Assembly (NCBI GenBank): GCA_030153805.1
Contig: JASKLG010000006.1
Coordinates: 1 to 42,082 of the forward strand
DNA: 42,082 bases
From: Bacillota bacterium
GTDB taxonomy: Bacteria > Bacillota > DTU030 > DUMP01
Direction of reading: 5' to 3'
Position numbers and translations under genes: made by a program. Under the pieces are notes generated by a model, which ran no database searches, had not been told where the DNA came from, and saw only the letters and a program-made list of their open reading frames with translations. Position 1 is the first letter of the stretch. The number at the start of each line of letters is the position of its first letter. Shown one piece after another: positions 1-42,082 of the stretch.

Positions 1-216
1 CATGAGGCCCTATACAGGACTCCAAAAGGTGCTTACTTTCTCTACGGTGAAGGCGGTGCCAAGACCAAGTATGGCCGGCCTGTTGGCGGTGGCACTGTGA
101 GCGGCGGCAGCGACATAACCCCTCTCACCCCGGATGAGGCCCTAGGGTGGCTGGAGGAGCACGCGCCGGCGGAAGTTATTGAGCGAGAATTCCCTGACAA
201 GGTGGAGGAAGCATAA
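1..216 (+). CDS. Partial small protein of an integrated element (C-terminal end)
   Basis: Frame 1 is open from the window edge to a TAA and gives 71 residues beginning HEALYRTPKGAYFLYGEGGA and ending with an acidic tail. The aromatic/Gly motif FLYGEGGAKTKYGRP resembles short hypothetical proteins often found in phage and integrative elements, but I cannot assign a function. Its stop overlaps the integrase start by one base (TAATG), so the two are probably translationally coupled and belong to the same mobile element. The N-terminus lies outside the window. Confidence 0.6.
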   Translation, partial: HEALYRTPKGAYFLYGEGGAKTKYGRPVGGGTVSGGSDITPLTPDEALGWLEEHAPAEVIEREFPDKVEEA

Positions 217-1370
217 TGGGCAAGCGCGGAAATGGGGAAGGTAGTGTCTGGCAGCGGAAGAACGGCACCTGGGCAGGCCTGCTCACCGTTGGCAGGGATG
301 AGACGGGAAAGCTGAGGCGCATATCGTTCTCAGGAAAGAGCCAAAGGGAAGTGCTGCAAAAGATCGCTCAGGCACGGGCGGAAATGCGGCAGGGAATTTT
401 CGTAGAGCCGTCTAAGCTGACCGTTGGGGAATGGCTCGAAACATGGCTTCGGGAGTACAAAAGACCAGCGTTGCGGCAAGAGGTATACGAAAACTACGAA
501 ATGATCATCCGGGTGCACCTGAAGCCGACCTTGGGCGGCGTCCTCTTGCAGGCCCTGCGCCCCGAAATGGTGCAGCATTTGTATAACGAGAAAGCGGCAA
601 GTGGCCTTTCGCCGGCAACGGTGCGCAAAATTCACCAAGTGCTTCATGGAGCGTTAAAGCAGGCAGTAAGGAACCAACTGGTGGCGCGCAACGTTAGTGA
701 GGCTACCACCCTTCCCAAGCTCCGGCAAACGCGAGAGGTGCGGGCGCTTACCCTTGAGGAACAGGAAAGGTTTCTTAAGGCTCTAGAAGGCAACCGCTTA
801 GCAACGGCCTTTAAGGTGCTTCTCGGAACCGGCCTCCGGCGCGGCGAGCTTCTGGCCCTCACCTGGAGAGACGTTGACCTGGCCAACGCTACTCTGACCG
901 TGCGCCAATCCCTGGTGAGGGTGAAAGGCAAGCTGCTGCTTCAGGAGCCGAAGACAAAAACGAGCAGGAGAACTATTCCTCTCCCGGATGACTTAGTGGC
1001 CGAGTTGAAAGCGCATAAGGCACGCCAGAACCAGGAAAGATTAAAGGCCGGCCCGGCCTACGAAGACAATAATCTGGTATTCGCTAATGAGCTTGGGCAA
1101 CCCCTAGACCCTAGGAGCTTCAATCGTTGGTTTTACGAAATCAGGAACAAGGCCGGCCTGCCGAAAGACGTTAACCTGCATGCATTGAGGCATACCTACG
1201 CAACGAGGCTACTGGAGCGCGGAGTAAGCCTGAAGGTTATCCAGCGGCTTATGGGCCATAGCAAATTCGACGTGACGGCGGACATTTACTCGCACGTGGC
1301 CCCGGAGCTGGAGCGCCAAGCAGTAGCTATCCTGGATGATCTCTTCAAAAAGGCAAAGGCCTCTTCCTGA
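216..1370 (+). CDS. int: Tyrosine recombinase / integrase of a mobile element
   Basis: A 384-residue phage/ICE-type integrase. The N-terminus (about 1-55; GNGEGSVWQRKNGTWAG) looks like an AP2-like arm-binding domain. Residues about 65-170 fit the SAM-like core-binding domain, and the rest is the catalytic domain. Visible catalytic elements are the first Arg in TGLRRGELLALTW, a Lys in PKTKTS, the HALRH box, MGHS, and the nucleophilic Tyr in ADIYSHV. It starts one base inside the stop of the upstream small gene. It reads towards the 3' end of a tRNA-Val gene about 160 bp downstream, the classic arrangement for an element inserted in a tRNA 3' end. The element would extend left out of the window. 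Family call is firm; the identity of the element is unknown. Confidence 0.95.
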   Translation: MGKRGNGEGSVWQRKNGTWAGLLTVGRDETGKLRRISFSGKSQREVLQKIAQARAEMRQGIFVEPSKLTVGEWLETWLREYKRPALRQEVYENYEMIIRVHLKPTLGGVLLQALRPEMVQHLYNEKAASGLSPATVRKIHQVLHGALKQAVRNQLVARNVSEATTLPKLRQTREVRALTLEEQERFLKALEGNRLATAFKVLLGTGLRRGELLALTWRDVDLANATLTVRQSLVRVKGKLLLQEPKTKTSRRTIPLPDDLVAELKAHKARQNQERLKAGPAYEDNNLVFANELGQPLDPRSFNRWFYEIRNKAGLPKDVNLHALRHTYATRLLERGVSLKVIQRLMGHSKFDVTADIYSHVAPELERQAVAILDDLFKKAKASS

Positions 1371-1382
1371 CGAAAGAGGCCT
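1357..1382 (+). terminator. Hairpin overlapping the integrase stop codon
   Basis: A perfect 9-bp inverted repeat (AGGCCTCTT / AAGAGGCCT) with an 8-nt loop spans the end of the integrase gene. It lacks a strong T-tract, so alone it is a weak terminator, but it is followed by a second hairpin with T-runs. Confidence 0.4.
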
Positions 1383-1394
1383 CACCCAAATGCC

Positions 1395-1440
1395 GGCCGT
1401 CGGGAACTGGCCCTTCCTGACGGCCCCCAATTTTGCTTTT
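1395..1440 (+). terminator. Rho-independent terminator after the integrase
   Basis: GGCCGTC pairs with GACGGCC (extendable by a GU and a GC pair) and is followed by a T-rich stretch (AATTTTGCTTTTT) on the plus strand. Confidence 0.55.
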
Positions 1441-1458
1441 TAACCCCAGGGGAAACCT

Positions 1459-1479
1459 GGTTGCAGCACGGTTGCAGCA
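1459..1479. repeat. Tandem direct repeat GGTTGCAGCA, 11-bp period
   Basis: GGTTGCAGCA occurs twice with an 11-bp period between the integrase and the tRNA-Val 3' end. Position and period suit arm-type integrase binding sites. That role is an inference. Confidence 0.5.
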
Positions 1480-1527
1480 AAATGGCAAACCTTTACCAGG
1501 CCCGAACCCTGGAGGCCTTGTCGTAGC

Positions 1528-1602
1528 TGGTGCGCACTAGAGGGATCGAACCTCTGGCCCCCTCCGCGTCAAGGAGGTGCTCTCCCGCTGAGCTAAGTGC
1601 GC
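1528..1602 (-). tRNA. tRNA-Val (anticodon GAC)
   Basis: The reverse complement folds as a full cloverleaf: acceptor GCGCACU/AGUGCGC (7 perfect pairs), D-arm GCUC/GAGC, anticodon stem CCUCC/GGAGG with loop UUGACGC (anticodon GAC, valine), T-arm AGAGG/CCUCU with UUCGAUC loop, discriminator A and encoded CCA. It is 75 nt long. Its 3' end faces the integrase, so the T-arm/CCA region is the probable integration core, retained as an intact tRNA. Confidence 0.95.
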
Positions 1603-1615
1603 CGATCACGCCTTT

Positions 1616-1644
1616 ATTATAAGATCTTCCCTAACAAAAGTCAA
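1616..1644 (-). promoter_or_regulatory. Sigma-A promoter of tRNA-Val
   Basis: On the minus strand TTGACT is followed by a 17-nt spacer and a perfect TATAAT, ending 13 nt before the first tRNA base. Confidence 0.75.
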
Positions 1645-1651
1645 GGGAAAC

Positions 1652-2242
1652 TCATGCGTTTCTCTTGTCCGCTTCTGAGAGCAAACCGGCAATGCTTGTC
1701 ATTACGCGCTGAGAAAGGATGCGGATACTCGCTCGATCTTTAGGATTGAGGTCGCTGGTATCCACCGGCGGCCCAAAAATCACCTTGATTGGCCCCGAGC
1801 CCTGCATACCGCAAATCCCCGCCGGTACCACAGGTGCCCCCGAACGCAAAGCTAAGACTGCCGCACCTTCTTCAGCCGGTCCGAGTTCACCAGTCTTACT
1901 ACGTGTTCCTTCAGGGAAAATGCCGAGCACGTTACCGGATGCCAAAACCTCCAGCGCGCGTTTGAAGGCTCGCCGGTCGGGTGTACCGCGCTTGACAGGA
2001 AAGGCTCCCAGCCCCTTCAGGAGCCGTCCGAACAACGGAATTTGAAAAAGCTCATCTTTGGCCATGAAATAAACGCGGCGGGGCGAAGCCACTCCGAGTG
2101 CCGGTGGATCCAAATAGCTGGCGTGGTTGGCGACAAGAACCACCGGACCTTGTTCGGGAAAATGTTCTTGTCCGGTAACCTGAAAGCCCCGTGTTAGCTT
2201 AAAAAACATGTAGCAACAAAACTTGGCCAGCGTATATAACAG
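1652..2242 (-). CDS. plsC: 1-acyl-sn-glycerol-3-phosphate acyltransferase (PlsC family)
   Basis: Transfers an acyl chain to lysophosphatidate to make phosphatidate at the inner membrane face. The HX4D box is NHASYLDPP and the acyl-acceptor motif is FPEGTRSKTG. The ORF track starts at an ATG (2209), which has no ribosome site. The frame is open upstream, and AGAGGGGAG lies 7 nt before an in-frame CTG at 2242. Starting there adds a hydrophobic N-terminus (LYTLAKFCCYMFFKL) of the kind PlsC proteins usually have. I favour this non-ATG start, but ATG 2209 cannot be excluded. It is the last gene of the cmk operon, 34 bp after cmk. Confidence 0.9.
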   Translation of the reverse strand: MLYTLAKFCCYMFFKLTRGFQVTGQEHFPEQGPVVLVANHASYLDPPALGVASPRRVYFMAKDELFQIPLFGRLLKGLGAFPVKRGTPDRRAFKRALEVLASGNVLGIFPEGTRSKTGELGPAEEGAAVLALRSGAPVVPAGICGMQGSGPIKVIFGPPVDTSDLNPKDRASIRILSQRVMTSIAGLLSEADKRNA

Positions 2243-2276
2243 CTTGCTTCTCCCCTCTCGCCAGGTTTGGCGGGCC

Positions 2277-2960
2277 TTAAGAAGGGCTTCCGGCGCGCTC
2301 GCGCACCAGTGCTACAATCCGCGCAGTAACTTCTTCGGGAGAAAGATGGCTGGTATCGAGAACCACAGCATCCGGAGCCGGCTTTAGCGGTGCCAGTGCT
2401 CGTCCGGTATCCTCTTGGTCCCGCCGCAGCACTTCTTCTCGCAGCTCGCTCTCCGACAAAGCAAAGCCTCGTTCCCTTAACTCCTTCAAGCGCCTGCGCG
2501 TTCGTTCCTCTAACGACGCAGTAAGAAACACTTTGACTTCGGCCTGCGGCAGGACTACCGTTCCAATATCGCGCCCATCCATCACTACGCCGCCCGAAGC
2601 ACCGAGCTCCTGCTGCCTGCGGGTGAGAACCTGCCGCACGCCGTAAACCTTAGCCACCTGCGACACGGCCCCATTTATTTCGGGCGAACGTATTGCTTGG
2701 GTAACCTCTTCCCCATCGAGGAACACAGCTTGTCCCCCGTCAGGCATGGACTTCAATTCGATTCTAACAGCTGCAGCCAGCTGAGCGAGTGCTTCTTCAT
2801 CTCCCAAAGAGACTCCTCTACGCAGTGCTGCAAGGGTAACTGCCCTGTACATCGCTCCGGTATCGACATACAGATACCCGAGTGCTTGAGCCACCAGGCG
2901 CGCCACCGTGCTCTTGCCTGAACCAGCCGGACCATCAATGGCAATCTGCAGTTTTTTCAT
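2277..2960 (-). CDS. cmk: Cytidylate kinase
   Basis: Phosphorylates CMP/dCMP with ATP in the cytosol. The P-loop GPAGSGKSTVA is at the N-terminus, followed by YVDTGAMYRA, MDGRDIGTVVLP and the Arg-rich lid (RRRLKELRERG), and the total length suits Cmk. The annotated ORF begins at ATG 2969, but AAAGGAG abuts that codon. The ATG three codons later (2960) is spaced 9 nt from it and is the likelier start. It lies between aroH and plsC, a common arrangement in Clostridia. Confidence 0.95.
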   Translation of the reverse strand: MKKLQIAIDGPAGSGKSTVARLVAQALGYLYVDTGAMYRAVTLAALRRGVSLGDEEALAQLAAAVRIELKSMPDGGQAVFLDGEEVTQAIRSPEINGAVSQVAKVYGVRQVLTRRQQELGASGGVVMDGRDIGTVVLPQAEVKVFLTASLEERTRRRLKELRERGFALSESELREEVLRRDQEDTGRALAPLKPAPDAVVLDTSHLSPEEVTARIVALVRERAGSPS

Positions 2961-2974
2961 TTTCGCCATCTCCT

Positions 2975-3337
2975 TTAACCCCTGAGGTCCGGGCGCAGCA
3001 CCCAGGCGTCGTTGAGGTATACGAATTCAAACTGGTTTTGAGGCCGTTCGCTGTTAACTAGAAGTAGGACCCTTATGCACCGGGGAAGGCTACCGGGAAC
3101 GGGGACTTCCCGGCAACAAAACAGGGGCACCTCCTGCCACCCAAGGGCCCTGGCAGCTGCAGCAGGAAAAGCCGCATCGAGGTCTTCCGTAAGGCTAAAA
3201 ATAGCCGCGGCAATATCCTGGACCGCTATGCGGTTGCGCGCAGTAAGCTCCCTTAATAGTTCTTCCGTTGCCTTAAGGATCGCTTCGGCGCTGTTTTCCT
3301 CGCATGTGGTTGCACCCCGGACGCCTCGTACTGGCAT
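2975..3337 (-). CDS. aroH: Chorismate mutase, AroH class
   Basis: Converts chorismate to prephenate for Phe/Tyr synthesis. The protein is about 120 residues, begins MPVRGVRGATTCEENSAEAI, contains IRVLLLVN, and ends YLNDAWVLRPDL, all typical of the monofunctional trimeric AroH fold rather than the AroQ helical type. ATG 3346 touches the upstream GAGAAGGG; the ATG at 3337 has proper spacing and matches the usual N-terminus. It sits 1 bp after rluB and 14 bp before cmk, so it is clearly in one operon. Confidence 0.93.
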   Translation of the reverse strand: MPVRGVRGATTCEENSAEAILKATEELLRELTARNRIAVQDIAAAIFSLTEDLDAAFPAAAARALGWQEVPLFCCREVPVPGSLPRCIRVLLLVNSERPQNQFEFVYLNDAWVLRPDLRG

Positions 3338-3338
3338 G

Positions 3339-4136
3339 TTATTCATCCCTTCTCGTTTTGCGTCTTAACCTTTTTTCCTTCGCAGCAGCATCCCGACCGG
3401 CAGGCGGGAAGGTAAACGCCTTATCCTTAGCCGCCCGGTAAAGAGCTGCGACCTCTTGAGGTGTCAAGGGACGGGCATGTCCTGCCGGCAGGTTCCCGAG
3501 CTTAAGCGGTCCCAGGCGCCGGCGGATTAAACGCTCTACCTCAAATCCCAATGAACCAAATAGGCGCCTGACTTCCCGCTTGCGCCCTTCAAGCATGGTA
3601 ACCGAAAGCCTTGCCCCCTTCTGCCAGGTTCCAAGCACTTCAACTTTCGCAGGCCGGGCCGGCCCGTCTTCCAAGAGCACCCCGTGCTTTAACACTTCCA
3701 GGTCCTCAGGCGCCAGGTATCCACGCACCCAAACTTCATAAACCTTCTCTACCCCAAAACGCGGATGGGTCAACAGATACGCCAATTCGCCGTCGTTGGT
3801 CAAGAGGAGGAGTCCTTCGCTGTCTAAGTCAAGACGCCCGACAGGGAAGAGACGTGTTCGGGCAGGTAAGAGGTCGATAACTGTCGGGCGTCCTTGAGGA
3901 TCACGCACCGTTGTAATGTAACCGCGCGGCTTGTGTAAAAGGTAATATACCCGATGGGGAGAAGGAAGCTCCCGTCCATCGACGGTAATGGTGTCTCTTT
4001 CCGGATCCGCCTTGGTGCCGAGTTCCGTAACCACCCGGCCGTTGACCTGCACTCGTCCTTGAACGATGAGCTGTTCCGCCTGCCGCCGCGAGGCCAGGCC
4101 TGCTCGGGCGATGATTTTTTGCAGGCGCTCTTCCAC
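3339..4136 (-). CDS. rluB: Large-subunit rRNA pseudouridine synthase, RluB/RsuA family
   Basis: 265 residues. An N-terminal S4 RNA-binding domain (ERLQKIIARAGLASRRQAEQ) is followed by a catalytic domain with HKPRGYITT and the catalytic-Asp motif PVGRLDLDSEGLLLLTNDG. KREVRRLF and RLGPLKLGNLPAG complete the family signature. The C-terminus is a basic tail. Start is GTG behind GGAGGGAAGGTT. First of the rluB-aroH-cmk-plsC run; RluB modifies 23S rRNA near the peptidyl-transferase centre. Confidence 0.93.
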   Translation of the reverse strand: MEERLQKIIARAGLASRRQAEQLIVQGRVQVNGRVVTELGTKADPERDTITVDGRELPSPHRVYYLLHKPRGYITTVRDPQGRPTVIDLLPARTRLFPVGRLDLDSEGLLLLTNDGELAYLLTHPRFGVEKVYEVWVRGYLAPEDLEVLKHGVLLEDGPARPAKVEVLGTWQKGARLSVTMLEGRKREVRRLFGSLGFEVERLIRRRLGPLKLGNLPAGHARPLTPQEVAALYRAAKDKAFTFPPAGRDAAAKEKRLRRKTRRDE

Positions 4137-4160
4137 AACCTTCCCTCCACTAAGAAGTCC

Positions 4161-5444
4161 TCACGTCACCACTGGCCGGGCATAAACACCTTCCAAACCC
4201 GCCTCGCGAACCCGCCGGCGGATTTCATTTTCATCGGTGCTGTACAAGTTCTTTTCGCGCATCACCTGGAAAAATCCTGCTCCAGAGAAGGTGTAACTGT
4301 TGCGTCCGGCACGGCCTTCCGCTAAGTCGGTGGTAATTTGGGCTATAATTTCTCCTATCGCCAGCGTGCGCGGTAAGACTAAGAGTTCCCGGCCAACTGC
4401 TGTCCGTACGGCGTTATGACCGGCCAAGAGGCCCGTGGCGATGGCTTCGGTGTGTCCCACTGCCGGCCCTTGTTTTTCACCAGCTACAAAGACGTTGGCC
4501 AAAGCTTCTGCCTTAAGGGAGTTGTCTCGAAAAGCCATGGCTAAGAGCCGCATAGAATTGCCTTTCCCGCCAGCATACGGGTCGGTAAAGCGCGCCTTTT
4601 CCAGGCCGGGCAAGCGGCGCAGTTGCTCTAAGGGGAAGAAGGGAACCATGAGTTTAGCATGGCCTGTATCGAGGAGGATAATGTTTTCGGCAAAAGCTGC
4701 CAGGGCGTACTGCTGGCATACCTTGAGATGGAGTTTTTGCGGCTGAATCAGGTCGGCCGGGAGCGGTAGTACCACTTTCCCTTTTTCTTCGAGTTCTCGC
4801 CGTAGGACCGGATCGAGTGATTCTTTCAAGATCTTGCACGAACCACTCATGGCGCCGTATGTTCCGTCCGGCTTCACCAAAGCATATTCCCTGCCGCCGG
4901 CCAGCGCCACGAGCGATGCGCGCGGTCCGAAGGCCGGGCATCGCTGAACGCACATGACGCAACCATGGCCGTAGCGCAGGCAGTTTCCTATTGGGCCCGT
5001 AGTTCCCGTGGCGTCAACAAAGGCGTCGCCTGCGACCCTTTCACCCTCTTCCAAGATCACGGCTCGTACCCGGCCTCCCTCTTTATCCACCGCTACTACA
5101 CGGCTAAGGGTACGGATCCCTATTCCTTTAGCTAGAAGTAGCTGCCTGATTACCGGTTCTACTTGTGCCACGTCGTAAAGTGAGGCATGGGCGTGGCCGG
5201 GAAAATTTAGGTCACGGTGGCGATAGATGCCTACTAAAGCTTCAAAAATGGCCTCACCGCCTAAAGCACAGGCTTCCAGCGTGGCCGTGTACCGCCCGTT
5301 ATTCATCATGATCCCGCCGACTAGTCCGGCTCCCAGTAACATATCCGTTCGTTCAATCAGAGTCACCTCCGCTCCTGCCTGTCGTGCCGCTATGGCCGCA
5401 GCACACCCTGCCCATCCCCCGCCGACCACGATGACCTTGACCAC
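4161..5444 (-). CDS. FAD-dependent oxidoreductase of unknown substrate
   Basis: 427 residues with an N-terminal Rossmann FAD-binding motif (VIVVGGGWAGCAAAIAARQA), a second FAD-contacting motif (FVDATGTTG) and a C-terminal segment NVFVAGEKQGPAVGHTEAI that closes the FAD site. It resembles the FAD_oxidored family. A Cys cluster, YGHGCVMCVQRCPAF, follows the ATG motif and could hold an iron-sulfur centre or redox disulfide. It begins 4 bp after the PyrK-like flavoprotein gene, so the two are almost certainly a functional pair in which the neighbour feeds or accepts electrons. Start is GTG after GAGGAGGTAGCCTC. Substrate not recognised. Confidence 0.8.
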   Translation of the reverse strand: MVKVIVVGGGWAGCAAAIAARQAGAEVTLIERTDMLLGAGLVGGIMMNNGRYTATLEACALGGEAIFEALVGIYRHRDLNFPGHAHASLYDVAQVEPVIRQLLLAKGIGIRTLSRVVAVDKEGGRVRAVILEEGERVAGDAFVDATGTTGPIGNCLRYGHGCVMCVQRCPAFGPRASLVALAGGREYALVKPDGTYGAMSGSCKILKESLDPVLRRELEEKGKVVLPLPADLIQPQKLHLKVCQQYALAAFAENIILLDTGHAKLMVPFFPLEQLRRLPGLEKARFTDPYAGGKGNSMRLLAMAFRDNSLKAEALANVFVAGEKQGPAVGHTEAIATGLLAGHNAVRTAVGRELLVLPRTLAIGEIIAQITTDLAEGRAGRNSYTFSGAGFFQVMREKNLYSTDENEIRRRVREAGLEGVYARPVVT

Positions 5445-5448
5445 GAGG

Positions 5449-6396
5449 CTACCTCCTCTCCACTCGAAACTGCGCCTTGCAGCGCGGAACGCGCCGTCCT
5501 TCAGCCGTAACGGTTATGCAACTTCCACAGAGCCCTTCACCGCAGCAAAGAACGGCGTTTTGTGATACCGCCAGTTCTATGCCTGCACCTGTCTTAGCTA
5601 CGAGGTTCGCAACTTCCCGGTGCAAGGTATCAGGTCCGGCGCTGAAGACTACGCTGGGTTTTTCTTGCAGCCATTTGCTCACGAGCGGCAGGCCCTCCCT
5701 ACGCAGGCTTTTGACCTCTTTCACCTCCACACCCAATGCCTGCAGGCTCTCCGCGGCGTAGTTGAATCCTGCCCGGCCGGGCGCCAGGCAGGCCTGCACT
5801 CGATTGCCGCCGCGCAGGAGTTGACGAGCTACCAGGACTGTAGCCGACTGTCCCACACCCCCAGCAACCAACACCGCCTTTCCTCCGTTTGTTCTCTTAA
5901 GTGCGGCCAGTCCTTGAACTCCATTGTAACACGGGCCTTTGGCTATAAGGCAGGAAGTTGCCGAGGCCAGAGCAAGCAACCGCGTCTTGGGACCGTCTAC
6001 ATATAAAACTACCTCCGCACCCTCCTCTCTAATTTCAAACACGCTTACAGGAACGGCTGCAGCAGGCGGCATATCCGCGGGACGCAAAAACAAGAAAGCC
6101 CCCGGGTTGCTGAGCTCCCTAATCCAAGTAGCTGGGAGGGTCAACAGCAAACGCACAAGATTGGACCCAAGTTCTTCTCGCATTACCTTGACTTCTACCT
6201 CGCGCCGTATTGTTATATTACCCCTGGACCAGAGGTAATGTAGATAACTGCAGGTACCACTCCATGAACAAGTGCAAAACTCCCGCCCTCTCAGTAACGA
6301 ACAGACGAAACATTCGCCGCTCACCGCCAGGTAACATGGACAGTATTCGCTTCCGGCATCTACGCACGTCAGAGACCATTCTGCCACCTGCTCCAT
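5449..6396 (-). CDS. PyrK-like FAD/[2Fe-2S] electron-transfer protein with Cys-rich N-terminal domain
   Basis: About 315 residues from ATG 6396, which follows AGGGAGGGGCGAGG; the ORF track start at 6462 has no ribosome site. Residues about 8-50 hold eight Cys in roughly 40 positions (CVDAGSEYCPC, GECFVC, FCTC, TC), enough for two clusters. The middle is a ferredoxin-reductase-like FAD/NAD module. The C-terminus LCCGEGLCGSC...RC has the C-x4-C-x2-C-x12-C spacing of the [2Fe-2S] domain of dihydroorotate dehydrogenase electron-transfer subunits. No pyrD is nearby, so it probably serves the adjacent FAD oxidoreductase. First gene of the run towards plsC. Confidence 0.8.
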   Translation of the reverse strand: MEQVAEWSLTCVDAGSEYCPCYLAVSGECFVCSLLRGREFCTCSWSGTCSYLHYLWSRGNITIRREVEVKVMREELGSNLVRLLLTLPATWIRELSNPGAFLFLRPADMPPAAAVPVSVFEIREEGAEVVLYVDGPKTRLLALASATSCLIAKGPCYNGVQGLAALKRTNGGKAVLVAGGVGQSATVLVARQLLRGGNRVQACLAPGRAGFNYAAESLQALGVEVKEVKSLRREGLPLVSKWLQEKPSVVFSAGPDTLHREVANLVAKTGAGIELAVSQNAVLCCGEGLCGSCITVTAEGRRVPRCKAQFRVERR

Positions 6397-6493
6397 CCTC
6401 GCCCCTCCCTTGTTGCTTTCTCTTACGCTATGAAAAACGGGGGAAGATGGTGCCTTCCGCACACCTCTTAAGGGAAGCGAATACTATAGCAAG

Positions 6494-6507
6494 CAACGAA
6501 ATCGTTG
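6494..6507. promoter_or_regulatory. Palindrome in a divergent intergenic region
   Basis: CAACGA-AA-TCGTTG is a 6+6 inverted repeat between the divergent PyrK-like gene and the hypothetical gene at 6529, 7 bp before the latter's ribosome site. It could be an operator. No regulator gene is adjacent. Confidence 0.3.
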
Positions 6508-6528
6508 TTCGAGCAGGAGGTGACAACC

Positions 6529-6993
6529 TTGCAACTTGGTATCGAACTCATTACCCTAGCCCCGCTCATGCTGGCGGCATCGAGCTGGTTTGAGCTTCTT
6601 TTAAGCGCAGGGCACAGGGTGATACCCGAATCTTTCGGCAAAGATGAGTACATTTACCCGGTATATCTTGATTCCGAGGCCCGCATCGCTGCCACCGGGC
6701 GCAAATGCCTCTTCTTGAACCACCAGAATTTGAACGGATACCAGACGGGGCCGGCAGAATTGGTGCAAGTCCAACCCGTGGAGCCGAACACCCACCTATT
6801 CCTGTTCCTCTCTAGTTCACTATCTCTGACGCGCAGCCGGTTGGCAGAGGAATTTGCTCTCAGCATCGTCACTGCCTGTGCCCAGAGCCGCGTTCCTCTT
6901 GTTGAAAACGCCATCGAATCCAGCGGCAGCGGGAAATTTGTTATCGATCTCTCGGCTTTGCCGGCGAGTGCTGTTCTCGCTTCCTCATTTTGA
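6529..6993 (+). CDS. Hypothetical protein, unrecognised
   Basis: The real start is a TTG at 6529, preceded by AGGAGGT with 7-nt spacing; the track start at 6505 lies upstream of that site. The 154-residue product begins MQLGIELITLAPLMLAASSW, a hydrophobic stretch that is either a short membrane segment or a buried helix. No conserved catalytic motif is evident. It is one of few plus-strand genes in the left half. It is divergent from the flavoprotein pair and convergent with spmB, only 8 bp away. Good ribosome site and normal composition make it a real gene; function unknown. Confidence 0.6.
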   Translation: MQLGIELITLAPLMLAASSWFELLLSAGHRVIPESFGKDEYIYPVYLDSEARIAATGRKCLFLNHQNLNGYQTGPAELVQVQPVEPNTHLFLFLSSSLSLTRSRLAEEFALSIVTACAQSRVPLVENAIESSGSGKFVIDLSALPASAVLASSF

Positions 6994-7001
6994 TTGCTTC
7001 T

Positions 7002-7535
7002 TTAACCCCAAAGAAGGTGGGAGAGTAGTAAAGCTGTTCCGATTCCTGCTGCATCGGCCAGGAGCCCTACGGCCAGGGCATAACGTGTGTGTTTTACCCC
7101 TACGGATCCGAAATAAACGGTGAGGATATACAAAGTGGTGTCGGTAGCTCCCTGCATGGTTGAGGCCGTGCGGCCTATGAAGGAGTCCGGACCGTAGCTC
7201 TGCAAAGCATCGACCATCAGGGCGAAGGAAGCGCTTCCGGAAAGGGGGCGGGTTAAAGCCAACGGGAGGAGTTCCGCAGGCAGACCAAAGCCGGTAAGTG
7301 GAGCCCTTAACGGTGTAAGGATAAGATCGAGTAACCCGGAAGCCCTCAGGGCCCCGATGGCGGCCAGCATCCCAACCAGGTAAGGAATAAGGCGTACGGC
7401 AATCTCAAAACCTTCTTTAGCTCCGGCGAGGAACGTTTCGTATACCCTCACGCCCCGCCGCCAGGCGACAGCCAGCACGAAGAAAATGAACAGCGGGACG
7501 GCGGCATTGCTCGCCTCAATAAGGTAATCCGCCAT
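7002..7535 (-). CDS. spmB: Spore maturation protein B
   Basis: About 177 residues from ATG 7535 (GGGGGAT before it); the longer ORF in the track reads back into spmA. It begins MADYLIEASNAAVPLFIFFV and is a nucleoside-recognition (gate) domain membrane protein with several hydrophobic helices and the conserved run LIPYLVGMLAAIGALRASG. SpmB acts with SpmA in spore core dehydration and heat resistance. Its start overlaps the end of spmA, so the two are translationally coupled. Convergent with the hypothetical gene at 6529. Confidence 0.92.
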   Translation of the reverse strand: MADYLIEASNAAVPLFIFFVLAVAWRRGVRVYETFLAGAKEGFEIAVRLIPYLVGMLAAIGALRASGLLDLILTPLRAPLTGFGLPAELLPLALTRPLSGSASFALMVDALQSYGPDSFIGRTASTMQGATDTTLYILTVYFGSVGVKHTRYALAVGLLADAAGIGTALLLSHLLWG

Positions 7536-7537
7536 TT

Positions 7538-8122
7538 TTATCCCCCATTCCAGCGACGACGAAAGATTCTGTCTGCCGCCACGGCTACGAGAGTGGCAAC
7601 CAAAGTGGCCAGAAAAGTCGGGGCCATGATTACCGCCGGCTCGACCGAACCTGCCGCGGTGCGGGCAGCTATTACGGTGCTCGGCACCAGAGTTACGCAA
7701 CAGGTGTTAACGGCCAAGAAAGTGCACATGGCCGGCGTCGCTTCATCCGGGTGCGGATTAAGTTCCTGCAGCCGCTGCATAGCCTTCAAGCCAAGCGGTG
7801 TGGCCGCGTTCCCTAGCCCCAGAATGTTAGCGGCAATGTTCAGTAAAATGGCCCCTTCGGCCGGGTCACCTTTGGGCACGTCGGGAAAAAGGAAACGGAA
7901 GGCGGGTGTGAGCGCCCTGGCCAAGGAACGCACCAACCCTGCTTCTTCCGCAATACGCATGAGGCCCAACCAGAAGGCCATGGTTCCTATAAGGCCAAAA
8001 GCCAGTTCCACGGCTTCTTCTGAGGCTTTGAGTAGCGCGAACGTAACTGCTTCCGGACGCCCCACAATTAGGGCAAAACCGATACTGCTCAGGAAAAAGA
8101 AAACCCAGATCCTATCGAGCAT
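7538..8122 (-). CDS. spmA: Spore maturation protein A
   Basis: A gate-domain integral membrane protein of about 194 residues starting MLDRIWVFFFLSSIGFALIVG at ATG 8122 behind GGGAGGGGTGAG; the track start ten codons upstream has no site. The family signature NIAANILGLGNAATPLGLKA is present, as is NTCCVTLVPSTVIA. Partner of SpmB in spore core dehydration. In B. subtilis spmAB is transcribed in the mother cell by sigma-E; I looked for a sigma-E promoter here and found no convincing one. The preceding gerW transcript ends at a terminator, so spmAB should have its own promoter. Confidence 0.93.
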   Translation of the reverse strand: MLDRIWVFFFLSSIGFALIVGRPEAVTFALLKASEEAVELAFGLIGTMAFWLGLMRIAEEAGLVRSLARALTPAFRFLFPDVPKGDPAEGAILLNIAANILGLGNAATPLGLKAMQRLQELNPHPDEATPAMCTFLAVNTCCVTLVPSTVIAARTAAGSVEPAVIMAPTFLATLVATLVAVAADRIFRRRWNGG

Positions 8123-8190
8123 GCTCACCCCTCCCACGGGCTTCTTTATCATGGCTATGATACCTCCCGCCGCGACAGAACGAAAGCAGC

Positions 8191-8214
8191 AAAAAAGGAG
8201 GCTCCTCGGCCTCC
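8191..8214 (-). terminator. Terminator after gerW
   Basis: On the minus strand GGAGGC-CGAGGA-GCCTCC is followed by six T residues. It separates the DUF2953-gerW transcript from spmA-spmB. Confidence 0.8.
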
Positions 8215-8236
8215 ATAGGATGCGTTGGATAAGCCG

Positions 8237-8752
8237 TTATTCCTTTCTTCCTTGGGGATTGTAATTCGGCGGCTCGGTCGAGCGGTAACGCGCCCGAGGC
8301 GGCTCCTCGGCTTCTCTCATTTCATCTGGCTGACCGCTTCTGCTCCGTCCGCCTCTTTTCAGGCACCAGAGGAGCGAGTCCAAATGCTCCAAGATCTGCG
8401 GGGCCAAGTCAAACAGCCGATCATACAAGGCCCGGCTGTCAACGGGAAGCAGGCGCACTTGACCGCCGCCCACTACAACGAAGGCCACGGGTTGCACACT
8501 AACACCGGCGCCGCTTCCCCCACCAAAAGGGAGTGCCGTTCCCGTCTCAGAGCTCTGGCCGCCGCCAGTTCCACCCCGCGGTTCATACTCACCGCCGCCC
8601 GCCGCAAAACCCAGTGAAACACGTGACACAGGGATGATCACACTGCCGTCAGGGGTTTCAACCGGGTCGCCTACTACGGTATTCACATCTACCATGTCTT
8701 TAATACTTTCCATAGCCGTCTTCATGAGGCCTTGAATGGGATGCTCGGCCAT
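8237..8752 (-). CDS. gerW: GerW family sporulation protein (YtfJ)
   Basis: 171 residues. The conserved N-terminus MAEHPIQGLMKTAMESIKDM is followed by VGDPVETPDGSVIIPVSRVS, a Gly-rich segment (GFAAGGGEY) and QPVAFVVVGG, the hallmarks of YtfJ/GerW. In Bacillus it is made in the forespore and is needed for efficient germination through certain receptors. It lies 18 bp after the DUF2953 gene, the same pair as B. subtilis ytfI-ytfJ, and is followed by a terminator. The C-terminus is extended by a charged Arg/Glu-rich tail. Confidence 0.93.
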   Translation of the reverse strand: MAEHPIQGLMKTAMESIKDMVDVNTVVGDPVETPDGSVIIPVSRVSLGFAAGGGEYEPRGGTGGGQSSETGTALPFGGGSGAGVSVQPVAFVVVGGGQVRLLPVDSRALYDRLFDLAPQILEHLDSLLWCLKRGGRSRSGQPDEMREAEEPPRARYRSTEPPNYNPQGRKE

Positions 8753-8770
8753 GTTCCTATTACCCCCTCG

Positions 8771-9343
8771 TCACTTAGATTCTAAATGCCGTGCCTTATT
8801 GAAGTATGTAAGTCCCCTGGCGGCAACACTAATAATATGAATCACGGGCACGGACAGTATACACCTCGCGTCAATTTCAAGCCCGGCCCGCGTAAACTCC
8901 GGCTCAATCTTAAAGCGTATCTCCGCCTCTCGGCAGACGGTTTTAGCTAGAGTCTGCACGATGCCGAGACTGCTCCAGAAAAGCCCAACTGTAAAACCCG
9001 TGCAGCTGGCGTCTCCAGTACCAACCTTAAGTCGGCCGCTGGCTCGAAAAGTAGCCGACTTTAAAAGCCTACTCCCCTGGCGTAACAATAACGGCCAATC
9101 ATTCGCCGACAGGGCAGGAATTTTGTCTTTATCCCGTGCCGGTTCCCGTCGCTTAATGAGCTTCCCAACCGGCCGCCAGCAGTATAAAGGTACCCGAAGC
9201 TCCCTTTCGCCCAAGCGCCAGCTGAGGCCAAAGCGTAGATCTAACACTTCCTCAGGCAGGGTACGGCAAACAATTTCCGCCCAGAGTTGGGACAAGAAAA
9301 AGAAAAAAAGGAGGGGGGCAAGAAGAAGAAGATATCCGTACAT
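8771..9343 (-). CDS. ytfI: DUF2953 domain protein (YtfI-like)
   Basis: About 190 residues with one N-terminal transmembrane helix (YGYLLLLAPLLFFFFLSQLW) and a soluble domain with the sequence FRASGRLKVGTGDASCTGFTVG, typical of DUF2953. Molecular role is unknown. Its constant neighbour is gerW, which supports a sporulation role. Several starts are possible (GTG 9352, GTG 9346, ATG 9343); the ATG is best placed behind GGGTGGGGGTGAG. A sigma-F-like promoter lies 31 bp upstream of the ATG. Confidence 0.85.
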   Translation of the reverse strand: MYGYLLLLAPLLFFFFLSQLWAEIVCRTLPEEVLDLRFGLSWRLGERELRVPLYCWRPVGKLIKRREPARDKDKIPALSANDWPLLLRQGSRLLKSATFRASGRLKVGTGDASCTGFTVGLFWSSLGIVQTLAKTVCREAEIRFKIEPEFTRAGLEIDARCILSVPVIHIISVAARGLTYFNKARHLESK

Positions 9344-9373
9344 CACCGCCACTCACCCCCACCCTTTTCCAAC

Positions 9374-9403
9374 TATTTTTCTCCTGTTACCCGCTAATCA
9401 TAC
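9374..9403 (-). promoter_or_regulatory. Candidate sigma-F promoter for DUF2953-gerW
   Basis: On the minus strand GTATG (-35) is followed by 15 nt and GAGAAAAATA (-10). This matches 4 of 5 and 6 of 7 informative positions of the B. subtilis sigma-F consensus (GYWTA, GGNRANANTR). B. subtilis ytfJ is known to be sigma-F dependent. Confidence 0.5.
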
Positions 9404-9425
9404 AAATAGCCCGGCTACGCCGGGC
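9404..9425 (-). terminator. Hairpin at the end of scpB
   Basis: GCCCGGC-TAC-GCCGGGC, a 7-bp stem with a 3-nt loop, overlaps the scpB stop. On the minus strand it is followed by CTATTTGT, a poor T-tract, so termination may be partial. Confidence 0.4.
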
Positions 9426-9954
9426 CAGTATCATGTGTGGCTCTTACCACCGGTAGTGGCGGAAGGTCATTTAGACTCGAAAGGCCGAGGCTACGGAGAA
9501 AAGCAGGTGTGGTGCCGTAAAGGACCGGCCGGCCTGGGGCGTCTTTGCGTCCGACCTCAGCAATGAGGCCGCGTTCTTCTAAAGTGAAAAGCACCTGGTC
9601 CACCCTAACTCCACGCACTGCCTCAATCTCCTGCCGGGTTATCGGCTGCCGGTAGGCAATAATGGCCAAAGTCTCCAGCGCCGCCTGGGAGAGGCGTACT
9701 CTCTCCACCGGTTGCAGCAAACGGCGGACGTAAGGGGCAAACTCCGGCCGTGTAAAAAGCTGCACCCCACCTGCTACCTCTCGCAGGACCAATCCGCGTT
9801 TTGGGTCCGCCAGGGTGTGTCTAAATTCTTCCAAACCCATCTCGATATCTTCCAAAGAGAGGCCGGTCGCATTAGCAAGCTCCTTAGTCGTCAGCGGGCG
9901 CCCGGCGGCAAAAAGAAGCGCTTCTAAGAGGGCCGTCAATGACTCGCTGTGCAC
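9415..9954 (-). CDS. scpB: Segregation and condensation protein B
   Basis: 179 residues from GTG 9954, which has GGGAGGA 6 nt upstream; the track ORF extends falsely into scpA. Two winged-helix domains are visible: LLEALLFAAGRPLTTKELA near the N-terminus, and the signature ALETLAIIAYRQPITRQEIE with VRGVRVDQVLFTLEERGLI. ScpB dimers bind ScpA to form the kleisin part of the bacterial SMC condensin. The gene overlaps the end of scpA by 19 bp. Confidence 0.95.
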   Translation of the reverse strand: MHSESLTALLEALLFAAGRPLTTKELANATGLSLEDIEMGLEEFRHTLADPKRGLVLREVAGGVQLFTRPEFAPYVRRLLQPVERVRLSQAALETLAIIAYRQPITRQEIEAVRGVRVDQVLFTLEERGLIAEVGRKDAPGRPVLYGTTPAFLRSLGLSSLNDLPPLPVVRATHDTGPA

Positions 9955-10679
9955 GTACCATCCTCCCGTCGGGCGATAATTATCTCCCCGAAGCGCACCG
10001 TTTGCCATACCAGCACTTTTCTCCGGTGCCATAGCTCGAGCACCGCTAGGAAGGCCGGAACTAACCTGGTCGTCCGTGCACGCCGGCCAACATATTGCCG
10101 AAATTCCAACGTCGGAACCTGACGTAGCCGCCGCGTGAGCCGTTTGATCTCTTCCTGCACGGTTGGTGTATCCGGAATGATGGTGACAGGCGGCGGAGGT
10201 TGGAAAAGGGGCGCCACCTTCGCCCAAGCAGTCGCCAAGGCTGCCGGATCGATAGTGACGTAGGGCCGGACGGCCTTCTTCACGCCCACCTCAGCCAAAG
10301 ATAGGCCAGGAGCTGGAAAGTAATCGGCTTCTTTCTCCATAAGCCCGGCCAATCTCGCTGCTGCGTCCCGGAAGATCTTGTATTCGCGTAAGTGATCCAC
10401 CAACTGCTCAGGGCTTTCTTCCTCACCTTCTTCGTTCGCTGGTTGAGGCGAAGGTAGAAGCACCCTGGCTTTGAGCACCAGAAGCCGTGCCGCCATAACT
10501 AAAAAGTCACCTACTGCATCTAGGTCGGCCTGCCCGGCCGCTGCTTCCACATACGCAAGATATTGATCTACCACCTGGGCCAAGGAGACGGCACAAATGT
10601 CTAGTTTAGCTTCATCTATCAAGTGGCAGAGGAGATCAAAGGGGCCGTTGAAGTTCTCCAGTCTAATTTCGTAGCCCAC
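9936..10679 (-). CDS. scpA: Segregation and condensation protein A (kleisin)
   Basis: 247 residues. The N-terminal kleisin helix motif FNGPFDLLCHLIDEAKLDI binds the SMC neck. FLVMAARLLVLKARVLLP is the conserved helix leading to the ScpB-binding middle. The C-terminal winged helix (FLAVLELWHRRKVLVWQ...FGEIII) contacts the SMC head. It starts at GTG behind AGGGACG, 9 bp after trpS, and overlaps scpB downstream, so trpS-scpA-scpB are co-transcribed. Confidence 0.95.
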   Translation of the reverse strand: MGYEIRLENFNGPFDLLCHLIDEAKLDICAVSLAQVVDQYLAYVEAAAGQADLDAVGDFLVMAARLLVLKARVLLPSPQPANEEGEEESPEQLVDHLREYKIFRDAAARLAGLMEKEADYFPAPGLSLAEVGVKKAVRPYVTIDPAALATAWAKVAPLFQPPPPVTIIPDTPTVQEEIKRLTRRLRQVPTLEFRQYVGRRARTTRLVPAFLAVLELWHRRKVLVWQTVRFGEIIIARREDGTCTASH

Positions 10680-10688
10680 AAGACGTCC

Positions 10689-11678
10689 CTACAAATCGCG
10701 CAGGTTCATGGCTCGGCGTGCCTCTGCCAAGGTCTCCGTAGCTACTCTGCGGGCACGCTGTGCTCCTTCCCGGAGGATGTCCAGCACCTCGTCCGGGTGA
10801 GCCTCAAACTGCCTGCGCCGTTCGTGAATGGGAGCCATACGCTCCACGATAAGATCGGCCAAGCGCTTTTTGCAGGCTACGCAACCGATGCCGGCCTTAC
10901 GGCACTCCTCCGCCACCGCTTCATGAGTAGCTGCACTAAAGGCCTTATAAAACTGGTATGGTACACAAACCTCGGGGTGCCCGGGGTCGGTTTTTCTGAT
11001 GCGCTGCGGGTCGGTTACCATTTGAGCGACTTTTGCCCGGATCTCCTCCGGAGAATCAGACATACAGATTTCGTTCCCGTAGCTCTTGCTCATTTTGCGG
11101 CCGTCGATACCAGGCAAGAGAGGAAACCTGGTCAGTTTGGCCTGAGGTTCAGGGAATACGTTCGCGTTGAATAAGTAGTTGAACCGCCTCGCTATTTCTC
11201 GCGCTATCTCTAAGTGCGGCAGTTGATCTTCACCTACAGGAACGGTATCGGCCTTATACACTAGGATGTCGGCAGCCATCAACACCGGGTAGCCTAAGAA
11301 ACCATACGTGGCGATGTTGCGGCCTTCGAGCTGTCTGAGTTGTTCCTTATAGGTGGGTACGCGTTCTAACCAAGATAGAGGCGTGATCATCGAAAGCAGA
11401 AGGTGCAGCTCGCCGTGCTCTTTTACGTTCGACTGCACAAAGATGGTGCTTTGCTTGGGATCGATCCCGGCACTCAGCCAATCTATGGTAATGTTTAGAA
11501 TGTTATCCTGCAGTTCGCTTGTATCCTCATATCCCGTAGTCAAGGCATGCCAATCCACGATAGTGAAATAGCAATCGTAGTCTTTCTGCAGTTCGACCAT
11601 ATTGACTACTGAACCAAGATAGTTCCCGAGATGCAGCCTGCCCGTAGGGCGCATACCGTTCAGAACTCGACCTTTCAC
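10689..11678 (-). CDS. trpS: Tryptophanyl-tRNA synthetase
   Basis: 329 residues, the usual length of a bacterial TrpRS. The class I HIGH motif appears as HLGN (residues 16-19, GRLHLGNYLG) and KMSKS is at about 195-199. GEDQLPHLEIAREIARRFN is the conserved Trp/ATP-binding region. It charges tRNA-Trp in the cytosol. A CxxC pair (GCVACKKRL) lies near the C-terminal anticodon-binding region. No T-box leader was seen upstream; it lies 39 bp after the M50 protease gene and probably shares its transcript. Confidence 0.96.
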   Translation of the reverse strand: MKGRVLNGMRPTGRLHLGNYLGSVVNMVELQKDYDCYFTIVDWHALTTGYEDTSELQDNILNITIDWLSAGIDPKQSTIFVQSNVKEHGELHLLLSMITPLSWLERVPTYKEQLRQLEGRNIATYGFLGYPVLMAADILVYKADTVPVGEDQLPHLEIAREIARRFNYLFNANVFPEPQAKLTRFPLLPGIDGRKMSKSYGNEICMSDSPEEIRAKVAQMVTDPQRIRKTDPGHPEVCVPYQFYKAFSAATHEAVAEECRKAGIGCVACKKRLADLIVERMAPIHERRRQFEAHPDEVLDILREGAQRARRVATETLAEARRAMNLRDL

Positions 11679-11717
11679 CTATGACCCACCATCCTTAGAA
11701 ATAGTGTTGCTGCCACC

Positions 11718-12362
11718 TCAGAAGTGGAGGAGGACTCGGTAAAGGACTCCAAAAACAATAAAGTCGGTTAAGCGGTAAAGAACCTGGTACAACCAAGAGG
11801 CAAGGGGCAGAAGAAGGATACCGCTCAGCCCCAGGTAAAGGAGCACGATCAAAATAACCGGACCGTACGGCTCATAGCGGCTTAGTTCGTAAGCCGTCCG
11901 CCGCGGCAGGAGTTCAGCCAAAACCTTGGAGCCGTCGAGGGGCGGAATAGGGAGCAAGTTGAAAACGGCCAGGAAAATATTGTACCACATGGCCAGTTCT
12001 ACAATGCTGGCCAAGACGTCGTTGAATAACACTACCTGCAATTTAAGAAGGAGAAGCAAAACAAAGGCCGTAAGGATATTTGCACCTGCCCCAGCCAGAG
12101 AAACGAGGATAATGCCGGTACGTCGCGGTCGCAGGTAGTTTGGGTTAATTGGTACCGGTTTAGCCCAGCCGAAGCGGACCAGCCACAGCATGAGGAGCCC
12201 CAACGGGTCAAGGTGAGCTAAGGGGTTGAGGGTAAGGCGCCCGTAAGATCGCGGCGTTGGATCTCCCAAAGCATCAGCCACTTTGGCGTGAGCATACTCG
12301 TGCACCGTTAACGCCAGAAGCAGGGCCGGTATACGGAAAATCATATCACGGGCTAACCACAT
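11718..12362 (-). CDS. Site-2 protease family protein (M50, YwhC-like)
   Basis: 214 residues, mostly membrane helices. The zinc-binding motif HEYAHA (His21, Glu22, His25) lies in the first long helix and the third ligand motif is NLLPIPPLDG. This is the small, PDZ-free M50 subgroup common in Firmicutes; the substrate is unknown. It does not carry features of SpoIVFB. Start ATG follows GGAAGGAAGG. An extended -10 promoter lies just upstream, so it probably begins the M50-trpS-scpA-scpB transcript. Confidence 0.9.
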   Translation of the reverse strand: MWLARDMIFRIPALLLALTVHEYAHAKVADALGDPTPRSYGRLTLNPLAHLDPLGLLMLWLVRFGWAKPVPINPNYLRPRRTGIILVSLAGAGANILTAFVLLLLLKLQVVLFNDVLASIVELAMWYNIFLAVFNLLPIPPLDGSKVLAELLPRRTAYELSRYEPYGPVILIVLLYLGLSGILLLPLASWLYQVLYRLTDFIVFGVLYRVLLHF

Positions 12363-12448
12363 GTTTACCTTCCTTCCTTACACTAGGGACCGCTCCGGCG
12401 ATAACGTTTTTTCTCTGGGCAGGGCAGCCCCGGTGCGCCGCTTAACAA

Positions 12449-12457
12449 ATTATAGCA
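12449..12457 (-). promoter_or_regulatory. Extended -10 promoter for the M50-trpS-scpAB transcript
   Basis: TGCTATAAT is a perfect extended -10 on the minus strand, 87 bp before the M50 ATG. No good -35 is present; the position falls in the T-tract of the lysA terminator. Confidence 0.5.
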
Positions 12458-12470
12458 CAAGAAAAAGGTG

Positions 12471-12505
12471 AAAAAAAGCCGGAGCGAGGCCCCCTCCCCG
12501 CTCCG
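12471..12505 (-). terminator. Terminator after lysA
   Basis: CGGAGC pairs with GCTCCG around a 14-nt loop and is followed by a seven-T run on the minus strand. Confidence 0.75.
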
Positions 12506-12521
12506 ATTTTTCGTTTTTTCT

Positions 12522-13862
12522 TCACCGTACCGCCCGCAGTGATTCCTCTCTTGACCAGGCAGAAGGAATTAAGTCGTTACGAATCAGATCGTCGTAGCTT
12601 TCACGTCGCACAACTAGGTGCGCCTCTCCATCTCGAACGAAGACCACCGCCGGCCGCGGCAGGCGGTTGTAGTTGCTGGCCATAGAGTACTGGTAGGCTC
12701 CGGCCGTAAGTATGGCCACCAGGTCCCCTGGTTCCAGTCGGGGCAGTTTGACGTCGGCAAGCAAGATATCCCCAGACTCGCAACATTTCCCGGCGATGGT
12801 TACCACCTCGGCCGGGAGTTGGTTGGCCTTATTGGCCACCAGCGCGGTGTAACGCGAACCATAAAGAGCCGGACGTGGGTTATCGGCCATACCGCCGTCT
12901 ACGGCTACGTAGGTGCGTACGCCGGGAATCTCCTTGCGCGCTCCTACCCGGTACACGGCCGTTCCCGCCTCTCCTACAATGGACCTACCGGGTTCGAAGA
13001 TCACCTTCGGCAAAGGAAAGCGCATCTCCCGGCAGCATTCCTTGACGGCTGCAGCGATGGTACCTACCGAGGTAGCTATGCCTACTGGGGTATCGCCCTC
13101 ACTGTAGTAGACGCCAAGTCCCCCACCGAGGTCGAGCTCCTCCAGAGTGGCCCCGGTAAGTCGTCTGATCTCATCCAAGAAAGATACCATTACCTGGACA
13201 GCCTTCACATATCCTTCGAGAGCAAAGATCTGCGAGCCAATATGGCAATGAAGCCCCTTCAGCTCTAAGTGGCTTTGACTCAGCGCCTTCTTAACCGCCG
13301 CCAGCGCCTGTCCGTTTTCCAGGGTGAAACCGAACTTGGAATCCAGTTGCCCTGTCTGGATGTAGGCATGGGTGTGAGCTTCAATGCCGGGGGATATCCG
13401 AAGGAAGATACCTACCCGCTGGCGTAACCGAGCGGCTACTTCATTGAGGAGGTCGAGTTCATAAAAATTATCAACAATTATCCGCCCCACTTTGGCTTTA
13501 ACGGCGGCCTCCAATTCATCCCGGCTTTTATTATTGCCGTTAAAGTAAATGCGCCCGGCAGGAAAACCTGCCGCCTGGGCGGTATACAATTCGCCGCCGG
13601 AGACAACGTCGAGGCTGAGGTCCTCTTCTTGTGCCAAACGGCACATGGCCATAGTGCAAAAGGCTTTACATGCGTACGCTACGTCGGCCCGGGGAAGGTT
13701 GGCTTCCGCCGCCTCACGCCAGCTGCGGCAGTTTTCGCGGATTAATTCCTCGTCCATGATGTAAAGCGGCGTACCGAACCTCTCGGCCAGCTCGGGTACG
13801 CTAAGGCCTCCGATTTCAAGAAAACCCTTTCCGTTAATGCGGGCCGTACCTGCAAGCCTCAT
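12522..13862 (-). CDS. lysA: Diaminopimelate decarboxylase
   Basis: 446 residues from ATG 13862 (AGGAGGTAAGTTGGGT upstream); the longer track start ignores this site. A PLP enzyme of fold III that makes lysine from meso-diaminopimelate. Seen: VAYACKAFCTMAM with the PLP-binding Lys near residue 65, LKGLHCHIGSQI, the Gly-rich phosphate loop DLGGGLGV, FEPGRSIVGEAG, and the active-site CESGDIL from the partner subunit. It has its own consensus promoter, a lysine riboswitch and its own terminator, so it is a single-gene unit repressed by lysine. Confidence 0.96.
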   Translation of the reverse strand: MRLAGTARINGKGFLEIGGLSVPELAERFGTPLYIMDEELIRENCRSWREAAEANLPRADVAYACKAFCTMAMCRLAQEEDLSLDVVSGGELYTAQAAGFPAGRIYFNGNNKSRDELEAAVKAKVGRIIVDNFYELDLLNEVAARLRQRVGIFLRISPGIEAHTHAYIQTGQLDSKFGFTLENGQALAAVKKALSQSHLELKGLHCHIGSQIFALEGYVKAVQVMVSFLDEIRRLTGATLEELDLGGGLGVYYSEGDTPVGIATSVGTIAAAVKECCREMRFPLPKVIFEPGRSIVGEAGTAVYRVGARKEIPGVRTYVAVDGGMADNPRPALYGSRYTALVANKANQLPAEVVTIAGKCCESGDILLADVKLPRLEPGDLVAILTAGAYQYSMASNYNRLPRPAVVFVRDGEAHLVVRRESYDDLIRNDLIPSAWSREESLRAVR

Positions 13863-13930
13863 ACCCAACTTACCTCCTCGCACATTTTCCCGCACGGGGT
13901 ACAAGCTCTAGGCGAAAAGGTAAGTTTTAG
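13840..13930 (-). promoter_or_regulatory. Ribosome-site sequestering helix of the lysA riboswitch
   Basis: Downstream of the aptamer, mRNA AACUUACCU (from 13918-13926) is perfectly complementary to AGGUAAGUU, which contains the lysA ribosome-binding site at about 13867-13875. No terminator with a U-run is visible between aptamer and start codon. The expression platform is therefore probably translational. Exact switching partners were not modelled. Confidence 0.55.
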
Positions 13931-13969
13931 CGAAGTGGGATACTCTCATCCCTGGCTACCCCCTTTCCG

Positions 13970-14147
13970 TGAGATAGCGCTCCACCGGCAGCCACGCTAA
14001 GCCACCGGTGACAGTCCTGAACCTGTTCGATTCAGGCCCAGCGGGGAGACTGGAGCTTTCTCCTCGCTTCGGCGGTGGCCCCTTTCAACCGCCCTCTTCG
14101 CTGCCCTGCTCAAGCGGTTTACTCTTGGTCACCGCACCTCTACCTCA
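13970..14147 (-). ncRNA. Lysine riboswitch (L-box aptamer)
   Basis: The minus-strand leader of lysA reads TGAGGTAGAGGTGC, then AAGAGTA, GAAAGGGG, GCCGAAG, CGCTGGG, GACTGTCACC and GGTGGAGCGCTATCTCA, which are the conserved L-box blocks in the right order. The P1 helix is TGAGGTAG/CTATCTCA with one GU pair. Length is about 178 nt. It lies 36 nt downstream of a consensus promoter and directly upstream of lysA, the expected target. Confidence 0.95.
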
Positions 14148-14182
14148 CCTCTAGCCGAGATGAGGAGCTAAAGTTTGCGCTT

Positions 14183-14211
14183 ATCATAACACGGCCCGTC
14201 CCCGCTGTCAA
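14183..14211 (-). promoter_or_regulatory. Sigma-A promoter of the lysA leader
   Basis: TTGACA, 17-nt spacer, TATGAT on the minus strand, just ahead of the lysine riboswitch. It overlaps the region immediately downstream of the activase gene. Confidence 0.85.
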
Positions 14212-14239
14212 CAAGCTACGCGCCGATGTAACAACCTTT

Positions 14240-15214
14240 TTATTTTCCCGCTGCTTCGAGAACGAAACTGCTCCAGCGCCCGCAACGGTCCCCCCAGCGT
14301 GCCAGCAACTTCCCCTCACCCAATATCTCGACCACTTCACATTGGTTGCCGCACCCTCCGCATGATCGGCTGGAGACGTCGAAGCGCCATCGGCTTACAT
14401 CGAATCCCCGGAAACGGGTTGAATGCCTTCCGGCCACGGCCCGTTTGGCCAAAAGAGCTGCACCCAGTGCACCCATCACCGCGTGATATCGGGGAACGAT
14501 CACGGGGAATCCCAGGGCCTTTTCGAAAGCCCGGCGCATTCCTACGTTGGCTGCGACACCTCCCTGAAAAAGAATAGGCGCTTGAATATCCTTACCTTTG
14601 GCCACATTATTCAGGTAGTTGCGTACCAGGGCCTCGCAAAGACCGGCAACAATATCCTCCACCGGATAACCAAGTTGCTGTTTGTGAATCATATCCGATT
14701 CGGCAAAGACGGCACACCGTCCGGCAATGCGGACCGGATTCTGAGCCCTTTCGGCCAGGCTACCGAACTCTTCAATGGGGACGCCGAGTCGCGCTGCCTG
14801 CCGGTCTAAGAAAGAGCCCGTCCCGGCGGCGCACACGGTGTTCATGGCAAAGTCTACTACTACTCCCTGGCGGAGAATGATGATTTTTGAATCCTGTCCT
14901 CCAATCTCCAGCACGGTTTGAACCTTTGGAAGCTCGTTCAGGGCAGCCACAGCGTGGGCGGTGATCTCGTTTTTCACCGCATCTGCTCCTACCATAGTAG
15001 CTGCAAGCTGGCGGCCACTCCCCGTAGTGCCGGCACCCGCAATACTCATCCCGGCTGGAATTTGCTTTTCCATCTGGGCCAGGCCCTCCTGCACCGCGCG
15101 GATGGGATTGCCCTGGGTTCTAAGGTAAAGACCGGTAACTACCTCGCCATTTTCATTTAGAAGTACCAAGTTCGTGCTGACAGAACCCACATCGAGGCCA
15201 AGATAAGCCCGCAT
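14240..15214 (-). CDS. Acyl-CoA dehydratase activase (BadF/BcrA/HgdC-type ATPase)
   Basis: About 324 residues from ATG 15214 behind GGAGGAAAGAC; the longer track start has no site. An ASKHA-fold ATPase: phosphate-1 loop LGLDVGSVSTNLVLL, and IGGQDSKI. The two cluster Cys of 2-hydroxyacyl-CoA dehydratase activators are CAAGTGSFLD and GRCAVFAESD, which in the dimer hold one [4Fe-4S]. A C-terminal extension adds CGGCGNQC and GDRCG, as in the DUF2229-associated activases. It follows the two DUF2229 genes and probably injects electrons into them with ATP hydrolysis. Substrate unknown; no CoA-transferase or dehydratase subunit is adjacent. Confidence 0.85.
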   Translation of the reverse strand: MRAYLGLDVGSVSTNLVLLNENGEVVTGLYLRTQGNPIRAVQEGLAQMEKQIPAGMSIAGAGTTGSGRQLAATMVGADAVKNEITAHAVAALNELPKVQTVLEIGGQDSKIIILRQGVVVDFAMNTVCAAGTGSFLDRQAARLGVPIEEFGSLAERAQNPVRIAGRCAVFAESDMIHKQQLGYPVEDIVAGLCEALVRNYLNNVAKGKDIQAPILFQGGVAANVGMRRAFEKALGFPVIVPRYHAVMGALGAALLAKRAVAGRHSTRFRGFDVSRWRFDVSSRSCGGCGNQCEVVEILGEGKLLARWGDRCGRWSSFVLEAAGK

Positions 15215-15281
15215 CTGTCTTTCCTCCATAAGATCAAATTTGCTTCGGTCTCTTTCGCCGCTACGCTCCGGCGACGACGCC

Positions 15282-16397
15282 CTACGGCAGCAGTTCTTTT
15301 GCCCTCTGGGAACGTTTTTTTTGCCTGCGCCTCTCGCGCAGGAGATCGCAAAAGGCTTCGAGCCGGGTGCGCATTCCGACCTCGCTTGCATGCTCATCTA
15401 GCATGAAGGTGATTACGGGAATACCCATATCTCGGCTTACCTTGGGTAGGATACTTTCAGCCACAATCTCCGGCATGCAAGTTAGTGGTGCCAGCTGAAT
15501 TACGCCGTCAAACCCAGACCGTGCGTAGCGGATAGTAAAGCTAATACTCTCAAGACCGTGACCGCCTACGAAATGCCCGAGGTAAGGCGCCGCAAGACGA
15601 TATTCTTCGCGGTCGTTTCTAAGATGCAGGGAATGCAAGACCAGGTTGGTCTTCACCCAATCGCTCAGGTAAATGGAACGCTCCACCTCTACACCCATTT
15701 CCCCCAGCACCCGTTCAACCTCCAGGTTTACCGCCGGCTCCAGCAGGGTATATATCTCACCTACTATCCCAACCCGGAGCACGTCGTCGTCCTCTCTTAG
15801 GGGAATGGCCGCAAGATGCGCCCTCCCAAGGTGCGCTGCCTCTTCAGTCTCCGAGAGGGTCTCTGCCTGATCTAACCAGTCAACAATCTGGCGCCAAGCG
15901 CGGCTGGCGTCCCCCGGAGTAACCTCCCTCGCCCGCACCCGGTGAAGTTCTCGCTCCAGTTCATCAAGGGCGGTGAGCTTGCGCCAGGCAAGTCTCCCGG
16001 CCCGCCAGATTTCCTTAAGACTTGCCCTGCCGGTAATCGCCCGAAGATTATGCCAAAGTTCGCGCCAGTGGCCTTGCGGCGGTTCCAGCACCACCATTTT
16101 GAGGTCAACACCCAAATCCCGTAGGATCTCTTGCTCTACCTGGGCGTAATAGCCAAAGCGGCATGGACCTATCCCGCCGGCCATTATTACTGTGTCGGCC
16201 CCCAACCGGGCGGCCTGAAGAAAATTGCCGACATTCACCTTAAGGGGCAGACAGGCGAATTCCGGAGCGTATCGGGTACCAAAAGCCATGGTTTCCTGGC
16301 TGATGGGTGGAGGAACGACAGTCTCCACCCCCAACCTCGAAAAAAAAGAGCGCAGGGGCACGTGAAGGTGTCCCATATGAGGAAAGGTGATCTTCAC
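15282..16397 (-). CDS. DUF2229 / HgdB-like acyl-CoA dehydratase-type protein (second copy)
   Basis: About 371 residues. The start is GTG 16397, with GGAGGA 7 nt upstream and a 4-bp GTGA overlap with the preceding gene. The N-terminus KITFPHMGHLHVPLRSFF is followed by FACLPLKVNVGNF and MAGGIGPCRFGYY; the C-terminus carries LTCMPEIVAES and the motif DEHASEVGMRTRLEAF. Conserved Cys could hold an iron-sulfur cluster, as in 2-hydroxyglutaryl-CoA dehydratase relatives. It shares the N- and C-terminal motifs with the upstream gene, so the two look like paralogues that may form a heterodimer. Function unknown. Confidence 0.8.
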   Translation of the reverse strand: MKITFPHMGHLHVPLRSFFSRLGVETVVPPPISQETMAFGTRYAPEFACLPLKVNVGNFLQAARLGADTVIMAGGIGPCRFGYYAQVEQEILRDLGVDLKMVVLEPPQGHWRELWHNLRAITGRASLKEIWRAGRLAWRKLTALDELERELHRVRAREVTPGDASRAWRQIVDWLDQAETLSETEEAAHLGRAHLAAIPLREDDDVLRVGIVGEIYTLLEPAVNLEVERVLGEMGVEVERSIYLSDWVKTNLVLHSLHLRNDREEYRLAAPYLGHFVGGHGLESISFTIRYARSGFDGVIQLAPLTCMPEIVAESILPKVSRDMGIPVITFMLDEHASEVGMRTRLEAFCDLLRERRRQKKRSQRAKELLP

Positions 16398-17371
16398 GAA
16401 GCATTCCTCCACTCGACCATGTCCAGGAAAGCCTCCAGTCGCGTCACCATTCCGCCTTCTCCGGTATGCTCATCTAAAGTGAGGAGAAGAAAAGGCAGTT
16501 GCCCCGCCCGACGGGCCTTCCGTTCCAAAAGTTCGCCTACTAAGGAGTCCGGGCCGCAACCGAAGGACACTACGTGAATAATCCCGGCCACTCCCCCGCT
16601 CCGCAAGTAATAACTCCCGGCTCCCAAAACAAGCCGGCCCAGGCTCCAGAAAAGCGCCTTGGGAAGCCGAGCAGCTTCCTCGGCGATAAGCCGGCTAGAG
16701 AGCATTTCCGCCGTAGTTACCCTATAACCTCTGGCACGCAGGCGCCTCAGGAGGCCCAGGCTGATAAAATCATCAAATAGGTTGTAGGGGTGGCCCAGCA
16801 GCAGAAGGGCCTTTTGGGTGCCGAGGTTTTGATCTTGCCCACCTTCTTTGTCTTCTTTTCCTTCTGATAATATGTCAAGGGGTGTCTTCCCTTCGCCGAG
16901 TTTTGCCGTGTAGCGTGCCTGTTCGGCAGCAGCAGCGTTGCAAGCTCGTTTCGCTTGACCGGCGCTGAAGCCGAGCACCCTGGCCGTACGGGTAAGGGCC
17001 TCTTCCCACGCTCGCGGACCACAACGCGCGTTTAGCGTGGGACTTAGAAGTGGCGGCAGTTTTCTCCCAGCATGGCGCAGCATGTCCGGCAAACCCATAA
17101 GCTTAGGGCAAATGTACGTGCCCGTTTCGGCGCTCACCAGGCGGGGTACGAAAAGAAACTCCACCTGCGGGGCCAAGTAGAAGGCGTGCCCGTAGAAGAC
17201 TTTCACCGGCAGGCAGGCTTCAGCTACCGCCGCGGAAACCCCTTGGTCGAGTATTTCTTTGCTTGTCGGCGGAGACGACACAACCTCCAGCCCCAAGTAC
17301 CGCCAAAAGGTCGACCACAAAGGATGGTAGTGATAGTAAAGCAGAGCGCGTGGGATACCAATTCGCACCAA
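16394..17371 (-). CDS. DUF2229 acyl-CoA dehydratase-type protein (first copy)
   Basis: 325 residues with DUF2229 features: VRIGIPRALLYYHYHPLWSTF, EACLPVKVFYGHAF, YICPKLMGLPDML, SFGCGPDSLVGELL and the C-terminal DEHTGEGGMVTRLEAF. In many anaerobes equivalent domains are fused to activase domains in one very long protein; here they are separate genes. Start is TTG 17371 or the adjacent GTG 17368 behind GAGAGGGTGAAGG. It begins 48 bp after spoVAE with no terminator between, so it may be read from the forespore spoVA promoter. Confidence 0.8.
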   Translation of the reverse strand: MVRIGIPRALLYYHYHPLWSTFWRYLGLEVVSSPPTSKEILDQGVSAAVAEACLPVKVFYGHAFYLAPQVEFLFVPRLVSAETGTYICPKLMGLPDMLRHAGRKLPPLLSPTLNARCGPRAWEEALTRTARVLGFSAGQAKRACNAAAAEQARYTAKLGEGKTPLDILSEGKEDKEGGQDQNLGTQKALLLLGHPYNLFDDFISLGLLRRLRARGYRVTTAEMLSSRLIAEEAARLPKALFWSLGRLVLGAGSYYLRSGGVAGIIHVVSFGCGPDSLVGELLERKARRAGQLPFLLLTLDEHTGEGGMVTRLEAFLDMVEWRNAS

Positions 17372-17419
17372 CCTTCACCCTCTCTGTACATGCGGGCTGA
17401 CTCTCAAGCGATATTCTCT

Positions 17420-17770
17420 CTACTCCTTGGGGTTAAAAAGAAGCGCCATAACGAAGCCGAAAAAAACTGCCGCCGCTATCCCCATACTGGTGTTCTTGAA
17501 CACCCCGCTTAAGATACCAACTGCACCTTTAGCATCGATTTCTTCAAAGATGCCGCTGACGATGGAGTGGCCGAATCCGGTGAGCGGGATGGTAGCTCCG
17601 GCACCGCCGATTTGTACCAGCTTTTCGTAAATACCCAAACCACTGAGGACGGCCCCCAAGGAAACAAAAAGTACCAGCACATGGGCCGGCGTGAGAGGAG
17701 TGAGGTCCATCAACAGTTGGCCCACGGCGCAGATAGACCCGCCAACTAAGAACGCCAGTAAATATTCCAC
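17420..17770 (-). CDS. spoVAE: Stage V sporulation protein AE
   Basis: 116 residues with several hydrophobic helices; it begins MEYLLAFLVGGSICAVGQLL and contains GAGATIPLTGFGHSIVSG, typical of SpoVAE (AEb type). Part of the inner-membrane channel that takes up dipicolinate during sporulation and releases it on germination. Last of spoVAC-AD-AE, 17 bp after spoVAD. SpoVAA, AB and AF are not in this window, the minimal arrangement common in Clostridia. Confidence 0.93.
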   Translation of the reverse strand: MEYLLAFLVGGSICAVGQLLMDLTPLTPAHVLVLFVSLGAVLSGLGIYEKLVQIGGAGATIPLTGFGHSIVSGIFEEIDAKGAVGILSGVFKNTSMGIAAAVFFGFVMALLFNPKE

Positions 17771-17787
17771 CTCTTAGCCTCCTCTTT

Positions 17788-18801
17788 TCAGACCCTTTCC
17801 ACCGCAACCGCGTGGGCAATACAGGGTATGGACTCACCTTGTTGGTAAGAAGTAGGGCTGAGCAAGGCCCCGGTACTGACCAAAAGGACCTTGCCATATT
17901 GGCCGCTCAAAAGGCCGCGGTAAAAGTACCCGGCGAAGACCGTAGCCGAGCAGCCACATCCGCTCCCGCCGGAGTGTACATCCTGATCCGGCCGGAAGAT
18001 GAGGACACCGCAATCGGTAAAGTTTTTGCTTAGATCATAACCCGCTTCCGCCAACATTTCTTGGGCCAAGACTTTGCCCAGACTTCCTAAGTCGCCGGTG
18101 GCTATCACGTCGTAATAGTCGGGGCCACGGCCGGTGTCTTCGAAATGCTGTTTGATCGTCGCCACGGCTGCAGGCGCCATAGCCGATCCCATGTCGTTTA
18201 TGTCTTTAATGCCCATGTCCACCACCTTACCCACGGTCGTGCAGGTGAGGGCTGGCCCGGAACCGCCCTCTCCTACAATAGTTGCTGCCGCTCCCGTTAC
18301 CGTCCATTGCGCGGTCGGTTTACGCTGAACACCGAGTTCGGCGGGAAAACGGTACTGCCGTTCAGCTGTTTGGTAGTGAGAAGATGCAGTAACCAGTACC
18401 CGCGCGGCAAAACCCCCGTCCAGGGTAATACCGGCCAGTGAAAGGGCTTCAGTATACGTGGAACAGGCCCCAAAGAGGCCGTAAAAGGGAACGGGTACAT
18501 CGCGGGCGGCAAAGTTCGAAGCAATGATTTGGTTCAGGAGATCCCCGCCGAACATAAAATCCAAATCCCCGTAAGCTAAGTTGCTTTTTTGCATGGCCAG
18601 CTGAATGGCCGTACGCACCATTTTGGATTCGGCTTTTTCCCAGCTCTTCTCGCCAAAGAGAGGGTCGGTCACCACCTGGTCGAAGTACTCGCCTAGGGGC
18701 CCCTCCCCTTCCTTTTTTCCCACTACAGTGCCCGTACTTATAATGGGGAGCGGCCGACTGAACATAAAGGTCTGCCGGCCCACCTTTTTGCTTCGTGTCA
18801 C
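17788..18801 (-). CDS. spoVAD: Stage V sporulation protein AD
   Basis: 337 residues with the thiolase-like fold of SpoVAD. Seen: FMFGGDLLNQIIASNF, YGLFGACSTYTEALSLA, VTGAAATIVGEGG, GVLIFRPDQDVHSGGSGCGCSA and LLVSTGALLSPTSYQQGESIP. This soluble protein sits on the inner spore membrane and binds dipicolinate directly. It lies 11 bp after spoVAC. Confidence 0.95.
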   Translation of the reverse strand: MTRSKKVGRQTFMFSRPLPIISTGTVVGKKEGEGPLGEYFDQVVTDPLFGEKSWEKAESKMVRTAIQLAMQKSNLAYGDLDFMFGGDLLNQIIASNFAARDVPVPFYGLFGACSTYTEALSLAGITLDGGFAARVLVTASSHYQTAERQYRFPAELGVQRKPTAQWTVTGAAATIVGEGGSGPALTCTTVGKVVDMGIKDINDMGSAMAPAAVATIKQHFEDTGRGPDYYDVIATGDLGSLGKVLAQEMLAEAGYDLSKNFTDCGVLIFRPDQDVHSGGSGCGCSATVFAGYFYRGLLSGQYGKVLLVSTGALLSPTSYQQGESIPCIAHAVAVERV

Positions 18802-18812
18802 AAATGAGCCTC

Positions 18813-19268
18813 CTAAAGTTTAGTGATCCAGTAAACAATTCCCACCACTACTGCCGTTACAGTGCCGTAAACGAGAACTGGTCCGGCTACGCTGAACATC
18901 CGGGCACCCAATCCAAGGACAAACCCCTCCCGCTTGAAGTCTATAGCCGGTGAAACGATGGAATTGGCAAAGCCGGTGATGGGTATCACCGAACCGGCAC
19001 CGGCAAACTTCCCGAGTTCGTCATACCAGCCGAGGCCGGTGAAGAAAGCCCCTAGAAAAACCATAACGCTGGCCGTCGGGCCAGCAGCTTCTTTGGCCGT
19101 CATACCTAGCGATTGAAAGAAGGCCATAACTGCCTGGCCAAGAACGCAAATGAGACCGCCTACGATAAAAGCCAGTAAGGTGTTTCTGAGTACCGGCGGC
19201 TTAGGTTTTTTCTGCTGTACCCGCCAATAATATAGTTTTTTGTCTAGATTAGGATCCTGCGCGCTCAC
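18813..19268 (-). CDS. spoVAC: Stage V sporulation protein AC
   Basis: 151 residues; a charged N-terminus is followed by about four membrane helices (RNTLLAFIVGGLICVLGQAV and others). GAGSVIPITGFANSIVSPAIDFKREGF is the SpoVAC signature. In B. subtilis SpoVAC is a mechanosensitive channel for dipicolinate. Start GTG. A sigma-G-like promoter lies just upstream, so spoVAC-AD-AE should be a forespore operon. Confidence 0.95.
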   Translation of the reverse strand: MSAQDPNLDKKLYYWRVQQKKPKPPVLRNTLLAFIVGGLICVLGQAVMAFFQSLGMTAKEAAGPTASVMVFLGAFFTGLGWYDELGKFAGAGSVIPITGFANSIVSPAIDFKREGFVLGLGARMFSVAGPVLVYGTVTAVVVGIVYWITKL

Positions 19269-19284
19269 CGTACCACCCTCTTTT

Positions 19285-19314
19285 TAGTTTGACTTGGTAA
19301 AGCCTACCTTATAC
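19285..19314 (-). promoter_or_regulatory. Candidate sigma-G promoter of spoVAC-AD-AE
   Basis: GTATA, an 18-nt spacer, then CAAACTA on the minus strand, 17 bp before the spoVAC GTG. The -10 departs from CATNHTA at one position. The spoVA operon is sigma-G dependent in B. subtilis. Confidence 0.5.
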
Positions 19315-19324
19315 GCCGGTCCTT

Positions 19325-19357
19325 TCTAAAAAAGGGAGAGCACCTGAGGTGCCCTCC
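19325..19357 (-). terminator. Terminator after the dodecin gene
   Basis: GGAGGGCACCT-C-AGGTGCTCTCC-type stem (one mismatch) followed by TTTTTT on the minus strand. It separates dodecin from spoVAC. Confidence 0.75.
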
Positions 19358-19360
19358 GTT

Positions 19361-19567
19361 TTACGTTCCATCTACGGGGAAGGCGATCTTGCAATTGGCT
19401 TTGTACTCAACAACCTCTCCATTTTGCACATTGGCAGTCAGGTTGTAAATCTCCACTCCTGAGATGTTACGGACGGTCTTGGAGGCTTGTCTTACGGCAT
19501 CGCGAACCGCCGCATCCCAGCTGTCTTTGGATTCACCTACCACTTCAATAACCTTGACTACGGTCAT
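19361..19567 (-). CDS. Dodecin family flavin-binding protein
   Basis: 68 residues from ATG 19567 (GGGAGGTTTGCCC upstream; the track start is a TTG inside that spacer). The sequence runs VKVIEVVGESKDSWDAAVRDAV, then TVRNISGVEIYNLTANVQNGEVVEYKANCKIAF, the dodecin beta-alpha-beta-beta pattern including the Trp that stacks on the flavin. Dodecins form 12-mers that store or buffer flavin (FMN, riboflavin or lumichrome). It is a single-gene unit with its own terminator between sigF and spoVAC. Its upstream region has a near-perfect sigma-G promoter, which suggests forespore expression. Confidence 0.93.
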   Translation of the reverse strand: MTVVKVIEVVGESKDSWDAAVRDAVRQASKTVRNISGVEIYNLTANVQNGEVVEYKANCKIAFPVDGT

Positions 19568-19619
19568 GGGCAAACCTCCCTTCGGCTGTTTCTTTGGGCT
19601 TCCGCCCGCCGGCCAAGTT

Positions 19620-19649
19620 TAGTATGGCTCCCCGGCAAAAAAAGCATAC
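19620..19649 (-). promoter_or_regulatory. Sigma-G-type promoter of the dodecin gene
   Basis: GTATG, an 18-nt spacer, then CATACTA on the minus strand, a full match to the B. subtilis sigma-G pattern GHATR-(17-18)-CATNHTA. It lies 53 bp before the dodecin ATG and immediately behind the sigF terminator. Confidence 0.65.
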
Positions 19650-19674
19650 AAAAAAGCGGGCCTTACCCGCTTTC
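19650..19674 (-). terminator. Terminator of the spoIIA-sigF operon
   Basis: AAAGCGGG-TAAGG-CCCGCTTTTTT on the minus strand, overlapping the last sigF codons. Confidence 0.8.
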
Positions 19675-20451
19675 CATCAAGCGTTTTATTTTTAAGAGAA
19701 TTTGCTTTTCTAGGCGCGAAACCTGCACTTGAGACAGGCCCAGTTGGGCCGCCACTTCTGCTTGAGTCTTATCCCTGAAGAAACGTTCGTAAATTATGTA
19801 CCGTTCGCGCGGTGCCAGTTTTTCCAGAACCTGATTCAAAAGTACATGCTCCAGCCATTCTTCACCTTTTTCTTCGCCCAGTTGGGCTTCAAGGTTAATG
19901 GCCGTGCCTTCATCTTGATAAATGGGATCAGATAGGGAAGTGGGCGATTCGGTAGCCTCCAAGGCGGCTACCAACTCTTCAGGCGCCACCCCTAATTCTC
20001 GGGCAAGCTCGTTCAGCGACGGTTCTCGTCCCAGGCGCTGTCCCAAGGCCGTGCTGGCCCGCCGGGCCTTAAGCGCCGTCTCCTTAAGCGAACGGCTTAC
20101 ACGGATGGGGTTATCGTCACGGAGAAAACGGCGGATTTCCCCGACGATCATGGGCACGGCGTAGGTAGAAAACTGCACCCCGTAATCAAGGCTAAACTTG
20201 TCCACTGCCTTCATAAGGCCGATAGTACCGATTTGAAAAAGGTCCTCAAACTCGTAACCTCGACCGCAAAAGCGGCGTGCTATACCCACTACCAGACGCA
20301 GGTTATTCTTAATCAACTCATCACGAGCCTCGCGGTCACCGGCCTGTGTTCGCCGTACTAATTCGGCTACCGCTTCAGGTTGCAAAGCAATGCGAGCAGG
20401 AAGGTCCAAACTAATAAAGCGTTCATTCATCTGCCACGCCCCGCTGTTCAT
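19663..20451 (-). CDS. sigF: RNA polymerase sigma factor SigF (forespore)
   Basis: 262 residues of the sigma-70 sporulation group. Region 2 shows LIKNNLRLVVGIARRFCGRGYEFEDLFQIGTIGLMKAVDKF followed by FSTYAVPMIVGEIRRFLRDD; region 3 follows; region 4 has the helix-turn-helix KTQAEVAAQLGLSQVQVSRLEK. Sequence alone could also fit sigma-G, but the position directly after spoIIAA-spoIIAB identifies sigma-F. The ATG used has GGAG 10 nt upstream; a second ATG (20430) overlaps the spoIIAB stop. Confidence 0.95.
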   Translation of the reverse strand: MNSGAWQMNERFISLDLPARIALQPEAVAELVRRTQAGDREARDELIKNNLRLVVGIARRFCGRGYEFEDLFQIGTIGLMKAVDKFSLDYGVQFSTYAVPMIVGEIRRFLRDDNPIRVSRSLKETALKARRASTALGQRLGREPSLNELARELGVAPEELVAALEATESPTSLSDPIYQDEGTAINLEAQLGEEKGEEWLEHVLLNQVLEKLAPRERYIIYERFFRDKTQAEVAAQLGLSQVQVSRLEKQILLKIKRLMESG

Positions 20452-20857
20452 CCAGCGTCTTCTCCATGTAAATCCGTGTACCGTGCTCCGAGCTTATTTC
20501 TACCCTGTCCATGCAGGCCTCAATGAGGGAAAGTCCAATGCCCATTCTCTCGCCGGGCCGAGTACTCGAGCCAAAGCGGCGGGCGGCGGCCAGGTCGGCT
20601 ATTCCCCTCCCTTCGTCGCTCACCTCGATCATAATCCGTCGTCCTGCCAAGCGCACATAAATACGCACCGGTCCCTCTCCTTCGGGGTAGGCATGAACCA
20701 CGGCGTTGGTGACTGCTTCTGATACGGCCGTACTGATGTCCGCCAGTTCGGACAGTGTCGGATCGAGCTGGCTGGCAAAGGCGGCAACGGTCGTACGGGC
20801 GAAAGCCACATTCTCCGGCCGGCTGGGAAACTCTAAGTGCATCTCGTTTTCTTTCAT
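20423..20857 (-). CDS. spoIIAB: Anti-sigma F factor, serine kinase SpoIIAB
   Basis: 144 residues from ATG 20857 (GGGAGAAAGA upstream; 4-bp ATGA overlap with spoIIAA). The GHKL ATPase boxes are present: N-box ISTAVSEAVTNAVVHAYP, G1 box VSDEGRGI and G2 box PGERMGIGLSLI. It binds and inhibits sigma-F, and phosphorylates SpoIIAA. The longer track ORF reads through spoIIAA in another frame. Confidence 0.96.
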   Translation of the reverse strand: MKENEMHLEFPSRPENVAFARTTVAAFASQLDPTLSELADISTAVSEAVTNAVVHAYPEGEGPVRIYVRLAGRRIMIEVSDEGRGIADLAAARRFGSSTRPGERMGIGLSLIEACMDRVEISSEHGTRIYMEKTLDEQRGVADE

Positions 20858-21204
20858 TCTTTCTCCCTCCCCACGCGGGCCAGGGCTTCTTTTACCGTAG
20901 CTGTAACTGGCATAATCTTGGTAAGGCCGGAAAGCTCCAGCACCCGGCGCACCTGGGCGCGGGCACCGGCTACGGCCATTACCCAACCATTCTCCATGCA
21001 CCAGCGGTAACGGCCCAAGAGAAATCCTAACCCGGAGCTATCCATAAAGTTAACTCCGGTTAAATCCAAAATGAGACATCGCATACCCGGCTTGATCAGT
21101 GCTGCTTCGAGCTCAGTCCGGGCGCGAGGTACCGTTGCTACATCGAGCTCGCCATCTAAAACCGCAATTATGCTCGTTCCTTCATATCTAAGTACGACCC
21201 CCAC
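20854..21204 (-). CDS. spoIIAA: Anti-sigma F factor antagonist SpoIIAA
   Basis: 116 residues, a STAS-domain protein. LDGELDVATVPRARTELEAAL leads to ILDLTGVNFMDSSGLGFLLGRY. The second Ser of MDSSG (Ser57) corresponds to the B. subtilis Ser58 phosphorylated by SpoIIAB and dephosphorylated by SpoIIE. Start GTG behind GGAGGAAGAGCA. First gene of spoIIAA-spoIIAB-sigF with overlapping stops and starts. Confidence 0.96.
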   Translation of the reverse strand: MGVVLRYEGTSIIAVLDGELDVATVPRARTELEAALIKPGMRCLILDLTGVNFMDSSGLGFLLGRYRWCMENGWVMAVAGARAQVRRVLELSGLTKIMPVTATVKEALARVGREKE

Positions 21205-21260
21205 TGCTCTTCCTCCCTATGATTGGTATTGCTCTCATTATTTACCATTTACTTTCTCAT

Positions 21261-21285
21261 ATTCGCTTTCCCGGCCTTCTTTCCT
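21261..21285 (-). promoter_or_regulatory. Candidate sigma-H promoter of the spoIIA operon
   Basis: AGGAAAG, 13-nt spacer, CGAAT on the minus strand, 56 bp before the spoIIAA GTG. The motifs and spacing fit the sigma-H pattern (AGGAWWT-12 to 14-RGAAT), and spoIIA is sigma-H dependent in B. subtilis. Confidence 0.5.
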
Positions 21286-21306
21286 GCTGAGAGTGAAATT
21301 CTTCCG

Positions 21307-21344
21307 TAAAAAGAAAATAGGCCCAGGGCTTAACCTGGCGCCTA
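21307..21344 (-). terminator. Terminator after dacF
   Basis: TAGGC(G)CCAGG pairs with CCTGGGCCTA (one bulged G) and is followed by TTTTCTTTTT on the minus strand. It uncouples dacF from the spoIIA operon. Confidence 0.75.
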
Positions 21345-21367
21345 CCAGTACTTCTTTTCTTTTACTT

Positions 21368-22558
21368 CTAACTGCCCGCAGCAAACCAGCCCCGCAAAAT
21401 CCGTTGAAAAAGCTCGCCCCAGCTTACTACGTCGATGCCTTGTGCGGCAACAAGCGCTACTTCTCCAACGGGTTTACCATCTTTGAAGGCGGTCAAACTT
21501 CCCAGGGGGGTCCCTTGCTCGACCGGCGCCTTAACTACCTCCGCCTCCAGTTTTATCTGATAGCTCACCTTGTCCTCTTCGCCTTTGGGAATAGTCACGG
21601 CCAGGTCTTCAGCACAGGCCAGCCCAACCTGCCGCTCAGCGCCATGGACAACCGGCAAAGTCGCTTTAATTTCTCCCTTTTGGGCTACGGGAAGAGAGGT
21701 ATAGTTGGCAAAACCGTAGTTTAAGAGCTTAATGGCTTCCTGAAAGTGGCTCCGCGGCGCAGGGCAACCGAGGACGACGCTTACCAAGCGGAAACCATTC
21801 TTTTTTCCGGTTGCGGCCAGGCAATATCCTGCCTTCTCCGTCCAGCCTGTTTTGAGCCCGTCGACCACGTCCTCGTACCAGGCTAAGAGCTTGTTGGTGT
21901 TCCAGAGGATGAGCAGCGGGTTTTCCCGGAAGCGGTACTCGTAAATGGCGGTGTACTTAAGGAGCTGGGGGTGTTTAACTGCTTCCCGGGACATCAGGGC
22001 CACGTCGTAAGCGCTGGTATAATGGTTCTCCGCCGGCATACCATGGCAGTTAACGAAGTGTGTATTTTTCATGCCGAGTTCGGCTGCCCGGGCGTTCATA
22101 AGCTCGACAAATTTGGCTTCTGAGCCGGCTACATGTTCGGCTAAAGCCACGCACGCATCATTTCCCGACCCCACCGCGATACCGATCAAAAGCTCCTCAA
22201 CCGTGCGCTTTTCACCTTGTTCGAGGAACACCACCGAACCGTCTGTGTCGCTCTGCGCCCGGGCGTTCTCCGAGGTCACTACCAAGTCGTCGAGTTTTAT
22301 CCGGCCTTGTTCGACGGCTTCAATCCCGAGAAGCAGAGTCATGATTTTGGTGATACTGGCCGGTTCGCGCCTTTCGTGCGGTGCTTTTTCGAAGAGAACC
22401 TCGCCGGTCACCGGGTCCATGAGTACCGCGCTAGCTGCGCTGGTCTCTAACGCGCTGGTCTCCAAGTTCTGAGCATGGGCCGGCCAGGCGGGAACTAAAG
22501 CGCCGATAATTAGGGCTGCAAGAAAACTCAAGGCCCCCTTAAGTCTTTTTTTGCCCAT
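21368..22558 (-). CDS. dacF: D-alanyl-D-alanine carboxypeptidase (DacF-like, sporulation)
   Basis: 396 residues with a signal peptide (MGKKRLKGALSFLAALIIGA...AHA). A low-molecular-mass penicillin-binding protein: SXXK is S68-I-T-K71 (EPASITKIM), SGN is 132-134 (GSGNDACVA) and KTG is 236-238 (GLKTGWTEKAGYC). The C-terminal PBP5 domain follows. It trims stem peptides and so limits cross-linking in spore peptidoglycan. Position ahead of spoIIAA matches B. subtilis dacF. Start ATG has GGAGATCCAGG. Confidence 0.93.
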   Translation of the reverse strand: MGKKRLKGALSFLAALIIGALVPAWPAHAQNLETSALETSAASAVLMDPVTGEVLFEKAPHERREPASITKIMTLLLGIEAVEQGRIKLDDLVVTSENARAQSDTDGSVVFLEQGEKRTVEELLIGIAVGSGNDACVALAEHVAGSEAKFVELMNARAAELGMKNTHFVNCHGMPAENHYTSAYDVALMSREAVKHPQLLKYTAIYEYRFRENPLLILWNTNKLLAWYEDVVDGLKTGWTEKAGYCLAATGKKNGFRLVSVVLGCPAPRSHFQEAIKLLNYGFANYTSLPVAQKGEIKATLPVVHGAERQVGLACAEDLAVTIPKGEEDKVSYQIKLEAEVVKAPVEQGTPLGSLTAFKDGKPVGEVALVAAQGIDVVSWGELFQRILRGWFAAGS

Positions 22559-22590
22559 CCTGGATCTCCTTTCCTCTTTCTCTTTAGAGG

Positions 22591-22620
22591 TAGCTTATCC
22601 AGGATGGGGTAAATCCATGC
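22591..22620 (-). promoter_or_regulatory. Candidate sigma-F promoter of dacF
   Basis: GCATG, 15 nt, GGATAAGCTA on the minus strand, 33 bp before the dacF ATG. It matches most but not all positions of the sigma-F consensus (two departures in the -10, one in the -35). dacF is sigma-F dependent in B. subtilis. Confidence 0.4.
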
Positions 22621-22628
22621 ATAGACCG

Positions 22629-23453
22629 TTAGAGCCTGGCAATAACCTCACCAACCAAGCGAGCCAGGCGAGGCCCACTGGAAGCAGCCACATCCAGGAC
22701 GGCCCGGTGTTGAGCGACTTCTTCCTCCTCTCCACGGGCGCTATTGGTTATGACCGAGATAGCCAGCACTCTTAGTCCCGCGTGATTGGCTACGATTACT
22801 TCGGGTACAGTAGACATGCCCACGGCATCGGCCCCTAGACGGGCAAAAGCCCTCAGTTCTGCAGGCGTCTCAAAGCTGGGGCCCGTTACACCGATATAGA
22901 CCCCTTCTTTAAGCTCCAACTGTAAATCATCCGCCGCTTTGCGCGCCAGGTCCGAAAGAAAAGGAGTATAAGGCGGAGTAAGGGAGGGAAAACGCGGGCC
23001 CAGTTGTAGATCGTTTGGCCCGATAAGGGGATTTGTTCCCATGAAATTTATGTGGTCCGTGATCAGCATGAGGTCGCCCGGCTTCAGCTTTGGGTTAATC
23101 CCGCCGGCTGCGTTGGTAACCACCAGAACCTCAACACCTAAAGCCTGTGCCAGGCGCACCGGAAAAGTAACCTCCTCAAGTGAATAGCCCTCGTAATAGT
23201 GGAAGCGCCCCTGGAAAACGAGCACTTCTTTTCCGTTCCAAAGCCCGACCACCAGACGCCCAGCGTGGCCTTCCACTGTAGAAACGGGAAAATGCGGGAT
23301 GTCACGGTACGGGACAATGAGGGGTTCCTTTACTTCTTCTGCTACGATCCCCAAGCCGCTCCCTAAAATTACCGCCACGCGTGGGCGAAGCGGGCGGAGT
23401 CTTTGAAGAAAACGCGCTGCTTCCTCTGCCTTCATTTTCACGGTTAGGGTCAA
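22629..23453 (-). CDS. punA: Purine nucleoside phosphorylase (trimeric, inosine/guanosine type)
   Basis: 274 residues. Seen: VILGSGLGIVAEEV (phosphate-binding Ser loop), HFPVSTVEGHAGRLV, FQGRFHYYEGYSLEEVTFP, VVTNAAGGINP, LITDHINFMGTNPL and MSTVPEVIVANHAGLRVLAISVITN. It splits purine nucleosides with phosphate for salvage. Start is TTG behind AAAGGAGATGATAAGCC and overlaps the xerD stop by 4 bp (TTGA). In B. subtilis a pnp gene likewise lies near dacF and a recombinase gene. Confidence 0.95.
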   Translation of the reverse strand: MTLTVKMKAEEAARFLQRLRPLRPRVAVILGSGLGIVAEEVKEPLIVPYRDIPHFPVSTVEGHAGRLVVGLWNGKEVLVFQGRFHYYEGYSLEEVTFPVRLAQALGVEVLVVTNAAGGINPKLKPGDLMLITDHINFMGTNPLIGPNDLQLGPRFPSLTPPYTPFLSDLARKAADDLQLELKEGVYIGVTGPSFETPAELRAFARLGADAVGMSTVPEVIVANHAGLRVLAISVITNSARGEEEEVAQHRAVLDVAASSGPRLARLVGEVIARL

Positions 23454-24430
23454 GGCTTATCATCTCCTTTCGCCATGGACGGGTGTCCTCCATTCCTACT
23501 GTTGCTGGAAGGCGACGCCGGCCGCCCGTGCGGGTGGCAGCGCTGGTAAACCTCCAGCAGATGCTTGTGGGTGACCCGAATGTAAATCTGGGTGGTGCTG
23601 ATGTCGGCATGTCCCAGAAGCTCCTGCACCGTACGCAGGTCGGCGCCGTTTTCTAAGAGATGCGTGGCAAACGAGTGTCGCAGGGTGTGCGGGCTGGCTT
23701 CCAGCGGAAGTTTGGCTGCACCTGTATACTTTTTGAGGATTTGCCAGAAGCCCTGGCGGGTAAGCCGGCGTCCGCGGCGGTTTAAGAAAAGCGCCGTTTC
23801 ACGCCGCCGGGAAAGTAAGTGCGGGCGGCCTTCTTTCAGGTATAGGACCAACGCCTGCACAGCCTTTTCGCCCACCGGTATGATGCGCTCCCGGTTCCCT
23901 TTACCGCGGCAACGTACGTACCGCTCGGGCAGGTGAAGATCGCCCAAATTTAGCCCTATTAACTCAGAAACACGTAGACCACAGGCATACATTAGTTCTA
24001 ACATGGCCCTATCACGGATTTGTGCCGGACCCGTCGCCGGGACACGATTTAGAAGCTGCTCCACCTCTTGCTGACTCAAAACTCGTGGCAAGCGCACAGG
24101 CCGCCGGGGGCGTAAAAGATCTCTCGCCGGATTGTCGCTCCTAACCTCTTCTTCCTGAAGAAACCGGTAAAAGGTCCGCAGGGCTGCCTCGGCCCGGGCT
24201 ATACTGCTGGGAAGGAGACCCTTTCTGGCAAGGAAATGAACGTAACCGACAAGGCTCGCCGAAGTTGCCGTCTCCAATTCTTGTCCCTGAGCGCGTAGGT
24301 AGGCAGCCAGTTGTTCTAGGTCCCGTCGGTAGCTGGCGATGGTGTTGGCCGCAAGCCCTCTTTCCACCCTTAAATAATCCAGAAAGTCGGCCAGGATCCG
24401 GCCAGCTTGTTCCGGCCTTCTTATTCCCAA
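23450..24430 (-). CDS. xerD: Tyrosine recombinase XerD-like
   Basis: About 326 residues. The N-terminal core-binding domain FLDYLRVERGLAANTIASYRRDL is typical of XerC/D. Catalytic residues are visible: Arg in YACGLRVSELIGL, HTLRHSFATHLL, LLGHADISTTQIYIRV with the nucleophilic Tyr. It resolves chromosome dimers at dif with a partner. The GTG at the track start lies inside the ribosome site AAAGAGGTGG; TTG 24430 is better spaced and is used here. Chromosomal context (pnp, dacF, spoIIM) supports the housekeeping recombinase rather than a mobile-element integrase. Confidence 0.93.
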   Translation of the reverse strand: MGIRRPEQAGRILADFLDYLRVERGLAANTIASYRRDLEQLAAYLRAQGQELETATSASLVGYVHFLARKGLLPSSIARAEAALRTFYRFLQEEEVRSDNPARDLLRPRRPVRLPRVLSQQEVEQLLNRVPATGPAQIRDRAMLELMYACGLRVSELIGLNLGDLHLPERYVRCRGKGNRERIIPVGEKAVQALVLYLKEGRPHLLSRRRETALFLNRRGRRLTRQGFWQILKKYTGAAKLPLEASPHTLRHSFATHLLENGADLRTVQELLGHADISTTQIYIRVTHKHLLEVYQRCHPHGRPASPSSNSRNGGHPSMAKGDDKP

Positions 24431-24488
24431 GGTGCCCACCTCTTTGTTGAGCTTGTCCTAAAGACCTATATTAAAAAGACCGCCGTGA

Positions 24489-25127
24489 CTACACAACCAA
24501 CCTGGTTACCGTGCGCATGAAAACTGGAGTCACGTAAGCCTCTAACAAACCGGCCACAACGACCAAGGCCGCAGCCACAACAAAAAACAAAGCATAACTG
24601 AAGAAAGGCTGAGCTACAGATGCTCGACGGCTGAAAATGCCGTGACGCGCTGCAAAAAGAGCAAAACAGGTTGCTCCCACTCCTACCATAAGTACAGCAG
24701 GAATTAGGAGCAGGCTTTGTGGCAGCACGGCCGCTGCTGCCACGACGAGACCGCGCCAGCTGATTTCATCTACCAAGAAGCCCACTGTAAAACCGCAGGC
24801 AAAACCTTTGGTGAAAAGGAGAACTAACGCAAGAGGCAGCCCGATCACCGTAAGCCCGCCGAGCCAGATGAGTCCCACGGTCTTAAGGTTACTCCAAACC
24901 GCCTGGCCGAGAAGATCTTGGCTCGCCAGCTGACCGTCTTCCGCTACATCGCGCAGAAAAAGGTTGAGGTATTCCATAAGTTCGGCCTTTTGTTCTATAG
25001 TAAGTGCTTTCACTGCCACCGCGCCGAAAATGACACCAACGGTAAAAAGCAGGGCAACAAAAAAGTAAACACCCATATTCTCGCGCACGTGCTGGGCTAG
25101 GTCCTGCTCCAGGCGCAAGGCTCCCAC
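24489..25127 (-). CDS. spoIIM: Stage II sporulation protein M
   Basis: 212 residues with about five membrane helices. The start LAQHVRENMGVYFFVALLFTVGVIFGAVAVKAL is the SpoIIM signature, and SWRGLVVAAAAVLPQSLLLIPAVL follows. With SpoIID and SpoIIP it thins septal peptidoglycan and drives engulfment. Start GTG behind GAGGAGGGGTCAGC. It lies between the NUDIX gene and xerD, a usual clostridial order. Confidence 0.93.
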   Translation of the reverse strand: MGALRLEQDLAQHVRENMGVYFFVALLFTVGVIFGAVAVKALTIEQKAELMEYLNLFLRDVAEDGQLASQDLLGQAVWSNLKTVGLIWLGGLTVIGLPLALVLLFTKGFACGFTVGFLVDEISWRGLVVAAAAVLPQSLLLIPAVLMVGVGATCFALFAARHGIFSRRASVAQPFFSYALFFVVAAALVVVAGLLEAYVTPVFMRTVTRLVV

Positions 25128-25166
25128 GCTGACCCCTCCTCGGAATCAACCTCCCTTCAACTTTTT

Positions 25167-25189
25167 TATGCAGCTCCGTTCCCTGCTAT
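25167..25189 (-). promoter_or_regulatory. Weak candidate sigma-E promoter of spoIIM
   Basis: GGCATAGC and CATAAAAA with a 16-nt gap between the ATA and CATA cores on the minus strand, 40 bp before spoIIM. It fits sigma-E spacing but only part of each consensus. B. subtilis spoIIM is sigma-E dependent. Confidence 0.3.
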
Positions 25190-25722
25190 GCCGATCTCCT
25201 CTGAGCGGTCAAGAGCAGAGCGATCATAGTCTTGGCGTCACGGATTTCCCCATTTTTCAGCCACTCGAGCGCCGTGCGCCATGGGACGCACCGCACTTCC
25301 AAAAATTCGTCAGCATCCTTTTCGCCGTAAGCCACCTTAAGGCCGCAGGCTTCGTATAGATAAAGAATCTCAGACGAAAATCCTGGACTCGTATAAAAGG
25401 ACGTAATTTCTGTAAGGTGCTCCGGCGCATAGCCGGTTTCTTCCACCAGCTCACGAGCCGCGCACGCCGCCGGGTCTTCTCCTGCTTCCAGCTTACCCGC
25501 CGGAATCTCCCACAGTTCACACCCGGCGGCCAAACGGTACTGGCGCACCAGGAGAATTGTATCCGAATCCGCCCAGGCTATTATGGCTACGGCACCCGGA
25601 TGCCGCACCACGTCCCGCTTTCCTTCCCGTCCGTTGGGGAGTCGTACCAAGGCCTGCTCTACGCGAAAAATACGGCCGCGGTAGACCTCTTCACTCCTTA
25701 GCGTTTCTTCTTTAAGTAACAC
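25186..25722 (-). CDS. nudF: ADP-ribose pyrophosphatase, NUDIX family
   Basis: 178 residues from GTG 25722, which has GAGAGGAG 7 nt upstream. The longer track starts lack ribosome sites. The Nudix box is GKLEAGEDPAACAARELVEETGY; upstream are VVRHPGAVAIIAW and LLVRQYRLAAGCELWEIPAG; downstream SFYTSPGFSSEILYLYEA is typical of ADP-ribose pyrophosphatases. It hydrolyses ADP-ribose and similar dinucleotides. The usual clostridial neighbourhood of NUDIX, DUF3866 and spoIIM is conserved. Confidence 0.92.
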   Translation of the reverse strand: MLLKEETLRSEEVYRGRIFRVEQALVRLPNGREGKRDVVRHPGAVAIIAWADSDTILLVRQYRLAAGCELWEIPAGKLEAGEDPAACAARELVEETGYAPEHLTEITSFYTSPGFSSEILYLYEACGLKVAYGEKDADEFLEVRCVPWRTALEWLKNGEIRDAKTMIALLLTAQRRSA

Positions 25723-25919
25723 TGGCAGTCTCCTCTCATTCAGCTTTAAAAAGGGCATAGTTATAGATAGTAAGAAAGAAAGATTGGGGGTATGGGCCAT
25801 TCAAGTCGTTTTCTTTCGTCAGGGTTTCATTTGGCGGGGGCGAAAAGAAGAGCTTTTGCCGTTTCTGTACGGTCTGGGGCAAAAAGAGGCTGCTCTCTTG
25901 GATGTCATCAAATCCCGTC

Positions 25920-27014
25920 TCAACTAGCCAGTTGCCCGGCCACCCAGCCAGCAGCCGCTGCTGCCAGAAAGAAAGGCGGATCGTCGGCCGGGCAGCGGCC
26001 CATACTGTGGACTTTTATGCCGAGCTTTTCCAGCAGGTTCAAACCGGGCTCTCCCGGAGCAGTAACCAGGTGGTGGCGGCTCGCAATACCCGCCCGGGTC
26101 AGCTGTCTGCCAACAAGCTCCTGAAAAGAAGCGTCTTCAAGGCGCGGCAGGACAATCGTGGTTCGCGTCTGCGCCACCCGCCCTAACGCGGTGAGGGAAT
26201 GATGGCTCACCCCATTGTGGCGCGGGCGCGGGTCAGCCGCACTGAGCCGCAAGACCGCCACCGGTCGGCCGCCCAAGCAGTTTACTGCATCCACAATCTG
26301 TCCTTGTTCTACTCCAGAGAAGCCAAAGCGGGTACCCGTACCCACTATACCCGGCCCCATGGCCACGATGGCAACGTCGGCCTTAAGTATCCATTTGGCG
26401 GCGAGAAGAGCGGTAAAAATGTTCACTGCTTCCAGGTCACCGCCAAAGGCCTGGCCAGACGTGATAGTACTTTTCAGAAGGCCTTTCTCTTTTAGCTCCG
26501 GGACCGTTCTGCTGAAAGCCAGGGGCAGCGCGGCCGCATCGGTCATGATGTAAACGATACGCGCTTCGGGTCCCAGCACAGCCCGGGCGCCGGCTGCTGC
26601 CGGGGCGAGCATGCTGTGCAGTTCGGCTACCACCACAGGCAACCCATCGAGGCTGTCGGCATCGCGTAGGAGGTCATGATACGGGCTGGCCTCTTCCTCC
26701 ACCGCCAGGCAGCGCGCTTGGTACGGCGTATAGCGGAGCTTCATAATGTGTCCTGTCGACTTGTCACCAAAAGATGCTGTTTCGCGTCTGCTAAGGACGG
26801 CCATAACGAAGTGATAACCGCCGCTCCCCAGCCCCAGGTCAACCGCAGTGGTGTTCAGCTCTACCCGGCAACCGACCGGAGCCGGACCGGTAAGTTCCGG
26901 ATAATTTAGAGCGCACTCCACCCGCCCACCTAAATCCACCTCGAGCTCCTCTACTCCGCTCGCTAGCTTGCGCACGCTGAGAACTACGCCCTCTGTAGAG
27001 TGGAGGAATATCAC
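25920..27014 (-). CDS. DUF3866 family protein
   Basis: 364 residues. Sequence blocks such as VDLGLGSGGYHFVMAVL, HIMKLRYTPYQARCLAVEEEASPYH, VAELHSMLAPAAAGAR, VYIMTDAAALPLAFSRTVP, TITSGQAFGGDLEAVN and VAIVAMGPGIVGTGTRFGFSGVEQG mark this DUF. No biochemical role is established that I know of. It sits before the NUDIX and spoIIM genes, as in many spore-formers. Start GTG behind AGGAGAGATGAAAG. Confidence 0.85.
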   Translation of the reverse strand: MIFLHSTEGVVLSVRKLASGVEELEVDLGGRVECALNYPELTGPAPVGCRVELNTTAVDLGLGSGGYHFVMAVLSRRETASFGDKSTGHIMKLRYTPYQARCLAVEEEASPYHDLLRDADSLDGLPVVVAELHSMLAPAAAGARAVLGPEARIVYIMTDAAALPLAFSRTVPELKEKGLLKSTITSGQAFGGDLEAVNIFTALLAAKWILKADVAIVAMGPGIVGTGTRFGFSGVEQGQIVDAVNCLGGRPVAVLRLSAADPRPRHNGVSHHSLTALGRVAQTRTTIVLPRLEDASFQELVGRQLTRAGIASRHHLVTAPGEPGLNLLEKLGIKVHSMGRCPADDPPFFLAAAAAGWVAGQLAS

Positions 27015-27342
27015 CTTTCATCTCTCCTAATTCTTCGGTTCTCTGTTCTTCTCCTGCTGAAGACGCAGGTTGTTCTTCCTATCGTAGTGGTAAGACTTTG
27101 CTATCTTTTCCCATTTTCCTTCCAAAATTTTTTGCCTTGAAATACCTAACTTAAGAAGGAATTCGGCCCGCAACAAAGAAAATTATAAAGCTAAGCGGAA
27201 AAGCAGGTATTTGGGTTAGCCCTGCTAAGCCGCTACCTCCGGCTGTAGATCTGATAAAAGGAGGTGATATTGACATAATTTTATCGGTAAATCATTAAAG
27301 TAAGTCAAGTGGGAACAAGCAAGAAATGGGAGGGGATCAACT
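27015..27342. other. 328-bp divergent intergenic region with two predicted stem-loops
   Basis: Between the minus-strand DUF3866 gene and the plus-strand SNF symporter gene. The left part is AT-rich with nothing recognised. The right part holds a nested hairpin (27194-27234) and a second hairpin enclosing a consensus ribosome-binding sequence (27251-27287). TTGACA occurs at 27270-27275 but has no good -10 at 17 nt. Confidence 0.5.
27194..27287 (+). promoter_or_regulatory. Structured leader ahead of the SNF symporter gene
   Basis: First hairpin: AGCGG-AAA-AGCAGG, 13-nt loop, CCTGCT-AAG-CCGCT, symmetrical and perfectly nested. Second: CTGATAAAA pairs with TTTTATCGG (one GU) around a loop that carries AGGAGGTGAT, a near-full complement of the 16S rRNA tail. 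It is 56 bp before the symporter GTG and precedes only a TTG-ACA-TAA mini-frame. No known riboswitch recognised. Confidence 0.4.
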
Positions 27343-28695
27343 GTGTCTGACCCTAATACGCGCGAAGGTTTTGCAAGTAAAATCGGCTTTATTTTTGCAG
27401 CAGCAGGTTCAGCTATCGGTTTAGGAAACATCTGGCGCTTTCCCTGGTTGGCCGGAGCCAACGGTGGGGCCGCATTCCTTATTATTTATCTCGGGATCGT
27501 TATTCTTGTCGGCGTAACCATGTTCATGGGCGAGGTCACCCTGGGACGATACGCTCAACGTTCCAACGTCGGCGCTTTCAAAAAGGTCGCTCCCGGCTGG
27601 ACCTGGGTTGGCGCCATGGGGCTTTTGGCCGGCTTCTTGATTCTTTCCTATTACAGCGTGGTCGGCGGCTGGGTCATTTATTACTTTGTCCGGGCCATCG
27701 CTGGTTTCAACATGACCGATCCCAGCCTTACTGGCCAACTTTTTGAGAGTTTCATCACCCATCCCCTGCTGCCTCTCATCTTCCACGCTCTCTTTATGGG
27801 CATGACAATCTGGATCTGCTACAACGGCGTACAGGGTGGCATCGAAAAGTACTCCAACATCATGATGCCCGCTCTCTTTGCCATACTAATTATCCTGGCT
27901 ATCCGTTCCCTTACCCTGCCGGGTGCCGCTGAAGGGCTACGGTTCTATCTGGTACCGGACTTTTCTAAGATCACCGGAAAAACCTTCCTTGATGCCCTAG
28001 GTCAGGTGTTCTTCTCCCTCAGTCTCGGTATGGGCTCCATCCTCACCTACGGCAGCTACCTGAGCAAGAAGGAGAATATTCCGCAGGTTTCCACCATTGT
28101 TCCGATCATGGATACGTTAATTGCCTTTACAGCCGGCCTAATTATCTTCCCAGCAGTGTTTAACTACGGCTTTGAGCCCGCAGCCGGTCCCGGCCTCACC
28201 TTCGTTACCCTCCCTGCCGTCTTCAGCGAAATGCCACTGGGGAACCTGTTCGGCGGAGCGTTCTTCCTCCTACTCTTCTTGGCGGCACTTACCTCAGCCA
28301 TCTCGCTCTTGGAACCGCTGACGGCGTACATGATGGAAGAGCATGGCTGGGAACGCAAGAGGGCCACAGTAATTCTCGGAAGCATCATGTTCGTCATCGG
28401 AATCGGTGCTTCTCTTTCCATGGGCGTCTGGAGCAGCTTCAAAATTGCAGGCTTGGTATTCTTCGACCAGTTGGACTGGGTAGCAAACAACCTGCTCCTG
28501 CCGCTGGGCGGAATGTTTACCGCTATCGTCGTCGCCTGGGTGTGGGGCACGAAGAACGCGCTTCAGGAAGCCACGAACGATGGTACTCTAAAGTTCGGTT
28601 TGGGCGACTTTTGGGCGAATGTAATGCTTAAGTATGTTTCCCCTGCACTCGTGGCTATACTCTTCTTGACCGGTATCGGTATATTGAAAGTATAG
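27343..28695 (+). CDS. Sodium-dependent transporter, SNF (NSS) family
   Basis: 450 residues with about 11-12 membrane helices. The NSS signature is at the N-terminus: FASKIGFIFAAAGSAIGLGNIWRFPWLAGANGGAAF, which forms the Na+ and substrate site in LeuT-type proteins. GPGLTFVTLPAVFSEMP and the helix with SAISLLEPLTAYMME also fit. Imports a small substrate, most likely an amino acid, with sodium. Start GTG behind GGGAGGGGATCAACT. Alone in its transcript, with a terminator immediately downstream. Confidence 0.93.
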   Translation: MSDPNTREGFASKIGFIFAAAGSAIGLGNIWRFPWLAGANGGAAFLIIYLGIVILVGVTMFMGEVTLGRYAQRSNVGAFKKVAPGWTWVGAMGLLAGFLILSYYSVVGGWVIYYFVRAIAGFNMTDPSLTGQLFESFITHPLLPLIFHALFMGMTIWICYNGVQGGIEKYSNIMMPALFAILIILAIRSLTLPGAAEGLRFYLVPDFSKITGKTFLDALGQVFFSLSLGMGSILTYGSYLSKKENIPQVSTIVPIMDTLIAFTAGLIIFPAVFNYGFEPAAGPGLTFVTLPAVFSEMPLGNLFGGAFFLLLFLAALTSAISLLEPLTAYMMEEHGWERKRATVILGSIMFVIGIGASLSMGVWSSFKIAGLVFFDQLDWVANNLLLPLGGMFTAIVVAWVWGTKNALQEATNDGTLKFGLGDFWANVMLKYVSPALVAILFLTGIGILKV

Positions 28696-28702
28696 CTTAA
28701 GA

Positions 28703-28740
28703 GAGGCGGTACCTGACGGTACCGCCTCGTAGTATGTTTT
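28703..28740 (+). terminator. Terminator after the SNF symporter gene
   Basis: GAGGCGGTACC-TGAC-GGTACCGCCTC, a perfect 11-bp stem, followed by a spaced T-tract (GTAGTATGTTTTT). Confidence 0.8.
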
Positions 28741-28780
28741 TCTCACCCCCGGTTAAATTACTAAAAACGGGAGGTGAGAA
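28740..28780 (+). promoter_or_regulatory. Hairpin burying the DUF1540 ribosome-binding site
   Basis: TTCTCACCCCCG pairs with CGGG(A)GGTGAGAA, 12 pairs with one bulged A and a 16-nt A/T-rich loop. The 3' arm contains GGGAGGTGA, the ribosome-binding site 6 nt before the GTG start at 28782. Confidence 0.5.
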
Positions 28781-28781
28781 C

Positions 28782-29201
28782 GTGTCCAGCCCTCGGGTAG
28801 AATGTGAAGTGAACACGTGCACCCACTGGCTGCCGGGAAATCTTTGTGCCGCCGCCAACATTGATATCCTTTACGAAGAAGAAGGCAAAATGGCCCAGCA
28901 AAAAGAACACACCGAGTGCAAAACCTTTTCCCACCGCCGTGGCCTAGCCAATATGCTGGGGTCCCTGGACAACGTTAACTGGGGCGGGATGCTGACCGGG
29001 GTGTTCCGGGATGGAGTACAGATCACGCCTACTGTAACCTGTGTTGTGGACTCCTGCAAATTTTGGCAGGAAGGCAATCGTTGTACGGCCGAGTCTATCT
29101 TTGTCTCCGGAAATGGTGCTACGGAGTGCCAGGCCACGAACTGCGACACTTTTGTCAATAAAAACGAAAGCGGCCAGCCGGCCGTTTTTGGGCACGCCTG
29201 A
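28782..29201 (+). CDS. DUF1540 domain protein, two domains
   Basis: 139 residues from GTG 28782 (GGGAGGTGAGAAC upstream). Two Cys-rich DUF1540 units are visible: VECEVNTCTHWLPGNLCAAANI...TECKTF, and VTCVVDSCKFWQEGNRCTAESI...ECQATNCDTF. Each has four or more Cys in a metal-site-like arrangement. The linker (about residues 50-75) is Gly/Asn-rich. DUF1540 proteins are common in spore-forming Clostridia; the function is unknown to me. Not part of the symporter transcript, because a strong terminator separates them. Confidence 0.85.
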   Translation: MSSPRVECEVNTCTHWLPGNLCAAANIDILYEEEGKMAQQKEHTECKTFSHRRGLANMLGSLDNVNWGGMLTGVFRDGVQITPTVTCVVDSCKFWQEGNRCTAESIFVSGNGATECQATNCDTFVNKNESGQPAVFGHA

Positions 29202-29237
29202 GGAGAGCAGTCGCAGGCCACAGCGAGTCTCAGTAAA

Positions 29238-29290
29238 GCAAGACCTGGGGCGTACCCAGGTCTTGCGTCTTGTTGTTAATCTTTTTCTTA
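29238..29290 (+). terminator. Terminator after the DUF1540 gene
   Basis: GCAAGACCTGGG-GCGTA-CCCAGGTCTTGC is a perfect 12-bp stem followed by T-rich sequence. It sits between convergent genes and may also stop the M18 peptidase transcript. Confidence 0.8.
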
Positions 29291-29311
29291 CGGCTGGAAC
29301 CTACGAGTGGC

Positions 29312-30742
29312 TTACTTCTCCGGCTCCCAGAAGACTTTGTAAGCCCGGTAGGCCATGTAAATGTCGACCTTGCTCGCCACCTCGAACGGCGAATGCATGC
29401 TGAGAAGGGCAACGCCTGCGTCTAAGACGTCCATCCCCAAGTTGGCGAGAAATTGAGCGATAGTGCCGCCACCGCCTTCGTCGACCTTGCCCAGTTCACC
29501 CGGCTGCCAGGCTATATTATGGCGGTTGAGAAGATCGCGCACGAGAGCGGTAAACTCGGCACTGGCTTCGCTGGAGCCGCTTTTGCCTCTGGCACCCGTA
29601 TATTTGCTCAAGTTGATTCCGTATCCGAGGAGTGCCGAGTTACGTTTATCGCTAACTTCCTGGTAAGAAGGGTCTAAAGCGGCGTTTACATCGGCCGACA
29701 AAGCCTCACCTCGTGCTAGAGCCTCGCGCACACCGAAATCCACCGAATTAATACCTTCCCGGCGTACCAGGTCGGCCACAACGTTCTCGAAGAAGCGCGA
29801 CTGCGCTCCGGTGTTACCCATGCTACCGACTTCCTCTCTATCCGTAAAAAGGCAGACGGCGGTCTTAAGCGGCTGCCGCACCTCAAGAAGTGCACGCAGG
29901 CTGGTATACGCCGAGATACGGTCGTCTTGCCCGTAGCCTCCCACCATGCTACGGTCGAAGCCTACGTCCCTTGCCGGACCAGCTGGAACTGCTTCTAGCT
30001 CGGCGCTCACGAAATCCTCTTCGCGGATACCGTAGACCTCTTTAAGAAGGTTCAGGATGGCCAGTTTCACCCGCTCCTTGATTTCTTCCTCCTCAGGATA
30101 CGGTATGTTTCCCACCACTATGTTGAGGGCTTCGCCGCTGATGGCGTGTTTAGCCTTCTTTTCCATCTGTTCATAAGCCAGGTGAGGAAGGAGATCGGTC
30201 ACGCAAAATACCGGGTCGCCGGGTTCTTCGCCCAAACGAATCTCCCGGCGCTCCCCGCCTGCAAGAACTACCAGGCCGTGCAGAGCCAAAGGATGTACCG
30301 GCCATTGGTACTTCTTAATACCGCCGTAGTAATGGGTTTTTAAAAGGGCTAAACCTTCTTCTTCATAAAGCGGGCGCGGTTTGAGATCCAGGCGTGGAGA
30401 ATCAATGTGCGACCCAACCAGGCGGAAACCCGTGTTTAAAGGTTCCCGACCAACCACCACTAAAGCGGCGCTACGCCCACGGTTGTTGTAATAAATCCTT
30501 GTTCCGGGAACGAGACGCCCCTCAAACCTCTCGGCAGGCAGAAAACCATGCTTTTCTGCCTCGGCCAAAATCAAGGCGTTTGTTTCGCGCTCGGTCTTGG
30601 CCTCACTAAGAAAGGCTTTGTAGTCCTCAGCCAGAGCAAACACTCGCTGCCGTTCTTCCGAACTCAAGCGGTCCCAAGCCGGTTTGGGTTTGTAAGCCAG
30701 GTCTTCAAATAGTTTCTTACCTATGCTAGTTTCTTTCAACAA
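29312..30742 (-). CDS. M18 family aminopeptidase
   Basis: 476 residues. GSHIDSPRLDLKPRPLYEE carries the first metal-ligand His and Asp. KTHYYGGIKKYQWPVHPLALHG follows, then FTDREEVGSMGNTGAQS with the catalytic Glu, and ALLSMHSPFEVASKVDIYMAYRAYKVF with the last His. It is a dinuclear-metal cytosolic aminopeptidase that trims N-terminal residues from peptides, close to the thermophile/clostridial M18 branch. Convergent with the DUF1540 gene. Confidence 0.93.
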   Translation of the reverse strand: MLKETSIGKKLFEDLAYKPKPAWDRLSSEERQRVFALAEDYKAFLSEAKTERETNALILAEAEKHGFLPAERFEGRLVPGTRIYYNNRGRSAALVVVGREPLNTGFRLVGSHIDSPRLDLKPRPLYEEEGLALLKTHYYGGIKKYQWPVHPLALHGLVVLAGGERREIRLGEEPGDPVFCVTDLLPHLAYEQMEKKAKHAISGEALNIVVGNIPYPEEEEIKERVKLAILNLLKEVYGIREEDFVSAELEAVPAGPARDVGFDRSMVGGYGQDDRISAYTSLRALLEVRQPLKTAVCLFTDREEVGSMGNTGAQSRFFENVVADLVRREGINSVDFGVREALARGEALSADVNAALDPSYQEVSDKRNSALLGYGINLSKYTGARGKSGSSEASAEFTALVRDLLNRHNIAWQPGELGKVDEGGGGTIAQFLANLGMDVLDAGVALLSMHSPFEVASKVDIYMAYRAYKVFWEPEK

Positions 30743-31071
30743 GAATCCCTCCCCTTTCTCCTGCCCTATAGTTTACCACAATTCACCAGCATTCACACCC
30801 CCGGCGGGCGTCTCTTTCAAGCATCGTATCCCGCATCCAGGCAATATTAATTATAAGAAAAAACACAACTAGCTGGTAGTTTGGCAGGCACGTGAAACCG
30901 GATGTCCCATCAGGAAGGAATTTTTCCTTTTGCTGCCAAAAGCAACTACGTAGGGCTACCAAGAGACTTATAGCAAATTTCTGACCAAGTTAGGGAGGAG
31001 GGGGGACAGCGGTTACAAAAAAGAAAGAGCCGGGCACGCTTTTTATTAAGAAAAGGGGGAGAAGTTAAGTC
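30743..31071. other. 329-bp divergent intergenic region with a predicted stem-loop
   Basis: Between the minus-strand M18 gene and the plus-strand AGCS symporter gene. It contains GTAGTTTGGCAG (30876-30887) pairing with CTGCCA and AACTAC (30933-30949, five extra bases bulged), with AAGGAA/TTCCTT inside the loop. No glycine riboswitch or other known element recognised, and no convincing promoter. Confidence 0.45.
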
Positions 31072-32454
31072 ATGCTGGCCGTGCTTTATAACATTAGTGA
31101 TTTCCTCTGGGGCTGGCCGCTTATTGTCATCATTGTTGCGGTCTCGCTTACCTTTTCCTTCCAGCTTCGCTTCATTCAGTTCACAAAATTGGGATGGATT
31201 CTCAAGAACACCCTGTTCAAGATGTTCGAGCGCCGTACCGAAGGAGAAGGGAACCTGACGCCTTTTCAAGCCGCCTGCGCTGCTCTGTCGGCCACTATTG
31301 GGGTAGGAAACATTGCCGGTGTCGGCATGGCCATCGGCCTCGGTGGCCCGGGGGCAGTTTTCTGGATGTGGGTAGTCGCCCTCTTTGCCATGATCAACAA
31401 GTATGCAGAGATTGTGCTTGGCCTTACTTATCGCGTCAAAGACCCTGAGACCGGCATCTACCGCGGCGGTGGCATGTATTATATCTCCCGGGGGCTCGGG
31501 GAGCGTTGGAGATGGCTCGCTTTTGTTTTTGCTTTGATGTTCGCTTTTATGTTCTTTGTGTTCGGTTTCGTGCAGTCTAACACCCTAGCCATTACTCTAA
31601 AGAGTTCTTTCGGCATACCTACCCTAGCGGGCGGTATTCTAGTTGCCTTTTTTGTAGGGATCGTCGTCATTGGCGGCGTGAAGCGCCTCGGGGAAGTGGC
31701 CGAAAAAGTGGTACCTATCATGGCGTTTCTCTACGCTTTAGGTGCCCTGATCATTATCTTTATGAACATCAGCCGGATTCCTGAAGTTTTCACACAGATC
31801 TTCCGCGATGCTTTTACCGGAGCGGCAGCTGCAGGAGGTTTTGCCGGTTCTACCGCCATGTTGGCCATCCGCCACGGCTTTGCCCGCGGCATCTTTTCCA
31901 ACGAAGGCGGCATGGGTTCCGCGCCCGTGGCGCACTCCACTGCTGCCGTTAACCACCCCGTACGCCAGGGTATTTGGGGCGTGTTCGAAGTATTCCTTGA
32001 TACTATTGTGGTGTGCTCGGCCACAGCCCTGGTAATTATGTTTACCGGCGTTCTTCCCAGCGGCAAGCTCGGCTCCGAACTCACCCAACTCGCCTTCAAC
32101 ACCGGCCTGCCGGTAATGGGTAACGTCATCGTCACAGTAGGTATTATCCTTTTTGCCTATACCACAGCTCTGACGAACGAGTTCTACTGCGAAACCGGCG
32201 TGGCTTACGCCCTGGGTAACAAAGCCGCCCTCGTCGTCCGTTACCTCTACATCCTCGGCCTGATCTACGGCGCCGTAGGCGGCCTGCAACAAATCTGGGG
32301 CCTAGCCGACTTTTTCATGGCCATCGTCGTTATTATCAACCTCCTGGTGATCTTTAGTCTCCGGCAGAAGGTCTGGGAAGCTACGTATGACTTCTTCTGG
32401 CGTAAACCCGGTGAGCCGAGGAAACTCAAATGGAGTGGAACCCCAAGAGAATAA
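31072..32454 (+). CDS. Sodium:alanine (AGCS family) symporter
   Basis: 460 residues, about 11 membrane helices. The AGCS signature is plain: GEGNLTPFQAACAALSATIGVGNIAGVGMAIGLGGPGAVFWMW, then FSNEGGMGSAPVAHSTA and the late helix YTTALTNEFYCETGVAYALG. Imports alanine, glycine or a related amino acid with sodium. Start ATG behind GGGGGAGAAGTTAAGTC. A single-gene transcript with a terminator downstream. With the SNF symporter it makes a second sodium-coupled amino-acid carrier within 4 kb. Confidence 0.94.
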   Translation: MLAVLYNISDFLWGWPLIVIIVAVSLTFSFQLRFIQFTKLGWILKNTLFKMFERRTEGEGNLTPFQAACAALSATIGVGNIAGVGMAIGLGGPGAVFWMWVVALFAMINKYAEIVLGLTYRVKDPETGIYRGGGMYYISRGLGERWRWLAFVFALMFAFMFFVFGFVQSNTLAITLKSSFGIPTLAGGILVAFFVGIVVIGGVKRLGEVAEKVVPIMAFLYALGALIIIFMNISRIPEVFTQIFRDAFTGAAAAGGFAGSTAMLAIRHGFARGIFSNEGGMGSAPVAHSTAAVNHPVRQGIWGVFEVFLDTIVVCSATALVIMFTGVLPSGKLGSELTQLAFNTGLPVMGNVIVTVGIILFAYTTALTNEFYCETGVAYALGNKAALVVRYLYILGLIYGAVGGLQQIWGLADFFMAIVVIINLLVIFSLRQKVWEATYDFFWRKPGEPRKLKWSGTPRE

Positions 32455-32461
32455 GACCTGC

Positions 32462-32486
32462 AAAGCCCTCGTCTGAGGGCTTTTTG
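32462..32486 (+). terminator. Terminator after the AGCS symporter gene
   Basis: AAAGCCCTC-GTCT-GAGGGCTTTTTG, a strong stem with a T-run. Confidence 0.85.
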
Positions 32487-32504
32487 TATTTACTTTCCAT
32501 TTGG

Positions 32505-32530
32505 GGTGATAATATCACCGGGAGGTGATA
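32505..32530 (+). promoter_or_regulatory. Overlapping inverted repeats over a ribosome-binding site
   Basis: GGTGATA-A-TATCACC is a perfect palindrome. Its TATCACC arm can instead pair with a second GGTGATA that is part of the ribosome site (TATCACC-GGGA-GGTGATA). The two hairpins are mutually exclusive, and the second hides the ribosome site of the 34-residue gene. Confidence 0.45.
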
Positions 32531-32532
32531 AC

Positions 32533-32637
32533 GTGGCCGAAAAGAAAGACCAGGGCACTAAGAAGAAGGCGGGCGATACAAAAAAAGGCCGAACGGCCGG
32601 CTCCCCTACCCCGAAGGACAGTTTCGACGTTAAGTAG
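32533..32637 (+). CDS. Very small Lys-rich protein (34 residues)
   Basis: GTG start 3 nt after GGGAGGTGATAAC-type ribosome site; reads VAEKKDQGTKKKAGDTKKGR, then TAGSPTPKDSFDVK and TAG. Too short for the ORF track's threshold in this frame. Ten lysines and one arginine make it strongly basic and it looks disordered. It stands alone between the AGCS terminator and its own terminator, which supports a real gene. Similar short basic products occur in spore-formers, some as spore-core proteins, but I cannot place it in a family. Confidence 0.6.
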   Translation: MAEKKDQGTKKKAGDTKKGRTAGSPTPKDSFDVK

Positions 32638-32663
32638 GCACAGTACGGCTCGGATAATAAGCG

Positions 32664-32689
32664 GAGGCCCTCACGGGCCTCTTTTTCTT
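32664..32689 (+). terminator. Terminator after the 34-residue gene
   Basis: GAGGCCC-TCAC-GGGCCTC followed by TTTTTCTTC. Confidence 0.8.
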
Positions 32690-33865
32690 CTAGAACACCT
32701 GAAAGATGAAAAACTTGAGGTACTCCGTTTCCGGCGCAGCCACAAGCACGGGATGATCTTTGGCCTGGGTGCGGTACTCCACAAGACGGAGCCGGCGGTT
32801 GGTGTCACTTGCCGCTTCCGCTACAATTGCCCGGAAAAGTTCCGGACTCATATGTTGTGAACAGGAAGCCGTGACCAGAAAGCCCCCCGGTGGGATAAGC
32901 TTGAGCGCCCGGAGGTTGATCTCTTTGTAGCCCCGTGCAGCGCCTTCGACTGCCTGCCGACTCTTGGTGAAGGCAGGCGGATCGAGAATGACCACGTCGT
33001 ATCTCTCACGATCCCGCGCTAAGGCCCTGAGTTCATCAAACACGTTGCCTACCTTGAACCGGCAAAGATGCTCCAATCCATTCAGCCGGGCATTTTTTTC
33101 AGCCATGGCCACAGCTTCAGGAGAAATGTCTATACCGACAACCTCCCGAGCACCATAAAAGGCGGCATGAAGCGCAAAGGCACCCGTATGGCAAAAACAG
33201 TCCAGCACCCTGGCCCCAGAAACAAAAGGCGCTAAAGCAGCCCGGTTTTCCCGCTGATCTAGAAAGTAACCCGTTTTCTGTCCGTTTTCCACATCAACCC
33301 AGAACTTTAGGCCGTGCTCCTCGATCTGGATCAGCGGGTCGAACTTCCCGTAAAGACATCCTTTTTCCAACGGCAGGCCTTCTATTTCGCGTACTTTAAC
33401 GTCGTTCCTTGCGTAAATACCGCGTGGGGCAAGAAGTTCCACCAACAGATCAACCAACGTATCCTGCCAGCGTGCGATACCGAGGGCCAGGCTCTGGATA
33501 ACCAGGTAGTCGCCAAATTTGTCGACAATGAGCGCGGGAATAAAATCCGCTTCGGCAAATACCAGCCGGCAGGAGGACGTGTTCACCAAACGCCGGCGGT
33601 ACTCCCAGGCAGCTTCCAGCCGGCGCCGCCAGAAGGCAGGTCCAATCTTCTCTTGTTCCGGCGTGAGGAAGCGCAGGGCAATTTGGGAGCGCGGGTTAAA
33701 ATACCCTTGTCCCAAAAAGCGACCCCGTTCATCAGCGATTTCCAGCACATCCCCTGGCTCATAATCACCTTTAACCGCCACGATATCGGAAGCAAAAACC
33801 CATGGATGACCTGCCTTCAGCCTGCCTGCACCTTTTTGGTTGATAATGGCCCGGGCCACGTTCAT
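32690..33865 (-). CDS. rlmI: Class I SAM-dependent rRNA methyltransferase, RlmI-like
   Basis: 391 residues. An N-terminal PUA domain (AGHPWVFASDIVAVKGDYEPGDVLEI) is followed by an EEHGLK-containing linker and a Rossmann methyltransferase domain: VLDCFCHTGAFALHAA (SAM motif I), VVGIDISPEAV, DVVILDPPAFTKS (catalytic region). RlmI adds m5C to 23S rRNA; the exact nucleotide here is an inference. Start ATG 33865 overlaps the ttcA-like stop by 4 bp, so the two are one operon. Confidence 0.9.
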   Translation of the reverse strand: MNVARAIINQKGAGRLKAGHPWVFASDIVAVKGDYEPGDVLEIADERGRFLGQGYFNPRSQIALRFLTPEQEKIGPAFWRRRLEAAWEYRRRLVNTSSCRLVFAEADFIPALIVDKFGDYLVIQSLALGIARWQDTLVDLLVELLAPRGIYARNDVKVREIEGLPLEKGCLYGKFDPLIQIEEHGLKFWVDVENGQKTGYFLDQRENRAALAPFVSGARVLDCFCHTGAFALHAAFYGAREVVGIDISPEAVAMAEKNARLNGLEHLCRFKVGNVFDELRALARDRERYDVVILDPPAFTKSRQAVEGAARGYKEINLRALKLIPPGGFLVTASCSQHMSPELFRAIVAEAASDTNRRLRLVEYRTQAKDHPVLVAAPETEYLKFFIFQVF

Positions 33866-34644
33866 TCCCCCATACGTTTTTTCTCGGTTTTATCCTGGAG
33901 GTTACCCTCCGGCACAATTAGAGAACCCCAAGTAGTAAAGGGCTCTTTACTCTCCCAAGCAGAAAGAAAGCGGCGATAGAAATCCGGGTAGCGCGCTATT
34001 AAATCGCGAACCAGGCTACGCATCTCCGCCCTCTTTGTCCGTCCAACTACCGGGCAATTATTTTTTACCACCGGCAGGCCTTCACGCCGGACGACGGCGT
34101 TCACAGTCTCCTCTGGAAGGTAAACCAGGGGGCGAATTACCGTAAGCCCCGTACGGCTAAGCTCTGTGCGTGGCCAAAAAGTATCTAGGCGGCCGGTGTA
34201 AACCAGGTTTAAGAAAAACGTGGCCAAGACGTCGTCCAAGTGGTGCCCTAAGGCCACCTTGTTACATCCATGGTTTAGGGCCACGGCATTCAAGGCTCCA
34301 CGCCGCAGATGGGCACAGAGGGTACAGGGATTGGGCTCTTGGTGCACTTTGAACACAATGTCTCCGATAAGCGTCTTTTCTCTGATAAGAGGTACACCTA
34401 GCTCCCGGCAGTACTGCTCCAACGGTATTAGATCTTCCTCCCAGCCCAAGTCGACATGGACGGGAATAATCTCAAGCTTTGGGTATGAGGTCCGCTGCAG
34501 AAAAACGAGAATATGAAGGAGAAACACGCTGTCCTTTCCTCCGGAAACACCTACCGCTACACGGTCTTCTGGCTGAAGGAGTTGATAGCGGCGGATTGCC
34601 TGCTTAACTTTGCTAAGGAACCATTTACTGTCGCTTCGTTGCAT
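33862..34644 (-). CDS. ttcA: TtcA-like tRNA 2-thiolation ATP-pyrophosphatase
   Basis: 260 residues. The PP-loop is VGVSGGKDSVFLLHIL near residue 35. The TtcA-type CXXC is CTLCAHLRRGAL, and the third Cys lies in KNNCPVVGRTKRAEMR. LGHHLDDVLATFFLNL is the conserved catalytic core. TtcA proteins use a [4Fe-4S] cluster to thiolate C32 of tRNAs; relatives with other tRNA targets exist. Its partner gene downstream is also an RNA-modifying enzyme. Divergent from the C69 peptidase gene. Confidence 0.87.
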   Translation of the reverse strand: MQRSDSKWFLSKVKQAIRRYQLLQPEDRVAVGVSGGKDSVFLLHILVFLQRTSYPKLEIIPVHVDLGWEEDLIPLEQYCRELGVPLIREKTLIGDIVFKVHQEPNPCTLCAHLRRGALNAVALNHGCNKVALGHHLDDVLATFFLNLVYTGRLDTFWPRTELSRTGLTVIRPLVYLPEETVNAVVRREGLPVVKNNCPVVGRTKRAEMRSLVRDLIARYPDFYRRFLSAWESKEPFTTWGSLIVPEGNLQDKTEKKRMGE

Positions 34645-34786
34645 CCCAATCTCCTTCCCCGTATCTTCACTATGGATAAATTAGCCGCAGCCTATAGGCA
34701 AGGGCTAGAAGGAGAGAAGTACCCACATAACGAATACTAGTAAAACGAAGAAGATATATAAATATCTTTTGGGGGGTAAGTAGGCT

Positions 34787-36199
34787 ATGTGCGACACCCT
34801 TGTGGCCTTGCCGGACGTTACCTCTACCGGTACCGTTCTGCTAGGGAAAAACAGCGATCGTCCGCCTTTTGACTGCCAAGTACTCAGCTATTCTCCCCGC
34901 ACCGTGCATGAGCCCGGGGAAACTCTCTCGCTGGCCTACGTAGAGATCCCGCAGGCCGAAATCACTTATGCCACGGTTGGATCCCGTCCGTACTGGTGTT
35001 GGGGCTATGAGGAAGGTTTTAACGAACACGGCGTGGCCATCGGCAACGAAGCCATTTTCACCCGGGAAAGCGCCCTCGCCGCAACCCGCTACTTGGAAGG
35101 CCGGCCGCCGGAATTGGGGCTTTTGGGAATGGAGCTCCTGCGACTTGGCTTGGAACGCGGCAAGACGGCCGTAGAAGCCATGCAAGTGATTACTCAACTG
35201 GTTGAAAAATACGGGCAGTGGGGGTCTGGAGTACCCGGTTCGGATCACCCCCAGGGATCGTATAACAACTCATTTATCATTGCCGATCACAAAGAAGCCT
35301 GGATCCTAGAGACGGCCGGAAAACGTTGGGTAGCGCGACGGGTGCAGCGCGGTTATGCCGCCATATCCAACGAGCCCAGTATCCGCACCGCCTGGGACTT
35401 AGCCAGCCCGGATTTAATTGGTCGGGCGATAGAAAAAGGGTGGTGGCCGGCCGGCAAAGAGGCCCTATTCGACTTCGCCTTAGCCTACACGGACCGACAA
35501 AAACCGCTCCAAGTCTCGCACATCCGCGCCCAGCGCCTGCGCCAACTCCTGGCGCAGGGCAAGGACCAGGGCATTTCGCCTTCCTGGATAAAACGCATCC
35601 TGCGCGATCATTATGAAGATACCTTTCTGGGCGGACCGTACTTTAATGCCGCCCTACCTGACTTTCTTACCATCTGCATGCACTCATCGCCTGCCGGCTT
35701 CACCTGGGGCAATACGGCCAGCTCGGCTATCTTCGTCCTCCCCGAGCCTGAGAAGGGCTTGCCTCACATGTGGTGGTGCGCCGGTACTCCCTGCACCGGC
35801 GTTTACCTCCCCGTTTTTCTCCCCTTGCTATCGCTGCCGGAGTCCCTTACGCGGCCGGGTACCTGCCTTACCCTTAGCCCCGCACCCGAAGCACCACGCG
35901 ATACCTATAGTGCCTCCTCTTACTGGTGGAAATTCCGTCACCTCTTGGACGTTCTCAAAGGTGACGAAGATGGAAGCCTTTTTACCTTCAGGCAACAGGT
36001 GGCCCGCCTGGCTTTCGACCGGCTGGAAGAAGAATGGGCTGTCTTGGCCAAGCAGGTAGAAAAAGAAGCCCTAGATGCAGTGCATGAAGGAAGAAGCCAA
36101 GACGCCGCAACGCTCCTCACCAACTTTACGGCCACATGCGTGGACCAAGCGCTGGCTACCGCCCGCAAGGTAAAAGAAGCTGTACTGGCTTTAGGCTAG
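34787..36199 (+). CDS. C69 family dipeptidase / Ntn-hydrolase (secernin-like)
   Basis: 470 residues. The N-terminus MCDTLVALPDVTSTGTVLLGKNSDRPPFDCQ places Cys2 as the mature N-terminal nucleophile. GFNEHGVAIGNEAIF, GSYNNSFIIADHKEAWILET and SNEPSIR are typical of the C69/secernin group. Expected to hydrolyse dipeptides or a related amide in the cytosol; substrate uncertain. Start ATG behind GGGGGGTAAGTAGGCT, with a short AAGATAT/ATATCTT inverted repeat just upstream. The 57-residue gene follows 62 bp later. Confidence 0.88.
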   Translation: MCDTLVALPDVTSTGTVLLGKNSDRPPFDCQVLSYSPRTVHEPGETLSLAYVEIPQAEITYATVGSRPYWCWGYEEGFNEHGVAIGNEAIFTRESALAATRYLEGRPPELGLLGMELLRLGLERGKTAVEAMQVITQLVEKYGQWGSGVPGSDHPQGSYNNSFIIADHKEAWILETAGKRWVARRVQRGYAAISNEPSIRTAWDLASPDLIGRAIEKGWWPAGKEALFDFALAYTDRQKPLQVSHIRAQRLRQLLAQGKDQGISPSWIKRILRDHYEDTFLGGPYFNAALPDFLTICMHSSPAGFTWGNTASSAIFVLPEPEKGLPHMWWCAGTPCTGVYLPVFLPLLSLPESLTRPGTCLTLSPAPEAPRDTYSASSYWWKFRHLLDVLKGDEDGSLFTFRQQVARLAFDRLEEEWAVLAKQVEKEALDAVHEGRSQDAATLLTNFTATCVDQALATARKVKEAVLALG

Positions 36200-36261
36200 T
36201 GCATAACGCGCCGGGGAACGCCGCATATCAGTTTAAGCTTGAGAAGAAAGGAGTTAAGCCC

Positions 36262-36435
36262 GTGCGCCGCAAGGCTAAGGACCCCAAGAATCGGCCGGCA
36301 ACAAAACTTCGTAATAAGAGTGAGCTGGTAGAAGAAGTAGACCGCGAAGAGCTCTACCTTACTCCCGACAAAATGAGGGAAAACCCTTACAAGACACCTC
36401 CCAACGAACTGACAAGCAAGGAGCAGCCCCGCTAA
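36262..36435 (+). CDS. Small charged protein (57 residues), unrecognised
   Basis: GTG 36262 has AAAGGAG 8 nt upstream, so the product is 57 residues, MRRKAKDPKNRPATKLRNKS through TPPNELTSKEQPR; the 99-residue track ORF overruns into the C69 gene. It has a basic N-terminal third, an acidic middle (ELVEEVDREELYL) and a Pro-rich end, and probably lacks a stable fold. Short charged proteins of this type occur among spore-core proteins, but I see no family signature. Possibly co-transcribed with the C69 gene. Confidence 0.55.
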   Translation: MRRKAKDPKNRPATKLRNKSELVEEVDREELYLTPDKMRENPYKTPPNELTSKEQPR

Positions 36436-36462
36436 GCTGCCCCTGTTTCATACCTGTTTTCA

Positions 36463-37017
36463 TTATGGACCCCCTGCTTCCCGTCCGTTGCCGGCCCTTT
36501 TGTGTCTAGAACACGGCCAGGTCCCTTCCAATTCCAGGAGAAAACGCTTCCGCTCCAGGCCGCCCGCATAACCGACAAGGCCACCATTAGAACTCAAGAC
36601 CCGGTGACAGGGGACAATTAAGGCTACTGGATTTACGTGGAGGGCACGCCCTACAGCCCGCGCCGCGCGAGGCCGGCCGAGACGGACTGCCAGTTCGCCG
36701 TAGGTCAATGTTTTGCCGTAGGGTACATTAACGAGTTCCTGCCACACAGAGCGCTGAAAGGCCGTGCCCTGGAGGTCTAACGCGACGTTGAAAGTGTGCC
36801 TTCGGCCGCTCAAATACTCCCGCACCTGTGCTTCTACCTCGCGCAGCCTCCCGCCATCCTCTTGACCTCTCACAATAGCTTCTGTTGGAAAGTGGAACCT
36901 GAGCCAATCGAGCTCGGACTTCAATTCTTTGAGAAACGAAAGCCGACAGACGCCGCGGGTAGATACGGCCAGAAACAACTTCCCCAAGACTGTGTCGAAC
37001 TCGCACCACTCAATCAC
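36463..37017 (-). CDS. ogt: Methylated-DNA-[protein]-cysteine S-methyltransferase
   Basis: 184 residues. The active site IVPCHRV carries the acceptor Cys137. Upstream are GTAFQRSVWQELVNVPYGKTLTYGELA (DNA-recognition helix region) and RAVGRALHVNP; downstream SNGGLVGYAGGLERKRFLLELE completes the Ogt signature. It repairs O6-alkylguanine by suicide transfer. Small Ogt class without an Ada domain. It ends convergent with the 57-residue gene. Confidence 0.95.
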   Translation of the reverse strand: MIEWCEFDTVLGKLFLAVSTRGVCRLSFLKELKSELDWLRFHFPTEAIVRGQEDGGRLREVEAQVREYLSGRRHTFNVALDLQGTAFQRSVWQELVNVPYGKTLTYGELAVRLGRPRAARAVGRALHVNPVALIVPCHRVLSSNGGLVGYAGGLERKRFLLELEGTWPCSRHKRAGNGREAGGP

Positions 37018-37088
37018 GCCAGTCTTTTTCTCCCTTCCGGGCCTTTATCTCTGCGGCTTTCCCCAGCTTGTTCTCCAATCACTTTATG

Positions 37089-38000
37089 TCAAGTAGCGGC
37101 ACTTGAAGTGCGCACCCACAACATACGCCCTGCAGAGAAGTAGTATCGGACCAGGCCCTCTTCAGCCAGATAGGCCAGATGAGCGGTCACGGCCGCACTG
37201 GAAAGGTAATACTGGTCGGGACTCAGCGTTATACCCTTCTCGGTAGCAAATAGAGCCACCAGATCTTCGCGGCTGCGCGGCTCCTCCAAGAGGGTCAAAA
37301 TGTACTCGCCCACCGAAAGAAGGCGCGCCCTGTTTGCCGCCAAAACTGGAGCAAGGTCTGTGGTGAGCTCGCCGTGGCACGGGAGATAATAAGCAGCCTG
37401 GAAACCGGACAGCTTTTCCAAGGTCCTAAGGGCCGCACGTACCTGAGCAAAATAAGGCAGGTAGTACTTATCGAGGATCGTACAGGAAAAAACGGCATCC
37501 GCGCAAAACAATACACCATCCGGTGTCAGCACCCCTATCTGCTCTGGGGCGTGCCCGGGAAGAGGCACCACCTGAAGCGGCGCCAGTTCCGGGTTTTCAC
37601 TTCCCAGGCGGCGGTCTACCCTGGAGGGCTTGGCCATAACAAACTTATTTTTTAGGGCCGGAAAGGGGTCTCCGCCCGAGAGATAAAAAGGTTCCAGGTA
37701 CGGATTTTCAATTACCGCTGCTTCGAAAGGCGTGGCCCAAGTAACAGCTTCGGTGCGTTTTTGCAAAAAGGCATTTCCTCCGCAGTGGTCTGCGTGGCTG
37801 TGGGTATTGATAATGGTGCGGATAGGCAGCGCCTCGGCCTCGCGCAGAGCCTTGAGCACCCGGCGCCCGCTTTCGTCGTCCAGTCCGGTATCGATGACGG
37901 CCGCTCCGCCGTCAGGGTAAAGGTAGATACCGATGTTTACCGAACCCGGAAGGTAATACGTGCGCCCTTGAATTAGGGTTAGCGTAGAGCAACACCTCAC
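37089..38000 (-). CDS. MBL-fold metallo-hydrolase
   Basis: 303 residues. The metallo-beta-lactamase motif is NTHSHADHCGGNAFL; other ligands are PLPGHAPEQIGVL, FCADAVFS and LPCHGELTTDL. An N-terminal beta strand YLYPDGGAAVIDTGLDDESG precedes them. The C-terminal 80 residues look like a winged-helix-type tail (VGEYILTLLEEPRSREDLVALFAT), common in a cytosolic MBL subgroup. Substrate not predictable. Start GTG at 38000 has only a weak ribosome site. Confidence 0.85.
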   Translation of the reverse strand: MRCCSTLTLIQGRTYYLPGSVNIGIYLYPDGGAAVIDTGLDDESGRRVLKALREAEALPIRTIINTHSHADHCGGNAFLQKRTEAVTWATPFEAAVIENPYLEPFYLSGGDPFPALKNKFVMAKPSRVDRRLGSENPELAPLQVVPLPGHAPEQIGVLTPDGVLFCADAVFSCTILDKYYLPYFAQVRAALRTLEKLSGFQAAYYLPCHGELTTDLAPVLAANRARLLSVGEYILTLLEEPRSREDLVALFATEKGITLSPDQYYLSSAAVTAHLAYLAEEGLVRYYFSAGRMLWVRTSSAAT

Positions 38001-38097
38001 TTTTTTCGCGCTCGATCCTCGCTACCATAGTAGCAAAATCTGTTCTACCCGGCAACCTTGCTTGTGCTGCTTTAGCTCGTATACCAGCTTCAGCTGA

Positions 38098-38137
38098 ACA
38101 AAAACACTCCTTCCCGTTTTTCCGGCGAAGGAGTGTT
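38098..38137 (-). terminator. Terminator of tRNA-Leu
   Basis: AACACTCCTTC pairs perfectly with GAAGGAGTGTT (11 bp); the minus strand continues TTTTTGTTC. It lies about 85 bp downstream of the tRNA-Leu 3' end. Confidence 0.75.
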
Positions 38138-38221
38138 ACTTATGTTTGACCGATTATTTGATCCGGCTTTCTCCAACTGCCGGCAAGTGCCACCCTCTTG
38201 AAAGCCACCTGCATTGAGGTT

Positions 38222-38310
38222 TGGTGCCGGAGGCGGGGATCGAACCCGCACGCACGTTACCGTGCCAGGGATTTTAAGTCCCTTGCGTCTGCCGGTTCCG
38301 CCACTCCGGC
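38222..38310 (-). tRNA. tRNA-Leu (anticodon UAA)
   Basis: The reverse complement forms acceptor GCCGGAG/CTCCGGC, anticodon stem AGGGA/TCCCT with loop CUUAAAA (anticodon UAA), a long variable arm (GGCACGGTAACGTGC) as expected for class II leucine tRNA, T-arm GCGGG/CCCGC, and encoded CCA. 89 nt. Confidence 0.95.
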
Positions 38311-38323
38311 ACTCCTCAGCGCT

Positions 38324-38352
38324 ATTTTAGCACCATTACTGCCGACTTTCAA
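38324..38352 (-). promoter_or_regulatory. Sigma-A promoter of tRNA-Leu
   Basis: TTGAAA, 17-nt spacer, TAAAAT on the minus strand, with TGC just before the -10 (extended -10). It ends 13 nt before the tRNA. Confidence 0.7.
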
Positions 38353-38382
38353 GGGTATTGTTCAGGATCGTGTTACATCTCG

Positions 38383-39960
38383 TCAGAGATAGATACCCAC
38401 GCCTGGTCCGAGTGGGAGTTTGAGGAGCATCCAGATAATGAGCTGTATTGAGAGAACAATAAGGTAGGCGATGGAGTATGGCAACATAAGAGAAATATAC
38501 GTTCCTATCCCAACTTCCTCTTTCTTCGGATTAAACTGGGTGAGGAGCCCAAGGATCACCGGGATATAAGGCGATAAGGGCGAAATGATATTAGTGGCGG
38601 TATCGCCTACCCGGTACGCCACCTGCGTCAGCGCAGGGGAAAAGTTAACCACCGAGAACATAGGCAGAAAGATCGGCGCCAAAATGATCCACTTGGAAGA
38701 ACCGCTAACGATGAAGAGATTAATGAAAGCCACGAGCAAAACGAACATCAACGCCAGCGGGATTCCGCCCAGGTTCATGGCTTTGAGGAACTCGGCGCCC
38801 TTTACGGCGAGAACCGTAGTGATATTGCTGCTGTTGAATAAAGAGATAAAAAGAGCCGCCGGCAAAGCCACTACAATGAAACCAACAATACCTTCGATAC
38901 CCTTGGCCATGTAGCGCGGAACGTCTTTTTCGGAACGGATAGTGCCGGCTCCAATGCCATAGGAAACGCCCACGAATAGGAAGAAGAAAAAGAGAATAGC
39001 CATGATGCTGTCCGTAAGAGGTGACTTGGGCAGGAAGCCGCCTTCTGGGTTGCGGAAGAATGCTCCGGGCGGCAGGCTGAGAACGAGCATAATAGCAACG
39101 AAGAGAAGGAAGCCTCCCAGGGCCCACCGCAGACCTCTCTCTTCCTCTGGTTTCAGAGCATGCTCTTTAAGCAGATTCTCATCCAGCTTTTCCTGCGCTC
39201 TTGTATCGCCCAGGCGTTTGGCAGTGAAGCGCTCGGTGACGTAGGTGGTAGCAAATGTAAGTGTAAACGTCGCTACAATCATGAAGAACCAGTTGATCAT
39301 GGGATGGGTAGGAGCGGTGATTCCCATGGCCTGAGCAACAGGCGCAGTAATACCGGAAAGGAGAGCATCGGTGCCCGCGATCATAAGGTTCGCGGTGAAC
39401 CCGCTCCATCCGGCCGCGTACCCCGTCACCACGCCCACCAGCGGATTACGGCCGAGTGCCGCAAAGAGCGAACCACCGATCGCTGCCGTAAAAACCGACC
39501 CAGCATCTGAAGCCAGATTTGAGTTGACACCCACAAAAGCTAACGCCATGGTTACCAGTGCAGGTGGGGCACCCAGGATTGTCTTACGCATGACCGCAGA
39601 CATAAAGCCCGTCTGGTCGAGAAGAGCAATACCGAGCATCATGGTGAGAATAAGGCCGAGCGGTGGAAAAGAAACGAAGTTTTTCACGAAGTCGGCCATA
39701 AACTGGCGCATAGGATCAAAGGCGAGCAAGTTCTTAACGGCAACAGTTACCTCTTCAGGAGCTTCCCCCGCCTTAGCAGGAGGTTTAAGATAGGTTACCT
39801 CAACACCGGCCGAAGCCAGCGCCCATGAAAGAAGCAGGGTCACGAGAGCAAGGATAACGAAAAGCGTGAAAGGATGGGGCAGCTTATTTCCTACAACTTC
39901 CACCCAATTGATAAATTTACCGAACCAACCGCCGAGTTCATCAGTCTTCTTGGTCGGCAC
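38383..39960 (-). CDS. abgT: AbgT family transporter
   Basis: 525 residues with about a dozen membrane helices. The start GWFGKFINWVEVVGNKLPHPFTLFVILALVTLLLS is the AbgT signature; later blocks are VNSNLASDAGSVFTAAIGGSLFAALGRNPL and FIVSGSSKWIILAPIFLPMF. Family members import p-aminobenzoyl-glutamate or export sulfonamides. It follows an M20 amidohydrolase gene on the same strand, the same pairing as abgT with abgA/B in E. coli, so import and cleavage of an aminoacyl-amide such as p-aminobenzoyl-glutamate is plausible. Start GTG behind GAGGAGGGGAAAAG. Confidence 0.93.
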   Translation of the reverse strand: MPTKKTDELGGWFGKFINWVEVVGNKLPHPFTLFVILALVTLLLSWALASAGVEVTYLKPPAKAGEAPEEVTVAVKNLLAFDPMRQFMADFVKNFVSFPPLGLILTMMLGIALLDQTGFMSAVMRKTILGAPPALVTMALAFVGVNSNLASDAGSVFTAAIGGSLFAALGRNPLVGVVTGYAAGWSGFTANLMIAGTDALLSGITAPVAQAMGITAPTHPMINWFFMIVATFTLTFATTYVTERFTAKRLGDTRAQEKLDENLLKEHALKPEEERGLRWALGGFLLFVAIMLVLSLPPGAFFRNPEGGFLPKSPLTDSIMAILFFFFLFVGVSYGIGAGTIRSEKDVPRYMAKGIEGIVGFIVVALPAALFISLFNSSNITTVLAVKGAEFLKAMNLGGIPLALMFVLLVAFINLFIVSGSSKWIILAPIFLPMFSVVNFSPALTQVAYRVGDTATNIISPLSPYIPVILGLLTQFNPKKEEVGIGTYISLMLPYSIAYLIVLSIQLIIWMLLKLPLGPGVGIYL

Positions 39961-40156
39961 CTTTTCCCCTCCTCGAAAACATTTCTATGCTTGAGGGTAC
40001 TGATACAAGTGACCTGAACGACTCCTTCTTAAGCGACCCAAAAAGGTAAGCCCACCTCCTTTAGAAGAAAAAGCTTCGCCACAGTCGACACATACTCCTT
40101 CTATTTTCGGCAGGAAACCTCACAGGAAAATCGGTAGCGTGCGAAAAAAGGCTTCG
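39961..40156 (-). other. Intergenic region between the M20 and abgT genes
   Basis: 196 bp on the transcribed strand with no full gene. It contains an A/G-rich AAAGGAGGT ribosome-like site, a related pair of short repeats (GCGAAGCCTTTTTT and GCGAAGCTTTTTCTTC), and an open frame without a normal start codon that reads CVDCGEAFSSKGGG and ends LYQYPQA. It is long for a spacer inside an operon. Confidence 0.4.
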
Positions 40157-41335
40157 CTATTTGAGGTACAGCATTGCCGCCCGAACAAAAATCTCGACAC
40201 CAATCGGCAAAGCCGCCTCGTCCACGAGAAACTCAGGATTATGCAGCGGCACTTTCCTCGCGCCCGGAGCAGTGCATCCCAGCCAGAATAGGGCACCCGG
40301 AATTCTTTCCAAGTAGAAGGCAAAGTCTTCGGCCCCCATTCCCGGATACTCGGGCTGAAGCACTCCTGAAGCCCCTAAAGTATCCGTACCTGCTCGCCGA
40401 ATAAGCTCTACTCCCTCCTCGGCGTTAACCACCGGCGGGTAGCCGCGGACGTAACTGGTCTCGCAACTCGCTCCAAAACCCTCTGCCACTTTGGTGGCCA
40501 ATTCCACCAGACGCTCGGGCACAAGCTCCCGCACCTTGGGATTAAGAGTCCGGCATGTGCCTTCCAGTCTTACTTCTTCCGCAATGATATTATACCGGTT
40601 GCCGCCCTGGATAGTACCGAAGGAAAGCACTGCAGCCTCAAGCGGGCTAACATTACGGCTGACAATGGTCTGCAGGGCGGTAACCACGTGGGCTGCCGCA
40701 ACTATGGCATCAACACCTTGGTGGGGCGCCGAACCATGGCTGCTTTTCCCGCGGATGGTTAAGAAGACCCGGTCAGAAGCCGCCATTAGTGGTCCGGTAC
40801 GCACGCCGATAGTCCCTGTCGGCAGGTCGGGCCAAACATGCAGGGCAAGGATGAGGTCAACCTTGGGGTCATCCAGCGCTCCTCCATCTATCAGGATGTG
40901 CGCCCCGCCGGTAGGATTGTTTTCCTCCGCCGGTTGAAACAGAAACTTCACATTTCCAACCAGGCCGTCCCTCAGCTCCGTCAGGACCTTTGCCGTCCCT
41001 AGAAGGATAGCTGTATGGGCATCGTGCCCACAGGCATGCATTACGCCCGGTACTTGAGAAGGAAATGGGCAACCGGTTCTCTCCGGTAGCGGTAAAGCAT
41101 CCATATCCGCCCGTAAGGCCAGGGTCTTTCCAGGCCGCTTCCCACGCAGCAGCCCTACTACCCCCGTTTCTCCGACGCGTCTCACTTCCAAACCTAACTG
41201 TTTGAGGTTGGCTTCTACCAGCGCGGCCGTCCGCTCCTCTTTTAAGCTGAGCTCCGGGTACTGATGAATATCCCAACGCAGTCTCTGGACGAAGGCCGTG
41301 CTTTCTATCACTTTTTCTTTGATGCCGTCCTTCAT
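40157..41335 (-). CDS. M20 family amidohydrolase (AbgB/hippurate hydrolase type)
   Basis: 392 residues. ALRADMDALPLPE and MHACGHDAHTAILLG hold the first metal ligands; LFQPAEENNPTGGAHILIDGGAL holds the catalytic Glu; FGTIQGGNRYNIIAEEVRLEGTCR follows; PGMGAEDFAFYLERIPGALFWLG is the C-terminal signature. A dinuclear-metal cytosolic amidohydrolase cleaving N-acyl amino acids. Its place before abgT suggests p-aminobenzoyl-glutamate or similar substrates. Divergent from the oxidoreductase gene at the right edge. Confidence 0.92.
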   Translation of the reverse strand: MKDGIKEKVIESTAFVQRLRWDIHQYPELSLKEERTAALVEANLKQLGLEVRRVGETGVVGLLRGKRPGKTLALRADMDALPLPERTGCPFPSQVPGVMHACGHDAHTAILLGTAKVLTELRDGLVGNVKFLFQPAEENNPTGGAHILIDGGALDDPKVDLILALHVWPDLPTGTIGVRTGPLMAASDRVFLTIRGKSSHGSAPHQGVDAIVAAAHVVTALQTIVSRNVSPLEAAVLSFGTIQGGNRYNIIAEEVRLEGTCRTLNPKVRELVPERLVELATKVAEGFGASCETSYVRGYPPVVNAEEGVELIRRAGTDTLGASGVLQPEYPGMGAEDFAFYLERIPGALFWLGCTAPGARKVPLHNPEFLVDEAALPIGVEIFVRAAMLYLK

Positions 41336-41385
41336 ACTTCCACACTCCCGTTTGTGGCCTAAGGTAAGGGTCCTTTTTCTTGCTT

Positions 41386-41438
41386 ATTCGCCGGCTGGCG
41401 ATCTTATCCTCCTGACCGCTTGCAAATGTCCGGCGAAT
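41386..41438. repeat. 9-bp inverted repeat in the M20/oxidoreductase divergent region
   Basis: ATTCGCCGG (41386-41394) and CCGGCGAAT (41430-41438) are perfect inverted copies 35 bp apart, in the region that should hold both divergent promoters. They could be paired regulator half-sites or an mRNA stem. Confidence 0.5.
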
Positions 41439-41470
41439 GTCCTATCCTAAACATCACGGAGGGATGGCAA

Positions 41471-42082
41471 ATGGAAAATAAGAAAATACATGATGTAGCA
41501 GTTGTAGGCTGCGGTCCCGCGGGGCTCTCGGCAGCAGTCAACGCTGCCATCAGGAAAAAAGACATCGTGATCCTGGGCTCGGAGTTCTGCAGCCCGAAAC
41601 TTCACCGTGCTCCGCGCATTGACAACTATTTGGGCCTCCCTGGTGTAAGCGGGGAAGAGCTCCGTCAAGCCGCCTTAAAACACGTAGCCCAATTTGGTCT
41701 TGAGGTCCTGCCGGCCCGGGTCGAGACTATTATTCCCCTAGACGGACACTTTCAGCTCCTTACCCGTACCGACATTTACGAAGCCAAGGCGGTCATCCTC
41801 GCTACCGGAGTTGTGGAAGTTGCCACTTTACCCGGCGAAAAGGAATTGCTGGGACGTGGCGTAAGCTATTGCGCCACCTGCGACGGGCCAATATTTAGCG
41901 GGCAGCCTGTGGCCGTGATTTCAGACCTCGAAGAAGGAGAAGAGGAAGCCAACTATTTAGCAGACATCGCTTCCGAGGTTTATTGAGCTCTTTCCCTTGA
42001 CCGAGAGCCTTGTCGGGGCAAAGGTTCCAAGGGTCAAGGAAAATAAGTTTCTCCCAGGGGGAGCATGAGAAAACACGGGTAA
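41471..42082 (+). pseudogene. NAD(P)/FAD-dependent oxidoreductase (thioredoxin-reductase-like), frameshifted and cut by the window edge
   Basis: ATG 41471 follows GGAGGGATGGCAA. The FAD motif VVGCGPAGLSAAVNAA, FCSPKLHRAPRIDNYLGLPGVSGEEL, VILATGVVEVATLPG and the redox CATCDGP are those of a thioredoxin-reductase-like family of about 290-300 residues. The frame stops at 41986 after 171 residues, just past the NAD-binding region start. Dropping one T of the TTT run at 41979-41981 restores IELFPLTESLVGAKVPRVKE; dropping one G of the GGGGG run at 42057-42061 continues it to the edge. Both are homopolymer shifts, so real decay and sequencing error are both possible. Confidence 0.65.

Follow-up and report, generated by a model that had tools for sequence, protein, structure and literature searches.

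In the 42,082-nucleotide stretch of Bacillota DNA analyzed here (the window), a dodecin gene lies among genes for sporulation. This raises the question of whether the gene belongs to the forespore program, and whether its product handles flavin as other dodecins do. The coding sequence (19361..19567, minus strand) specifies 68 amino acids from an ATG at 19567 and is preceded by the ribosome binding site GGGAGG (19575..19580, minus strand); a TTG at 19573 is an alternative start that gives a slightly longer reading frame. The protein was found to match the Dodecin family PF07311 with 94.3 bits against a gathering cut-off of 22.5. The neighboring genes, all on the minus strand, were identified by profile matches. 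Upstream are spoIIAA (20854..21204, STAS), the anti-sigma-F gene spoIIAB (20423..20860, HATPase_c_2) and sigF (19663..20451), the latter recognized from sigma-70 regions 2-4 and its position after spoIIAA-spoIIAB. Downstream are spoVAC (18813..19268, PF03862 with 140 bits), spoVAD (17788..18801, PF07451 with 504 bits) and spoVAEB (17420..17770, PF03862 with 121 bits). The location between sigF and the spoVA operon, as well as a terminator belonging to the dodecin gene itself, had been claimed in an earlier note on this DNA, and both were found here. The intrinsic terminator after dodecin (19335..19357, minus strand) has a stem of 10 pairs, 7 of them GC, and a T run, while that of sigF (19651..19675, minus strand) ends just before the dodecin -35 element. 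Since terminators close both sigF and dodecin, the latter appears to be a transcription unit of its own. In B. subtilis the genes spoVAC-spoVAD-spoVAEB are likewise located 3' of the spoIIA-sigF operon and have forespore promoters, but that organism carries spoVAA and was found to lack dodecin in our control searches.

The dodecin gene is preceded by GTATG-N18-CATACTA (19620..19649, minus strand), 52 bases 5' of the ATG. This fits the sigma-G promoter pattern GHATR-N17/18-CATNNTA and is an exact match to the stricter GHATR-N18-CATHMTA, which occurs once in the window where shuffled sequences predict 0.01, so that the full sigma-G box reported earlier is confirmed. A chance occurrence was ruled out by this ratio together with the presence of a -35 element at the right distance in relatives. 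The whole genome of 1.7 Mb holds five exact matches, vs. two for a reversed-pattern control. Two matches besides that of dodecin sit approximately 40 bases 5' of an open gene, one of which encodes a ClpP-like protease (PF00574) that may resemble tepA, a gene of the sigma-G regulon in B. subtilis. Of the five matches, at least one appears non-genic. A looser forespore pattern gave three matches in the window where 0.12 were expected. These lie 5' of dodecin, 5' of spoVAC and 5' of the gene preceding a ytfJ-like gene. The box before spoVAC, GTATA-N18-CAAACTA (19285..19314, minus strand), is weaker than that of dodecin.

The earlier note had proposed to look for the CATACTA box at the same locus in related genomes. 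Within the family to which the window belongs, seven of the eight members compared kept the box and seven kept the -35 sequence GTATG, while the spacer and flanks diverged. Across 71 non-redundant linked loci, 34% reached a sigma-G score of at least 16, vs. 1.1% for shuffles, 5.6% for the reverse strand and 2.9% for coding sequence. De novo motif discovery on 80 non-redundant regions upstream of dodecin yielded GGG(a/c)A(T/A)A(A/C)TA, which was present in about 85% of them and combines features of the -10 elements recognized by sigma-F and by sigma-G; about 15% of the regions had no clear forespore box. This -10 motif, which was trained on the same upstream sequences that it scores, had a log-likelihood of 110 vs. 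39-43 for shuffles and was found on 62 of 80 forward strands vs. 27 of 80 reverse strands. The -35 element was left out of the training, and a GNATR-like -35 was nevertheless present in 28 of the 62 loci at offsets -20 and -19, giving spacers of N18 and N17, vs. about 0.7 occurrences at each other offset. The sigma-A consensus was not enriched in the same regions, which ruled out a sigma-A promoter as the real dodecin promoter. Several loci have a box nearer the sigma-F type, GGGGAATAATA, among them loci of family f15 (L138, L141, L142, L149, L150, L152, L158), where dodecin is located away from sigF and spoVA and where most copies carry this sequence, nearer a sigma-F -10, upstream. Taken from sequence, forespore control of these dodecins, by sigma-G alone or with sigma-F, is well supported.

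The chromosomal place of the gene was highly conserved. In a sample of 61 genomes, i.e., the window's own and 60 relatives, dodecin was present in 43 genomes from 32 families, and in 41 of these 43 genomes (30 of 32 families) it was flanked, on its own strand, by sigF upstream, by spoVAC/spoVAD downstream, or by both. In one of the two exceptions (L050) dodecin adjoins the sigF operon at its end, the two being oriented toward each other. Carriers of the locus include Dethiobacter alkaliphilus and a genome of the Moorellales. Genome searches gave 143 spore-type loci, 94 with both neighbors, 30 with one and 19 with neither, some flanks being cut by contig ends. The spoVAC gene could start no more than 40 bp after the dodecin stop codon in 22 of 53 loci, taking the first possible start codon, which shortens the gaps. 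In about 40% of the relatives, dodecin therefore appears to open the spoVA operon. Dodecin is strongly, though not invariably, linked to SpoVA, since 15 loci had it with sigF and no spoVA within the flank examined, in addition to the 19 linked to neither.

Dodecin was also distributed with spore formation, here defined by the SpoVAD gene and not by phenotype. A survey of 399 genomes from the phylum found dodecin in 213 of 342 genomes with SpoVAD vs. three of 57 without (Fisher p about 4e-17; overlap counted by hand from two tables). In G193 and G351, two of these three, the dodecins are Rv0379-like or of other non-spore types; these genes (L109/L165, L169, and L172) lack the spore-type signature and belong to a different subfamily. 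The third, G123, is a 78% complete genome in which sigF and spoVA are present at the dodecin locus. The spore-type dodecin is thus nearly restricted to genomes of spore formers. Spore formation in general does not require it, since about 38% of the genomes with SpoVAD lack it, as does B. subtilis. A replacement of spoVAA/spoVAB by dodecin was ruled out: spoVAA is rare in the sample (19 of 399) and is located just upstream of dodecin in five genomes (G054, G067, G105, G240, and G310).

An AlphaFold2 monomer model of the window protein, built from a 75-sequence alignment, had a pLDDT of 96, and both the model and a Foldseek comparison gave the beta-alpha-beta-beta fold of dodecins. The model superimposed on 2cz8 with a TM of 0.94 and an rmsd of 1.1 A; the monomer scored TM 0.91-0.95 and an rmsd of about 1 A over the solved flavin dodecins, and lower against 3onr. 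Pfam family, length and predicted fold are accordingly shared with bacterial flavin dodecins such as Rv1498A, T. thermophilus TTHA1431 and those of Streptomyces. Known dodecins hold the isoalloxazine rings between symmetry-related tryptophans (PMC7414021), and the spore-type proteins differ from them at the very residues concerned. The stacking tryptophan, located through Thermus W38 from the W38F structure entry, was found to be glycine in 152 of 152 spore-type sequences. The neighboring glutamine position, the next flavin contact in flavin-binding dodecins, was Lys in 97% and Arg in 3% of 71 non-redundant sequences, the window protein having Lys. The window protein also missed both NCBIfam dodecin equivalogs, with 56.4 bits against a cut-off of 75 and 51.8 against 100, and its gene, unlike those of flavin dodecins, is linked to sporulation genes. 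The residues kept in the subfamily are S13, W17, A20, G37, E39, N42, T44, G50, K56, N/D58, and A62. Of these, E39, N42, T44, K56, and N/D58 are invariant or nearly so, which suggests a remodeled pocket; E39-T44 and K56-N58 would line the former flavin site as judged from strand position only. W17 is conserved on the helix, where Rv0379 also has Trp; a flavin site of another build is conceivable in the spore-type dodecins. We conclude from its sequence that the window gene belongs to a separate, spore-type subfamily of dodecins, and we are highly confident of its identity as a dodecin under forespore-type control.

Flavin dodecins are flavin storage proteins (PMC12855090), and the earlier note had suggested that flavin may be packed into or shielded in the forespore. 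Its forespore half agrees with the synteny, the promoter elements and the co-occurrence with SpoVA, whereas its flavin half was not borne out. A forespore dodecamer that keeps FMN/riboflavin in reserve for outgrowth, or protects it from photo-oxidation, would be in line with the shared family and fold; with Gly for the stacking Trp throughout, Lys or Arg for Gln and scores below both NCBI cut-offs, we regard such a flavin store as unlikely. Because the stacking Trp is lost and a polar set is newly invariant, a change of ligand is the simplest reading, and automatic labeling of the protein as "flavin-binding dodecin" is probably an error in these spore formers. It is far less probable still that dodecin is a housekeeping gene hitch-hiking in the cluster with a chance promoter match. 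Short motifs do arise by chance, as the seemingly non-genic genome match illustrates, but the synteny, the SpoVAD co-occurrence, the footprint of conserved promoter boxes and the independent -35 at the right distance speak against this reading.

The spoVA genes encode transport of dipicolinate (DPA), and a calcium-binding shell of the Rv0379 kind, helping Ca2+ handling during Ca-DPA loading, deserves consideration next to them. Rv0379 (SecE2; 3onr, titled calcium dodecin) likewise lacks the flavin Trp and carries a basic residue, Arg, in place of the Gln; in it, as in the spore-type dodecins, a Ser-Trp motif marks the start of the helix. However, it lacks the conserved E39/N42/T44/N58 set and any sporulation context, and the window protein matched 3onr with only 25 bits vs. 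38 bits for flavin dodecins. Rv0379 was thus not the closest solved relative, ranking under the flavin dodecins by both sequence and fold, and a shell of its kind seems doubtful to us. Equally tentative is a protein with no small-molecule ligand, a stable one that would fill the spore core or serve as its scaffold, or else pair with a SpoVA protein. The fold class is very stable (PMC7414021) and the gene adjoins, and often abuts, spoVAC, but a nearly invariant polar set on the beta strands that bear the flavin pocket of related dodecins exceeds the need of a filler.

We favor, with a probability of roughly 60%, a forespore-transcribed spore-type dodecin that is predicted to form a dodecamer and probably binds a ligand other than flavin. 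A sigma-G promoter, and perhaps a sigma-F promoter as well, would drive its transcription in the forespore, either jointly with the spoVA operon or immediately ahead of it; we consider such forespore expression beside spoVA likely. By homology to flavin dodecins, which are homododecamers binding flavin dimers, the 68-residue protein would form a hollow dodecamer, stable to heat, inside the forespore core. Since the former flavin pocket appears remodeled, with Trp to Gly, Gln to Lys and nearly invariant Glu39, Asn42, Thr44, and Asn/Asp58, a small non-flavin ligand would be most likely, probably anionic or a metal, and the dodecamer might act at the time of SpoVA loading. Any particular ligand can be named only with much reserve. 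The gene neighborhood makes Ca2+/dipicolinate, the SpoVA cargo, the leading guess, and dodecin, with its conserved position as first of the spoVA genes or directly ahead of them, is a candidate for a role in Ca-DPA loading of the spore core. More speculatively, a forespore-specific dodecamer could be present in many endospore formers other than the Bacillus model; in its repurposed flavin pocket it would bind dipicolinate, Ca2+, or Ca-DPA, buffering or nucleating the cargo that SpoVA delivers.

A spore dodecin is easily missed because B. subtilis lacks dodecin. A 2012 survey of sporulation genes mentions neither COG3360 nor flavin (PMC3533761), and we found no paper joining dodecin and spores in the open-access literature, a coverage that leaves out most subscription journals and hence does not prove priority. 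What is new here is a variant of a known fold within a known regulon, with a wide distribution. For much of the phylum, the sporulation genes thereby gain a small, widespread and apparently unremarked member, in which the dodecin fold has apparently been re-used without flavin.

Some further genes were noted. The other gene with an exact sigma-G box in the genome, 39 bases 5' of its start, encodes 75 residues that match no Pfam or NCBIfam family (L160:1500-1800) and is possibly a new forespore gene. In the window, a forespore-type box, GTATG-N18-AAAAATA (9374-9403, minus strand), is located 22 bases 5' of a DUF2953-like gene (8771-9352, minus strand), which is followed by a ytfJ-like sporulation gene (8237-8752, minus strand); both names are tentative, neither coming from a profile match. 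On the 3' side of spoVAEB lies a DUF2229 gene of the CoA-enzyme-activase type (PF09989, 16394-17371, minus strand). Two of its neighbors resemble related activase parts, and the whole stretch (14240-17371, minus strand) is set against the sporulation cluster.
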